This document shows positions 1 through 47,928 of a DNA stretch of 47,928 bases, piece after piece (position 1 is the first letter of the stretch; each line of letters opens with the position of its first letter). The notes beneath the pieces were generated by a model. It did not search any database and was not told where the DNA came from. It saw only the letters and a program-made list of their open reading frames with translations. Both the position numbers and the translations under genes were made by a program. Source of the DNA: Melioribacteraceae bacterium. Lineage in GTDB: Bacteria; Bacteroidota; Ignavibacteria; Ignavibacteriales; Melioribacteraceae. The stretch is taken from positions 1-47,928 of the forward strand of contig JALSTI010000185.1 of assembly GCA_026983795.1 (NCBI GenBank), written 5' to 3'.

Positions 1-1
1 T

Positions 2-139
2 AATCATGTTTATTATCATTTAAGATTTACGAAAGAACAGGAAGACTGTAAATATTACAAGGTAATGATCGATTTGGAAAAATATTATACTCTTGATTTT
101 TCCTTGGATGATGAAACGAATAATCTATTTATAAACTAA
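2..139 (+). CDS. C-terminal fragment of an unrecognised protein
   Basis: An uninterrupted reading frame enters from the window edge and runs 45 codons to a TAA at 137-139. Its last base is the A of the next gene's ATG (TAATG overlap), which is a typical arrangement for translational coupling and is the main reason to believe the frame is coding. The visible tail is rich in tyrosine, aspartate and lysine and ends in LFIN. Too little is visible to name a family. The 5' part lies outside the window, so the start, length and function are unknown. Confidence 0.55.
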   Translation, partial: NHVYYHLRFTKEQEDCKYYKVMIDLEKYYTLDFSLDDETNNLFIN

Positions 140-648
140 TGAAGAAAAAAACGGCAAATATTATTTTTTTAATTATATCCGGTTTGTTTGTAAATATTAC
201 ACCCGGACAATCGTTAAAAACCGTGGCATTTTCTTTTGCCAGTTTTGACGTTTTGAATAATAATGCGAATTCTGGAGAATGGAGGATTGAACTAAGATCG
301 GAAAGAGAGAACAAGTATTACAGCCCCTTTGGCGGAATTATGGTAAACGATCAAGGCGCTTTGTATTTTTATGCAGGCTTGTTTTATAATTTTAACATAA
401 CAGAAAATATAATTGTGACACCTAGTTTCGCTCCAGGTCTTTATAAGAAAGGGTACAGTAAAGATTTGAGTTTCATAATTGAGTTCCGGTCTCAAATTGA
501 ATTGTCATATAAATTCCGGAATAATTCCCGCATCGGGTTAAGTTTTAATCATATTTCAAACGGTAGTTTGGGCGATTCCAATCCCGGTGTGGAAAGTTTT
601 GCTTTTACTTATATTGTGCCGTTGACTAAAGTATTCGGCTTTATTTAG
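139..648 (+). CDS. PagL-like lipid A 3-O-deacylase (acyloxyacyl hydrolase family)
   Basis: A 169-residue protein with an N-terminal signal peptide (Lys-rich start, hydrophobic stretch to about residue 23) followed by alternating strands expected of an outer-membrane beta-barrel. The C-terminal segment FNHISNGSLG...NPGVE contains His138, Ser140 and Glu152; their spacing (2 and 12) equals that of the His-Ser-Glu catalytic triad of Pseudomonas PagL (126, 128, 140), which removes the 3-linked acyl chain of lipid A at the outer membrane. The ATG overlaps the upstream stop, suggesting translational coupling. The length matches the family (about 150-190). The substrate in this organism is inferred from the family. 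Confidence 0.82.
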   Translation: MKKKTANIIFLIISGLFVNITPGQSLKTVAFSFASFDVLNNNANSGEWRIELRSERENKYYSPFGGIMVNDQGALYFYAGLFYNFNITENIIVTPSFAPGLYKKGYSKDLSFIIEFRSQIELSYKFRNNSRIGLSFNHISNGSLGDSNPGVESFAFTYIVPLTKVFGFI

Positions 649-738
649 TGGAAAGGAGCAATTTTTTTATCATCTAATTCTACTCTAAAAAAATCTTATA
701 TTCCGGAAGCATAAAATTAAAGTGCACAAATGATTGTG

Positions 739-767
739 TTGTATTTTAGAAAAAATCCTTTTATTAT
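739..767 (+). promoter_or_regulatory. Candidate sigma-70-type promoter of msrA
   Basis: TTGTAT at 739-744 and TATTAT at 762-767 are separated by 17 bases and lie just upstream of the msrA start at 801. A TGGAGTAAGG Shine-Dalgarno sequence directly precedes the ATG. The match is by eye and the region is very AT-rich, so chance similarity is possible. Confidence 0.35.
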
Positions 768-800
768 ATATAAGACAATGTATCTTAATTTGGAGTAAGG

Positions 801-1445
801 ATGAAATCCATTAAATTTATAATAATTATTATTTTAGTAAGCTTTACAACTACTGTTAACGCGCAAAATAAAATAAAAGGGAAAAGAGTGAGTAATACTG
901 AAAATAATTATGAAACCGCAACATTCGGTACAGGTTGTTTCTGGTGTACCGAAGCTATTTTTCAAAAGTTAAATGGAGTGAAATCCGTTGTATCAGGCTA
1001 TTCGGGCGGAACTGTTGAGAATCCCAGTTATAACGAAGTGTGTACCGGTAATACGGGTCATGCGGAAGTTTGCCAAATAGTTTATGATCCGGCTGTAATC
1101 AGTTATAAAGAATTATTAAAAGTATTCTGGTCGGTTCACGATCCTACTACGTTAAACAGACAAGGAGCCGATGTTGGCACGCAATACAGGTCAGTTATAT
1201 TTTACCATAACAACCGGCAAAAGGAATTGGCTTTAAAATATAAAAACGAGCTTAATAAAGCGGGTGTGTTTCCAAATCCTATTGTAACGGAAATTTCACC
1301 GTATACAAATTTTTATGAAGCTGAAAATTACCATCAAGATTATTATGCAAGGAATAAAAGTCAGCCTTATTGCAGCTTTGTAATTACTCCCAAATTAAAA
1401 AAGTTTGAAAAAGTTTTCAAAGATAAAATAAAGAAAGGGAACTAA
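801..1445 (+). CDS. msrA: Peptide-methionine (S)-S-oxide reductase MsrA, exported
   Basis: MsrA reduces methionine-S-sulfoxide in damaged proteins back to methionine. The hallmark GCFWCTE is present, with catalytic Cys46 and Cys49, followed by the conserved VVSGYSGG and the GHAEV and HDPTTLNRQG stretches. Residues 1-21 form a clear signal peptide ending near VNAQ, so this copy should act in the periplasm or be a lipid-free exported enzyme rather than the cytosolic form. No MsrB domain is fused. The gene has a strong Shine-Dalgarno sequence and a plausible promoter of its own. Its stop overlaps the stop of the convergent sensor kinase gene by four bases. Confidence 0.95.
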   Translation: MKSIKFIIIIILVSFTTTVNAQNKIKGKRVSNTENNYETATFGTGCFWCTEAIFQKLNGVKSVVSGYSGGTVENPSYNEVCTGNTGHAEVCQIVYDPAVISYKELLKVFWSVHDPTTLNRQGADVGTQYRSVIFYHNNRQKELALKYKNELNKAGVFPNPIVTEISPYTNFYEAENYHQDYYARNKSQPYCSFVITPKLKKFEKVFKDKIKKGN

Positions 1446-4400
1446 CTGAATAAAACTATAAATTTAGTACCTTTATTCTTTTCCGAATCAACGTGTATTT
1501 CGGCATTATTTAATTCGCAATATTTTTTAACAAGAGCAAGACCCAAACCGTTGCCCTCAAATTGGCGTGTATATCCGGTTTCTTCTTGAGTAAAGGGATT
1601 AAATACTTGGGTTAAAAATTCTTTTGTCATTCCAATTCCCGTATCTTCAATAATTACGCTTTTCTTGCCGTCTTTTTCCGAAACGGAAATTTTAATAAAA
1701 CCCGTATCCGTATATTTTACGGCGTTATCTATTAAATTGGCAAATAGCTGCGTAACCGTGTATTGATCGGCATTTACAATAATATCTTTATCCGGAAAAT
1801 TTTTAATTAATTTTAAGCCCTTCGAATTTATCAAACCCTTAAGTTCCAAAATTAGCTCATCCAACAGCGTACAAAGATTAATTTTTGTGGGTTTTAAATC
1901 TATATTGCCTGTTTGTATTCTTGACATATTTAAGATGGAATCAATTGTTCGTATTAATCTTCTACTACTGTTATTAATGATATCAAATCCTTCAAGAAGA
2001 TTTTTATCTAATTTATCACTTAAATTATCTTTAATTAAATTAGAAAAACTCAATATAGAATTTATAGGGGTTCTTATTTCGTGGGACATTTGCGCTAAGA
2101 ACTCCGATTTTAATTTATCCGATTTTTCGGCTTCTTCCTTTGCCAGCTCCAATTCCTTTTTAGATTTTTCCAATTTTTCTTCATACATGGTTTTTATTTT
2201 AATTCTCTCTTCCAATTCCATGTTCATTTTTTTTATTTGATGAACGCGAAAACTGAAACCAAGATAAACAAGCCCCATTATTAAAATAGAGCTTAATATT
2301 AAGAACCAGGTCTTGCGCCAATAAGGTACGGTTATTTCTATATTAAATTTGGCAATATTAGCGCTTCTTATATTTTGACCGTTAAATGCTTCCGCTTCGA
2401 ATCTATATTTTCCTGGTTCGAGGTTGTAAAGCGTAATCTCATTTTTATATGACGGAGCCGACCATTTACCGTTATTTATCCGGTACGAATATTTAACATT
2501 AGACGGATTGGTTAAGTTAACGCCTACAAGCTCAATTTTGAAGTTATTGCTGTTATAGGGAAATTTGATAAAATTATTTGTTGAAAATTCATCAATTGTT
2601 TCTTGACTTAAGTTTAATCTTTTAAAATTGGATTGTAAAATTTCAATATTTGAAATGATAATTTTCGGCGGCGTATTATTAACTTCAATTTCGTTTGGAT
2701 TGAACTTAATAAGTCCTTTTATAGTACCAATCCAAATATTGTTTTTACTATCACAAAAAGCAGCATTTTGAATACATTCGGTTCCCAAAAAACCGTCTTT
2801 CTTGTTGAAAGATAAAACTTCTTTTTTCCCTGTTTTTAAATATTTTTTTAAATAAAATTTATTTATTCCTTTATTAGTTCCTATCCACAAATTACCTTCT
2901 TTGTCAACCACAGTGCAGAGGATGGAATTATCATTCAGTCCGTCTATTACCTTTAAACTATCAAACTTTTTTGTTTCAAGGGAATATTTGAATAATCCGG
3001 CTTCGTAAGTTCCGAGCCATAGATTATTTAAAGAATCTTCCAATATATTCATTACGCTGTATTTTTGAATTGGATAAAAGTTTTCGGGTAACTTGAAACT
3101 GTCCTTTTCAATTTTCCTTATTCCCGTGTCCGTTCCCGCCCAAATATTTCCTTTGGAATCTTGAAGCAATGAATAAAAAGTGGGTATTTCATCATTATTG
3201 CCGCTATTGAAAGGTATTATGTGAGAATTTTTAAAGTAAAATAGACCGTCAAATGTTGTACCGAACAACACCCTGCCGGATTTATCTTTTAAAAAGCATA
3301 AGGCTTCACTTTCCAGCGAGTTTCCCTTAAGAATAAATCTATTCCATTTGCCGTTTTTATTTTTAATTATATAATTGTTTAATCCCAGCCAAATATTATT
3401 TTCATCATCAATAAAGATTGCATTTATACCGGAAACTCCTTTTAATACATTAGGAACAGGGTGAAAAAGTTTCCCGTTTTTATACGTCAGTAAATTTAAA
3501 CTTTCGGTTCCAATCCAAATTGTTCCTTTAGAATCTTCATTTATAGCCCAAGCGTCTATATTAATCCCTTTAAATTTGGGGAATATTTCAGGATTTTCAT
3601 TTCGTAGCATATACATTCCGTCATCGGTTCCAAACCATAAATTATGTTCCCGGTCTTCAAATATTACGGAAATTTGATAACGGTTTAATCCTTCTTTGCT
3701 TCCGTAAGTAACAATTTTATTATTGTGAATTTTTATTGCTTTTCCATAAGCAGCTATCCATATATTTCCTTTTGAATCTTCGGAAAATGCCCAAACATCT
3801 CTGAGCTTAAAGTTAATTTTTAGTTTAAGTTCGCTTAGTTTGTTTTGATAAAAAATGAAAATACGGTTTTGCGTCCCCAACCAAATTTTTCCGTCCCGTG
3901 TTTTGTATATGCTTATTACTTGTTGACCTGAAAGTTTATTTCCGAAATTTTCTTTTTTGAAGTTCTTACCGTTAAAGATTAAAATTCCGTCGTTTACACC
4001 CAGCCAAATATCACCGTTTGTGTTTTTAAAAACAGACCAAATTATTGTGTTGGTTCCGGTTGCAGAATCGGAATAAGAAATAAATTTATTCCCGTCGTAA
4101 ATACTGAAACCGTTGTATGTAGCGATTAAAATATTTCCGTTTTCGTCTTCGGCAAGGTTCAATATTGCATTGCTGGGTAAACCTTCGGAAGTAAAAAAGT
4201 TAATGAATTGTTTGCCGTTAAATTTGCTTATTCCTTTTTCGGTGCCAATCCAAATATTACCGGATTTGTCTTTTAACATGCAATTGATTGTATTATCGCA
4301 AAGTCCGCTGCTTGTATAAAAGACTTTAAACTGTTTCCCGTCGTAAATATTTAATCCGCCGCCGTAGGTTCCTATAATTAATCTGCCTTTTTCGTCTTGT

Positions 4401-4522
4401 AAAATGCTGGAAATTTGCGAAGTACTCAGCCCGTTTTCGGGAGAGAATTTTATAAAATTCTTTAATTGGGCAAAGTTATAACCGGAGATTAAAAGTATTA
4501 GAATAAATGTCTTTATTTTCAT
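1442..4522 (-). CDS. Two-component-regulator propeller sensor histidine kinase
   Basis: A 1026-residue membrane sensor kinase. A signal peptide (1-18) is followed by about fourteen regulator-propeller repeats of the form D..GNIWIGT...GI.K (to about residue 610), then a Y_Y_Y domain (about 665-730), one transmembrane segment (about 735-757), a short coiled coil and a HisKA domain with FLAQMSHEIRTP, phospho-acceptor His814. The HATPase domain has an N box (LIDNAVKYTDTG), G1 (EDTGIGM) and G2 (GNGLGLAL). Family members in Bacteroides are hybrid sensors that also carry receiver and AraC domains and sense glycans; this one stops after the ATPase domain, so a separate response regulator is needed. 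The ligand is unknown. The catalytic core is very similar to that of the kinase at 15322-18135. Confidence 0.93.
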   Translation of the reverse strand: MKIKTFILILLISGYNFAQLKNFIKFSPENGLSTSQISSILQDEKGRLIIGTYGGGLNIYDGKQFKVFYTSSGLCDNTINCMLKDKSGNIWIGTEKGISKFNGKQFINFFTSEGLPSNAILNLAEDENGNILIATYNGFSIYDGNKFISYSDSATGTNTIIWSVFKNTNGDIWLGVNDGILIFNGKNFKKENFGNKLSGQQVISIYKTRDGKIWLGTQNRIFIFYQNKLSELKLKINFKLRDVWAFSEDSKGNIWIAAYGKAIKIHNNKIVTYGSKEGLNRYQISVIFEDREHNLWFGTDDGMYMLRNENPEIFPKFKGINIDAWAINEDSKGTIWIGTESLNLLTYKNGKLFHPVPNVLKGVSGINAIFIDDENNIWLGLNNYIIKNKNGKWNRFILKGNSLESEALCFLKDKSGRVLFGTTFDGLFYFKNSHIIPFNSGNNDEIPTFYSLLQDSKGNIWAGTDTGIRKIEKDSFKLPENFYPIQKYSVMNILEDSLNNLWLGTYEAGLFKYSLETKKFDSLKVIDGLNDNSILCTVVDKEGNLWIGTNKGINKFYLKKYLKTGKKEVLSFNKKDGFLGTECIQNAAFCDSKNNIWIGTIKGLIKFNPNEIEVNNTPPKIIISNIEILQSNFKRLNLSQETIDEFSTNNFIKFPYNSNNFKIELVGVNLTNPSNVKYSYRINNGKWSAPSYKNEITLYNLEPGKYRFEAEAFNGQNIRSANIAKFNIEITVPYWRKTWFLILSSILIMGLVYLGFSFRVHQIKKMNMELEERIKIKTMYEEKLEKSKKELELAKEEAEKSDKLKSEFLAQMSHEIRTPINSILSFSNLIKDNLSDKLDKNLLEGFDIINNSSRRLIRTIDSILNMSRIQTGNIDLKPTKINLCTLLDELILELKGLINSKGLKLIKNFPDKDIIVNADQYTVTQLFANLIDNAVKYTDTGFIKISVSEKDGKKSVIIEDTGIGMTKEFLTQVFNPFTQEETGYTRQFEGNGLGLALVKKYCELNNAEIHVDSEKNKGTKFIVLFS

Positions 4523-4569
4523 CTTGTCCGAATTTTTAAAAACAGTTAATTATTATCATCGAATAATAT

Positions 4570-4617
4570 TAATGATTATCAAATCCAATTTACAGGGCAA
4601 GAAGGAAATAATCATTA
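4570..4617. repeat. 10-bp inverted repeat upstream of the propeller kinase
   Basis: TAATGATTAT at 4570-4579 and its exact reverse complement ATAATCATTA at 4608-4617 are separated by 28 bases, beginning 48 bases upstream of the kinase start at 4522. It could be a pair of operator half-sites or chance in AT-rich DNA; nothing else supports a function. Confidence 0.3.
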
Positions 4618-4646
4618 TTATAAAATTAAGTACTTAGCAAACTAAT

Positions 4647-5288
4647 TTAACCAAAAAGGAATAAATTTAATTCAGAAAAATCATCCAGAACCGGAACATT
4701 GCAGGAAAGAAGAGTTTGCTTGTTTTGATGACCGGAAGAGAGAAGAACCGAACCGGCTCCGAGTTCTTTTGCAACTTCAAAGTCGTGTAAAGTATCTCCG
4801 ATAAATAAAATTTCGTTTGTTCCGTTATTTAATTTTTTAATTAAAGACTTGCCCAACTCAAGTTTACCGGTTGCATAAATATGATTTAATCCAACTACAT
4901 TGCTCATAAACTTGGTCAACCCGAATTTTGCAACAATTTCCTCAAGTGTATTTTGTTTATATGCGGAAAGTATGGATTGGGAAATTCCGTAGTCATAAAT
5001 TTTTTTTACTGTTTCTAAAGCTCCTTTTGTTAAAGCGGCTTCATATTTCCTTTTTTCATATTCGTCCATCCATTCTTTACCCACAATTTCAAATGACTCA
5101 TCCTCAAAATTGAATCCGGCTTTTTTATAATAATTTTCGACCGGAATAGTAAAAATGGTTTTATACTTTTGCAAGGAAAGTGTTTCCATATTTCTTTTTC
5201 TAAGGACGTTATTGATAATCTCCAAACAAAGATGAACGTCGTCAAAAAGCGTTCCGTTCCAGTCCCAAATTATATGTTTATATTTCAT
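4647..5288 (-). CDS. HAD-superfamily hydrolase, phosphoglycolate phosphatase-like
   Basis: A 213-residue cytosolic phosphatase-like protein. Motif I is WDWNGTLFDD (nucleophile Asp9, with Asn11 where many HADs have the second Asp, a variant common in this subgroup). A helical cap follows (about 20-95), then SAYKQNT as motif II and FIGDTLHDFEVAKELGA as motif IV, ending with the usual GH segment. The length fits Gph/PgpA-like HADs. The substrate cannot be read from sequence. A Shine-Dalgarno AAAGGA precedes the ATG, and the gene lies 20 bases after the DUF1684 gene on the same strand, so it is probably the last gene of an operon starting with the C1 peptidase. Confidence 0.85.
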   Translation of the reverse strand: MKYKHIIWDWNGTLFDDVHLCLEIINNVLRKRNMETLSLQKYKTIFTIPVENYYKKAGFNFEDESFEIVGKEWMDEYEKRKYEAALTKGALETVKKIYDYGISQSILSAYKQNTLEEIVAKFGLTKFMSNVVGLNHIYATGKLELGKSLIKKLNNGTNEILFIGDTLHDFEVAKELGAGSVLLSSGHQNKQTLLSCNVPVLDDFSELNLFLFG

Positions 5289-5308
5289 TAAAATTTCCTT
5301 TAGGGTAA

Positions 5309-6229
5309 TTAATGTCCGTGACCGTAATTTTTTTCGCCGGCGGTAATTTCCAATTTAAGATAATTATCTTTTGGCGGCAACGGGCAAGTTGCAAATTTAG
5401 TAAAAGCGCATGGCGGGTTGTAAGCTTTGTTAAAATCGATTACGGTTTTTCCCGATGAAGCGGGTTTGGGAACATATAAAAATCTCCCGCCGCCGTAAGT
5501 TTCCACGCCGCTGGTTTTATCGGCAAAAATTACGAAAAATCTGTTATCCTCTTCTATTGGGTTCAAATGGTATTCTTTTCCGTTTAACCGGAATTTTAAT
5601 ATTCCGTAACTCGTATCTTTTTCAACAGTACCTATTATAGTAGGTATGTATAAAATTTTCGGGTCTTGATATTTTTCAAATATTGCCTGAACTTTCCACT
5701 CAGGATTGATTGGATAATAATCAATACCCTTGAAATTTTTTACCAACGGAGCTTCTAAATTACGAAGTCTTACTCCATACCTATCGCTCCGTTTAATTAT
5801 AAACCATCTAAAAGATTTATAGGAAAGGATAGTAGGGTTACCGGAAAGATCATTTTTCAGTTCCGTTTCATGAATTATTTTATCGTCGTTTTTTACATTT
5901 AATCCGTTGTTTATTTTTACTTTAACGTTTCCGTTATTAAGAATAAAGTATCCGATAAATTTAGGAGTCCCTTCGGGAAATATAATATCATTGGATTTGT
6001 CCGAACCGAATTTATTTGTCCCTTCTTTTAACCAAAATAATCCTACTAAGTTTAGCCAGCCGTTTTCCTTTTTTAAATTTGCAATTCTTTTTTTATGCCA
6101 TTGCTCAATTTGGCGTATATATTTTATTTTAGCTGCAGATTGCTTTTTACTGCATGCAGAAAAAAGGAATGCCATTGAAACTATAATCAGGATAAGTGCA
6201 AAAGTTTTTTTGTTTATATTCTTAATCAT
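5309..6229 (-). CDS. DUF1684 lipoprotein
   Basis: A 306-residue protein with a lipoprotein signal (hydrophobic core and FSAC, Cys26), so probably anchored in the envelope. The C-terminal half carries the DUF1684 signature, including YGGGRFLYVPKP, the segment DFNKAYNPPCAFTKFATCPL and LEITAGEKNYGHGH. DUF1684 proteins have no firmly established activity; the conserved Cys-rich NPPCA..ATCPLPP segment suggests a metal or catalytic site, but that is speculation. The gene sits 24 bases after the C1 peptidase gene, in the same orientation, and upstream of a HAD hydrolase. Confidence 0.88.
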   Translation of the reverse strand: MIKNINKKTFALILIIVSMAFLFSACSKKQSAAKIKYIRQIEQWHKKRIANLKKENGWLNLVGLFWLKEGTNKFGSDKSNDIIFPEGTPKFIGYFILNNGNVKVKINNGLNVKNDDKIIHETELKNDLSGNPTILSYKSFRWFIIKRSDRYGVRLRNLEAPLVKNFKGIDYYPINPEWKVQAIFEKYQDPKILYIPTIIGTVEKDTSYGILKFRLNGKEYHLNPIEEDNRFFVIFADKTSGVETYGGGRFLYVPKPASSGKTVIDFNKAYNPPCAFTKFATCPLPPKDNYLKLEITAGEKNYGHGH

Positions 6230-6253
6230 AAGGGACTCCCAACCAATTATAAA

Positions 6254-7486
6254 TTATTTGAATTTATTCAAAATATTACCTACAGCGTCTTTATGTACCA
6301 TAAAATCCATAATTTTTAATTTTAGATAATCAAAACTCATAAAATAATAACCTTTATTATTACCGTCTCTGGAACTTGATGCCGAATCTTTTATTAAATA
6401 CCAATCCTTGCCATTTTTTTGCATGTAACCAACCAGATGAATTCCATGATCATCTGTCGTAGTTTTATTGCTGAACCGGAACTGACGGGCATTTTCGTCA
6501 ATATATTCGGAAGGTATATCGAATGACGGAATAATAAAAACATCCTTTTCGGGAATTCTACCGGGTTCGGAAACATCTCCTCCGATACTCATCGTATAAC
6601 CGTTTCTAATTGCCGATTTAACAATTTTTGTAAAATCCTTAAGAGGCACATTATAATAATCTTTGCTGTGCCACCAATTATCGGGTACTTTGTATTCAAC
6701 TTGTTTAAAATACGGAGCTTGCATGTAGGAAAGGATATCCACATAATCGTCGAGATTTAATTTAAGGTAATTATGGAGATATTGCAGCGGGGTAAAGGAT
6801 TTATTTTCAACAATAATTTTTTGAGGCGGTGTTCCGATGTAATTATTCAAAATCGATTTGATGGTAGATAAAACGAGTTTTTCATTCCAAGCGTTATCGG
6901 TTTTAACGGATTGAAGATATGTATACATTTCTTTAAACATTTGACTGTGATCGGGAAATTTTTGTTTCCCTCTAATTCGGGGATAATCTTTTTCAGGAAC
7001 AATTCCGTATTTTTTCCAAATTCTTGTTACGGCATTTGCTTCGGAACCCTGGGCAAATAATGATTGTCCTCTTGTCCTTACAAATTCTTTCGCTTTCTCA
7101 ACATATTCCCAATAGACTGTATACATTTCGGAAAGTTTAACTTTCTTTTTAGTTTGCCGGTATACTTCCGATTCAAAAAAAGAGGTAGTTGCAAACGACC
7201 AACAAGTGCCTGTGTTACCTTGAGAGACGGGTTTGTTATGCCAATAATATTTGAATTCGTCAATGGATTTAGGTAAATCATAACCGGTTAAATCGATTGT
7301 TAAACGTTTAGATTTTTTTACAGGTTTGGCTCTAAGTTCTTTTATGCTTTTCATTATTACGTTCTGATAAAATCCCGGTTTTTTTTCGACAAATATTACT
7401 TTGTCTTTTTTGTGGATTTGTGCATTAATATTAGGTAATGCTATCATGTTAATAACAATGAATAAGATAATAAGTAAACGGTGCAT
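6254..7486 (-). CDS. Exported C1 (papain-fold) cysteine peptidase
   Basis: A 410-residue protein with a signal peptide ending near INAQ (residue 23). The nucleophile region is SQGNTGTCWSFATTSF with Cys95, preceded by Gln89 for the oxyanion hole; the histidine motif is TDDHGIHLVGY with His347. At the position where papain-like enzymes have catalytic Asn (NSW), this protein has KDSASSS with Asp367. The long insert between Cys and His resembles bleomycin-hydrolase-type (C1B) enzymes. It has a strong AAAGGAG ribosome site and leads a probable operon with the DUF1684 lipoprotein and HAD hydrolase. The likely role is periplasmic or surface protein or peptide degradation; the substrate is unknown. 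Confidence 0.87.
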   Translation of the reverse strand: MHRLLIILFIVINMIALPNINAQIHKKDKVIFVEKKPGFYQNVIMKSIKELRAKPVKKSKRLTIDLTGYDLPKSIDEFKYYWHNKPVSQGNTGTCWSFATTSFFESEVYRQTKKKVKLSEMYTVYWEYVEKAKEFVRTRGQSLFAQGSEANAVTRIWKKYGIVPEKDYPRIRGKQKFPDHSQMFKEMYTYLQSVKTDNAWNEKLVLSTIKSILNNYIGTPPQKIIVENKSFTPLQYLHNYLKLNLDDYVDILSYMQAPYFKQVEYKVPDNWWHSKDYYNVPLKDFTKIVKSAIRNGYTMSIGGDVSEPGRIPEKDVFIIPSFDIPSEYIDENARQFRFSNKTTTDDHGIHLVGYMQKNGKDWYLIKDSASSSRDGNNKGYYFMSFDYLKLKIMDFMVHKDAVGNILNKFK

Positions 7487-7644
7487 AATGTTTCTCCTTT
7501 TTTATAATCTTCAACATCCAAATTTAGCGAATAGTTTAAAGAGTGAAAAATAATTAACCGTAATTCTATAAATTAACATTTTATAAAACGTTCACTTTCA
7601 ACTTAGTTTTAATAATTTTATATTGCATTTCAGTTATCAAAAAA

Positions 7645-8850
7645 ATGGAGATAATTTTGCACGCTTCAAAAAGATTAAGCTATATCGGTGTTTCGCCAAC
7701 TATGAAAGTCTCGGCAAAAGCTAAAGAAATGAGACGTAAAGGAATAGATGTTATAGATTTTAGCGTTGGTGAACCGGACTTTCCGACCCCCGAAAATGTT
7801 AAAAATGCAGCTAAGAAAGCAATTGACGAAAACCGCACAAAATATACGATGAATGTGGGAACGCCCGAATTGAGAAAAGCAATTGTTGATAAATTAAAAA
7901 GAGATAATAATCTGGATTACGATATATCCGATATTGTAGTTTCCAGCGGCGCTAAGCAGAGTTTATTTAATACAATTTTATCTATGTTGTACGTCGGCGA
8001 TGAATTAATAATTCCCGCGCCTTACTGGGTTTCTTATCCCCACATGGTAAGTGTTGCCGGAGGTGAATCGGTAATAATTAAGACGAATGAAAAAAACGGA
8101 TTTAAAATTACGGTTGACGAACTTAAAAGCGCAATCACTCCTTTTACAAAAGGAATTTTATTATGTAACCCTTCAAACCCAACCGGTACTGCTTATACGG
8201 TTAATGAGCTTAAACAATTAGCGGAATTTTTAGAGGATTTGGATATCTATATTATTGCCGATGAAATTTATGAAAAGCTGACATACGGCGATTACAAATT
8301 TGTAAGTTTTGCATCTTTAAGCGAAAAATTAAAGAAGAAAACTATTGTGATAAACGGAGTTTCCAAAGCTTATGCAATGACCGGCTGGAGGCTCGGTTAT
8401 GCTGCCGGTCCGCCCGAAATTATTAACGGGATAAATAAAATACAAAGTCACAGCACTTCTAATGCTTCTTCAATTTCACAATATGCTGCAATTGAAGCTT
8501 TAAACGGTCCGCAAGATGCGGTTGAAAAAATGCGCAAGATATTCGAAGAGAGAAAAAATTATTTATATTCGGAATTAACAAAAATTGAAGAAATTACATG
8601 TATTAATCCACAGGGGGCATTTTATCTTTTCCCGAATATAGGTAAGTTTTTCGGTAAGGCTTACGGAAGTTACATTATAAAAAATTCAGTTGATTTATCT
8701 CTCTATCTTTTAGAGGAAGCAAAAGTTGCTTTAGTGCCCGGCAGTGCTTTCGGATTAGAAGGTTACGTTAGAATATCATTTGCAAATTCAATGGATAATT
8801 TGATTGAAGGTGTAAAAAGGTTAAAAAGTGCTTTGGCAAAACTGCAATAA
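7645..8850 (+). CDS. PLP-dependent aspartate-type aminotransferase
   Basis: A fold-type I class I aminotransferase of about 400 residues (Asp/aromatic subgroup I-gamma, as in Thermus and Bacillus AspB). Visible signatures are DFSVGEPDFPTP near the N-terminus, SNPTGTAY, ADEIYEKLTYGD, the PLP lysine in GVSKAYAMTGWRLGY (Lys241) and the substrate-binding arginine in YVRISFA. It transfers the amino group between aspartate and 2-oxoglutarate, or a related acid. The ATG at 7645 lacks a ribosome site; a TTG at 7657 in the same frame has GGAG six bases upstream, so the protein may begin four residues later. It ends one base from the convergent aroE gene. Confidence 0.93.
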   Translation: MEIILHASKRLSYIGVSPTMKVSAKAKEMRRKGIDVIDFSVGEPDFPTPENVKNAAKKAIDENRTKYTMNVGTPELRKAIVDKLKRDNNLDYDISDIVVSSGAKQSLFNTILSMLYVGDELIIPAPYWVSYPHMVSVAGGESVIIKTNEKNGFKITVDELKSAITPFTKGILLCNPSNPTGTAYTVNELKQLAEFLEDLDIYIIADEIYEKLTYGDYKFVSFASLSEKLKKKTIVINGVSKAYAMTGWRLGYAAGPPEIINGINKIQSHSTSNASSISQYAAIEALNGPQDAVEKMRKIFEERKNYLYSELTKIEEITCINPQGAFYLFPNIGKFFGKAYGSYIIKNSVDLSLYLLEEAKVALVPGSAFGLEGYVRISFANSMDNLIEGVKRLKSALAKLQ

Positions 8851-8851
8851 A

Positions 8852-9727
8852 TTATTTCTTAAGTTCGGAAGTTAATCTCTCATAAATTTCTTCTTTGTTC
8901 ATTTCTTTTCCCGTCCACAATTCAAATGATTTTGCCCCTTGTTCAACAAACATTTTTAAGCCGTTAATTATTGTAGCGCCTTGTGATTCCGCCAGCGATA
9001 ATAATTTTGTTTTTAACGGATTATAAATTACGTCAAACACAATTTGATTGCTATGGAAAGATTCAACAAAATCGGTTGGAGAGTCATCGATGTTGGGATA
9101 CATACCCAGCGGAGTAGTGTTTACGATAAGTTTGGAGTTGGCAAGAGTTTTCACTAAATCCGGTGGCATAAGTTCTAACGACTTAATTGACGCAAAATGC
9201 ATTTTCGCGGCAAAATAATCCCTTAATAATTCGGCTTTCTGTAATGTTCTGTTAATAATATAAATGGTTTTAACTTTATGAAATCTTATTAAAGTATAAA
9301 TTATACTTCGCGCAGCGCCTCCGGCGCCGAATACGCATACATCTTCTCCGGCTAAATCGTTTTTAAAAGGTTCCAGTGTTTTACTCACACCAAAAGCGTC
9401 GGTATTATGACCGTGTAAATATCCGTTTTCATTTATTACCGTATTAACCGCGCCTATAACTCCGGCTTCTTCCGATACGTCTTCCATAAATTGGATTATT
9501 TTTTCTTTATGCGGAATAGTAATGTTAAAACCCCGTATGCGTAAGGCAAGCATTCCTTTAATTGCATCTTCCAAATTATTTGAAGGAACATCAAACGGGA
9601 CATAAATATAATTTAATTTTCTTAATGCAAATGCAATATTTTGCATAAGCGGGGAAAGGGAATGCTTAATGGGATGACCTACAACTCCTATTAACTTAGT
9701 GTTATGATCAATTTCAGGGAAATCCAT
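8852..9727 (-). CDS. aroE: Shikimate dehydrogenase
   Basis: AroE reduces 3-dehydroshikimate to shikimate with NADPH in the aromatic amino acid pathway. The 291-residue protein shows the substrate site GHPIKHSLSP (Ser23, Ser25), the catalytic lysine in FNITIPHKEK (Lys74), GAVNTV (Asn95), NTDAFG with Asp110, and the nucleotide loop VFGAGGAARS. Its length is normal for the family (270-290). It begins nine bases after the stop of the TPR gene on the same strand, so the two are probably cotranscribed. No other shikimate pathway gene lies in the window, although the convergent aminotransferase could act on aromatic acids. Confidence 0.96.
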   Translation of the reverse strand: MDFPEIDHNTKLIGVVGHPIKHSLSPLMQNIAFALRKLNYIYVPFDVPSNNLEDAIKGMLALRIRGFNITIPHKEKIIQFMEDVSEEAGVIGAVNTVINENGYLHGHNTDAFGVSKTLEPFKNDLAGEDVCVFGAGGAARSIIYTLIRFHKVKTIYIINRTLQKAELLRDYFAAKMHFASIKSLELMPPDLVKTLANSKLIVNTTPLGMYPNIDDSPTDFVESFHSNQIVFDVIYNPLKTKLLSLAESQGATIINGLKMFVEQGAKSFELWTGKEMNKEEIYERLTSELKK

Positions 9728-9736
9728 AAATATGTT

Positions 9737-11152
9737 TTATTTATTGAAATTAAAAAGTTTTCTAAAAAGTGCCGAATCTATAATGGACGGAAAGTCGATA
9801 TTAAAACGGTCTTTTATTTTGGCATCTAATTGAAAAGCTCTTCTTAAACTTTCAACTGCGTCGGTTCCGTTTTTCAGATAAAAATAAACTATTGCCTTGC
9901 CGTAAAAGGCAAGTCCGTTTGACGGATCGGTTAAAATGGTTTTTTCAAATGCTATCAGCGCATCTTTCCAATTCCCAATTTTAATATAGCTCTGCGCCAA
10001 TTGAAACCATGCGGAATTATTTTCGGGTTCTGAATCAACTTTGCGTTTAAGCTTAATAATGTTTTTGAAAACATCAAGCAGCCATTTGGATTTTTCTTCT
10101 TTCCATAAATTACCGAGGCTGTGTTTTAATAATACTGCGTTGGTAAAATCTTCTATTGCACTTATTCTTAAACCTTTTTGCAAATAGCAATAACCTCTTC
10201 CCAAATATGCTTCGTGATAAGAGGCGTTCATTTTAAGAAGTTTAGAATAAATTTCTATAGCTTCGTCAACATTTCCCAAGTCTTCGCAAACTTTAGCTAA
10301 ATTCAACCAATTGATTTCATCCAAAGGGTCTATTTTTGTTACTTTTTTAAATGCTTCATAAGCATCGGCTAATCTGTTAATATTAGCGTAAGCTACGCCG
10401 CAATTAAACCAAGCGCTGGTAAGGTTTTCGTCAATTGCTATTGCCAATTCAAAACAATCTATAGATTTTTCAAAATTATTCATACGCATAAGTACAATAC
10501 CTTTGTTAAACCATCCGGTTGGATTGTACGGTTCAATATCAATAAATTTTTGATATGCGTTCAATGCCAAATCCAACCTGTTACTGTTTTCGTAACAATA
10601 GCCTAATTCGAACCAAGCGTCGGAATATTCGGGATCGGCGGAAACAATTTTGTTTAAATAAGGAACCGCGGTTTCAAATTGACCGTTGCGTTCGTAAAGC
10701 GAAGCCAAATTAAAAAGCGCTTCTTCGTTTGCCGGCTCAATTGAAAGACATTCTTCAAGTGATTCTATAGCGTCGTCAATTAATTCAAGGTTTTCTTCCG
10801 AGATTGCTTTGTTTAATAAAATTTCCGGATCGTTGGGATTTAAGGAAAGCGCTTTGTTAAAGCTTTCCAATGCATCCTGGTAAGCGAAAAGATTATTTAA
10901 AAATATTCCTTTGGAAAACCATAATTCGGAATTATAAGGCGCAATTTCCAATGCGGCTTCCACTAAATATATTCCGTCTTCAACAAAATCGAATTCAATG
11001 CACATTTGTATAGCTTCCTCAATATTTTCGAGGTAGGCTAATGTTTGACCCGAAGAAATATATTCTTTGCATGTTTTTACACGATTCTTTAAACCTTCAT
11101 TATCAAAGAAGGAGTTATTGTCGTTATTTTCGGAATTGTTGAAAAAGTTCAT
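9737..11152 (-). CDS. Tetratricopeptide repeat protein
   Basis: A 471-residue protein made almost entirely of about eleven tandem 34-residue TPR units (for example LDLALNAYQKFIDIEPYNPT and similar, with the A/G, Y/F and P positions of the consensus). The first 30 residues are Asn-rich and there is no signal peptide or membrane segment, so it is probably cytosolic. TPR arrays form a helical scaffold for protein-protein contacts; no catalytic domain is seen and the partner is unknown. Upstream (11153-11285) is AT-rich and holds no recognisable gene. The protein is followed closely by aroE. Confidence 0.9.
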   Translation of the reverse strand: MNFFNNSENNDNNSFFDNEGLKNRVKTCKEYISSGQTLAYLENIEEAIQMCIEFDFVEDGIYLVEAALEIAPYNSELWFSKGIFLNNLFAYQDALESFNKALSLNPNDPEILLNKAISEENLELIDDAIESLEECLSIEPANEEALFNLASLYERNGQFETAVPYLNKIVSADPEYSDAWFELGYCYENSNRLDLALNAYQKFIDIEPYNPTGWFNKGIVLMRMNNFEKSIDCFELAIAIDENLTSAWFNCGVAYANINRLADAYEAFKKVTKIDPLDEINWLNLAKVCEDLGNVDEAIEIYSKLLKMNASYHEAYLGRGYCYLQKGLRISAIEDFTNAVLLKHSLGNLWKEEKSKWLLDVFKNIIKLKRKVDSEPENNSAWFQLAQSYIKIGNWKDALIAFEKTILTDPSNGLAFYGKAIVYFYLKNGTDAVESLRRAFQLDAKIKDRFNIDFPSIIDSALFRKLFNFNK

Positions 11153-11285
11153 TTTAATTTTGAATTATTTGTGTGAAAATCTATGACTATAGAATATTAA
11201 AATCAAGTTCAAATTGATGTATGATAAACTTTCTTTCTTATCGCCTGACAATTTTACCGTTTATTAACTTAATTATCAACTCTAT

Positions 11286-12149
11286 TTAAAATTGTTCCAG
11301 CAAATTATTAATTTTTTTAATTGTTAAAGGAGCAGAACCTTCATAATGATTGTTGACGTTAAGATAAACATCTACTTCTCTTGATAAAAGATCTTTAATC
11401 ATTTTAACTATTTGCATAAGCTCAGTGTCCTTTGGCTCAATTATTTTATTCCATTTCCCTTCGGTTTTTTGTTCAATCCCCTTGCGGTTTGGTCCTAAAA
11501 GCCGTATTACGGTTTTGTTCTTTATAAAGTCCCGGTATTTTTCATAAACATTAAAAATTTTTGGCATATAATAACCTTCGGCAAAAACGTGATGTAAATT
11601 GTTTTCATTCAAAAACCGGAAATAACTTTCATTTAAATAATTGGGATTTCTAATTTCCATTGCGTAATTGAAATTTTCAGGGCAATTTTTAATGAATGTT
11701 GAAAACAGACCTTCAAAATAGAATAGCGAGCGCATTTTTTGTTTGTTCAAATATTCGAATTGAAACATCAACATTCCAATTTTACTTTTTATGCTTTCTA
11801 AAGTTTCCAGAAATGTTTTAAATAAATTACACGAAAGAAAATATTCATTCGGGTTGCCAAGACTATTTTTCGATTTACTATACGGATGCGTTAGTGTAAT
11901 GCTGTTTGGCGTTTTTATGGTAAATTTGAAATCTTCCGGAGTTGAACTGTTGTATATTTCTACTACATTGCGTTTAGGTAAAGCTATTTTGCCGTTAGCG
12001 TGCAACGACCAAAACCACTGATCGATTTCAACGGTATTGTAATGCGCCGTATATTCTTTTAAAAAATTAATTTTAGAACTTTCCGGATAAATTAATCCTT
12101 TCCATGAATCATATTTCCAGCTGCAGGTGCCTATTCGTAATTCAGCCAT
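11286..12149 (-). CDS. DUF72 (YecE-like) family protein
   Basis: A 287-residue protein of the DUF72 family, predicted to form a TIM barrel. Recognisable parts are the N-terminal IGTCSWKYDSWKGLIYP, the HYNTVEIDQWFWSLH segment, FKFTIKTP, FNYAMEIRNPNYL and the C-terminal DVYLNVNNHYEGSAPLTI. The conserved acidic and aromatic residues suggest an enzyme, but no activity is established for the family. It is divergently transcribed from trkA across about 110 bases. There is nothing in the neighbourhood that indicates a pathway. Confidence 0.9.
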   Translation of the reverse strand: MAELRIGTCSWKYDSWKGLIYPESSKINFLKEYTAHYNTVEIDQWFWSLHANGKIALPKRNVVEIYNSSTPEDFKFTIKTPNSITLTHPYSKSKNSLGNPNEYFLSCNLFKTFLETLESIKSKIGMLMFQFEYLNKQKMRSLFYFEGLFSTFIKNCPENFNYAMEIRNPNYLNESYFRFLNENNLHHVFAEGYYMPKIFNVYEKYRDFIKNKTVIRLLGPNRKGIEQKTEGKWNKIIEPKDTELMQIVKMIKDLLSREVDVYLNVNNHYEGSAPLTIKKINNLLEQF

Positions 12150-12261
12150 AAATTCTTGTTTTCTTTAAATTGAGCATAAAAATAAAATCGGAACTAAAAA
12201 ATTAGCATTATTAATCAAACTACCTTAATTTTGGATTAATAATAAATAAAACTATATTAAA

Positions 12262-13602
12262 ATGAAAATTGTTATTTCAGGAGCGGGAGAAGTTGGATTC
12301 CATTTGGCAAAACAACTTTCCGGTGAATACCACGACATTACTTGTATTGATATTGACAGCGACAGATTGGAAAAAATTTCATCGACTGCCGAAGTTTTAA
12401 CCGTTAACGGTTCCTCTACATCAATAGAAACATTGAAAGAAGCTGATATTCAGGAATCAGATTTATTGGTGGCTGCCACTTCTTCTGAATCTATAAATAT
12501 AAATACTTGCATATTGGCAAAAAAACTCGGGGCTAAAACCGTTATTGCCAGAGTAGAGCATGCCGAATATGTTGCGCCGGAAAACATTGAACTTTTTAAA
12601 TCATTGGGAATTGACTATTTAATATACCCTGAGGAATTAGCGGCAATAGAAGTGGTAAAATTGATTGAGCGTGCTGCAGCCACCGACATTATAGAGTTTG
12701 AAAAGGGTAAACTTACTTTAGTGGGAATTAAACTTGAACCCAATATTTCCATAATCAGAAAAAGCTTAAAACAAGTTGCAAACGAACTTAAAAGTTATTC
12801 TTTCCGCGTTGTTGCAATCCAAAGAGGATTAAGAACAATTATTCCCACCGGAGATGATTTGTTTTTGCCGAACGATCAAGTTTTTGTAATTACGGTTCCA
12901 GAAGCACTTGAAGAAATACTTAAAATTTCCGGTAAAGATCAAGCTTCCATGCAAAATATTATGATTCTTGGCGGCGGAAAAGTAGGACGTAAAGTGGCTA
13001 AGCTTCTTGAAGAAAAATTAAGCGTAAAATTAATTGACTCGGATAAAAACAAAGCTCAAGATCTTGCGGGATATCTCGAGAAAAGTTTGGTTATTCAAGG
13101 TGACGGTCGCGATATCGATTTATTAGCCCAAGAGGGAATTGTTGATATGGACGGATTTATAGCTTTAACCGAAGATAATGAAACCAATATTATTACTTGT
13201 TTGATGGCTAAACATCTAGGTGTTAAAAAAGCAATTGCGTTAGTAGATAATGTTGACTATTTACCGCTTTCGCAGACTATAGGACTTGATTCACTTATAA
13301 ACAAAAAATTGATCGCCGCAAATAATCTTTCCAAATTTATCAGAAAAGCAAATATAATATCCATTGCAACCTTACAGGGAGTTGATGCCGAGGTTTTAGA
13401 ATATAATGTTTTACCGAAATCTCCCGCAACAAAAAAGAAAGTGCGCGATCTTAAATTTCCCAGAAATGCAATAATTGGCGGTTTTATACGGGACAATAAA
13501 GGTTATATTACTATTGGAGAAACCCAATTACAAGCCGATGATAAAGTTGTTGTTTTTACTTTACCCGGCGCTGTTGATAAAGTTGAAAAATTCTTTAAGT
13601 AA
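12262..13602 (+). CDS. trkA: Trk potassium uptake regulatory subunit TrkA
   Basis: The cytoplasmic NAD(H)-binding gating subunit of Trk/Ktr-type K+ channels. The 446-residue protein has the full two-fold layout RCK_N-RCK_C-RCK_N-RCK_C: nucleotide loops ISGAGEVGFHLA (about residues 5-16) and LGGGKVGRKVA (about 235-245), each followed by an acidic residue ending the second strand, with C-terminal ligand domains at about 140-220 and 365-446. The membrane subunit TrkH/TrkG is not in the window. The next gene starts 58 bases downstream. No Shine-Dalgarno sequence is visible; TATATT lies only three bases before the ATG. Confidence 0.96.
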   Translation: MKIVISGAGEVGFHLAKQLSGEYHDITCIDIDSDRLEKISSTAEVLTVNGSSTSIETLKEADIQESDLLVAATSSESININTCILAKKLGAKTVIARVEHAEYVAPENIELFKSLGIDYLIYPEELAAIEVVKLIERAAATDIIEFEKGKLTLVGIKLEPNISIIRKSLKQVANELKSYSFRVVAIQRGLRTIIPTGDDLFLPNDQVFVITVPEALEEILKISGKDQASMQNIMILGGGKVGRKVAKLLEEKLSVKLIDSDKNKAQDLAGYLEKSLVIQGDGRDIDLLAQEGIVDMDGFIALTEDNETNIITCLMAKHLGVKKAIALVDNVDYLPLSQTIGLDSLINKKLIAANNLSKFIRKANIISIATLQGVDAEVLEYNVLPKSPATKKKVRDLKFPRNAIIGGFIRDNKGYITIGETQLQADDKVVVFTLPGAVDKVEKFFK

Positions 13603-13660
13603 CATTTTTATAAACCGTTTTTTTTGGATTACATTTTATTAATGAATATACAGGAAACCT

Positions 13661-14434
13661 ATGAGGTTATTAAAAATAATTTTACTGTCTGTTCTATTTT
13701 TTAGCGCGGTTGTTTCTGCCCAACAACTTTATTTTTGTAAAAGTTTTACGGAGGACGGTAAGCCTATTGATGCCAGGGGAACTTGGAAGATAAAACCTTG
13801 GGGTACTCAAATTTATGTATTGTTTGATAATGAAGGTAAAGTAATTGAAAATGCCCATCTTTATTTGTTTATAGATAAATTGCAAAACGGCGAATATAAA
13901 CCTTTCGACAGTCAATTAAAAAGACCTGGCAATAAAAGTACATGGACTGTTTTTAACGTTGAATTAAAAGAACCGGGTGATTATAAGGTTTATGTGTTAA
14001 ACCCCGATCAAAAAGAATTAGCCTCGGGATTTATAAAAGTTGAATTTGAAGAACAATTTAAATCCGGAACCGGAGTTACTTCCTCCCGTTATTACGACGG
14101 TACTAAAATTACATTTTGCGAAGCCGTTATTAGCGGAAAGCCGATTAGAGTTTTGCATAATTTATCGTTATCAAAACTTCAAGGAATTGCTTACGCTTTT
14201 GTTAAAGGATATGTTCCATTCAATACCAAAATTATAATTGTTCAAGTTTGGAAAGATGAAGACGGCGATTCGGAATATGAAAAATTAATAGATACTAAAA
14301 AATATCAAATAGATCCGCATTGGAAAGACACATTTTTTAAATATCAATTTAAGCAGCCCGGCAAGTATATGATTAAAGTTTTCAATGAAAACGAAATACC
14401 GATTTCGAGCGCTCAAATTGAAATAACAAAATAA
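13661..14434 (+). CDS. Secreted protein with two tandem copies of an unrecognised domain
   Basis: A 257-residue protein with a signal peptide (residues 1-20, ending VSAQ). The mature part appears to be an internal duplication: LYFCKSFTEDGKPI pairs with ITFCEAVISGKPI, then PWGTQIYVLF with PFNTKIIIVQV, and EPGDYKVYVLNPDQ with QPGKYMIKVFNEN, each unit about 110 residues and beta-rich, with one cysteine near the start of each. This looks like a two-domain beta-sandwich in the periplasm or on the surface. I do not recognise the family. It follows trkA and precedes rfbA by 13 bases, so it is probably in an operon with rfbA. An AGGAAA ribosome site precedes the ATG. Confidence 0.8.
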   Translation: MRLLKIILLSVLFFSAVVSAQQLYFCKSFTEDGKPIDARGTWKIKPWGTQIYVLFDNEGKVIENAHLYLFIDKLQNGEYKPFDSQLKRPGNKSTWTVFNVELKEPGDYKVYVLNPDQKELASGFIKVEFEEQFKSGTGVTSSRYYDGTKITFCEAVISGKPIRVLHNLSLSKLQGIAYAFVKGYVPFNTKIIIVQVWKDEDGDSEYEKLIDTKKYQIDPHWKDTFFKYQFKQPGKYMIKVFNENEIPISSAQIEITK

Positions 14435-14447
14435 TTTAGGAGATAAA

Positions 14448-15311
14448 TTGAAAGGAATAATTTTAGCCGGCGGTTCGGGTACGCGTTTATATCCGATTAC
14501 TAAAATCTATAGTAAACAGCTTACTTTAATTTACGATAAACCGTTAATTTATTACCCGCTCTCAATTTTAATGCTGGGGGGAATTAAAGAAATACTGATT
14601 ATTTCAAACGCCGAAACTATTCCTTTGTATAAAAAATTATTCGGCGACGGATCGGGTGTAGGTCTTTCAATAAGCTATGCAGTGCAACATGCACCGAACG
14701 GAATAGCGGAATCGTTTATAATCGGCAAAAATTTTATAGGAAGTGATCCGGTTACATTAATCCTTGGCGATAATATTTTTTATGGTAAATTGGACTATTT
14801 GTACAATGCTTTACAAAACCAAAATTCGGGCGCAACAATATTTGCTTATCAAGTAAAGGATCCGCAAAGATACGGTATTGTGGAATTTGACGAAAACGGG
14901 AAAGCTTTATCTATAGAAGAAAAACCGCAGAATCCGAAATCCGATTTTGCAATTCCCGGACTTTATGTTTATGATAATGATGTTGTTTCGATCGCTGAAA
15001 ATTTAAAACCTTCCGGAAGAGGCGAATTGGAAATAACTGATGTGAATAATGTTTATTTGAAGGAAGGAAAACTTAAAGTGCAAATAATAGGCAGAGGCGT
15101 TGCCTGGTTAGATACGGGAACCCCGGAAGCACTTTTAAGCGCCTCGAATTTTTTTGGAGTTATTGAAGACCGGCAAGGATTAAAAGTAGCTTGTATTGAA
15201 GAAATAGCTTATAAAAAAGGGTTCATTACCAAAAATCAATTCGAAAATCTGATTGACGAAATGCCCCGCTCGGCTTACACAAATTATCTTAAAAAAGTTT
15301 TAGGCGATTAG
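14448..15311 (+). CDS. rfbA: Glucose-1-phosphate thymidylyltransferase RfbA
   Basis: RfbA joins glucose-1-phosphate to dTTP to give dTDP-glucose, the first step towards dTDP-rhamnose for surface polysaccharide. The 287-residue protein contains LAGGSGTRLYPIT (residues 6-18), QLTLIYDKPLIYYPLS, QHAPNGIAES, LILGDNIFYG, YGIVEFD and the C-terminal WLDTGTPEAL. The start is a TTG preceded by a clear AGGAGA site (14438-14443); no ATG lies between it and the essential nucleotide loop. The usual partners rfbB, rfbC and rfbD are absent here, so the pathway is split across the genome. It ends ten bases from the convergent PAS kinase. Confidence 0.95.
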   Translation: MKGIILAGGSGTRLYPITKIYSKQLTLIYDKPLIYYPLSILMLGGIKEILIISNAETIPLYKKLFGDGSGVGLSISYAVQHAPNGIAESFIIGKNFIGSDPVTLILGDNIFYGKLDYLYNALQNQNSGATIFAYQVKDPQRYGIVEFDENGKALSIEEKPQNPKSDFAIPGLYVYDNDVVSIAENLKPSGRGELEITDVNNVYLKEGKLKVQIIGRGVAWLDTGTPEALLSASNFFGVIEDRQGLKVACIEEIAYKKGFITKNQFENLIDEMPRSAYTNYLKKVLGD

Positions 15312-15321
15312 AATTTATTAA

Positions 15322-18135
15322 TTATTTGAAATCTATTCTGAAAACGCTCCCTTTTCCTTTTTTGCTCGAAACGGAAATCTCAGCATTGTTCAATTTGCAA
15401 TATTGCTGTACTAAAGCTAATCCCAATCCCGTTCCTTCGAATTTTCTTGTATATCCCGTGTCTTCTTGCGTAAAAGGTTGAAAAAGATCGGGTAAATACT
15501 TTTCTGAAATTCCAATACCGGTATCGGCAACTTCAATTGAATATTTGCCGAATTCATTCGGAAATAACCGTAAAGTAATTCCGCCCTTTTCGGTGTACTT
15601 AATTGCATTATCAACCAAGTTAGAAAGTATCTGGCTCAATGAATATTCATCGGCTGTAATTATTGCTTCTTCAACTGAGCTTTCAAATTCAATACTCAAA
15701 TTTTTATTTTCGGCTAAACTTTTATACTCAAGCATTACACCTTTAATTTCGTCATTTAAATTTATTTTTTTAGGAGAAGTTTCAAAGCTGCCGGTTTGGA
15801 TTTCGGACATATTTAAAATCATATCGATTGTTTTAATTATCCGTTTACCGCCGCGGGCAATACTGTCGAAATAAGTTAGATAGTCGGGATCGTTACATTT
15901 CCCTAATTCCTGTTGCAACAAGGATGTAAAACTTAAAATAACATTAATAGGCGATCTGATTTCATGCGACATTTGAGCGAGGAATTCGGATTTTAACCTG
16001 TTTGAAATTTCTGCTTCTTCTTTAGCTTTAAGGAGTTCCTTTTCGTAATTTATCCGTTTGGTAATATCGGTGCAAGTTATTAATATTCCTTCGTCGCTGT
16101 TAGCCAAAGGGACCAATATTTTATTTAATTCCAGATAAGAACTTGAACCGTCTTTGTTGATTGAGCGAATTGTTCTTTTTATGCTTTTCCCGCTTTCTAA
16201 AGCATCAAGGTCTTCTTCCAAACTATAGTCGTTTACATTTAAGGAAAAATCTTGTGAATGTTTACCTAAAATTTCGTCATAATTATATCCTAAAACGCTG
16301 CAAAGACTGGGATTTACGTCTAAAATTTTATCGTTTTTATCAGTAATTATTATTCCCGAAGGGGAAGAATCGAACAGTGTTCTGTAACGGTACTCGTTTT
16401 CGGCTAATTTCCGGTATGCTAATTTTTGGTCGGTTACGTCGTTAGCAATCACAAGAATAAACTCTCCGCCGTAAGAAAGGGAAATTTTAGCTTCATTTAA
16501 TTCCAAGTAACAGATTGACCCGTCTTTTCTTATATTTTGAACAGTATGACGCAATCTTTTATTTTTCATTAAATAACTTATGTTCTTCTTAATTTTTTGA
16601 TGATATTTAGGCGGTGATAATTGTGTTATATTCATTCCTATCAGTTCATTTTTGGAATAACCTAACATATTGCACATAGCGGGATTAGCATCCAGAATAT
16701 TACCCTCATAGTCTTCCAGCATAATTCCGCCCGGAGAAAAATTAAAAAGCGCCCTGTAATTTTGTTCTTTATCTACAAGTTTTCTCTCAGATATTTTTCT
16801 TCTGGTAACATCGGTTGTAGATATTAAATAGTGTTTTTCTCCCTTATAAATAAAGACAATTGCTTTTGCCTCAATAAAAATGGCAGTCCCGTCACTTTTA
16901 ACGGCGTTACCTTCGTATACAACAAATTTATCTTTAATTAATTTTTTTAATCCCTTTGTAAATTTTTCTAATTCAGATGGATAAATTAATTCTTTAATAT
17001 CCATACCAATAAATTTTTCTCTGGGATAATTGTGAATTTGGGAAGCTGCGGGATTTGCTTCTACAATTTTTCCTTTCTTGTTTACAATTAACAACCCTTC
17101 CTGTACAGAATTAAAAATATTTCTGTATTGATATTCACGCTCTTTTAAAAGTTTTTCAGCGCTGGTTCTATTTTTAATTTCTTTTCTTAATTCTTTGTTT
17201 AATTGCAGTAGTTCTTTAGTTCTATCTTTTACTCTCTGCTCTAACGTTTGATTTAGTCTTTGAATTTGATCGAAGAATTTTTTCCTTTCCGTTATATCCC
17301 GGGCTGTTGTAATTACGTATTGAACTTTACCTGTTGATGAAAATTCGGGAACCAACAACCAATCAATCCATATTTTTTTTGGAAGTTCAAATTCAATTCT
17401 ATTGGGTTTTCCCGTTCGGAATACTTTTCTTATTGCTCCTTCCCAAATCTTAATCAGATGTTCCGGAAATCCTAATTCCCTGTGTGTTTTGCCTATAAAT
17501 TTTTTGGCAGGTATCCCGGTTTGCTTTTTAACAATTGGATTTACATAAATATGCCTGTATTTTTTATCGAATCTCATTATAACATCGGTGGAAGATTCGG
17601 TTAAAGCCCGGAAGGTTTCCTGACTTTTTCTAAGTGCTTCTTCAATTACTTTTTCTTTGGTAATATTTGTGCTGCCAATTACGCAGGCAATAACTTTTTT
17701 ATTTTTATTCTTTATAGGATAAAATCTGGAATTTGATTTATAAACTTTTCCTTTCGGAGAGTTGAGATTCAATTCAACAGAACTAAAAGATTTGCCGGAA
17801 TTAAAAACTTCCGAAATTATGGCATCTATTTTTTTAATATCGTTCTTTTTATTAAGCAGCACGGAGTATTTCTTGTTTAGGAATTCATTCTTACAACCCA
17901 AAGCTTTTTTACAAGATGAATTGTAAAAAATAATTTTACCTTTATAATTAACAATAAAAATAGGATTAGGGGAATTACTTACAATTTGAGGAAATATTTC
18001 ATCCAACTTTGTCCCGTTTTTAAAACTCTCATTATTTTTTTTAGTCCGGTCAGAAGATTTAAGTTGTTTCAATTCTTTATTAAGTTTTAATACTTCGGAA
18101 ACAAGTTGATCTTTTGTAAAATTTTTATAATTCAT
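15322..18135 (-). CDS. Multi-PAS sensor histidine kinase
   Basis: A 937-residue soluble kinase with no convincing membrane segment. A short N-terminal coiled coil is followed by five PAS/PAC modules (about 48-165, 170-290, 335-455, 460-575, 580-700), with a coiled coil at about 290-335 between the second and third. The HisKA domain has FLAQMSHEIRSP with His724, and the HATPase has LVDNAIKYTEKGG, ADTGIGIS and GTGLGLAL. PAS domains usually bind small ligands or cofactors; none has obvious haem or flavin residues that I can assign. There is no receiver domain and no adjacent regulator. The catalytic region closely matches that of the propeller kinase at 1442-4522. Confidence 0.93.
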   Translation of the reverse strand: MNYKNFTKDQLVSEVLKLNKELKQLKSSDRTKKNNESFKNGTKLDEIFPQIVSNSPNPIFIVNYKGKIIFYNSSCKKALGCKNEFLNKKYSVLLNKKNDIKKIDAIISEVFNSGKSFSSVELNLNSPKGKVYKSNSRFYPIKNKNKKVIACVIGSTNITKEKVIEEALRKSQETFRALTESSTDVIMRFDKKYRHIYVNPIVKKQTGIPAKKFIGKTHRELGFPEHLIKIWEGAIRKVFRTGKPNRIEFELPKKIWIDWLLVPEFSSTGKVQYVITTARDITERKKFFDQIQRLNQTLEQRVKDRTKELLQLNKELRKEIKNRTSAEKLLKEREYQYRNIFNSVQEGLLIVNKKGKIVEANPAASQIHNYPREKFIGMDIKELIYPSELEKFTKGLKKLIKDKFVVYEGNAVKSDGTAIFIEAKAIVFIYKGEKHYLISTTDVTRRKISERKLVDKEQNYRALFNFSPGGIMLEDYEGNILDANPAMCNMLGYSKNELIGMNITQLSPPKYHQKIKKNISYLMKNKRLRHTVQNIRKDGSICYLELNEAKISLSYGGEFILVIANDVTDQKLAYRKLAENEYRYRTLFDSSPSGIIITDKNDKILDVNPSLCSVLGYNYDEILGKHSQDFSLNVNDYSLEEDLDALESGKSIKRTIRSINKDGSSSYLELNKILVPLANSDEGILITCTDITKRINYEKELLKAKEEAEISNRLKSEFLAQMSHEIRSPINVILSFTSLLQQELGKCNDPDYLTYFDSIARGGKRIIKTIDMILNMSEIQTGSFETSPKKINLNDEIKGVMLEYKSLAENKNLSIEFESSVEEAIITADEYSLSQILSNLVDNAIKYTEKGGITLRLFPNEFGKYSIEVADTGIGISEKYLPDLFQPFTQEDTGYTRKFEGTGLGLALVQQYCKLNNAEISVSSKKGKGSVFRIDFK

Positions 18136-18318
18136 TACATTAATTCAAATTTATGAATTTATTTTAAAATCGCTTCCTGTTAAAATAAAGAAAAGTAAAC
18201 GAGTTTACATAAAATAATTGAAATATGTTGTTTTTATAGATTCGAAACGGAATCAATTTTTGTTTAAGATTGTAAAATAATTAAAAGAAAACTATGGAAT
18301 TAGAAAGAAAGAAGAAAA

Positions 18319-18693
18319 ATGATTATAAATTTTAATATACCGTTAAATACAGCAGTTGCATTGTTAAACGAAAGAATGAGATGGGAATTCAAATTCAGGA
18401 AAAAAGCCAATTATTTTGATGATAAATCGGATCTTTCGGAGTTATCGTACGAAGAACTGCTGCCCATTGTTGAAGCTGCAGCATTCGATTTAGTTGCGTT
18501 TTTACCGTACGATATTTTAATTCAACAAAATGATTTGATTGAAATATTTACAAATGCGATTCGTTCGCTTTCTAAAATTTACGGTATTGAGGAGTTTAAT
18601 AAATACAGTAAAAAACGGTGCGAAAAGCTGTTTGAACGTTTAGTGGAATTATATTCAAAGGCGAATACCGATAAGACTTTCCAATATAATTGA
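18319..18693 (+). CDS. Small unrecognised cytosolic protein
   Basis: A 124-residue protein with no signal peptide or membrane segment. It appears helical, with LPIVEAAAFDLVAFLPYDIL in the middle and a charged C-terminus. I do not recognise a family. The ATG is preceded by a purine-rich GAAAGAAAGAAG tract that can serve as a ribosome site. It is divergent from the PAS kinase across about 180 bases and convergent with the RsmF-like gene, with a structured repeat element between them. Codon use and composition look like the neighbours, which supports a genuine gene. Confidence 0.7.
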   Translation: MIINFNIPLNTAVALLNERMRWEFKFRKKANYFDDKSDLSELSYEELLPIVEAAAFDLVAFLPYDILIQQNDLIEIFTNAIRSLSKIYGIEEFNKYSKKRCEKLFERLVELYSKANTDKTFQYN

Positions 18694-18697
18694 TAAC

Positions 18698-18716
18698 AGG
18701 TCTGTAATAAAGACCT
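18698..18716. repeat. Small hairpin overlapping the left end of the inverted-repeat element
   Basis: AGGTCT (18698-18703), a seven-base loop GTAATAA, and AGACCT (18711-18716) form a six-pair hairpin directly after the stop of the small gene ending at 18693. It reuses the left arm of the larger inverted repeat, so the two structures are mutually exclusive. It is followed by only three T residues, which makes it a poor intrinsic terminator. Confidence 0.35.
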
Positions 18717-18846
18717 TTGAAATATTCAATTTATCGTTAATGTAAAACCCGGTCTTTTACGGAAGATGATGGAATATATTGAATTCCTTCGTGTTCCCGG
18801 TTCCAAGGGAAAGGCGGAATGGTAATAGTTATTATTTCAAAGGTCT
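18711..18846. repeat. 136-bp hairpin-rich element with perfect 14-bp terminal inverted repeats
   Basis: AGACCTTTGAAATA (18711-18724) is repeated as its exact reverse complement TATTTCAAAGGTCT at 18833-18846. Between the arms are further self-complementary segments: GTAAAA/TTTTAC (18742-18747 and 18755-18760), GGAAT/ATTCC (18771-18775 and 18783-18787), TTCCC/GGGAA (18794-18798 and 18807-18811) and an alternative ATTCAAT/ATTGAAT pairing. The element fills the gap between two convergent genes. It could be a non-autonomous mobile repeat (MITE-like), a REP-like element or a structured RNA. No clear target-site duplication is visible. The pairing is directly seen; its identity is not known. Confidence 0.6.
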
Positions 18847-18856
18847 AAAAATAAGA

Positions 18857-20293
18857 TTAGTTTGAAGGGAAAATTATATCGTGCGTCCTTTTGGAGCGGG
18901 GGAATTGACTTTTAATTTTTTTGTCGAACAAAATTCCCGTTCCTAATGTTAAATTTTTGTAAGTAATAATTTTTTGTCCCGAACGGCTTGAATTATAATT
19001 AAATATTCCGCCTTCAAAATATTTTTTCAATTGATCTTCATCTTCAAGATTAACAATATTTGCGTTAATTTTATTGCTTAATAATTGTGCGCCGTGTGAA
19101 TGTAATTTGATTTCATCGTTTTTTCCAATATAAGCAAAGGGAATTCCTACTCTTATCAGTAAATCCAATAAAGGAGAATCCCAATTTTTATCCACTATGA
19201 ACATTTCGTTTTTCTTTAAAAGAAATTTATAATTCTCAAAAACATTAGGATCAATTTTGTAATAATCAATCAATTTTTTGAGGTATTTTGAAACGGGATT
19301 TTTGTGCGGCAACAGAAGTTTCAATCCACGATGTTTAAAAGTAAATTTTTCCAACGGAACGGTTCTACCGGTCTTTTTTAGTTTGGCAATAAAAAAACCT
19401 TCGGAATTTATTTCCCATGGAATAATTCTTCTGGACTTATATAATTGTTCGTTTAATTTAATTCCATTGTATTTTGTAAAACCGTTTACCGATTTAACCG
19501 GTAATTCAATTTCCATTAATTCTACAGGATATTTCTCAAGAATTTTATTTATTATAAGTTCGTTTTCTTCCAAAGTTAAAGTACAAGTTGAATAAACAAG
19601 TTCGCCCCCGGTTTTTAATGCTTTTATTGCGCTGACCAACAATTTAATTTGCAAAGAAGCGATTCTTTCAACATGTTCAACATTCCACCAATTACTTACC
19701 TCACCTTTTTTTTGTAGAATTCCTAATGCGCTGCACGGTGCATCCACCAAAATTTTATCAAAAAAATGGTCGGAATATTTGCTTATCAATTCACCTTTAA
19801 TTTTGGAAATTCCAACATTTACGCTCAACAATTTATCTACGTTGTATGCTAAGGCTTTAACTCTCGGAATGCTGGGTTCGTTTGCAATTAATGTCCCGCC
19901 GGTATTCATCAAATCGGCTAATTGGGTTGTTTTAGAACCTGGTGCCGCGCAACAGTCAAAAACTTTTTCTCCGGAACTTGGATTCAAAACCAGCGGGGGA
20001 ATCATAGACGATAAACTCTGTATATAATATTTACCAAGAGCAAATTCAATCGTTTTGCCGGCATTTTTTTGACCTTTTAAAATTTTGTATGCATTCGGAA
20101 TATTTTTTACTTTTTCAAGTTCAATTCCATATTTCGATAAACTAATAATTAAGTCGTTTTCACTTTTGTTGTTTTTTGAAATTCTCAAATACGGCAGACT
20201 GGTTGCGGAAATAAAATCCATATAACTGTTTAAAAACTTTTGCCCAAAGTGCTTAATTAAATATTCTTTGATATTATTGGCAGGCTCGGTCAT
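18857..20293 (-). CDS. RsmB/RsmF-family rRNA cytosine-C5 methyltransferase
   Basis: A 478-residue SAM-dependent RNA m5C methyltransferase. The SAM-binding segment is FDCCAAPGSKTTQLA (about 112-126), followed by ANEPS, the catalytic motif VDAPCSALG (Cys187) and the nucleophile motif YSTCTLTLEEN (Cys237). The order and the C-terminal extension (about 300-478, PUA-like, with a HSHGAQLL segment) fit RsmF, which methylates C1407 of 16S rRNA, better than RsmB, which carries an N-terminal NusB domain that is missing here. The exact target nucleotide is inferred. It starts eight bases after the unknown gene upstream, so it is probably the last gene of the lgt operon. Confidence 0.9.
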   Translation of the reverse strand: MTEPANNIKEYLIKHFGQKFLNSYMDFISATSLPYLRISKNNKSENDLIISLSKYGIELEKVKNIPNAYKILKGQKNAGKTIEFALGKYYIQSLSSMIPPLVLNPSSGEKVFDCCAAPGSKTTQLADLMNTGGTLIANEPSIPRVKALAYNVDKLLSVNVGISKIKGELISKYSDHFFDKILVDAPCSALGILQKKGEVSNWWNVEHVERIASLQIKLLVSAIKALKTGGELVYSTCTLTLEENELIINKILEKYPVELMEIELPVKSVNGFTKYNGIKLNEQLYKSRRIIPWEINSEGFFIAKLKKTGRTVPLEKFTFKHRGLKLLLPHKNPVSKYLKKLIDYYKIDPNVFENYKFLLKKNEMFIVDKNWDSPLLDLLIRVGIPFAYIGKNDEIKLHSHGAQLLSNKINANIVNLEDEDQLKKYFEGGIFNYNSSRSGQKIITYKNLTLGTGILFDKKIKSQFPRSKRTHDIIFPSN

Positions 20294-20301
20294 ACTTAAA
20301 A

Positions 20302-20733
20302 TTAAAAAAGTTGAATATTATAGAATTTCAAAATTCCGGTTGCCAGTCCGTTGAAATTAACAAGTGTATTAAATTTTGCTTGGTAACGGGATTTCATTTC
20401 TTTAAGAATTGATCTGATAAAATTTTCATATTCAATAACCGTTTGTTTAATATCATTTTGATTAACGGGAATTAGTATTTCGTCAGGTTTATTTCTGCTG
20501 GCATAAATTATATATTTATATTCGTATCTGTCATCTACTTTAAAATGAACGACCGAATCGGAATCTGTTATTTCAAACTTTCCGAAAAAAATATTTCCTG
20601 GCAAAAGGTTTTTGGAAGGCATTTTTAATGTTCTTACCTGAAAATCGCCCAGAAAATCATCGGGAAAGCTTTTTAATTTTTTTGAAAAATACTCAATCCA
20701 ATAAACTTTAAATTCTCGAAGTTCTTTTTTCAC
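20302..20733 (-). CDS. Unrecognised small protein in the lgt operon
   Basis: A 143-residue protein without signal peptide or membrane helix. It starts with GTG; the GTGA overlaps the stop of the upstream TolB-like gene by four bases, which supports the start and implies coupling. Visible features are FPDDFLGDFQVRTLKMPS, HFKVDDRYEYKYIIYAS and a C-terminal helical part. I do not recognise the family and can suggest no function. The tight packing between the TolB-like lipoprotein and the RsmF-like methyltransferase supports it as a genuine coding sequence. Confidence 0.72.
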   Translation of the reverse strand: MKKELREFKVYWIEYFSKKLKSFPDDFLGDFQVRTLKMPSKNLLPGNIFFGKFEITDSDSVVHFKVDDRYEYKYIIYASRNKPDEILIPVNQNDIKQTVIEYENFIRSILKEMKSRYQAKFNTLVNFNGLATGILKFYNIQLF

Positions 20734-21875
20734 TTAAGCGTTTTAAAGTTTTTATCTTTTTCGGTCGGATTTTCAATCCAGTCTGCTACAAAAATATTAG
20801 TATCCCTGCTTCGTTTCCGGTCAACTCTTCTGTTGGAAGCAAATGCCAATTTTTTCCCGTCGAACGAAAGCATGGGGAAAGCGTCGAAAGTTCCGCTGAA
20901 AGTAATTTGTTCAAGACCGGTACCGTCCGTATTAACTAAAAACAGGTCAAATAATCTACCGCCGGATTTAAGGGAATGATGATTGGATGCAAAGATTATC
21001 CTTTTACCGTCGGGCATAAAGAAAGGCGCCCAATTAGCGCCGGGTAAATGAGTTACTTGCTTTACGTTTTTGCCGTCTTTATCGGCTACAAACAAATTAA
21101 GGGATTTCGGTTCCACTAAATCTTGTGCAAGTAATTCTTTGTATACGGCGGCAGCTTCTCCTTTGGGTCGACTTGCCCGCCAAACAATTTTTTGGGAATC
21201 ATAAGAAAAAAAGGCTCCGCCGTCATATCCAAGTTCGGAAGTTAACTGAAGATATTCTCCGGTTTTCAGGTCGTATCTCCATAAGTCCAAATCGCCCGAG
21301 CGCGTAGAAGTAAAAACAATGTATCTGCCGTCAGGAGAAACGGTTGCTTCGGCATCGTAACCTTCGCCGCCGATTAATAATTTTAAGTCCGAACCGTCTC
21401 TGTTTGCCATATAAATGTCGTATGTGCTATATATTTTCCAAACATATCTTCCTTTTGCAAACATGGGTGCTTCGGGGCAATCCGGTGATGCGGCATGTGT
21501 TGAGGCAAATATTATATGCTTACCGTCTTTAAGAAAATAAGAGCATGTAGTTCTGCCTTTTCCGGTAGAAACAAGTCTATACTGTTTGCCGTCGCTTAAT
21601 TTAGATCCGTCTGCGTTCATAATAAAAATTTGATCACAACCGTGGGGATTTATTTTATTCCAATCGCTCTGAAATATTAATTGCTTATTATCGAAACTCC
21701 AATATGCTTCGGCATTATTACCGCCGAAGGTGAGTTGTTTTATATTTCTCAAATGCACTTCGCCGGTAAATCTAAGCGAATCCGTTTGAGGATTGTAATT
21801 ATCGTTAATGTTTTTTTGATTACAACCTAAAAGTAGAATTAATAAAATAAAAGTTGGCAATAAATTACGTATCAT
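20730..21875 (-). CDS. TolB-like beta-propeller lipoprotein
   Basis: A 381-residue protein with a lipoprotein signal (LLILLLGC, lipid-modified Cys18) followed by a six-bladed WD40-like/PD40 propeller. Repeated blades such as YIVFTSTRSGDLDLWRYD, IIFASNHHSLKSGG and KLAFASNRRVDRKRS carry the S/D-rich signature of TolB and related periplasmic propellers. It lacks the N-terminal domain of true TolB, so it is better called TolB-like; it may bind envelope proteins or be a surface enzyme subunit. The gene overlaps lgt by 11 bases upstream and the next gene by 4 bases. Lgt itself would be the enzyme that lipidates it. Confidence 0.88.
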   Translation of the reverse strand: MIRNLLPTFILLILLLGCNQKNINDNYNPQTDSLRFTGEVHLRNIKQLTFGGNNAEAYWSFDNKQLIFQSDWNKINPHGCDQIFIMNADGSKLSDGKQYRLVSTGKGRTTCSYFLKDGKHIIFASTHAASPDCPEAPMFAKGRYVWKIYSTYDIYMANRDGSDLKLLIGGEGYDAEATVSPDGRYIVFTSTRSGDLDLWRYDLKTGEYLQLTSELGYDGGAFFSYDSQKIVWRASRPKGEAAAVYKELLAQDLVEPKSLNLFVADKDGKNVKQVTHLPGANWAPFFMPDGKRIIFASNHHSLKSGGRLFDLFLVNTDGTGLEQITFSGTFDAFPMLSFDGKKLAFASNRRVDRKRSRDTNIFVADWIENPTEKDKNFKTLK

Positions 21876-22674
21876 TATGTTTCCCTTTAATTTTAGTGGG
21901 TTTTGATTTATAATAAAGATACACCCCTAGTATAATAAGCGGAATACTTAACAATTGTCCCATATCCAAAGGCAGGGCGGCTTCCCAGGGCTCTTGTACT
22001 TCTTTAAAAAATTCCACAAAAAACCTGAAGCCGAATACCAGGATTAAAAATATACTGAATAAATAACCGTTGTTAAATTTACCGTCGTATTTTTTATACA
22101 GGTGGTTTAATATAAAGAATATGGTTAGATAAGCCAAAGCTTCGTACAATTGTGCCGGATGCCTTGGCGTAAGGGGATCGGGAACATGGGCGCGAACAAA
22201 TACAAAAGACCAAGGAACATTTGCCGGTTTTCCTATTATTTCGGAATTAAATAGATTTCCCGTGCGAATAAAAAATCCGCCGAGAGCAACAGTTATAACA
22301 ATTCTATCCATTGCCCATAAAAAAGGCTGGTCTTTTTTCTTTTTTGAATACAAATAAATTGCCAGAAGGATTCCTATAGCCGCGCCGTGACTTGCGAGAC
22401 CGCCGTGCCATATTTTCAATATTTCAACAGGATTCGATAAATAATATGAAGGGTTGTAGAATAAACAATGACCAAGTCTGGCGCCTATTACTGTGCCTAA
22501 AATCATATACCATACTAAATCATTTAAATCGTTTAAGTTTTTTTTCTCATGCTTAAAGATTTTGGTCATAATTTGAAAACCTACCAGAAATGCGGTTGCA
22601 AAGAGCAAACCGTACCAACGGATTGTAATTGGTCCGATTGAAATAATATTCGGGCTCACATCCCAATAAATCAA
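21865..22674 (-). CDS. lgt: Prolipoprotein diacylglyceryl transferase Lgt
   Basis: Lgt moves a diacylglycerol group from phosphatidylglycerol to the lipobox cysteine of prolipoproteins in the inner membrane. The 269-residue protein has about seven membrane segments and the family signatures IRWYGLLFATAF, GARLGHCLFYNP, HGGLASHGAAIG, GNLFNSEIIG and PRHPAQLYEAL. The start is a TTG with AAGGAAAAG upstream; the first in-frame ATG lies within the second helix, so TTG is the sensible choice. It leads a tight operon with the TolB-like lipoprotein, an unknown gene and an rRNA methyltransferase. Confidence 0.96.
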   Translation of the reverse strand: MIYWDVSPNIISIGPITIRWYGLLFATAFLVGFQIMTKIFKHEKKNLNDLNDLVWYMILGTVIGARLGHCLFYNPSYYLSNPVEILKIWHGGLASHGAAIGILLAIYLYSKKKKDQPFLWAMDRIVITVALGGFFIRTGNLFNSEIIGKPANVPWSFVFVRAHVPDPLTPRHPAQLYEALAYLTIFFILNHLYKKYDGKFNNGYLFSIFLILVFGFRFFVEFFKEVQEPWEAALPLDMGQLLSIPLIILGVYLYYKSKPTKIKGKHNDT

Positions 22675-22739
22675 TTTAACTTTTCCTTAATTTTAGTCTT
22701 GGTCGTTTTAATTGATTGGTAAATTTAATTAAATGCAAA

Positions 22740-22767
22740 GTAATAAACCAACAGGTTTACGTATTAC
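22740..22767 (-). terminator. Weak hairpin between the membrane methyltransferase and lgt
   Basis: TAAACC (22744-22749) and GGTTTA (22754-22759) form a six-pair stem with a four-base loop, extended by GTAA/TTAC (22740-22743 and 22764-22767) across a bulge. It lies just after the stop of the upstream gene on the minus strand. There is no run of T residues after it, so it may equally be a leader hairpin of lgt. Confidence 0.25.
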
Positions 22768-22772
22768 AAGGA

Positions 22773-23279
22773 TCAATATTTTTTAAGCAATTCTTTAATA
22801 CATTCCGGCTTCAAGCAAAACATGGGTACTGTTTTCATATAATTGATATAATCTTGTCCGAATTTTTTAATGGCTTCCGGTTCTTCCAATAGTTTTATCA
22901 ATATAATCATCAGTAAAATTTCCAAAGGTGAAATTATTATCAAAAAGCTTAACGAACCTATTATTAATGCTATTGAAACGGGGAATAACATAAGTCCTAA
23001 ATGCATTGGGTGACGCATATATGCGTATATACCGGTTCGTACTAATTTATTTGTTTGCATTCTTGGAATGTTACCTTCCCTGCCGTATTTTGCCAACGTT
23101 CTACCGGTATTTTTACTAATTTTGAATACGAGGTTTAATAAAAATATACCTGCCGGAAGCGTAAACAGGTGGAAAACCAAATTAAAGAAAATATTACCGA
23201 ACAAATGTAAATCAATCCAAACACCAAGGAATGCCCCGCCAAATAAAAATATTATCCATACAATAATTCGAACGATCAT
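22773..23279 (-). CDS. Isoprenylcysteine carboxyl methyltransferase-like membrane protein
   Basis: A 168-residue protein with about four membrane segments and the C-terminal signature of the ICMT/phospholipid methyltransferase group: RTGIYAYMRHPMHLGLML followed by EEPEAIKKFGQDYINYMK. In this family the RHP...EE residues bind SAM at the membrane face. Bacteria lack prenylated CaaX proteins, so the real substrate is probably a lipid or small hydrophobic molecule. The ATG lies two bases after the OmpA stop, so the two genes are almost certainly cotranscribed. Confidence 0.87.
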   Translation of the reverse strand: MIVRIIVWIIFLFGGAFLGVWIDLHLFGNIFFNLVFHLFTLPAGIFLLNLVFKISKNTGRTLAKYGREGNIPRMQTNKLVRTGIYAYMRHPMHLGLMLFPVSIALIIGSLSFLIIISPLEILLMIILIKLLEEPEAIKKFGQDYINYMKTVPMFCLKPECIKELLKKY

Positions 23280-23281
23280 CT

Positions 23282-24772
23282 TTATTTTATTCTTACGATA
23301 ACAATCCTTCTGTTTCTCATTCTTCCGTAAGCCGTTGAATTGCTAGTAAGCGGTACCGAATCTCCCATACCGACTACTTGAAGTCTTGAACCCGGAATTC
23401 CTTTGGAAACGAAGTAATTATATACTGCGCGCGCCCGTTTAATAGAAATTGTTCTTATTTGTTCAGGTGTTCCTTGGTTGTCCATATGTCCTTCTATTCT
23501 CCAGCGCGTAGAAGGATATTTTTTTATAATTTGGGCAATTTTATTCAATTCGGAATAAGCTTGTGACCGTATAGTTGAGGTTCGACCTATAAATATAGAT
23601 TCGCCGTGTAAGAGAAACTGACTCGGAGCGTTTATATTTACTTTTTTCGGTTTTTGTTTGTTTTTTGTTTTCTGTTTCGTTTTGGGTTTCGGTTTTTTTA
23701 CGGGTTTGGGAATTTCAACCTTAGGTGCAATATCCGGGCACCCGTCGCTATCTTTATATCCGTTAAAAGTTTCGGGCTCATTTGGGCATTGGTCTATGTT
23801 ATCGGGAATTCCGTCTTTATCATTATCAAGGTCGGGGCATCCGTCCGAATCCTCGAAACCGTCTTTGTCTTCCGGTTGATTTGGGCACAAATCTTTTACG
23901 TCCGGAATTCCGTCATTATCATTATCTAAATCCGGGCATCCGTCTTCATCCATATAACCGTCTTTGTCTTCTGCTTTATTCGGGCATGCATCGCTTATAT
24001 CAGGAATCCCATCGTTATCATTATCTAAATCGGGACATCCGTCGTAATCCTGAAAACCGTCAAAGTCTTCCGCTTCATTTGGGCATTGGTCTTCATTGTC
24101 GTAATAACCATCGCCGTCGGAATCTTTTTCCGTAAATAAAGAGAATGATAAACCTACAAAGCTGCTCAAATAAAAATCATTGTTGGATGTATTAACTATT
24201 AAAAAGTCCAAATTATCCGATGTAAGAAAGTGGAAACCGAGTCCGCCGGTTAAACTGACCGTCCGGCTCAATAATATACGAACGCCCAATTCACTTTCGA
24301 AAGCCAAAGAATTTTCTGTATTGTCTATAACGACTAAAGGATTGTTCTTTACGTGTGGTCCGGAAAGTTTCGGATAGTAAAAGATATATGACAATCCGCC
24401 ATAAATATAGGGAAAAACTTTGTTTTCGAAATTATAATTATAAGTAGCCCCAAAAGCGCCGTTGAAGAGTTGTGTTTTATAAGACTCAGGAGCCGAAACC
24501 AAGTTAACTTTGCCTTCAATTTGGCTATAACCGCCGCCAAGGCGCAAGCTAAAAATACTTTTTCCGGTAGTGGAGAAAAAATATTCGAGCGAACCTTGGA
24601 AGTTTAATCCCCATTTTGTATCAAGATAGTCTGTTTGTCCTTGTGCAAGTCCGCCGCCAAGGGTCAAAACTATGTTGTCGTTAAATGAATGTTGGACCTT
24701 TTTTGCGGGTTGCGCAAAACAGATAGCCGAGCTTAAAAACAACAATGCAAATATTGATTGTAGGGATTTCAT
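23282..24772 (-). CDS. OmpA-family outer-membrane protein with thrombospondin type 3 repeats
   Basis: A 496-residue envelope protein. A signal peptide (1-21, ending CFAQ) precedes a beta-barrel region (about 30-210), then four calcium-binding thrombospondin type 3-like repeats (about 214-346) rich in DxDxDG and CPN/DGCPD, a Lys/Pro-rich linker (about 346-376), and a C-terminal OmpA peptidoglycan-binding domain (about 385-496) with WRIEGHMDNQGTPEQ and GRMRNRRIVIV. It anchors the outer membrane to the cell wall. I chose the ATG at 24772 over a TTG one codon upstream. It is followed two bases later by a membrane methyltransferase gene. Confidence 0.94.
   Translation of the reverse strand: MKSLQSIFALLFLSSAICFAQPAKKVQHSFNDNIVLTLGGGLAQGQTDYLDTKWGLNFQGSLEYFFSTTGKSIFSLRLGGGYSQIEGKVNLVSAPESYKTQLFNGAFGATYNYNFENKVFPYIYGGLSYIFYYPKLSGPHVKNNPLVVIDNTENSLAFESELGVRILLSRTVSLTGGLGFHFLTSDNLDFLIVNTSNNDFYLSSFVGLSFSLFTEKDSDGDGYYDNEDQCPNEAEDFDGFQDYDGCPDLDNDNDGIPDISDACPNKAEDKDGYMDEDGCPDLDNDNDGIPDVKDLCPNQPEDKDGFEDSDGCPDLDNDKDGIPDNIDQCPNEPETFNGYKDSDGCPDIAPKVEIPKPVKKPKPKTKQKTKNKQKPKKVNINAPSQFLLHGESIFIGRTSTIRSQAYSELNKIAQIIKKYPSTRWRIEGHMDNQGTPEQIRTISIKRARAVYNYFVSKGIPGSRLQVVGMGDSVPLTSNSTAYGRMRNRRIVIVRIK
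23738..24130 (-). repeat. Tandem coding repeats of about 108 bp (thrombospondin type 3-like)
   Basis: Within the OmpA gene, a 36-residue unit recurs about four times in the protein. Each contains CPN.xED.DG, DGCPDLDNDxDGIPD and a spacer. The DNA copies share motifs such as CCGGGCATCCGTC and TTATCATTATC and so could misalign during replication, allowing unit number to change. Codon choice differs among copies, so the array is not recent. Confidence 0.8.
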
Positions 24773-24891
24773 CAAAACACCGACAATTAAGTTTATAAAT
24801 TTCCTTTAGAATTTGAAACCGAAATTCAAACTATGAAACTTTATTTTATTAATCAACTTTATAAAAATTAAAAATTTTGTAAGAAATTCCG

Positions 24892-26328
24892 TTATAAAAA
24901 TTTATTTGTAAATTCTTTCCTTAACGATGTGGTTAATCTTTTGTTTAATGCTTGCCGTGTAATTCCTAACATCCTTGCGGCAATGCTTTGATTATTGTTT
25001 GCTCTCGTTAATGCTTCTTTTATTAAAGCTGTTGTCGCTTCTTTAATTGTAGGCAATTTATACGAGAAAGATATTTGACCGGAATTAAATTCCTTGTTAG
25101 GTTTTTGCTGACTCTTTTTTTTGCCGTCGATAACTTCATAGAATGAATTGAGCGATAAGATACCGGATTGGTGAACGCTGACTGCATTATAAATCATTGA
25201 TTGTAATTCTCTAATATTGCCGGGAAAATGATATGTTGAGAGAAGTTGAACCAATTCTTTTGGATAGGTTGGAATCTTTTTATTAAATGCAATTGCCGCT
25301 TTTTCCAAAAAATATTCAATAAGCAAAGGCAAATCATCCAATCTTTCCCTAAGCGGAATAGGGTTAATATGATGAACATTTAATCTGTAATAAAGATCGT
25401 TTCTGAACTCTCCGTTTTCTTTGAGTTCGAATAAATTTTTATTTGTAGCGGCAATAACTAAAGCGTCGGAGTATTTTGGTTCATCGGAACCGAGCGGATA
25501 ATATTCTTTTTCCTGCAATAATCTTAATAATTTTATTTGTGAAGTACCGCTTAAATCTCCAATTTCGTCAAGAAATATTGTGCCGTGCTTTGCTCTTTCA
25601 ATCAATCCTATTCTGTCGCTGTTTGCATTGGTAAATGCACCCCTTTTGTGTCCGAATAAAGTATCCGAAAACATTTGATCGTCTAAGCCGGCTACATTAG
25701 TGGAGACGAATTTGCCTTTTTTACCGCTTAATTTATGTAACGATTTGGCAATAAGTTCTTTTCCAACTCCGGTTTCTCCGGTAATTAAAATTGGTTCGCT
25801 GGTTTTAGCTATTGCTTCCATATATTTGAAAATGGACCGCATTTGTTCGTTTTGAGTAATTATTTCGCTGAAAGCTTCGGGATGCGTTAAATTTGTTGAG
25901 ATGATTTTGTTTTTTAGTTTGGCATTTTCGCTTCTTAAATTTCTAATTTCCACAGCTCTCTTTACGCAGCTGATAAGTCTGCCTTCGCTTATTGGTTTGG
26001 TCAAATAATCGAATGCTCCTAACTTCATGCATTCAACCGCTGTATCAATTTCATGATTTCCGGTAATTACAATCACCGGTATTTGAGGATAATCGTGATT
26101 AATTATTTCTAATAATTCCTTACCGCTTACATGAGGCATCGAAAGGTCTAAAAGTAACAGTTGAATTTCCCGGTTTTTTATGATCGAAAGAACGTTCCGG
26201 CTGTCCGTTGTTGAAATTATATTATTTATCCCAATATCAATAAGAGTCATTTTGTACGATTCGATTAATAATTTTTCATCGTCAACTATGAATACCGGTT
26301 TATCGGGGAAATACGGATTATTTTTCAT
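24892..26328 (-). CDS. Sigma-54-dependent NtrC-family response regulator
   Basis: A 478-residue transcription activator with three parts: a receiver (about 10-125; acidic pocket Asp16-Asp17, phospho-acceptor Asp61, Lys111), a sigma-54-interacting AAA+ domain (about 155-390; Walker A GETGVGKE at 184-191, Walker B TIFLDEIGDL at 250-259) and a Fis-type helix-turn-helix at the C-terminus (NQSIAARMLGITRQALNKRL). The loop that touches sigma-54, normally GAFTGA, reads GAFTNA (230-235). No cognate kinase is adjacent. It is divergent from the polysaccharide genes across 364 bases, so it may control them. Confidence 0.95.
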   Translation of the reverse strand: MKNNPYFPDKPVFIVDDEKLLIESYKMTLIDIGINNIISTTDSRNVLSIIKNREIQLLLLDLSMPHVSGKELLEIINHDYPQIPVIVITGNHEIDTAVECMKLGAFDYLTKPISEGRLISCVKRAVEIRNLRSENAKLKNKIISTNLTHPEAFSEIITQNEQMRSIFKYMEAIAKTSEPILITGETGVGKELIAKSLHKLSGKKGKFVSTNVAGLDDQMFSDTLFGHKRGAFTNANSDRIGLIERAKHGTIFLDEIGDLSGTSQIKLLRLLQEKEYYPLGSDEPKYSDALVIAATNKNLFELKENGEFRNDLYYRLNVHHINPIPLRERLDDLPLLIEYFLEKAAIAFNKKIPTYPKELVQLLSTYHFPGNIRELQSMIYNAVSVHQSGILSLNSFYEVIDGKKKSQQKPNKEFNSGQISFSYKLPTIKEATTALIKEALTRANNNQSIAARMLGITRQALNKRLTTSLRKEFTNKFL

Positions 26329-26692
26329 TTGAATTAGATTTTCTTTTATAATTATACTTGAAGAAAGAATATTTTACTGATTATAATCGAATAATTGGTC
26401 TAAAATTTGAATTGGGTAGATGTTCGGATAATAATTTCATTACGGACTTCTGTTTTTATGGTTAAAAAGGAAAAATCTTACTGAAAATAAAGATATGATA
26501 AAATTGACAAATTAGTAATTTATCATCTAATTTATTATTAGATTTGATTTTGAATCACAAATTTTTAATAATTATTTTAATGTTCCGATAATCAATTGGG
26601 ATAAAATTCTCAATTTTACATATTTGAAACAATGAATAAAACTTTATTGTAAAAAATCCAAATTATTTGATTATAAATATTATTCTAAAATT
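26329..26692. other. Intergenic region between the NtrC-type regulator and polysaccharide genes
   Basis: This 364-base AT-rich stretch separates two divergent transcription units and should hold both promoters. No gene is visible. It contains a TTGACA at 26504-26509, a 19-bp palindrome at 26525-26543 and a weak sigma-54-like sequence at 26396-26411 (TGG, then TTGAA in the correct -24/-12 spacing but lacking the -12 C). Confidence 0.6.
26504..26543 (+). promoter_or_regulatory. Candidate promoter with overlapping palindromic operator
   Basis: TTGACA at 26504-26509 is followed after 16 bases by TCTAAT (26526-26531). Overlapping the second box is the perfect palindrome ATCTAAT-TTATT-ATTAGAT (26525-26531 and 26537-26543). 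A repressor bound there would cover the promoter. The start of the downstream gene is about 150 bases away, which implies a long leader. This is a by-eye assignment. Confidence 0.3.
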
Positions 26693-28960
26693 ATGAAAAG
26701 TAAATCACCTTACGGTTATATAAAAGAAACAACGGAATATCCTAAGTGGAAATTAATTCTTAAACGTAAATGGACTATTGTAGCTGTTACATTGGGAATG
26801 TTACTTATATCCGCCGCATTTACTTTTCTCCAAGAAAAAACTTATAAAGCAACCGCCGTCATCAATTTTAACGACGAAAGTATTAGAAAATATTTAATAG
26901 CCGGCAAGAGTGGTTTGGAAACAGAAGTAAAAACATTAACTTCAGATCAATTTTTAACCGAAATTGCCAAGCAAGTATTAGACAGAAAATTTATTGATAA
27001 AAATGCAAAAGCGGACCTTTTGCCGGTTGTAAAAGAAGTTCTGGACCTGAAAGGCAAAAACCGCAGAATTACATACATTAAAAACAAATTGAAAAGTAAT
27101 TTACGTTATAAAATAGATTTGGCAAATAACTCAATATTTATTTCTTTTTTAAGCAGTGATCCCGGAGAGTCCGAAGTAATAACAAATTTGTTCGCTAAGG
27201 AAATTCATAAAAGAAGTCTGCTGAACAGTAAAGCTAATATTGTTCCGTTGGCAAAAATTCTGGAAAAGAAGAAAGAAGAAAAACAATCCGATTTAAGTAA
27301 AAGCGAATTGGCCCTTCAACAATTAAACGGAAACGTTCCCGAATTAAGTTCAAGCGAAAAAATATTAATTAACAAACTTGCGGAACTTGAATCGGAATTG
27401 GAAATTACGGATTTACAAATAAAAATGTACGGTATTGTTCTAAAAAATTATCAGAAGGAATTAAAAAAATTAATACCTGATAAAGCAGACGCTCTGGTTA
27501 CTATTACGGATCCGGATATTATAAACTTGCAAGATCAAATTGAAAAAACGGAAGCTAAAGGCGTCGTTCAAGAAGTAATGAAAATTTATCCGGGCTTTAA
27601 ACCTTCTTTATCCTGGCAAGATTTTCAGGTGGAAGATGTTAATGCTCTTAAAACTAAATTAGACAGTTTAATTCGGGATTATACTTATAATAATTTAAAA
27701 TCCGGGAAAAGTACAAGTAAGGTTAAAAATTTAATTTTCCAATTTGTACAAAAAACGCAAAGCGTGGAAATGGAATTGGCCAAAGATGATTTGGTTGAAT
27801 CTATAATTTACGACGCTTTAACCGAGCTGGAACCTCAATATCAAAAAATAAATTTTGAAAAGAAAAATCTTGCAAGGCTTACCAGGGAATACACATTCAA
27901 TTCCAAATTAATGGGTAAAATTGACAATTTACTCAATAAGTTTAAAAAAGAGGAATCTAATTCAATTGCGGCAATCGAATATATAGATTACGCCGAAACA
28001 CCTTCAAGCTTTTTTAAACCAAATATTTTCCTCAATCTTTTATTCGGCGGTTTACTTGGATTAATTATCGGTTTAATTGCGGCGTACCGGTTGAGTTTAT
28101 TTGCAACGCATGTAAAAGACGCCGGAGATTTGGAAGTTTTAGGTTATAGAATTATTTCAACTGTTCCGCATTTTAGTAAAAACCGTTCAATGTTAATAGA
28201 TGCTTCAAGGAAAAATAACGGAGATGGATTTATGGACGAGAACGGCAATGAGGAATATGACTCGTTTCAAAGAATATACGCATATTTGCGATACGGTTTT
28301 CTTGATAGAGAAATAAAATCCGTAATGATTACCAGCAGCATAAAAGAGGAAGGAAAAAGCTTGGTTGCATCTAATTTGGCAATTATGCTCGCAGCACACG
28401 GTCACAAAGTTTTATTGGTAGATGCTAATTTAAAGTCGCCCGCCGTTCACAAATTTTTCAATCTGAAATCCAAACCTTCGCTGGCGCATTATTTATTTAG
28501 AAAAGAGGAATTGGAAAACTGTATTAAAGAAACGCATGTGGAAGGTTTAAAAGTAATAACGGGAATTGAATTCCCTCAAGATCCTTCGGTTGTTCTAACT
28601 TCGGAAAGAATGAAAAAGTTTGTAAACTCGGTTTATCCTAAATTTGATTACATAATTTATGATACGCCTGACGTGCTTTCCCTTGAAGAAGTTGGATATC
28701 TTGCCGGAATGGTTGATGAAGTAATAATGGTTGCCAGATTTAACAGAACAAAAATTTCTGAACTGAAACAAGCAGATAAAATTTTTAACGGTTATGATGT
28801 TACTCCGGGTGGTTTTGTGTTAAATGATTTACAAGCAGCTTCAAGCAAAAGCAAAAGTAATAACAACGATAAATTGAATAAATTACCCAAAAGAAGCGAT
28901 CATTATAAGAGATTCCAAAAAAACGTTCCTCCAAAAGTTACACCTCCTAAAATTGATTAG
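26693..28960 (+). CDS. Wzz/tyrosine-kinase-like polysaccharide co-polymerase
   Basis: A 755-residue inner-membrane protein. A cytoplasmic N-terminus and helix (about 28-48) lead to a large periplasmic coiled-coil domain (about 50-440), a second helix (about 443-466) and a cytoplasmic BY-kinase-type ATPase domain with Walker A SIKEEGKS (about 547-554), Walker A' LLVDANLKSP (about 573) and Walker B YIIYDTPDVL. Such proteins control chain length and export of surface polysaccharide. The C-terminal tyrosine cluster of true tyrosine autokinases is missing (a single Tyr near the end), so kinase activity is doubtful. The next gene is a WecA/TagO-like initiating transferase. Confidence 0.88.
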   Translation: MKSKSPYGYIKETTEYPKWKLILKRKWTIVAVTLGMLLISAAFTFLQEKTYKATAVINFNDESIRKYLIAGKSGLETEVKTLTSDQFLTEIAKQVLDRKFIDKNAKADLLPVVKEVLDLKGKNRRITYIKNKLKSNLRYKIDLANNSIFISFLSSDPGESEVITNLFAKEIHKRSLLNSKANIVPLAKILEKKKEEKQSDLSKSELALQQLNGNVPELSSSEKILINKLAELESELEITDLQIKMYGIVLKNYQKELKKLIPDKADALVTITDPDIINLQDQIEKTEAKGVVQEVMKIYPGFKPSLSWQDFQVEDVNALKTKLDSLIRDYTYNNLKSGKSTSKVKNLIFQFVQKTQSVEMELAKDDLVESIIYDALTELEPQYQKINFEKKNLARLTREYTFNSKLMGKIDNLLNKFKKEESNSIAAIEYIDYAETPSSFFKPNIFLNLLFGGLLGLIIGLIAAYRLSLFATHVKDAGDLEVLGYRIISTVPHFSKNRSMLIDASRKNNGDGFMDENGNEEYDSFQRIYAYLRYGFLDREIKSVMITSSIKEEGKSLVASNLAIMLAAHGHKVLLVDANLKSPAVHKFFNLKSKPSLAHYLFRKEELENCIKETHVEGLKVITGIEFPQDPSVVLTSERMKKFVNSVYPKFDYIIYDTPDVLSLEEVGYLAGMVDEVIMVARFNRTKISELKQADKIFNGYDVTPGGFVLNDLQAASSKSKSNNNDKLNKLPKRSDHYKRFQKNVPPKVTPPKID

Positions 28961-29090
28961 AAATATGTGAACATTCCCGTTTATTTGTGTAACTTTAAAT
29001 TATTACGAAAAGTGTTTTGTAGCGCAAGTCGGTCATTAACTTTTTCGGATTATATTAGAATTATCAGATAAAAAATAAAATTCAACTCAA

Positions 29091-30758
29091 ATGATTTATC
29101 TGCTTGTATTTTTTACCAGTTTTATAGCTACTTTATTTCTCACTCCGTATTTTATATCTTTATTGAAAAAAGCAAGCATAGTAGATATTCCCGGCGGAAG
29201 AAAGTTACACTCTTCTAAAATTCCGCGGATGGGCGGATTAATTATTTTCATTGTTGTTCTTGCCATTTTAAATACATTTATAGATAATTTCGAATCGCTG
29301 GAATTAATTTTAATTTCTATTACAATTTTAATCCTTTCGGGAATAATAGACGATGTAATTGGACTTAATAGTTTTATTAAGTTTATTTTACAAAATATTG
29401 CAGCTGTTATATTAATTTTATATTTCCAGTCGAAATATTCATCCGTTGAATTGTTCGGTTTTACATTATCAGAACCTTTTAATTATTTAATATTATTATT
29501 ATTTATAGTTGGTGCAATTAATTCAATAAATTTATTAGACGGATTGGACGGCTTAGCCAGCGGGTTTTCATTATTAATTTTTGCAATAATTTTGGCGTTA
29601 GCCATCAACCGTAGCGACGCTTTTTTGATTCTGCTTTCGGTTAGTCTTATTGGCAGTTTAATTGGTTTCCTGCGTTTCAATGCCTTTCCGGCAAGTATAT
29701 TTTTAGGAGATACAGGCGCATATATACTAGGTTTCTTTCTCGTTCTTACCTCCTTTTTGGTAACTATCGACTATAATAACAGAGTTTTGGATATAACCTT
29801 TCCAATTATGCTTCTCGGAATTCCGCTTATTGATACTGTAAAAGTTTTTTTTGTTAGAATCGTAAACAGAAAAAATCCGTTTGAACCCGATACGGGTCAT
29901 CAACATTACATTTTGTATAAAAATAATATCAAGCACGAACTCTCGGTTTTTCTTATTGAAATATTTACATTGGTATATATAGTTCTTGCAATTTTTTATT
30001 TGCAGGGAATTAAAATTCCGGCTTTAATTCTTTTTGTTTTTTTTACTGTTTTATTATTGTTATTGGAGCCTTTTTTGGATGCGCTAAAACTTTCCGTTAG
30101 AGTTAATTATTTGCTGAAACGGATAAAATCGTTACAAATCGGAGGACTGAAACCCACGCTTCGAATTTTAATATATTTATCCACTTTACTTATTGGATTT
30201 ATCAGCATTTTTTCATTTGCGGTAAAAACTTCGCTTAATATAGAAGAACTTGTTTTTCTTATTATTGCAACAATAACATTGTTAGTGCTGGCAGGAATGC
30301 AATTTCGAGAATCACAGATGGTAGCGCACATTAATGTGTTTTTAAATTTTACAATATTTTTTATTGTATCTAAACTTAGCATCCCTCTCTTTTCAAATGC
30401 GGAATTCAATTTTTCCACTTTAATGCCGTTACACGACCTTAGTTTTTATGTGCTGGTAATATTTATAATTTTTATGCTGTTAATCAGATGGAAAATTTAT
30501 GAAGGCAGAAAAATACTTTTTACCGGAATTGATTTAACATTAATTGTAGTAATTTTACTTACCGTAATAGTAAATAATATTTTAGAGTTCGACTTTAATA
30601 AATATTTAAGCGTCAGCTTGTTGGAAGCGTTTATTTTTTATGTTTGGTTCAAAATAGCTTACGATTTAAAACCCAAAATCGGGTTAATACTAGCCTTTTC
30701 ATCTTTCCTTTTGCCAATAACTTTACTATCCGTGTTGTTTTTCGTCAAAATTTTTTAG
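29091..30758 (+). CDS. WecA/TagO-like undecaprenyl-phosphate sugar-1-phosphate transferase with C-terminal extension
   Basis: A 555-residue polytopic membrane protein. Residues 1-345 match the MraY/WecA/TagO family: IPRMGGL, IIDDVIGLN (Asp87-Asp88), NSINLLDGLDGLASG (Asp150, Asp153), FLGDTGAYILG (Asp207) and TGHQHYIL (His270, His272). These transferases load a sugar-1-phosphate (usually HexNAc) onto undecaprenyl phosphate, starting polysaccharide or teichoic-type chains. The remaining 210 residues are hydrophobic, with about six further membrane helices that I do not recognise; the family is normally 320-370 residues. The gene follows the Wzz-like gene and probably serves the same pathway. Confidence 0.9.
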   Translation: MIYLLVFFTSFIATLFLTPYFISLLKKASIVDIPGGRKLHSSKIPRMGGLIIFIVVLAILNTFIDNFESLELILISITILILSGIIDDVIGLNSFIKFILQNIAAVILILYFQSKYSSVELFGFTLSEPFNYLILLLFIVGAINSINLLDGLDGLASGFSLLIFAIILALAINRSDAFLILLSVSLIGSLIGFLRFNAFPASIFLGDTGAYILGFFLVLTSFLVTIDYNNRVLDITFPIMLLGIPLIDTVKVFFVRIVNRKNPFEPDTGHQHYILYKNNIKHELSVFLIEIFTLVYIVLAIFYLQGIKIPALILFVFFTVLLLLLEPFLDALKLSVRVNYLLKRIKSLQIGGLKPTLRILIYLSTLLIGFISIFSFAVKTSLNIEELVFLIIATITLLVLAGMQFRESQMVAHINVFLNFTIFFIVSKLSIPLFSNAEFNFSTLMPLHDLSFYVLVIFIIFMLLIRWKIYEGRKILFTGIDLTLIVVILLTVIVNNILEFDFNKYLSVSLLEAFIFYVWFKIAYDLKPKIGLILAFSSFLLPITLLSVLFFVKIF

Positions 30759-30855
30759 CGCGGGCAGGGAACTTTTAAAGCTGCTTTATTGCGGTTAAAT
30801 TGGAATAGTTTGCCTGAATATTGCTTTCAAAAAAATTTGTCGGTGTAAAATATTT

Positions 30856-31026
30856 TTACACAAACAGTTTTATTAATAAAAAAGAAAGCACCAAAAAATA
30901 CCCAATTCCTAATTGGAATTTTAACATTTGTATTTTTTCAATTTTTTCGATGTTCTTATTAAGCTCTAATTCAAATTCCTTTTTATTCTTTAATGTGTTT
31001 GCAACTAATGATAAATAATAAGACAT
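30856..31026 (-). CDS. Small 56-residue protein with a C-terminal membrane helix
   Basis: On the minus strand, ATG at 31026-31024 opens a frame of 56 codons ending in TAA at 30858-30856. The predicted protein begins MSYYLSLVANTLKNKKEFEL, continues with a charged amphipathic helix rich in Glu and Lys, and ends in a hydrophobic stretch (GIGYFLVLSFLLIKLFV) that would be a membrane anchor. A purine-rich AAAGGGA (31032-31038) lies about seven bases upstream of the ATG, a good ribosome site. It is downstream of ispG in the same direction with a gap of 177 bases. No family is recognised. The overlapping frame on the plus strand is not credible. Confidence 0.6.
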   Translation of the reverse strand: MSYYLSLVANTLKNKKEFELELNKNIEKIEKIQMLKFQLGIGYFLVLSFLLIKLFV

Positions 31027-31203
31027 TTTAAATCCCTTTAATTTCTTTTGATTAATAATCGGTAAAAGGGGAAAAATGTTTAGTAAATATTGAGCGGAAA
31101 AATCTGCTTTTGTTCAAAATTGAGTTGTTTGTAAGTGAATTGTGATAAAAAATAAAATTAGATGAGGAAGTTTGTATTAATGTGAGAAAAATTTTTAACC
31201 GGT

Positions 31204-33165
31204 TTACTTAAGCGGTTCAACCCATTTCCCGTCTTCTTTTATCAATTCGATTAATTTATTGACAGCTTGTTCGGAATCAATATTTTTTAAAACCACTTCT
31301 TTGCCTCTGTATAAAGTAATTTTATCTATTCCGGAACCTACGTAACCATAATCTGCATCCGCCATTTCTCCCGGACCGTTTACAATACAGCCCATAATTC
31401 CAATTTTAACGCCTTTTAAGTGTTCAGTCCGTTTTCTGATTTTGTTTGTTACTTCAACAAGATCGAATAAAGTACGACCGCAAGAAGGGCAAGCGATATA
31501 TTCCGTTTTTGTAATCCGGGTTCTTGCGGCTTGTAAAATTCCGAATAGGGTTTTATTCACCAGAATGTTTCTGCCGATTTTAGATTTAATACCGTTAACG
31601 CCGGCGCTAACCCAAACGCCGTCTCCGTAACCTTCAACCAATAAACCGCCTAAATCGGTTGCACTGTATAATCTAAATTCATCTGTGGAAATAAATTTGT
31701 AATTCCTGTTTATAATTACCGGATTCTCTATTTTTTCTTTTTCAAATTCAAAAAACATTCTTCTTTGTTCGGCAAATCCGTGTTCGTTATTCGTTGTAAA
31801 AATAAAAACAACCGAAGGTAAATTAGCGGCGTAATTAATTTGATCGGAGAAAACATCGCCGGTTGAAACCCAAATAAAATTTATACTATCCGAATGTTGT
31901 TGTGTGGAATTGAAATCTCTTAAACTAAACAAAGGATAGGAATTGTGTTTGTTTTTTAATGATAACCATGTTTCAAAATCGTATATTTTATTTATAGTAT
32001 TGGGTAATTCAATTCCGGGGATGTGCTTTCCCAAATAAATAAAATCGGAGGCTGTGTCGGACATTTCCCATTTATCAAGATCCGTCAAGTAGCGGTAACC
32101 GATTGAGTTCAAATCGGTAAAATCTTTTATTTTAATATCGGAAAAATCGGAAATTACCACCGGTACGTTTTTATTACCGATTGGTCCGACTTGAAACGAT
32201 TTACGTTTCGAATATTCGAACGGATTTTTAACCGGTTCAGTAATTTCGATAATTTTTGCGTGTTTTGTTCTATTTTTATATCTGTTAATCAACGAAATTG
32301 CAACCGGTATTTCATGTTCCGGTTCTTCCGTAAGCGATACTCTTACGGTGTCGCCAATTCCGTCTTCCAACAATGTTCCAATACCCAGTGCCGATTTAAT
32401 TCTGCCGTCTTCGCCGTCTCCCGCTTCGGTTACTCCTAAATGAATTGGATAGTTTCTGTTACTTTCTATCATTTTATGCACTAATAATCTGTAAGCTTGA
32501 ATCATTACTTGAGGATTACTGGCTTTCATAGATAGTACGATATCGTAATAATTAAGTTCTTCGCAAATTCTAACAAACTCAAAAGCGGATTCAACCATAC
32601 CGAGAGGCGTATCGCCGTAGCGGCTCATTATTCTATCGGATAAGGACCCGTGATTCGTCCCGATTCTCATTGACGTACCGTATTCCTTACAAATTTTTAC
32701 CAGCGGAGCAAATTTTTTCCGGATATTTTCAATTTCCTTTTCGTATTCTTCGCCGGTATATTCAATTTGTTGAAATTTTTTCTTATCGACATAATTCCCC
32801 GGATTTATGCGAACTTTTTCTACTATTCTGGCTGCAACTTCTGCGGCATTAGGAGTGTAATGAATATCAGCAATTAACGGAGTTGAATAACCGCGCTTTT
32901 TTAATTCTTCTTTTATATTCTTTAAGTTTTCCGCTTCTCTTATGCTTGGTGCTGTAATTCTTACATATTCACAACCGGCATTAATCATTCTAATGGATTG
33001 TTCAACGGTAGAAATCGTATCGAGTGTATTTGTTGTGGTCATCGACTGAACTCTGATGGGATAATCTCCGCCCAGCGGGACGCTTCCTATATTAACGACC
33101 CTTGTTTTAAATCTTGAATATTCCGTTAAGCTATTACAATACTTATATAAATTTTCTTTTTTCAT
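31204..33165 (-). CDS. ispG: 4-hydroxy-3-methylbut-2-enyl-diphosphate synthase (IspG), long form
   Basis: IspG reduces MEcPP to HMBPP with a [4Fe-4S] cluster in the MEP isoprenoid pathway. The N-terminal TIM barrel (about 15-305) has VPLGGDYPIRVQSMTTT, RITAPSIREAENL and LIADIHYTP; a long insertion (about 310-530) follows; the C-terminal reductase-like part holds ACPSCGRT (Cys559, Cys562) and GIMGCIVNGPGEMADAD (Cys593). The common bacterial enzyme has about 370 residues; the inserted third domain is typical of Bacteroidetes, Chlorobi and plants. I chose the ATG at 33165; a TTG at 33174 would overlap the DJ-1 stop by four bases. It is probably cotranscribed with that gene. Confidence 0.96.
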   Translation of the reverse strand: MKKENLYKYCNSLTEYSRFKTRVVNIGSVPLGGDYPIRVQSMTTTNTLDTISTVEQSIRMINAGCEYVRITAPSIREAENLKNIKEELKKRGYSTPLIADIHYTPNAAEVAARIVEKVRINPGNYVDKKKFQQIEYTGEEYEKEIENIRKKFAPLVKICKEYGTSMRIGTNHGSLSDRIMSRYGDTPLGMVESAFEFVRICEELNYYDIVLSMKASNPQVMIQAYRLLVHKMIESNRNYPIHLGVTEAGDGEDGRIKSALGIGTLLEDGIGDTVRVSLTEEPEHEIPVAISLINRYKNRTKHAKIIEITEPVKNPFEYSKRKSFQVGPIGNKNVPVVISDFSDIKIKDFTDLNSIGYRYLTDLDKWEMSDTASDFIYLGKHIPGIELPNTINKIYDFETWLSLKNKHNSYPLFSLRDFNSTQQHSDSINFIWVSTGDVFSDQINYAANLPSVVFIFTTNNEHGFAEQRRMFFEFEKEKIENPVIINRNYKFISTDEFRLYSATDLGGLLVEGYGDGVWVSAGVNGIKSKIGRNILVNKTLFGILQAARTRITKTEYIACPSCGRTLFDLVEVTNKIRKRTEHLKGVKIGIMGCIVNGPGEMADADYGYVGSGIDKITLYRGKEVVLKNIDSEQAVNKLIELIKEDGKWVEPLK

Positions 33166-33170
33166 AAAAT

Positions 33171-33695
33171 TCAAATATTTTGTTTTAGTCTGTTCAAAAC
33201 AGTTTCAATAAATTGAGGAGCGGCATTTGGACCTTGTGCCGTAATCAAATTGTTATCTGTTACAACAGGTTGATTAACGTAAATTACGTTTTCTTTTTCC
33301 AATTCGTTTTTGTCGGTAGGAAAGCAAGTTGCTTTTTTGCCTGTAAGAACTCCCGAGCGGGCAAGTAGTACGGGCGCGCTGCAAATTGCCGCAATTAATT
33401 TTTGTTCTTTGTGAAAATTATTAATAATCTTATGTAAAAGTTGATTATTCCAATAATTTCTTATTCCCTGTCCGCCTATAATTATCAGTGAAATAAAGTT
33501 GCCGGTGTGTATATTAAAAAAAGAAACATCGGCTTTAATTTTTAATCCGGAATTACCGGTGCATAACGAGTTTGCATCGGAAGTTATAAAAAGGTTAAAA
33601 TGAGATTTATCGATAAATTTTTTTACTGTTAAAAATTCCGTTTCGTCAAATTTATTTGCCGCAAGAAGCATCAATATATTATTTTTGTGATTCAT
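33171..33695 (-). CDS. DJ-1/PfpI family protein
   Basis: A 174-residue cytosolic protein of the class I glutamine amidotransferase-like/DJ-1 superfamily. Seen are NILMLLAANKFDETE at the N-terminus, SLIIIGGQGIRNYW, the nucleophile elbow LIAAICSAPVLLARSG with Cys105, and LTGKKATCFP. Members include protease-like PfpI, chaperone/deglycase-like Hsp31/YhbO/DJ-1 and transcription factors; the sequence does not settle which role applies, though the short form without extra domains resembles the DJ-1/YajL type. It is divergent from dnaG across about 140 bases and lies immediately upstream of ispG. Confidence 0.87.
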   Translation of the reverse strand: MNHKNNILMLLAANKFDETEFLTVKKFIDKSHFNLFITSDANSLCTGNSGLKIKADVSFFNIHTGNFISLIIIGGQGIRNYWNNQLLHKIINNFHKEQKLIAAICSAPVLLARSGVLTGKKATCFPTDKNELEKENVIYVNQPVVTDNNLITAQGPNAAPQFIETVLNRLKQNI

Positions 33696-33800
33696 AAATT
33701 AAATATTTTAGTATTAACTACCTGCAAATATAAGGGAAAATAAATTTATCCCTTTCCGGTTAAAAATATAATTTAATCAAATAATTTTTTGCGTAATTGT

Positions 33801-33830
33801 TTGAATTTCGAATTACAAAATATATATTAT
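33801..33830 (+). promoter_or_regulatory. Candidate dnaG promoter adjacent to the start codon
   Basis: TTGAAT at 33801-33806 with TATTAT at 33825-33830 (18-base spacer) or TATATT at 33823-33828 (16-base spacer). The second box lies only four to six bases upstream of the ATG at 33835 and no Shine-Dalgarno sequence exists, so transcription may start at or next to the start codon (leaderless message). This is inferred from spacing only. Confidence 0.35.
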
Positions 33831-33834
33831 ATAT

Positions 33835-35697
33835 ATGAGAATACCAGAAGAAAAAATTGAAGAAATAAGATCGGCGGTAAATATAGTAGATTTAATTTCC
33901 GGATATGTGCAATTACGTAAAAGAGGAAAGAATTATGTAGGTTTATGTCCGTTTCACCAGGAAAAAACCCCTTCGTTTACGGTCAGCGAAGAGAAACAAA
34001 TTTACCATTGTTTCGGTTGCCATGCGGGAGGGAATATATTTAAGTTTTTAATGGATTTTAAAAGCATTTCTTTTACCGAAGCGGTTCAGGAAGCGGCGGA
34101 ATATGCTGGAATTACGCTTACATATCAAAAAACCGGAGATGCGGGTTATCAAAATTTACAGGAGGAATATTATGAAATTAACATAAAAGCCGCTAAATAC
34201 TTTTCCAATAATTTACTTAAAGAATCTAACGGACAAATTGCCAGAGAATATTTTGAAAGAAGAAATATTAAAATAAAAACGCAAAAATTATTTGGATTGG
34301 GTTATGCTAAAAACAAATGGGACGATTTTGTAAACTTTTGCAAGAGTAATAAAATCGATTTCGAAAAAGCAAAATTGCTGGGTTTGATTGATTCGAAAGC
34401 AAACGGCGAATTCTACGATAAATTCAGAGGGAGAGTGATTTTTCCGATATTTTCTCCCAACGGCAGGGTTATTGCTTTCGGCGGTAGAATTTTAGAAAAT
34501 ACTGATAAAGCCGCAAAATATTTAAATTCACCCGAATCGCCTATTTATTCCAAACGTAAATCTTTATACGGATTATATCATTCCAAAGATGAAATCAGAA
34601 AATTAAATAAAGCAATTCTTGTTGAAGGCTATATGGATTTAATTTCTCTTTTCCAAAACGGAATTCAAAATGTTGTTGCTTCATCGGGAACGTCTTTAAC
34701 CGAAGAACAAATACGGTTGCTTTCACGTTACACAAAAAATATTGTAGTGCTATTTGACGCCGACGAAGCCGGACAAAAAGCCGCAATGCGAAGTATCGAG
34801 TTATTACTCAAACAGGATTTCGATATTAAAGTGCTTAGTTTGCCGGAAGGTTACGATCCCGATTCCTACGTTAATAAATTCGGAACCGGGCAATTCGAGG
34901 AACAAATACAACGCTCGCAAAATTTTTTGGAATATCAAACAGCACAATTCGAAGCAATGGGCGCATTTGAAGATTCTAGTAAATATGCCGGTGCAATTAG
35001 AGAATTGGTAAAAAGTGCATCTTTAGTAAATGATGATCTTAAAAGAAGTCTGCTGTTAAAATCGATTGCAAAAAAATTTAATTTGCGGGAAAAATTATTG
35101 GAAAGCGAGCTTGAAAAATTTATGCGGAAATCAACAAGACGAAGCGAAAAAAGAACGGCTTATCAAGTGGATTCTAACGGTATACGAAACGTTTCGGCAA
35201 ATCTTGCCACTGCTAAAATAGACCCGATGGAAAAAGAAATAATTACCCTTCTCTTTGAAGGCAATGAGGATATTGTAGGACAAATTTTCGATAATATTTC
35301 ACCCGATGATTTAAAAAACCCTAAGCTGAAAAGTTTGGCGAAAATGGTATTAAAAGAATTTAAGGAACATAATGTTTCTACCGCGCATCTGATTGAAAAA
35401 ATTAAAGACGAGGAAAGTAAAGATTTTATTCTGTCTTTAACGCTCGGTGAAGTTGCGATAAGTTCAAAATGGAATAAAATTGCAAGCTCCAATTTGGTCG
35501 AAAAAGATTTGGAAAAAATTGCAAGCGATACAATTAAAAAATTCAATATTAAAAAATTAGATGAATTAATTAAACAGAAAAATCAAAAATTAACCAATTC
35601 AAAAAACGATCAGGAAATAGTAGAGCTGCTTCAGGAAATAAAAGAACTTCAAAAAGAGAAAAAACAAATCATTAATTCAAATAGAGTAATTACATAA
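33835..35697 (+). CDS. dnaG: DNA primase DnaG
   Basis: DnaG makes RNA primers for replication. The 620-residue protein has the CHC2 zinc finger (Cys38, His41, Cys59, Cys62), the primase core with KFRGRVIFPIFSP and IAFGGRIL, and a Toprim domain with VEGYMDLISL, ASSGTSLTEEQ and VVLFDADEAGQKAA. The C-terminal helicase-binding region (about 440-620) is poorly conserved and ends in a Lys/Glu-rich coiled coil. Length fits the family. It is followed three bases later by a GH13 gene, unlike the rpsU-dnaG-rpoD arrangement of enterobacteria; rpoD is not in the window. Confidence 0.97.
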   Translation: MRIPEEKIEEIRSAVNIVDLISGYVQLRKRGKNYVGLCPFHQEKTPSFTVSEEKQIYHCFGCHAGGNIFKFLMDFKSISFTEAVQEAAEYAGITLTYQKTGDAGYQNLQEEYYEINIKAAKYFSNNLLKESNGQIAREYFERRNIKIKTQKLFGLGYAKNKWDDFVNFCKSNKIDFEKAKLLGLIDSKANGEFYDKFRGRVIFPIFSPNGRVIAFGGRILENTDKAAKYLNSPESPIYSKRKSLYGLYHSKDEIRKLNKAILVEGYMDLISLFQNGIQNVVASSGTSLTEEQIRLLSRYTKNIVVLFDADEAGQKAAMRSIELLLKQDFDIKVLSLPEGYDPDSYVNKFGTGQFEEQIQRSQNFLEYQTAQFEAMGAFEDSSKYAGAIRELVKSASLVNDDLKRSLLLKSIAKKFNLREKLLESELEKFMRKSTRRSEKRTAYQVDSNGIRNVSANLATAKIDPMEKEIITLLFEGNEDIVGQIFDNISPDDLKNPKLKSLAKMVLKEFKEHNVSTAHLIEKIKDEESKDFILSLTLGEVAISSKWNKIASSNLVEKDLEKIASDTIKKFNIKKLDELIKQKNQKLTNSKNDQEIVELLQEIKELQKEKKQIINSNRVIT

Positions 35698-35700
35698 TTA

Positions 35701-37173
35701 ATGAAAATAAGTAATCCCAATTTATTCGAAATTTTTACCAGAATATGGATTAAAAGATTTGGCAATAATGTTTTTATTGACGAAGTCCCCGGATCTTTTT
35801 GGAAATCTTTATCAGATATGGGAATGGATTATGTCTGGTTGATGGGAATTTGGAAAACAAATAAAGAAATAGTTGATAAATACTGTTTTGAAGAAGGACT
35901 CGTTGAAAGTTATTCCAAAGCTTTAAGCGATTGGAAGAAAGAAGATGTGGCAGGCTCCCCGTATGCTATTGATGTTTATGATATTAATCCGGTTTTCGGA
36001 AATTTGGAACGTTTACAAAATTTAAGGAAAATATTAAAAAAATATAATTTAAAACTTATTTTGGATTTTGTGCCTAACCATTTTAGTGCAGAAACATCGC
36101 TTCTTAAAACACATCCTGATATTTTTTTGGAAGCCGGTGAAGATTTTTTTGAAAATGATTCATATACTTATTTTAGACCGGATTTATTACCCGGTAAAAT
36201 TTTTGCTCACGGAAGGGACCCTTTTTTTCCGGCTTGGCAAGATACAATTCAAGTGAATTACTTTAAAAAGGAAGCCCGTGAATTTATGATACAAACTTTG
36301 CTGCGGATTAGTGAAATAGCAGACGGAGTAAGGTGTGATATGGCAATGCTGGATTTGAACCATGTCTTCGAAAATACTTGGGGATCGCTTTTAAGTAAAT
36401 CGGGATATAATAAACCTCAAAATGAATTCTGGTCGGAGGCAATTTCTGTCGTTAAAAATAAAAATAAAAATTTTATTTTTATTGCGGAAGCTTATTGGGA
36501 CCTTGAATGGCAGCTACAACAATTAGGATTCGATTATACATACGATAAAAGATTAACCGACCGCCTAAGAGCAAATTACGTTCCGGATATCAAAGCTCAT
36601 CTTAGAGCCGGGGAAGATTATCAAAAAAAAATGGTAAGATTTATTGAAAACCACGATGAAGAAAGAGCGGTTGCAATGTTTGGCGAAAAACGTTCTAAAG
36701 CTGCCGCAACAATTATTTCCACTTTAATGGGAATGCATTTATATTTCGACGGTCAATTTGAAGGGAAGAAAATTAAATTACCCGTTCAATTGAACAGGGA
36801 ACCTGCAGAAAAACCAAATAATGTAATTTTGAAATTTTATAATAAATTATTGAAAATTACTAAGGACGAAGTATTTAAAAAAGGAAGTTGGAAATTTATA
36901 GAAACTCTACCCGCTTGGGATGGAAATACCACTTACGAAAATATACTTGCATGGCTTTGGGTCTTTGAAAGAGAACGCAGACTTATTGTTGTGAATTTTT
37001 CTAATGTAAAATCGGTTTGCAGAATTAAATTCAATATTGAACCGGATGAAAATGAAATAGAACTTTATGATCTTTTACACAATAAATCTTATCTTCGTAA
37101 TGTGGAAGAAATTACTTCAATTGGATTATTTGTCGAGCTAAAATGTTATAAAAGTCATATTTTTAAATATTAA
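35701..37173 (+). CDS. GH13 alpha-amylase-family glycosidase
   Basis: A 490-residue cytosolic protein (no signal peptide) with the four conserved regions of glycoside hydrolase family 13: DFVPNH (122-127), GVRCDMAM with nucleophile Asp213 next to Arg211, IAEAYWD with acid/base Glu263, and ENHDEERA with transition-state Asp319. It should hydrolyse or transfer alpha-glucosidic bonds, for example in glycogen, maltodextrin or trehalose metabolism; the subfamily and substrate cannot be fixed by eye. A small C-terminal beta domain is present. The ATG is three bases after the dnaG stop, so it is probably cotranscribed with dnaG and the glycosyltransferase genes downstream. Confidence 0.93.
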   Translation: MKISNPNLFEIFTRIWIKRFGNNVFIDEVPGSFWKSLSDMGMDYVWLMGIWKTNKEIVDKYCFEEGLVESYSKALSDWKKEDVAGSPYAIDVYDINPVFGNLERLQNLRKILKKYNLKLILDFVPNHFSAETSLLKTHPDIFLEAGEDFFENDSYTYFRPDLLPGKIFAHGRDPFFPAWQDTIQVNYFKKEAREFMIQTLLRISEIADGVRCDMAMLDLNHVFENTWGSLLSKSGYNKPQNEFWSEAISVVKNKNKNFIFIAEAYWDLEWQLQQLGFDYTYDKRLTDRLRANYVPDIKAHLRAGEDYQKKMVRFIENHDEERAVAMFGEKRSKAAATIISTLMGMHLYFDGQFEGKKIKLPVQLNREPAEKPNNVILKFYNKLLKITKDEVFKKGSWKFIETLPAWDGNTTYENILAWLWVFERERRLIVVNFSNVKSVCRIKFNIEPDENEIELYDLLHNKSYLRNVEEITSIGLFVELKCYKSHIFKY

Positions 37174-37203
37174 TATTTTTCTTTTTTGAACTCAATTGCA
37201 AAT

Positions 37204-37893
37204 ATGAAAATTGCCGTAATTATTCCCGCCTTTAACGAAGAAAAATCGATTGGTAAAGTAGTCGGTGAAATTCCGGCAGATATTGTTGACGAAATTATAG
37301 TCGTTAATAATAATTCAACCGATAGGACGGCGGAAGTTTCGGAAAAAGCCGGAGCTACAGTTTTATATGAGTCGTTTCAAGGTTACGGAGCCGCATGTTT
37401 GAAAGGTATTGAATACTGCAAAGGAAAAGATATCGATATTATTGTTTTTATGGACGGCGATTTTAGCGATTATCCCGAAGAGATCACTTTATTAACAGAC
37501 CCGATTATTAACGGGGAATACGATTTTGTTTTGGGAAGCCGGGTTTTAGGTAAAAGAGAAAAAGGCGCCCTTCCTTTTCAATCTCAAATAGGAAGTATAA
37601 TTGCCGGAATTTTGATTAAATTGTTTTGGAATGAAAAATATACCGATCTTGGTCCGTTTAGAGCAATAAAATTCGATAAACTTTTAGAGTTGAATATGAA
37701 AGATAAATGGTACGGCTGGACGGTTGAAATGCAAATTAAAGCGGCAAAGAAAAAATATAAAATTAAAGAAATACCTGTCAGCTACAGAAAGCGTATAGGA
37801 AAATCAAAAGTAACCGGCACAATTAAAGGAACCGTTATGGCAAGCATAATCATTTTAAAAACCATTTTCTCCGAAGCTTTTTCCAAAAATTAA
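37204..37893 (+). CDS. Family 2 glycosyltransferase (dolichyl-phosphate mannose synthase-like)
   Basis: A 229-residue GT-A glycosyltransferase. It has VIIPAFNEEKSIGKVV at the N-terminus, EIIVVNNNSTDRT, GYGAACLKGIE and the metal-binding MDGDFSDYPEE, with a conserved DLGPFRAIK and WTVEMQIKA toward the end. This subgroup transfers a sugar from a nucleotide donor to polyprenyl phosphate or to a small acceptor. I placed the start at the ATG (37204) since the TTG 18 bases earlier adds residues outside the family alignment. It lies between a GH13 gene and the pair of TIGR04283/TIGR04282-type genes, in a run of closely spaced genes. Confidence 0.9.
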   Translation: MKIAVIIPAFNEEKSIGKVVGEIPADIVDEIIVVNNNSTDRTAEVSEKAGATVLYESFQGYGAACLKGIEYCKGKDIDIIVFMDGDFSDYPEEITLLTDPIINGEYDFVLGSRVLGKREKGALPFQSQIGSIIAGILIKLFWNEKYTDLGPFRAIKFDKLLELNMKDKWYGWTVEMQIKAAKKKYKIKEIPVSYRKRIGKSKVTGTIKGTVMASIIILKTIFSEAFSKN

Positions 37894-37952
37894 TTGTCTT
37901 TTCTATCATTTGTACGACATTCTAAAACCCATTAATAAAATAATTTTCAGTT

Positions 37953-38633
37953 ATGGCTAAATTTTCTGTTATAATATCAACTTTAAATGAAGAAAATTAC
38001 ATCGGAAAAACAATTGGAAACTTACTTTCTTTTAAGAAAAAACCGGAAATTATAATTATTGACGGAGGCAGTAACGACGAAACAATTAACATAGTCAAAA
38101 AATTCAATTTGAAAATTATTCATTCCAAAAAAGGAAGGGGAGAACAATTAAACAAAGGCGGAAAGAATGCAAACGGTGAAATTTTAGTTTTTTTACATGC
38201 AGATACCAGGTTGCCGGAAAATGCTTTTGAATTAATTGAAAAATATTTTGAAAATCCTGAAACAAAAATAGCCCTTTTCAAATTGGGTTTCGATTCTGAT
38301 AATATTTTATTAAACTTTTATACTCGGTTTACTTCCGTTGATTCGGTGTTCACAAGTTTCGGCGACCAAGCAATAATTATTCGGAAAGAATTTTATTATA
38401 AATTAGGTGGTTTTCCGGATCAGCCGATTTTTGAAGATGTTGAGCTGTTAAGGAAAGCCCGTAAAATAACCCGGGTAATTAAATTGCCCGCCGCCGTTAT
38501 AACATCGGCCAGAAGGTTTAATAAACAAGGAATTATTAAAACACAACTTAAAAATGTTTATTATTTTGCTCTTTATTTTATGGGCGTCAAACCCGATAAG
38601 TTGTATAAACAATATTTTAAATTGGAAAAATAA
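37953..38633 (+). CDS. TIGR04283-type glycosyltransferase
   Basis: A 226-residue family 2 glycosyltransferase of the type annotated as arsenosugar biosynthesis glycosyltransferase (TIGR04283). Seen are SVIISTLNEENYIGKTI, IIIDGGSNDETI, KGRGEQLNKGG, VFLHADTRLPENA (metal site) and FGDQAIIIRKEFYYKLGGF with the downstream PIFEDVELLRKARK. The family name comes from co-occurrence with arsenic methylation genes in some genomes; no such gene is visible here, so the acceptor is unknown. It is followed three bases later by its usual partner, a TIGR04282-type protein. Confidence 0.88.
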   Translation: MAKFSVIISTLNEENYIGKTIGNLLSFKKKPEIIIIDGGSNDETINIVKKFNLKIIHSKKGRGEQLNKGGKNANGEILVFLHADTRLPENAFELIEKYFENPETKIALFKLGFDSDNILLNFYTRFTSVDSVFTSFGDQAIIIRKEFYYKLGGFPDQPIFEDVELLRKARKITRVIKLPAAVITSARRFNKQGIIKTQLKNVYYFALYFMGVKPDKLYKQYFKLEK

Positions 38634-38636
38634 AAA

Positions 38637-39308
38637 ATGAAAAAAAACGGATTAGTTATATTTTCTAAATATCCTGAGGAAGGAAAAATAAAAACAAGAT
38701 TGGCGGTAACCTTAGGCAATGAAAAAGCATTAAAGTTTTATAACCTTTGCGCCCATAATACATTTAGCGAAGCTTCTAAATTGGATAACAATGTTAACGT
38801 GTTTCTTTTTTACTCTGATAAAGAGGATAAAAAGAGAATTAAGCAATGGATTGATAAAGACTTTGTCTTTTTACATCAACATGGCGCCGACCTCGGAAAA
38901 AGAATGTTAATCGCATTTAAAGAATTATTCGATAGGGGAATAGAAAAAGTTGTAATTATTGGGACCGATATTCCTGATATGAACGTCAGATTAATTCGTA
39001 CCGCATTTGATTACCTCGAAAAATTTGATGTTGTTATTGGTCCAACTCCGGACGGCGGTTATTATCTGCTTGGTATGAAAAAATTAATACCGGAATTATT
39101 TAGTGGAATTGCTTGGAGTACCGAAGAAGTTTATGCAAAAACCATGATAAAAATAATTGAATTAGGTAAAAACGTAAAAACACTTCCCAAATTATTGGAC
39201 ATTGATACGGAAGAAGATTTGAATGTGTGGTTAAATTCCGAAACATCAATACAAAGTTATCTTTATAATGAAATCAGTTCTTTACTGGAGAAACAAAAAA
39301 ATGTATAA
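38637..39308 (+). CDS. TIGR04282-type (DUF2064) nucleotidyl/glycosyltransferase-like protein
   Basis: A 223-residue protein of the TIGR04282 family (DUF2064), related by fold to nucleotidyltransferases such as CofC. Features are LVIFSKYPEEGKIKTRLA at the N-terminus, QHGADLGKRM, VVIIGTDIPDM, GPTPDGGYYLLGM and SGIAWSTEEV. It typically neighbours the TIGR04283 family and is thought to work with it on a sugar transfer step. The precise reaction is not established. The next gene overlaps its 3' end by eight bases, so translation is likely coupled. Confidence 0.88.
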   Translation: MKKNGLVIFSKYPEEGKIKTRLAVTLGNEKALKFYNLCAHNTFSEASKLDNNVNVFLFYSDKEDKKRIKQWIDKDFVFLHQHGADLGKRMLIAFKELFDRGIEKVVIIGTDIPDMNVRLIRTAFDYLEKFDVVIGPTPDGGYYLLGMKKLIPELFSGIAWSTEEVYAKTMIKIIELGKNVKTLPKLLDIDTEEDLNVWLNSETSIQSYLYNEISSLLEKQKNV

Positions 39309-40077
39309 AACCGTTTTAACAATAATTGTTAACGCGCTTCTGTTCGTAAATATTTTAAGTAATCCCGATTCGTTGTACACTTCAATTCTGAAAAAATATG
39401 TGATAAACGGTCTTGTTAATTACAGTCAACTTAAAGTAGACGGACGGTTAAGTAAATATTTGGAATATTTAAATAACAGCGATCCGGATAAATTTAAAAA
39501 CGAAAACGATAAACTTGCTTTTTGGTTAAATGCATACAACGCATATACGTTAAAAATAATTCTGGACAATTATCCTATAGAAAGTATTAACGAGCTTCAT
39601 TCCGGCGGTAGAATTCTTGCCCACATTTTTAAGACTACAATATGGGATAAAGACTTTGTACGCATCAATCATAAAAGAATTACGCTTAACGATATAGAGC
39701 ATAAAATAATCCGGAAAAAATTCAAAGAACCCAGAATCCATTTTGCTTTGGTCTGTGCGGCGGTTAGTTGTCCGCCTTTACGCAACGAGGCTTATTTGGG
39801 CAATAAGTTGGATGAGCAATTAACCGGTCAAGCTAAAAGATTTTTTAACGACAGCACTAAAAATTATTTTGATATTAATAATCGAAAGGCAAAACTCTCT
39901 AAAATAATGGATTGGTACGAAGATGATTTTGGGGAAAACGACGAAGAGGTTTTGTTATATATTTCGCAATTTTTACCTGCCGGGATTGCAGAAGATATAA
40001 AAAATAATTTAAGCGAATGGGATATTGATTATCTTTCTTATAATTGGGATTTGAACGAATATAAAACTTCGGATTAA
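39301..40077 (+). CDS. DUF547 exported protein
   Basis: A 258-residue protein with an N-terminal signal peptide and the DUF547 signatures KLAFWLNAYNAYTLKIIL and IHFALVCAAVSCPPLRNEAY. Papain-like catalytic residues have been proposed for the family, but the function is unknown. I placed the start at the ATG of 39301, which has GGAG at a suitable distance and gives a clean signal peptide; a start at 39268 would add an unrelated tail. It overlaps the preceding gene by eight bases. DUF547 genes often occur beside TIGR04282/04283 genes, so they may form a functional set. Confidence 0.88.
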   Translation: MYKTVLTIIVNALLFVNILSNPDSLYTSILKKYVINGLVNYSQLKVDGRLSKYLEYLNNSDPDKFKNENDKLAFWLNAYNAYTLKIILDNYPIESINELHSGGRILAHIFKTTIWDKDFVRINHKRITLNDIEHKIIRKKFKEPRIHFALVCAAVSCPPLRNEAYLGNKLDEQLTGQAKRFFNDSTKNYFDINNRKAKLSKIMDWYEDDFGENDEEVLLYISQFLPAGIAEDIKNNLSEWDIDYLSYNWDLNEYKTSD

Positions 40078-40081
40078 TTCT

Positions 40082-40852
40082 TCATTTTCTTTTTCTGTCG
40101 AATTTAGAAGCTAAAAATTCGTAAATCCCCGCCGGTAATAACCCTATTAAACGCGAGCTAATTACCATTGGCAATGGAAATTGTATAATTCTTTTCCCTT
40201 TTTTAATTCCGTTAAATATTATAGATGCGGCTTTATCAACCGGCATCAACATTGGCATTGGAAAATTATTTTTAGCGGTCATTGCAGTTTTTACGAAGCC
40301 CGGTTTAACGGTAATTACTTTTACATTATATTTTTTTAACTCAACGCTTAAACCTTCCAAGTAAACTGAAACCGCAGCTTTACTTGCGCAATAAAAACCG
40401 CTGCCTGCAAAACCCCTGTTATCTGCAAGACTGGAAACGCCTACTATTGTTCCGCTTTTTCTTTCCAAAAACAATGGGAGTAGCTGTTCCAGAGGATAAA
40501 CAATTCCGAAGAAATTTGTCCCTATTATTGCTTCGGCTTTATGCGAATCGAAATTTTTAACCGACATTAAGTACGATTGTCCTGCATTAAATATTGCAAT
40601 ATCTATCGAATCGAAATTTGTTTTTATATCAGCAAAAGTATTGCTAACTTCGGAGCTGTTGCTAACATCGCATTTGTATAAATAAATTTCGCCGTTGTTG
40701 CCGCTTAGTTCGTCTTTTAGTTCCTCAAGTTTTTCCGTACGGCGGGCAATAAGAATTAATTTATTTCTTTCTTTGGCAAATAATTTTGCCAAAGCTTTGC
40801 CAATTCCGCTTGAAGCACCGGTGATTAATACCGTTTTATTATTAATTTTCAT
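40082..40852 (-). CDS. Short-chain dehydrogenase/reductase
   Basis: A 256-residue classical SDR. It contains the cofactor loop TGASSGIGKALA, the NAG motif in IAIFNAGQS, the catalytic serine in VGVSSLA and YCASK (Tyr and Lys), followed by VKPGFVKTAM. An Arg-Arg after the second strand (ARRTEKL) favours NADPH. The substrate is not deducible. The ATG at 40852 overlaps the miaA stop by 11 bases, suggesting coupling; the longer frame with a TTG at 40906 adds residues that no SDR has. The C-terminus carries a short hydrophobic stretch. Confidence 0.92.
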   Translation of the reverse strand: MKINNKTVLITGASSGIGKALAKLFAKERNKLILIARRTEKLEELKDELSGNNGEIYLYKCDVSNSSEVSNTFADIKTNFDSIDIAIFNAGQSYLMSVKNFDSHKAEAIIGTNFFGIVYPLEQLLPLFLERKSGTIVGVSSLADNRGFAGSGFYCASKAAVSVYLEGLSVELKKYNVKVITVKPGFVKTAMTAKNNFPMPMLMPVDKAASIIFNGIKKGKRIIQFPLPMVISSRLIGLLPAGIYEFLASKFDRKRK

Positions 40853-41756
40853 CGAAAAACTCTTTGGAAATAATTTTACCGGCCGATTCAAAATCCGGTC
40901 CTTCAATCCAATTTATTTTAATTCCGCTTCTTTCCATTTTTCTAAACCAAGTCATTTGTCGTTTTGCAAATTTATGAATAGCGCTGTTAAGTTTCTGGAA
41001 CATATCGTTATAGTTTAACTTTCCGGATAAGTACAAACTAACATATTTATATTCAAGACCAAAAAACATTAGTTTTTCCAAAGTAATTCCGTTTGCCATT
41101 AAATTTTCCACTTCTTCAACCATTCCGTTTTTCAATCGATTTTTTAATCTATTAGTAATATTCCGCTTTATTAATTCGCGTTCCAATTTAATACCTATTA
41201 TTAACGGATTAAGTTTAGGATATTCGTTTGATTGGGAATTTGTACTTTGTTCGGCTACTATTATTGCTTTTATTACCCGGTTTTTTATTTTGAGATCGGT
41301 AGTATTATGCAATTTCGGGTTAAGCGATTTAAGAATTTCCGTTAACTCTATAACCGGTAATTTATTTAGTTCATTTATTCTTTTTTTGTTGAAATCGATT
41401 TCTTTTAAATTGTAATTGCTAAGTACGGCGTTAAGATACAAACCCGTTCCTCCAACCAGAAAAGGGATTTTATTTCTTCCTGTTATTTGTTTGAAGGTTT
41501 CGTAAAATAATTTGCGGAACCGGAACACGTTAAATTCTTCCGAAGGTTCTATAATATCTATTAAATGGTATGGAATTAAACTTCCGTTTACAACATAATC
41601 CTGTAAATCTTTTCCCGTTCCAATATCCATTCCTTTATACACTTGGCGCGAATCTGCGGAAATTATTTCTCCGTTAAAACGATCGGCGAGCAATGCGGCT
41701 AATTTGGTTTTACCAACTGCCGTTGGACCTAAAACCGTTATGAGGTCGTATTTCAT
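40842..41756 (-). CDS. miaA: tRNA dimethylallyltransferase MiaA
   Basis: MiaA attaches a dimethylallyl group to adenosine 37 of tRNAs reading codons that begin with U. The 304-residue protein has the P-loop LGPTAVGKTKLA, the catalytic ISADSRQVYKGMDIGTGK, IPYHLIDIIEP and PFLVGGTGLYLNAVL, and the C-terminal QMTWFRK segment; all diagnostic. The size is standard. It starts 12 bases after the stop of the cNMP/GAF kinase-like gene and overlaps the SDR gene, so the three form an operon. The donor, dimethylallyl diphosphate, derives from the pathway that includes ispG elsewhere in the window. Confidence 0.97.
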   Translation of the reverse strand: MKYDLITVLGPTAVGKTKLAALLADRFNGEIISADSRQVYKGMDIGTGKDLQDYVVNGSLIPYHLIDIIEPSEEFNVFRFRKLFYETFKQITGRNKIPFLVGGTGLYLNAVLSNYNLKEIDFNKKRINELNKLPVIELTEILKSLNPKLHNTTDLKIKNRVIKAIIVAEQSTNSQSNEYPKLNPLIIGIKLERELIKRNITNRLKNRLKNGMVEEVENLMANGITLEKLMFFGLEYKYVSLYLSGKLNYNDMFQKLNSAIHKFAKRQMTWFRKMERSGIKINWIEGPDFESAGKIISKEFFDEN

Positions 41757-41768
41757 TAAATTATTAAA

Positions 41769-43895
41769 TTACCGGACAGGCAACTGAATATTAACTGTAG
41801 TTCCCTCGTTCGGTTTGCTTTCAATGGAAATTTTACCGTTATGGTCTTCAACAATTTTTTTGGTGATTGCCAAACCAAGTCCGGGACCTTTCGAGTTTCC
41901 AAAAGAAGTAAACGGTTCAAAAACCTTTTCTAAATTTTGGGCTTCAATTCCGGTTCCTTTATCTTCAAAAGTAATATTTACGTAATTATTTTCGCGTGAG
42001 GTACCAACGAATATGTTTCCGCCTTCGGGTAAAGCTTGACATGCATTTTTAATAATATTGTAAAAACATTGGTAAAATTCTTTTGAATCGATATACACAT
42101 TAACATCACCGGAAAGTTCCGTAATTATATCGCAATTATTTGTACGCGTAAAAGGTTCAACGCGATTAATAAATTCTTTAAGCGTATCGTTTAAGCTTTT
42201 ATTCTCTTTACGTAAAATCAAAGAGCCTTCAGTATAGTTTGAAGTTGTAAGAATAAGATCGGAAACTTGGTTTAATTGTTCTAAAAGCATATCAACAACT
42301 TGTTTAATTTCGCGCGGCAAGTTTTTTTGACTAAGATGTTCGGCGTACCGTTTACTTACCAGCACTGGCTTTTTAATATCCTGAATCAGGAAACTACCCA
42401 TTTTACCAAGCGAGGAATTTCTTTCCGTTTCCAAAAGTTTTTCTACCAACGAAGCATTTTCCAATGCAATAGAAGCATGCGAAGAAAGGGCATTCAAAAA
42501 CCACTCGTCCTTTTCGTTAAAAGCACCGTTTGCGCTATTTAAAAGTTGTAAAACTCCAATAATTTCTTCTCTTTTGTTTTTTATGGGATAGCATAAAATT
42601 GTTTCGGTTTTGTACCCGCTTTCTTTATCGAATGATTCATTAAATCTTTTATCGTTATAAGCGTCTTTAATATTAATAACTTCATCATTTTTTGCTGTCC
42701 ATCCGGCAAGGCCTTCACCGAATTTAAGTCTTATTTCTTTTAATTCGTCGCCCAACAAAACTTTCGACCATAATTCATGCTTCTGTTTATCGACTAAATA
42801 TAGCGTTCCGCGGTCTGCATTGGTTAAATCTACGGCAACGTCCACAATGCTTTTCAGAACGTCGTCAAGTTTTATATTCGAATTAACCAATTGCGCAGCT
42901 TTAATTATCATCTCCAGCTGTTCTTTAGTCATTATATCCTCATCGTTAATTATTTTATTTTTGTAAAGATATGCCGGATTCATATCCGGTTCGTTTGTTA
43001 TCAGGTCATCGGAAAGATCATTATGGGTTTCTTCGCCCAAATCGTTCATTAATTTTTCAACGGTATTTATTTCCTGATTATCGGAAATATTTTCGGAATT
43101 TTTACTCTCTCCCGTTTCAAATTCATTTTTGAAATTTTCGTTTTCCAAATTATTTTGATTGTTATTTGAAATATCCATTTCTCCCCCGTAAGGTAAATTG
43201 TTTTGTAGAACCGTATCATTTTCGTTTGAAAAGTTACTTGTTGGATCAACCGGAAATTCGTGATTTACCGGAAGAGTATCTTGAATTTTTTCGGAAATAT
43301 CATTGACCAGATTTTCGTTTTCGGCTAAGTGAAATTGTTCTGAAGCGGCAATATTGTTTTCAACAGGTTCGGTTATTTCGCTAATATCTATTTTTTCCGT
43401 TTCTATTGCTTGCTTGTTTTCAACATGGTTTACGCTTTCGTCAAAAATATTTTCCACAAGTGTTTCGTCTACAAAATTTTCCATATAACTATCATCGTCA
43501 ATTGGAACGTTAGTAGAAAGATTAACGGCTATTTCCTGGTTTTGGTCGATGAGTTTGTTTACCTCTGTTCTATTTAACCTGATAAGGTATGAATCGGTAA
43601 TTGCGACTGCGGTTGTATTCCTTTTAACGTCTTTAAGAAACTCTTCTTCGCCAAAAAATTCGTTTTCGCCGAAAACCGAAGATAAAGTTTTTCCGGTTTC
43701 CTGTTTTTTAAGCAAATTGATCTCTCCGTTAACAACCAAATAAATCGATTCGGCATCGTCACCACGGTTAAATAAAATTTCACCTTCGTTAATTGATATA
43801 AATTCGCCGTTTATACTGGCAAGATCAATTCCAGATATGTCAATATTTTCTAACAGCTTATTATTTTGTAAAGCTAAATAAGTTTGATTTTCCAT
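41769..43895 (-). CDS. cNMP-binding/GAF histidine-kinase-like protein lacking the phospho-histidine
   Basis: A 708-residue soluble protein: a cyclic nucleotide-binding-type domain (about 20-120), a long acidic Asn/Glu-rich linker (about 125-320), a GAF domain (about 345-490), a helical dimerisation segment and an HATPase domain (about 595-708) with IIKNACQALPEGG (N box), EDKGTGIEA (G1) and GPGLGLAITKKI (G2). The H box reads FLIQDIKKPV: Gln505 (codon CAG at 42383-42381) occupies the position of the phospho-accepting His seen in typical LIHDIKNP boxes. The ATPase boxes are intact, so ATP binding seems kept but classical phosphotransfer would be lost. It heads an operon with miaA and an SDR gene and is divergent from the ECF sigma gene. 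Confidence 0.9.
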   Translation of the reverse strand: MENQTYLALQNNKLLENIDISGIDLASINGEFISINEGEILFNRGDDAESIYLVVNGEINLLKKQETGKTLSSVFGENEFFGEEEFLKDVKRNTTAVAITDSYLIRLNRTEVNKLIDQNQEIAVNLSTNVPIDDDSYMENFVDETLVENIFDESVNHVENKQAIETEKIDISEITEPVENNIAASEQFHLAENENLVNDISEKIQDTLPVNHEFPVDPTSNFSNENDTVLQNNLPYGGEMDISNNNQNNLENENFKNEFETGESKNSENISDNQEINTVEKLMNDLGEETHNDLSDDLITNEPDMNPAYLYKNKIINDEDIMTKEQLEMIIKAAQLVNSNIKLDDVLKSIVDVAVDLTNADRGTLYLVDKQKHELWSKVLLGDELKEIRLKFGEGLAGWTAKNDEVINIKDAYNDKRFNESFDKESGYKTETILCYPIKNKREEIIGVLQLLNSANGAFNEKDEWFLNALSSHASIALENASLVEKLLETERNSSLGKMGSFLIQDIKKPVLVSKRYAEHLSQKNLPREIKQVVDMLLEQLNQVSDLILTTSNYTEGSLILRKENKSLNDTLKEFINRVEPFTRTNNCDIITELSGDVNVYIDSKEFYQCFYNIIKNACQALPEGGNIFVGTSRENNYVNITFEDKGTGIEAQNLEKVFEPFTSFGNSKGPGLGLAITKKIVEDHNGKISIESKPNEGTTVNIQLPVR

Positions 43896-44158
43896 GGGTC
43901 CAAATACAATGTTTAATTTATTTCATAAAGATAAAAATTTTCTTTTTTTGTTCAAAATGTTAAGATTTTAATTATAATTATTAATTTGTATAAATTTGTT
44001 CAAAAATGCAATATTTCATATATCTTAATAATCATTCTAACCCTCTGTTTTAACGGATTAGGATAATAAGCCGTGTTATAGTAAATTTCAACTCCGTTTT
44101 TTATGAGTTATTTAAGTAATCATATTGAATCTTTTTGTTAGAAAGTACATCAAATTTA

Positions 44159-44719
44159 ATGGATGAGAAACAATTAATAGAAAAAGCGAAACAAGGCGAC
44201 GCGGCGGCTCTTACCGAGTTGGTAAAAAGATATGAGCAAACTGTTTATAATTTTGCCTTTAAAATTTGCAGGGATAAGGAAAGAGCCGAGCATACAATGC
44301 AGGAAACATTTTTAAGCATGGTGAAATCGTTGCATCAATTTTCCGGTAATTCCAAATTATCGACGTGGTTGTATACGATTGTAAGTAATCATTGCTTAAT
44401 GTTAGCGCGTTCTAAAAAGAATAAAAATCTTACTTATTTGGAAGATGACGATGCATTAGTGAACAATGTTCATTTACATGAATGGAAAGTAACCCCTGAT
44501 AAAGTAACGGAAAACAATGAGTTGCGCGAGGTTTTGGATAAATCGATTGAGAAACTTCCTTATGATTACAGAATAATTTTTATTCTGAGGGATGTTGAAG
44601 GATTTTCGACGGAAGAAACGGCTAAGATGACAAATTTATCCGTTCCGGCCGTTAAATCCCGTTTACATAGAGCAAGGGCATTTTTGAGGAATGAATTAAA
44701 TGAAACCTTTGGCGAATAA
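44159..44719 (+). CDS. ECF-type RNA polymerase sigma factor
   Basis: A 186-residue extracytoplasmic-function sigma factor of RpoE type. Region 2 shows YNFAFKICRDKERAEHTMQE followed by STWLYTIVSNHC; region 4 shows LPYDYRIIFILRDVEGFSTE and the helix-turn-helix VPAVKSRLHRARAFLR. It should direct RNA polymerase to stress or envelope promoters. I placed the start at the ATG (44159) rather than the TTG 24 bases earlier. The upstream gap (263 bases, divergent from the cNMP/GAF kinase-like gene) has no gene; TAAATTTG at 43991-43998 could be a promoter element. The next gene overlaps by 20 bases and is a probable anti-sigma factor. Confidence 0.94.
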   Translation: MDEKQLIEKAKQGDAAALTELVKRYEQTVYNFAFKICRDKERAEHTMQETFLSMVKSLHQFSGNSKLSTWLYTIVSNHCLMLARSKKNKNLTYLEDDDALVNNVHLHEWKVTPDKVTENNELREVLDKSIEKLPYDYRIIFILRDVEGFSTEETAKMTNLSVPAVKSRLHRARAFLRNELNETFGE

Positions 44720-44951
44720 AAAAAACAATATAACTTGCAAAGAAGTTATGCATCACCTCTGTGAAAATTTAGGCGAGGATCTCAATTCGCCTAAATGCGC
44801 TGCAATTAAAAATCATCTTGATAATTGCGAAAACTGTCAGAGCTATTTTAAATCAATTGAAAGTACTATTCTCTTTTACAAAAAATACGATGTTAAACTT
44901 TCCGAAGATGGGCATAAAAGATTACTCGATTTTTTAGGATTGAAAGAATAA
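44700..44951 (+). CDS. Small zinc-finger (zf-HC2-like) anti-sigma candidate
   Basis: An 83-residue protein whose ATG lies inside the end of the ECF sigma gene. It contains Cys13 and the His39-x3-Cys43-x2-Cys46 cluster (HLDNCENC) that is the core of the ZAS/zf-HC2 zinc-binding anti-sigma domain. There is no membrane helix, so unlike most anti-sigma factors of envelope stress it would be soluble, similar in size to RsrA-type proteins that respond to redox. The location directly after the sigma gene is the normal one. A role as redox or zinc sensor is inferred. Confidence 0.82.
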   Translation: MKPLANKKNNITCKEVMHHLCENLGEDLNSPKCAAIKNHLDNCENCQSYFKSIESTILFYKKYDVKLSEDGHKRLLDFLGLKE

Positions 44952-44971
44952 CAGTTTATTTTTCATGATGG

Positions 44972-45325
44972 TTATTCTTTAATCAATTTCATTTTTAGTT
45001 TCAAAGGTAAACCGCTAACCACCAAATTATACGAATCGTCAATCCATTTGTAAATTTTACCGTCCGGAATTCCGCTGTTAAGTTCAATTGTATTCCAATG
45101 TTTCTTGTTCATGTGATATCCCGGTTTTACGCCGGAATAAGTTTCCCTTAATTCAATTGCTTTTATCGGGTCGCATTTTAGGTTTATGCTGAACGGCGGA
45201 TTAAGATCCATTAAACAAAACATTTTATTTGCTACTTTAAAAACCAGGGTATTATCATCGAAAGGGAAGCTTTCCGCAGCGCTTTTTTTTGATAAACAAT
45301 AATTTCTTATGAGTTCAATATCCAT
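44972..45325 (-). CDS. MmcQ/YjbR family protein
   Basis: A 117-residue single-domain protein with the YjbR/MmcQ signature: an N-terminal helix with the AAESFPFDDNTLVFKV segment, MFCLMDLN, SINLKCDP and HMNKKHWNTIEL, ending in WIDDSYNLVVSGL. The fold is CyaY-like and some members are described as DNA-binding, but the role is unclear. It sits alone on the minus strand between the anti-sigma candidate and the Prc protease, convergent with the former and divergent from the latter. Confidence 0.92.
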   Translation of the reverse strand: MDIELIRNYCLSKKSAAESFPFDDNTLVFKVANKMFCLMDLNPPFSINLKCDPIKAIELRETYSGVKPGYHMNKKHWNTIELNSGIPDGKIYKWIDDSYNLVVSGLPLKLKMKLIKE

Positions 45326-45435
45326 TATCTTTGTACTAACAGTTCATATTAATGAAGCAATATATTTAATTTAATTCATTTTTATGAAACTATTATAACT
45401 TATTTTTGTATTATTAAGATAAACTCAAAATTTGG

Positions 45436-47532
45436 ATGGAGAATATGAAATATTTACTTGCTGCAGTAATTTTACTCTTTTCTGTTGAAAGCTGCGATGC
45501 CCAAACTGCCCACCCGAAAGTGGAAAAAACGACTGTGCTTGATACTAACGGTGTGGTAACCCCCGAAGATTACTTCCCTCAAATTGAAAAAGTAATAACA
45601 AAAATATTTTCAAGATATCATTATAAACATATCAAAGTAACGGATTCGCTTTCATCGGTTATTTTCGATAACTTATTGAAATCGTTGGATTATAATAAAC
45701 TTTATTTTCTCAAATCGGATATAGAAAAATTTGAAAAATATAGAACTCAATTGGACGATGATCTTAAAAAAGGTATAATTACACCGCCTTATGATATCTT
45801 TAACGTTTATAAGAAAAGAATTAATTCCCGCACTAAATATATATTGAACAGATTAAAACAAAAGTTCGATTACACAATTGACGAATATTACGAACCCGAC
45901 AGAAAAAACGCCGATTGGGCGCAGTCGGTAGACGAGTTAAACGAACTTTGGCGGAAAAGATTAAAATATGAATCGCTAAACTTAAAACTGACCGGGAAAA
46001 AAGAAGACAAAATAATCGAAACTTTAAGTAAACGGTATGAAAATTATCAAAAAGCAATTCTTCAATATAAATCGGAAGATGTGTTTGAACTGTTCGAAAA
46101 TACTTTTGCTAATGCGGTCGATCCGCACTCGGCTTATTTGTCCGCCAGGGAATCTGAGAACTTCGATATAAGAATGAAACTTTCTTTGGAAGGAATAGGT
46201 GCGCAATTAAGAACCGAAAACGATTATACCAAAGTTGTTAAAATTATTCCCGGTGGACCTGCCTATAAAAGCGGGCTATTGCATGCAGACGACAGAATTG
46301 TTGCCGTGGGGCAAGGACCCAAAGGGGAATTAGTAGACGTTATAGGTTGGCGTATTGATGACGTTGTTGATCTTATAAGAGGTAAAAAAGGTACAACCGT
46401 ACGGTTGGCAATTTTAAAAGCAAACGCTTCGGCCGATTTACCTCCCGATACTATTGCAATTGTAAGAGATAAAGTGAAATTGGATGAAAGAGCCGCTCAA
46501 AAAGAAATATTCCAATTGGACGAAACGGGGCATCATTTTAAAATAGGCGTAATTAAAATACCCAGTTTTTATGTCGATTTTGAAGCCAAACGAAAAGGCG
46601 ATCCTAATTATAGAAGTACTACACGCGATGTGCATAAATTATTGGATACGCTTAAACAAGAAAATGTCGACGGAATTGTAATCGATTTAAGAAATAATGG
46701 CGGCGGATCTTTGGAAGAAGCAATATCACTTTCGGGTTTGTTTATTAAAAAAGGTCCTATCGTTCAAGTTAAAAATTCAAACGGAACGGTGGATGAGGGC
46801 GATGATCCCGACCCTTCTATAATTTATGACGGTCCCTTGGGAATTTTAATCAACAGGTTCAGCGCATCGGCTTCGGAAATTTTTTCGGCAGCTTTGCAAG
46901 ACTATGGAAGAGGACTGATTATAGGCGAACAATCATACGGAAAGGGAACGGTTCAAAATTTAATCGATTTGGACAGATTCCTTCCTTATTTGGGATCGGA
47001 AGCAGGCGAATTGAAATTGACCATAGCAAAATTTTATAGGATAACAGGCAGCAGCACTCAAAATCTTGGCGTTATTCCCGATGTTAAAATGCCTTCCGCA
47101 ATTGATCCCGATGAGTTTGGCGAAAGCTCAAATCCGAGCGCACTTAAATGGGATATGATTAAACCGACGAGTTTTCAAAAGTTTGGAGATTTATCTTCCG
47201 TTATTCCAAAACTGATTAAACAGCATGAGGAAAGAATTAAAAACGAAACTGAATTTAAATATATGTTTGAGGATATTGCGGAATATAAAGCTAATAAGAA
47301 AAAGAAAAAATTCTCACTTTTGGAAAGTAAACGTAAAAAAGAGCGCGAAAAAAACGAAGCTAAACGCAAGGAAAGGGAAGAAGCCCGTAAAAAAGTAAAA
47401 GAACTAAAGCTTAAAAGAAAAGGGGAAGTTGATGATAAATATCTTAAAATTGACGACCCGATATTGGAAGAAAGCGGACATATTGTTGCCGATTTGATAC
47501 TCGATACAAAAAACCAATCGGACGGGAAGTAA
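45436..47532 (+). CDS. Carboxy-terminal processing protease (Prc/CtpA, S41)
   Basis: A 698-residue exported protease that cuts proteins from their C-termini in the periplasm. It has a signal peptide (about 1-22), an N-terminal helical region, a PDZ domain (about 245-335; GGPAYKSGLLHADDRI), and the S41 catalytic domain with LRNNGGGSLEEAI, NRFSASASEIFSAAL (Ser478) and GEQSYGKGTVQ (Lys503); the 25-residue Ser-Lys spacing equals that of E. coli Prc. The C-terminus (from about 610) is a Lys/Glu-rich coiled coil, as in long Prc forms. The start could instead be the ATG at 45445. The partner lipoprotein NlpI is not visible. Confidence 0.95.
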   Translation: MENMKYLLAAVILLFSVESCDAQTAHPKVEKTTVLDTNGVVTPEDYFPQIEKVITKIFSRYHYKHIKVTDSLSSVIFDNLLKSLDYNKLYFLKSDIEKFEKYRTQLDDDLKKGIITPPYDIFNVYKKRINSRTKYILNRLKQKFDYTIDEYYEPDRKNADWAQSVDELNELWRKRLKYESLNLKLTGKKEDKIIETLSKRYENYQKAILQYKSEDVFELFENTFANAVDPHSAYLSARESENFDIRMKLSLEGIGAQLRTENDYTKVVKIIPGGPAYKSGLLHADDRIVAVGQGPKGELVDVIGWRIDDVVDLIRGKKGTTVRLAILKANASADLPPDTIAIVRDKVKLDERAAQKEIFQLDETGHHFKIGVIKIPSFYVDFEAKRKGDPNYRSTTRDVHKLLDTLKQENVDGIVIDLRNNGGGSLEEAISLSGLFIKKGPIVQVKNSNGTVDEGDDPDPSIIYDGPLGILINRFSASASEIFSAALQDYGRGLIIGEQSYGKGTVQNLIDLDRFLPYLGSEAGELKLTIAKFYRITGSSTQNLGVIPDVKMPSAIDPDEFGESSNPSALKWDMIKPTSFQKFGDLSSVIPKLIKQHEERIKNETEFKYMFEDIAEYKANKKKKKFSLLESKRKKEREKNEAKRKEREEARKKVKELKLKRKGEVDDKYLKIDDPILEESGHIVADLILDTKNQSDGK

Positions 47533-47556
47533 TTTTAATCCGGCAATTATATATAT

Positions 47557-47928
47557 ATGAGCAAAACCAATGCAATTAGAATTTTAGAACGGGAAAAAAT
47601 CGACTTTGATGTTGTTACCTATGATTTTAATGAAAATGAATTAGATGCCGTTTCGGTTGCGAAAAAAATCGGTAAAAATCCCGAAACGGTTTTCAAAACT
47701 TTAGTTGCAAGGGGAAATAAAACCGGGATAAATGTTTTCTGCATTCCCGGTAATTTTGAATTGAATCTTAAAAAAGCTGCTAAAGTTAGCGGAAATAAAT
47801 CTGTTCAACTTATAAAAGTAAAAGAATTGTTTCCTCTAACGGGTTACATTCGCGGGGGTTGTTCGCCTATTGGTATGAAGAATCATTATCCGGTTTTTAT
47901 CGATGAAACGGCGCAAATTTTCGAATCG
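47557..47928 (+). CDS. ybaK: Cys-tRNA(Pro)/Cys-tRNA(Cys) deacylase YbaK, 3' truncated by the window
   Basis: The first 124 codons of a YbaK/EbsC-type editing enzyme, which hydrolyses Cys mischarged on tRNA(Pro). The N-terminus MSKTNAIRILEREKI and the signature GYIRGGCSPIGMKN, along with the conserved Lys near PETVFKTLV, identify the family. About 35 residues remain beyond the window edge. It starts 24 bases after the Prc stop and is preceded by a TATATATAT tract without a clear ribosome site. Confidence 0.93.
   Translation, partial: MSKTNAIRILEREKIDFDVVTYDFNENELDAVSVAKKIGKNPETVFKTLVARGNKTGINVFCIPGNFELNLKKAAKVSGNKSVQLIKVKELFPLTGYIRGGCSPIGMKNHYPVFIDETAQIFES

Follow-up and report, generated by a model that had tools for sequence, protein, structure and literature searches.

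Pseudo-histidine kinases are already known as a kind, and to our knowledge few have been described. In DivL, from Caulobacter and other alphaproteobacteria, the acceptor histidine is replaced by tyrosine across orthologues while the other histidine kinase motifs and the response-regulator docking surface are conserved, and the protein is reported to have neither kinase nor phosphatase activity and to act as a sensor of a phosphorylated receiver (PMC4211667). RocA of group A Streptococcus is a sensor-kinase-like protein that acts via interaction with the kinase CovS (PMC7028121). In the openly licensed literature we found neither an order-wide family with a His-bearing counterpart and a link to a second MiaA, nor any paper on such proteins in Ignavibacteria.

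The DNA analyzed here, referred to as the window, is a stretch of 47,928 nucleotides from a Melioribacteraceae bacterium. An open reading frame on its minus strand (43895-41769) translates into 708 residues, and the protein, its parts and its immediate neighbors are as follows.

41769-43895, minus strand: pseudo-histidine kinase gene, 708 aa, CNB - acidic linker - GAF - DHp - CA (ORF, Pfam, relatives)
43539-43796, minus strand: cyclic-nucleotide-binding (CNB) domain, residues 34-119 (Pfam cNMP_binding, 9e-18)
Within the CNB domain, minus strand: phosphate-binding cassette FGEEEFLKDVKRNTTA, with Glu83 and Arg92 retained in the window protein (alignment columns)
42933-43538, minus strand: acidic low-complexity linker, residues 120-321 (composition, comparison with His-type relatives)
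42462-42869, minus strand: GAF domain of the PDE/CyaB2 type, residues 343-478, with Ser454 as the NKFDE Lys (Pfam 1.2e-16, profile match to 1ykd, alignment columns)
42216-42440, minus strand: DHp helical hairpin, residues 486-560 (helices of the AF2 model and alignment with HDIKNP-type relatives)
42381-42383, minus strand: Gln505 (CAG) at the phospho-acceptor position (sequence, alignments)
42369-42374, minus strand: Lys508-Lys509, with Lys at +4 in place of the HisKA Asn/Thr
42336-42338, minus strand: His520 at +15, invariant in the 78-member set, at a response-regulator docking position (alignment, HK853 T275, DivL Leu565)
41775-42128, minus strand: CA (HATPase_c) domain, residues 590-707, with N617, D645/G647/G649 and G672/G674 retained (Pfam, columns, AF2 model, fold matches)
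40842-41756, minus strand: second, diverged miaA (MiaA2; Pfam IPPT, 9e-57)
44135-44719, plus strand: divergent ECF sigma factor (Pfam)
44700-44951, plus strand: putative anti-sigma factor of the zf-HC2 type, overlapping the ECF gene (Pfam zf-HC2, 22.3 bits against a cut-off of 22.2)

The sensors of the window protein are the CNB and GAF domains, and no PAS domain is among its Pfam matches. The HATPase_c match covers residues 603-707 (1.6e-23), and HisKA gave no Pfam match even at E-values up to 1. The N (N617), G1 (DKGTGI) and G2 (GPGLGLAI) boxes are complete in the sequence, the Pfam match and the alignment columns alike, as the sequence-only reading had it. That reading had also pointed to an acidic linker of 190 residues, which the composition bears out: between residues 127 and 320 there are 48 Asp/Glu but only 8 Lys/Arg. 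Compared with the features of an active HisKA kinase, the acceptor His and the +4 Thr/Asn are absent, whereas the acidic residue at +1 and the three ATP boxes are present.

The window protein resembles DivL in having a HisKA-type DHp-CA core in which the acceptor is replaced family-wide and the other kinase motifs are kept. DivL, however, has PAS sensors and works in the DivK/CckA circuit, whereas the window protein belongs to another phylum and joins CNB, acidic linker and GAF; its family further differs in the variable residue at the acceptor site, the Lys at +4, the His at +15 and the miaA/ECF context. The contrast with RocA is sharper, as RocA is membrane-bound and retains a dispensable His with a degenerate CA domain, whereas the window protein has lost the His and kept the CA motifs (PMC7028121).

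Gln505 (CAG, 42383-42381) lies in the motif FLIQDIKKPV and, as had been proposed from the sequence, occupies exactly the phospho-acceptor position. When the DHp segment alone was aligned with solved kinases by phmmer, the matches were weak and placed Gln505 opposite the phospho-acceptor His of ThkA. Relatives were collected by searches of related genomes and of a species-level genome collection, nearly all of them labelled Ignavibacteria, Melioribacter, Stygiobacter or similar. From these we took a non-redundant set of 78 members, picked by the residue at +4 (Lys, Arg or Gln), from the order (Melioribacteraceae and neighbors within Ignavibacteria). In 77 of the 78, which share the motif and come from dozens of independent assemblies, the acceptor site is not His (Gln 52, Ser 12, Glu 6, Asn 3, Tyr 2, Arg 1, Thr 1), and the one remaining member has His. 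The acceptor His is thus absent family-wide while the neighboring residues are frozen: Lys508 and Pro510 are invariant, Lys509 is found in 76/78, and position +1 (Asp506 in the window protein) is Asp or Glu in all 78. The alignment therefore upholds the loss of His, whereas Gln is only its commonest replacement. Since the site drifts among Q, S, E, N, Y, R and T, with at least 17 state changes on the tree, Gln itself is not required, and a specific function of Gln is ruled out.

The closest matches outside the order belong to the same class; they have the CNB-GAF-kinase domain order without the acidic linker and read IIHDIKNP at the H box, in keeping with the LIHDIKNP-like motif anticipated earlier. 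These CNB-GAF-HisKA kinases (L128-L139, L154, L155) are 37-42% identical to the pseudokinase over GAF-DHp-CA and form the nearest His-bearing clade on the tree. Unlike the pseudokinase, they keep the acceptor His, Asn at +4 and Val/Ile at +15; unlike most pseudokinase members, they have the canonical Glu of the cNMP cassette and the Lys of the GAF domain. Their linker is a neutral 34 residues, and miaA and the ECF gene are not among their neighbors. A paralogous GAF-HK set with HEIRTP (L099-L102, L106, L107) was set aside.

The tree was built with the acceptor site masked; it is a quick tree with a two-row outgroup, and its most diverged rows sit on long branches. All non-His rows form one clade (SH-aLRT 100), and the minimum number of changes between His and non-His is two. 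The second is the sole His row (L016), placed with two Tyr rows, from which it differs by one base in the codon (CAC against TAC). On this tree the acceptor His was lost once, anciently, with an apparent single-base return to His. The returning copy (L016/L072, G021:C117), the only member with His, has the +4 Lys unchanged and sits on a 4.3-kb contig of an incomplete MAG. The His-type genes are not syntenic with the pseudokinase locus, and common descent therefore rests on the tree. From the position of class-mates with HDIKNP as the nearest His-bearing relatives, in a tree that does not contain DivL, we infer an origin independent of DivL; the likeness in working would be one of analogy, and we claim no membership of the DivL family.

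Several other positions separate the two groups. At +4, Asn in 14/14 His-type sequences corresponds to Lys in 76/78 of the set picked by that residue. In HisKA kinases a Thr or Asn at +4 is required for phosphatase activity (PMC3510030), and a kinase-dead protein acting purely as a phosphatase is disfavored by the +4 Lys. At +15, Val/Ile is replaced by His in 78/78; Val at +11 is mostly Arg in the non-His family, and Gly at +7 is Leu. The linker, 34 residues with a net charge of about +2 in 14/14 His-type sequences, has a median of 262 residues and a net charge of -47 in 71 non-His sequences; the acidic linker is a conserved trait of the family.

The ligand sites of the two sensors have changed as well. 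In the window protein the NKFDE motif of the GAF domain retains Asn, Phe, Asp and Glu, with Ser454 in place of Lys. The best solved sequence relatives of this domain are the GAF domains of PDE2/5/10 and CyaB2 (1ykd, 3lfv), from which it differs in having Ser for the NKFDE Lys in 69 of the 78 members; cyclic-nucleotide binding by the GAF domain is therefore uncertain. The Glu of the cNMP cassette is kept in 20/71 and the Arg in about 69/71; the cyclic-nucleotide determinants are partly eroded. Class III cyclases offer no clue through co-occurrence, since 31 of 33 genomes carry them in any case.

No other part of the protein is as conserved as DHp helix 1 (mean 0.82, compared with 0.60-0.70 elsewhere), whose conserved positions +8, +11, +12 and +15 match known receiver-docking positions. 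In HK853, whose acceptor is His260, +8, +11 and +15 correspond to A268, A271 and T275, helix-1 positions altered in the rewired HK853-RR468 interface of 4jas, as its structure title states. In DivL, Gly561 (+11) and Leu565 (+15) are modelled in contact with DivK, and DivK~P binding is lost in mutants of R553 (+3) and Y562 (+12) (PMC4211667). At these last two positions the window protein carries Lys508 and Tyr517. A second His in the helix of Gln505, if phosphorylated, had been named as a possible refutation; it is there, His520, and it is invariant (78/78). From position and conservation, His520 more likely serves docking than accepts phosphate, though it could instead be structural.

The acceptor is thus replaced throughout a conserved family that is under selection and has the histidine kinase fold, which makes the protein a pseudo-histidine kinase. 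Taken with the comparison to DivL, the sequences suggest that it probably arose from an ordinary CNB-GAF-HisKA sensor kinase and works by docking rather than by phosphotransfer, as DivL does. On the stem of one order, the acceptor His and the +4 phosphatase Asn were lost together; on the same stem an acidic disordered linker was gained and a new docking face probably fixed on DHp helix 1 (L512, R516, Y517, H520). The CNB and GAF domains would take in the signal and ATP bound by the CA domain would set the conformation of the DHp bundle, whose face may then dock a receiver domain or another kinase and so control the partner's phosphorylation state or availability. The acidic linker may, speculatively, shield the basic DHp face.

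In the CA domain, 77-78 of the 78 members retain N617, D645, G647, G649, G672 and G674 (one row is truncated). Eight close pairs gave dN/dS values of about 0-0.03 for DHp, 0.02-0.05 for GAF and, where computable, mostly 0.03-0.11 for CA, compared with 0.16-0.99 for the linker; for the structured core it is about 0.01-0.1, and there are no stops. These values indicate that the gene is under strong purifying selection and is not decaying. An AlphaFold2 model of residues 318-708 (single chain, 51-row alignment; pLDDT 85, pTM 0.55) shows the GAF domain, a long signalling helix, the DHp hairpin and the CA domain. Its structural matches are active kinases, HK853-RR468 complexes, ADP-bound ZraS and DivL (4q20), the last a generic fold match that ranks 41st.

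Some Ignavibacteriaceae copies in the same gene neighborhood (ECF sigma - pseudokinase - miaA) are without the N, G1 or G2 residues (L140-L142, L161), and one of them (L161, 4694-6364) has no GAF domain either. Another copy (L162, 4741-5853; G047) is without the GAF and H-box region and retains the ATP boxes. Since ATP boxes are lost in some copies at the same locus, an ATP switch cannot be universal, and the protein can work without them in at least some lineages. The ATP-dependent switch or kinase modulator first suggested for this gene therefore stands in part: the acceptor is gone, the ATP boxes are nearly invariant in the main family and the linker and miaA link are conserved, so that a switch or modulator that transfers no phosphate fits best, but ATP binding is not essential family-wide and the +4 residue has been lost as well.

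The intact ATP boxes also admit a catalytic role. Mutant kinases are known to complement each other as heterodimers (NtrB), and the protein could be the catalytic half of such a pair, its CA domain phosphorylating the His of a partner kinase in trans. The essentially invariant ATP-box residues of the main family agree with this, as does the acidic residue at +1, since an acid directly after the His is required for HisKA kinase activity (PMC3510030). We nevertheless regard it as unlikely: no partner kinase gene was found nearby, several same-locus copies without ATP boxes persist in genomes, and the +4 Lys with the altered helix 1 points to a changed rather than merely halved DHp. It also counts against the docking reading that neither a receiver nor a kinase gene adjoins the pseudokinase. 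Ten neighbors of the His-type kinases, scanned for a receiver gene that might point to the partner, included none, and a plasmid search gave generic kinase matches only. The genome itself encodes about 50 receiver domains. One lies in the window about 16 kb away (25963-26295, in a 493-aa ORF); its linkage in relatives was not seen as far as examined.

The most constant neighbor is miaA. It starts 12 nt past the pseudokinase stop codon in the window, directly follows the pseudokinase in 66 of the 68 loci with room for it, mostly within tens of bases, and is probably co-transcribed with it; the suggestion that the gene heads an operon with miaA has thus become one of conserved linkage. This miaA scores 195 bits, compared with 330 bits for the other miaA of the genome (G000:C283:3815-4669). 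Bacteroidota often have two miaA genes; here at least two were present in 20/20 pseudokinase genomes tested, against one in 7/7 His-type genomes tested. The ECF sigma gene lies upstream and divergent in 44 of 54 loci. In many relatives the pseudokinase is separated from the ECF gene by a gene resembling an HhH-GPD DNA glycosylase (for example L041:4106-4732); the window has no such gene at this place.

This linkage and the matching gene counts would suit a nucleotide-sensing controller of MiaA2 that uses the kinase fold as a scaffold only, a proposal we consider still less likely than a heterodimer. Two genomes (G025, G027) have lost the pseudokinase gene and kept its neighbors, the second miaA among them; in G038 the pseudokinase and the second miaA are far apart; and within a single order the synteny may stem from nothing more than shared transcription. 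Lower again we place a phosphate-free allosteric switch that would read ATP and cyclic nucleotide jointly and act on MiaA2, or on the linked ECF sigma factor, rather than on a response regulator.

Phosphotransfer through His520 as an alternative acceptor is quite improbable. The residue is invariant in the family, is Val/Ile in the His-bearing relatives and arose with the loss of the acceptor. However, 15 residues (about four turns of the helix) separate it from the usual site; it occupies a receiver-docking position, would be far from the point of phosphate delivery by CA in known structures, and is not shared by the diverged Ignavibacteriaceae copies. A sequencing error or decaying pseudogene, conceivable for a single codon in a MAG assembly of 312 contigs, is refuted by a loss conserved in dozens of independent assemblies, with no stops and a dN/dS of about 0.01-0.1 in the structured domains; neither chance nor read error could account for it.

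The pseudokinase and its relatives form a natural series within one class, from an intact kinase, through proteins that have lost the phosphotransfer and phosphatase residues and kept the ATP boxes, to copies that have lost the ATP boxes as well. All stages but the first share one conserved gene neighborhood, making the order of events in the repurposing of a kinase testable, and the finding draws attention to a conserved sensor encoded close to a second MiaA. Elsewhere in the genome of the window, a 2511-aa ORF (L168:1817-9349, G000:C85) combines an N-terminal cNMP-binding domain with extended coiled coils and, at its C-terminus, a STAS domain. Its CNB region shares 34% identity with that of the pseudokinase, and similar giant ORFs occur in G001 and G002.
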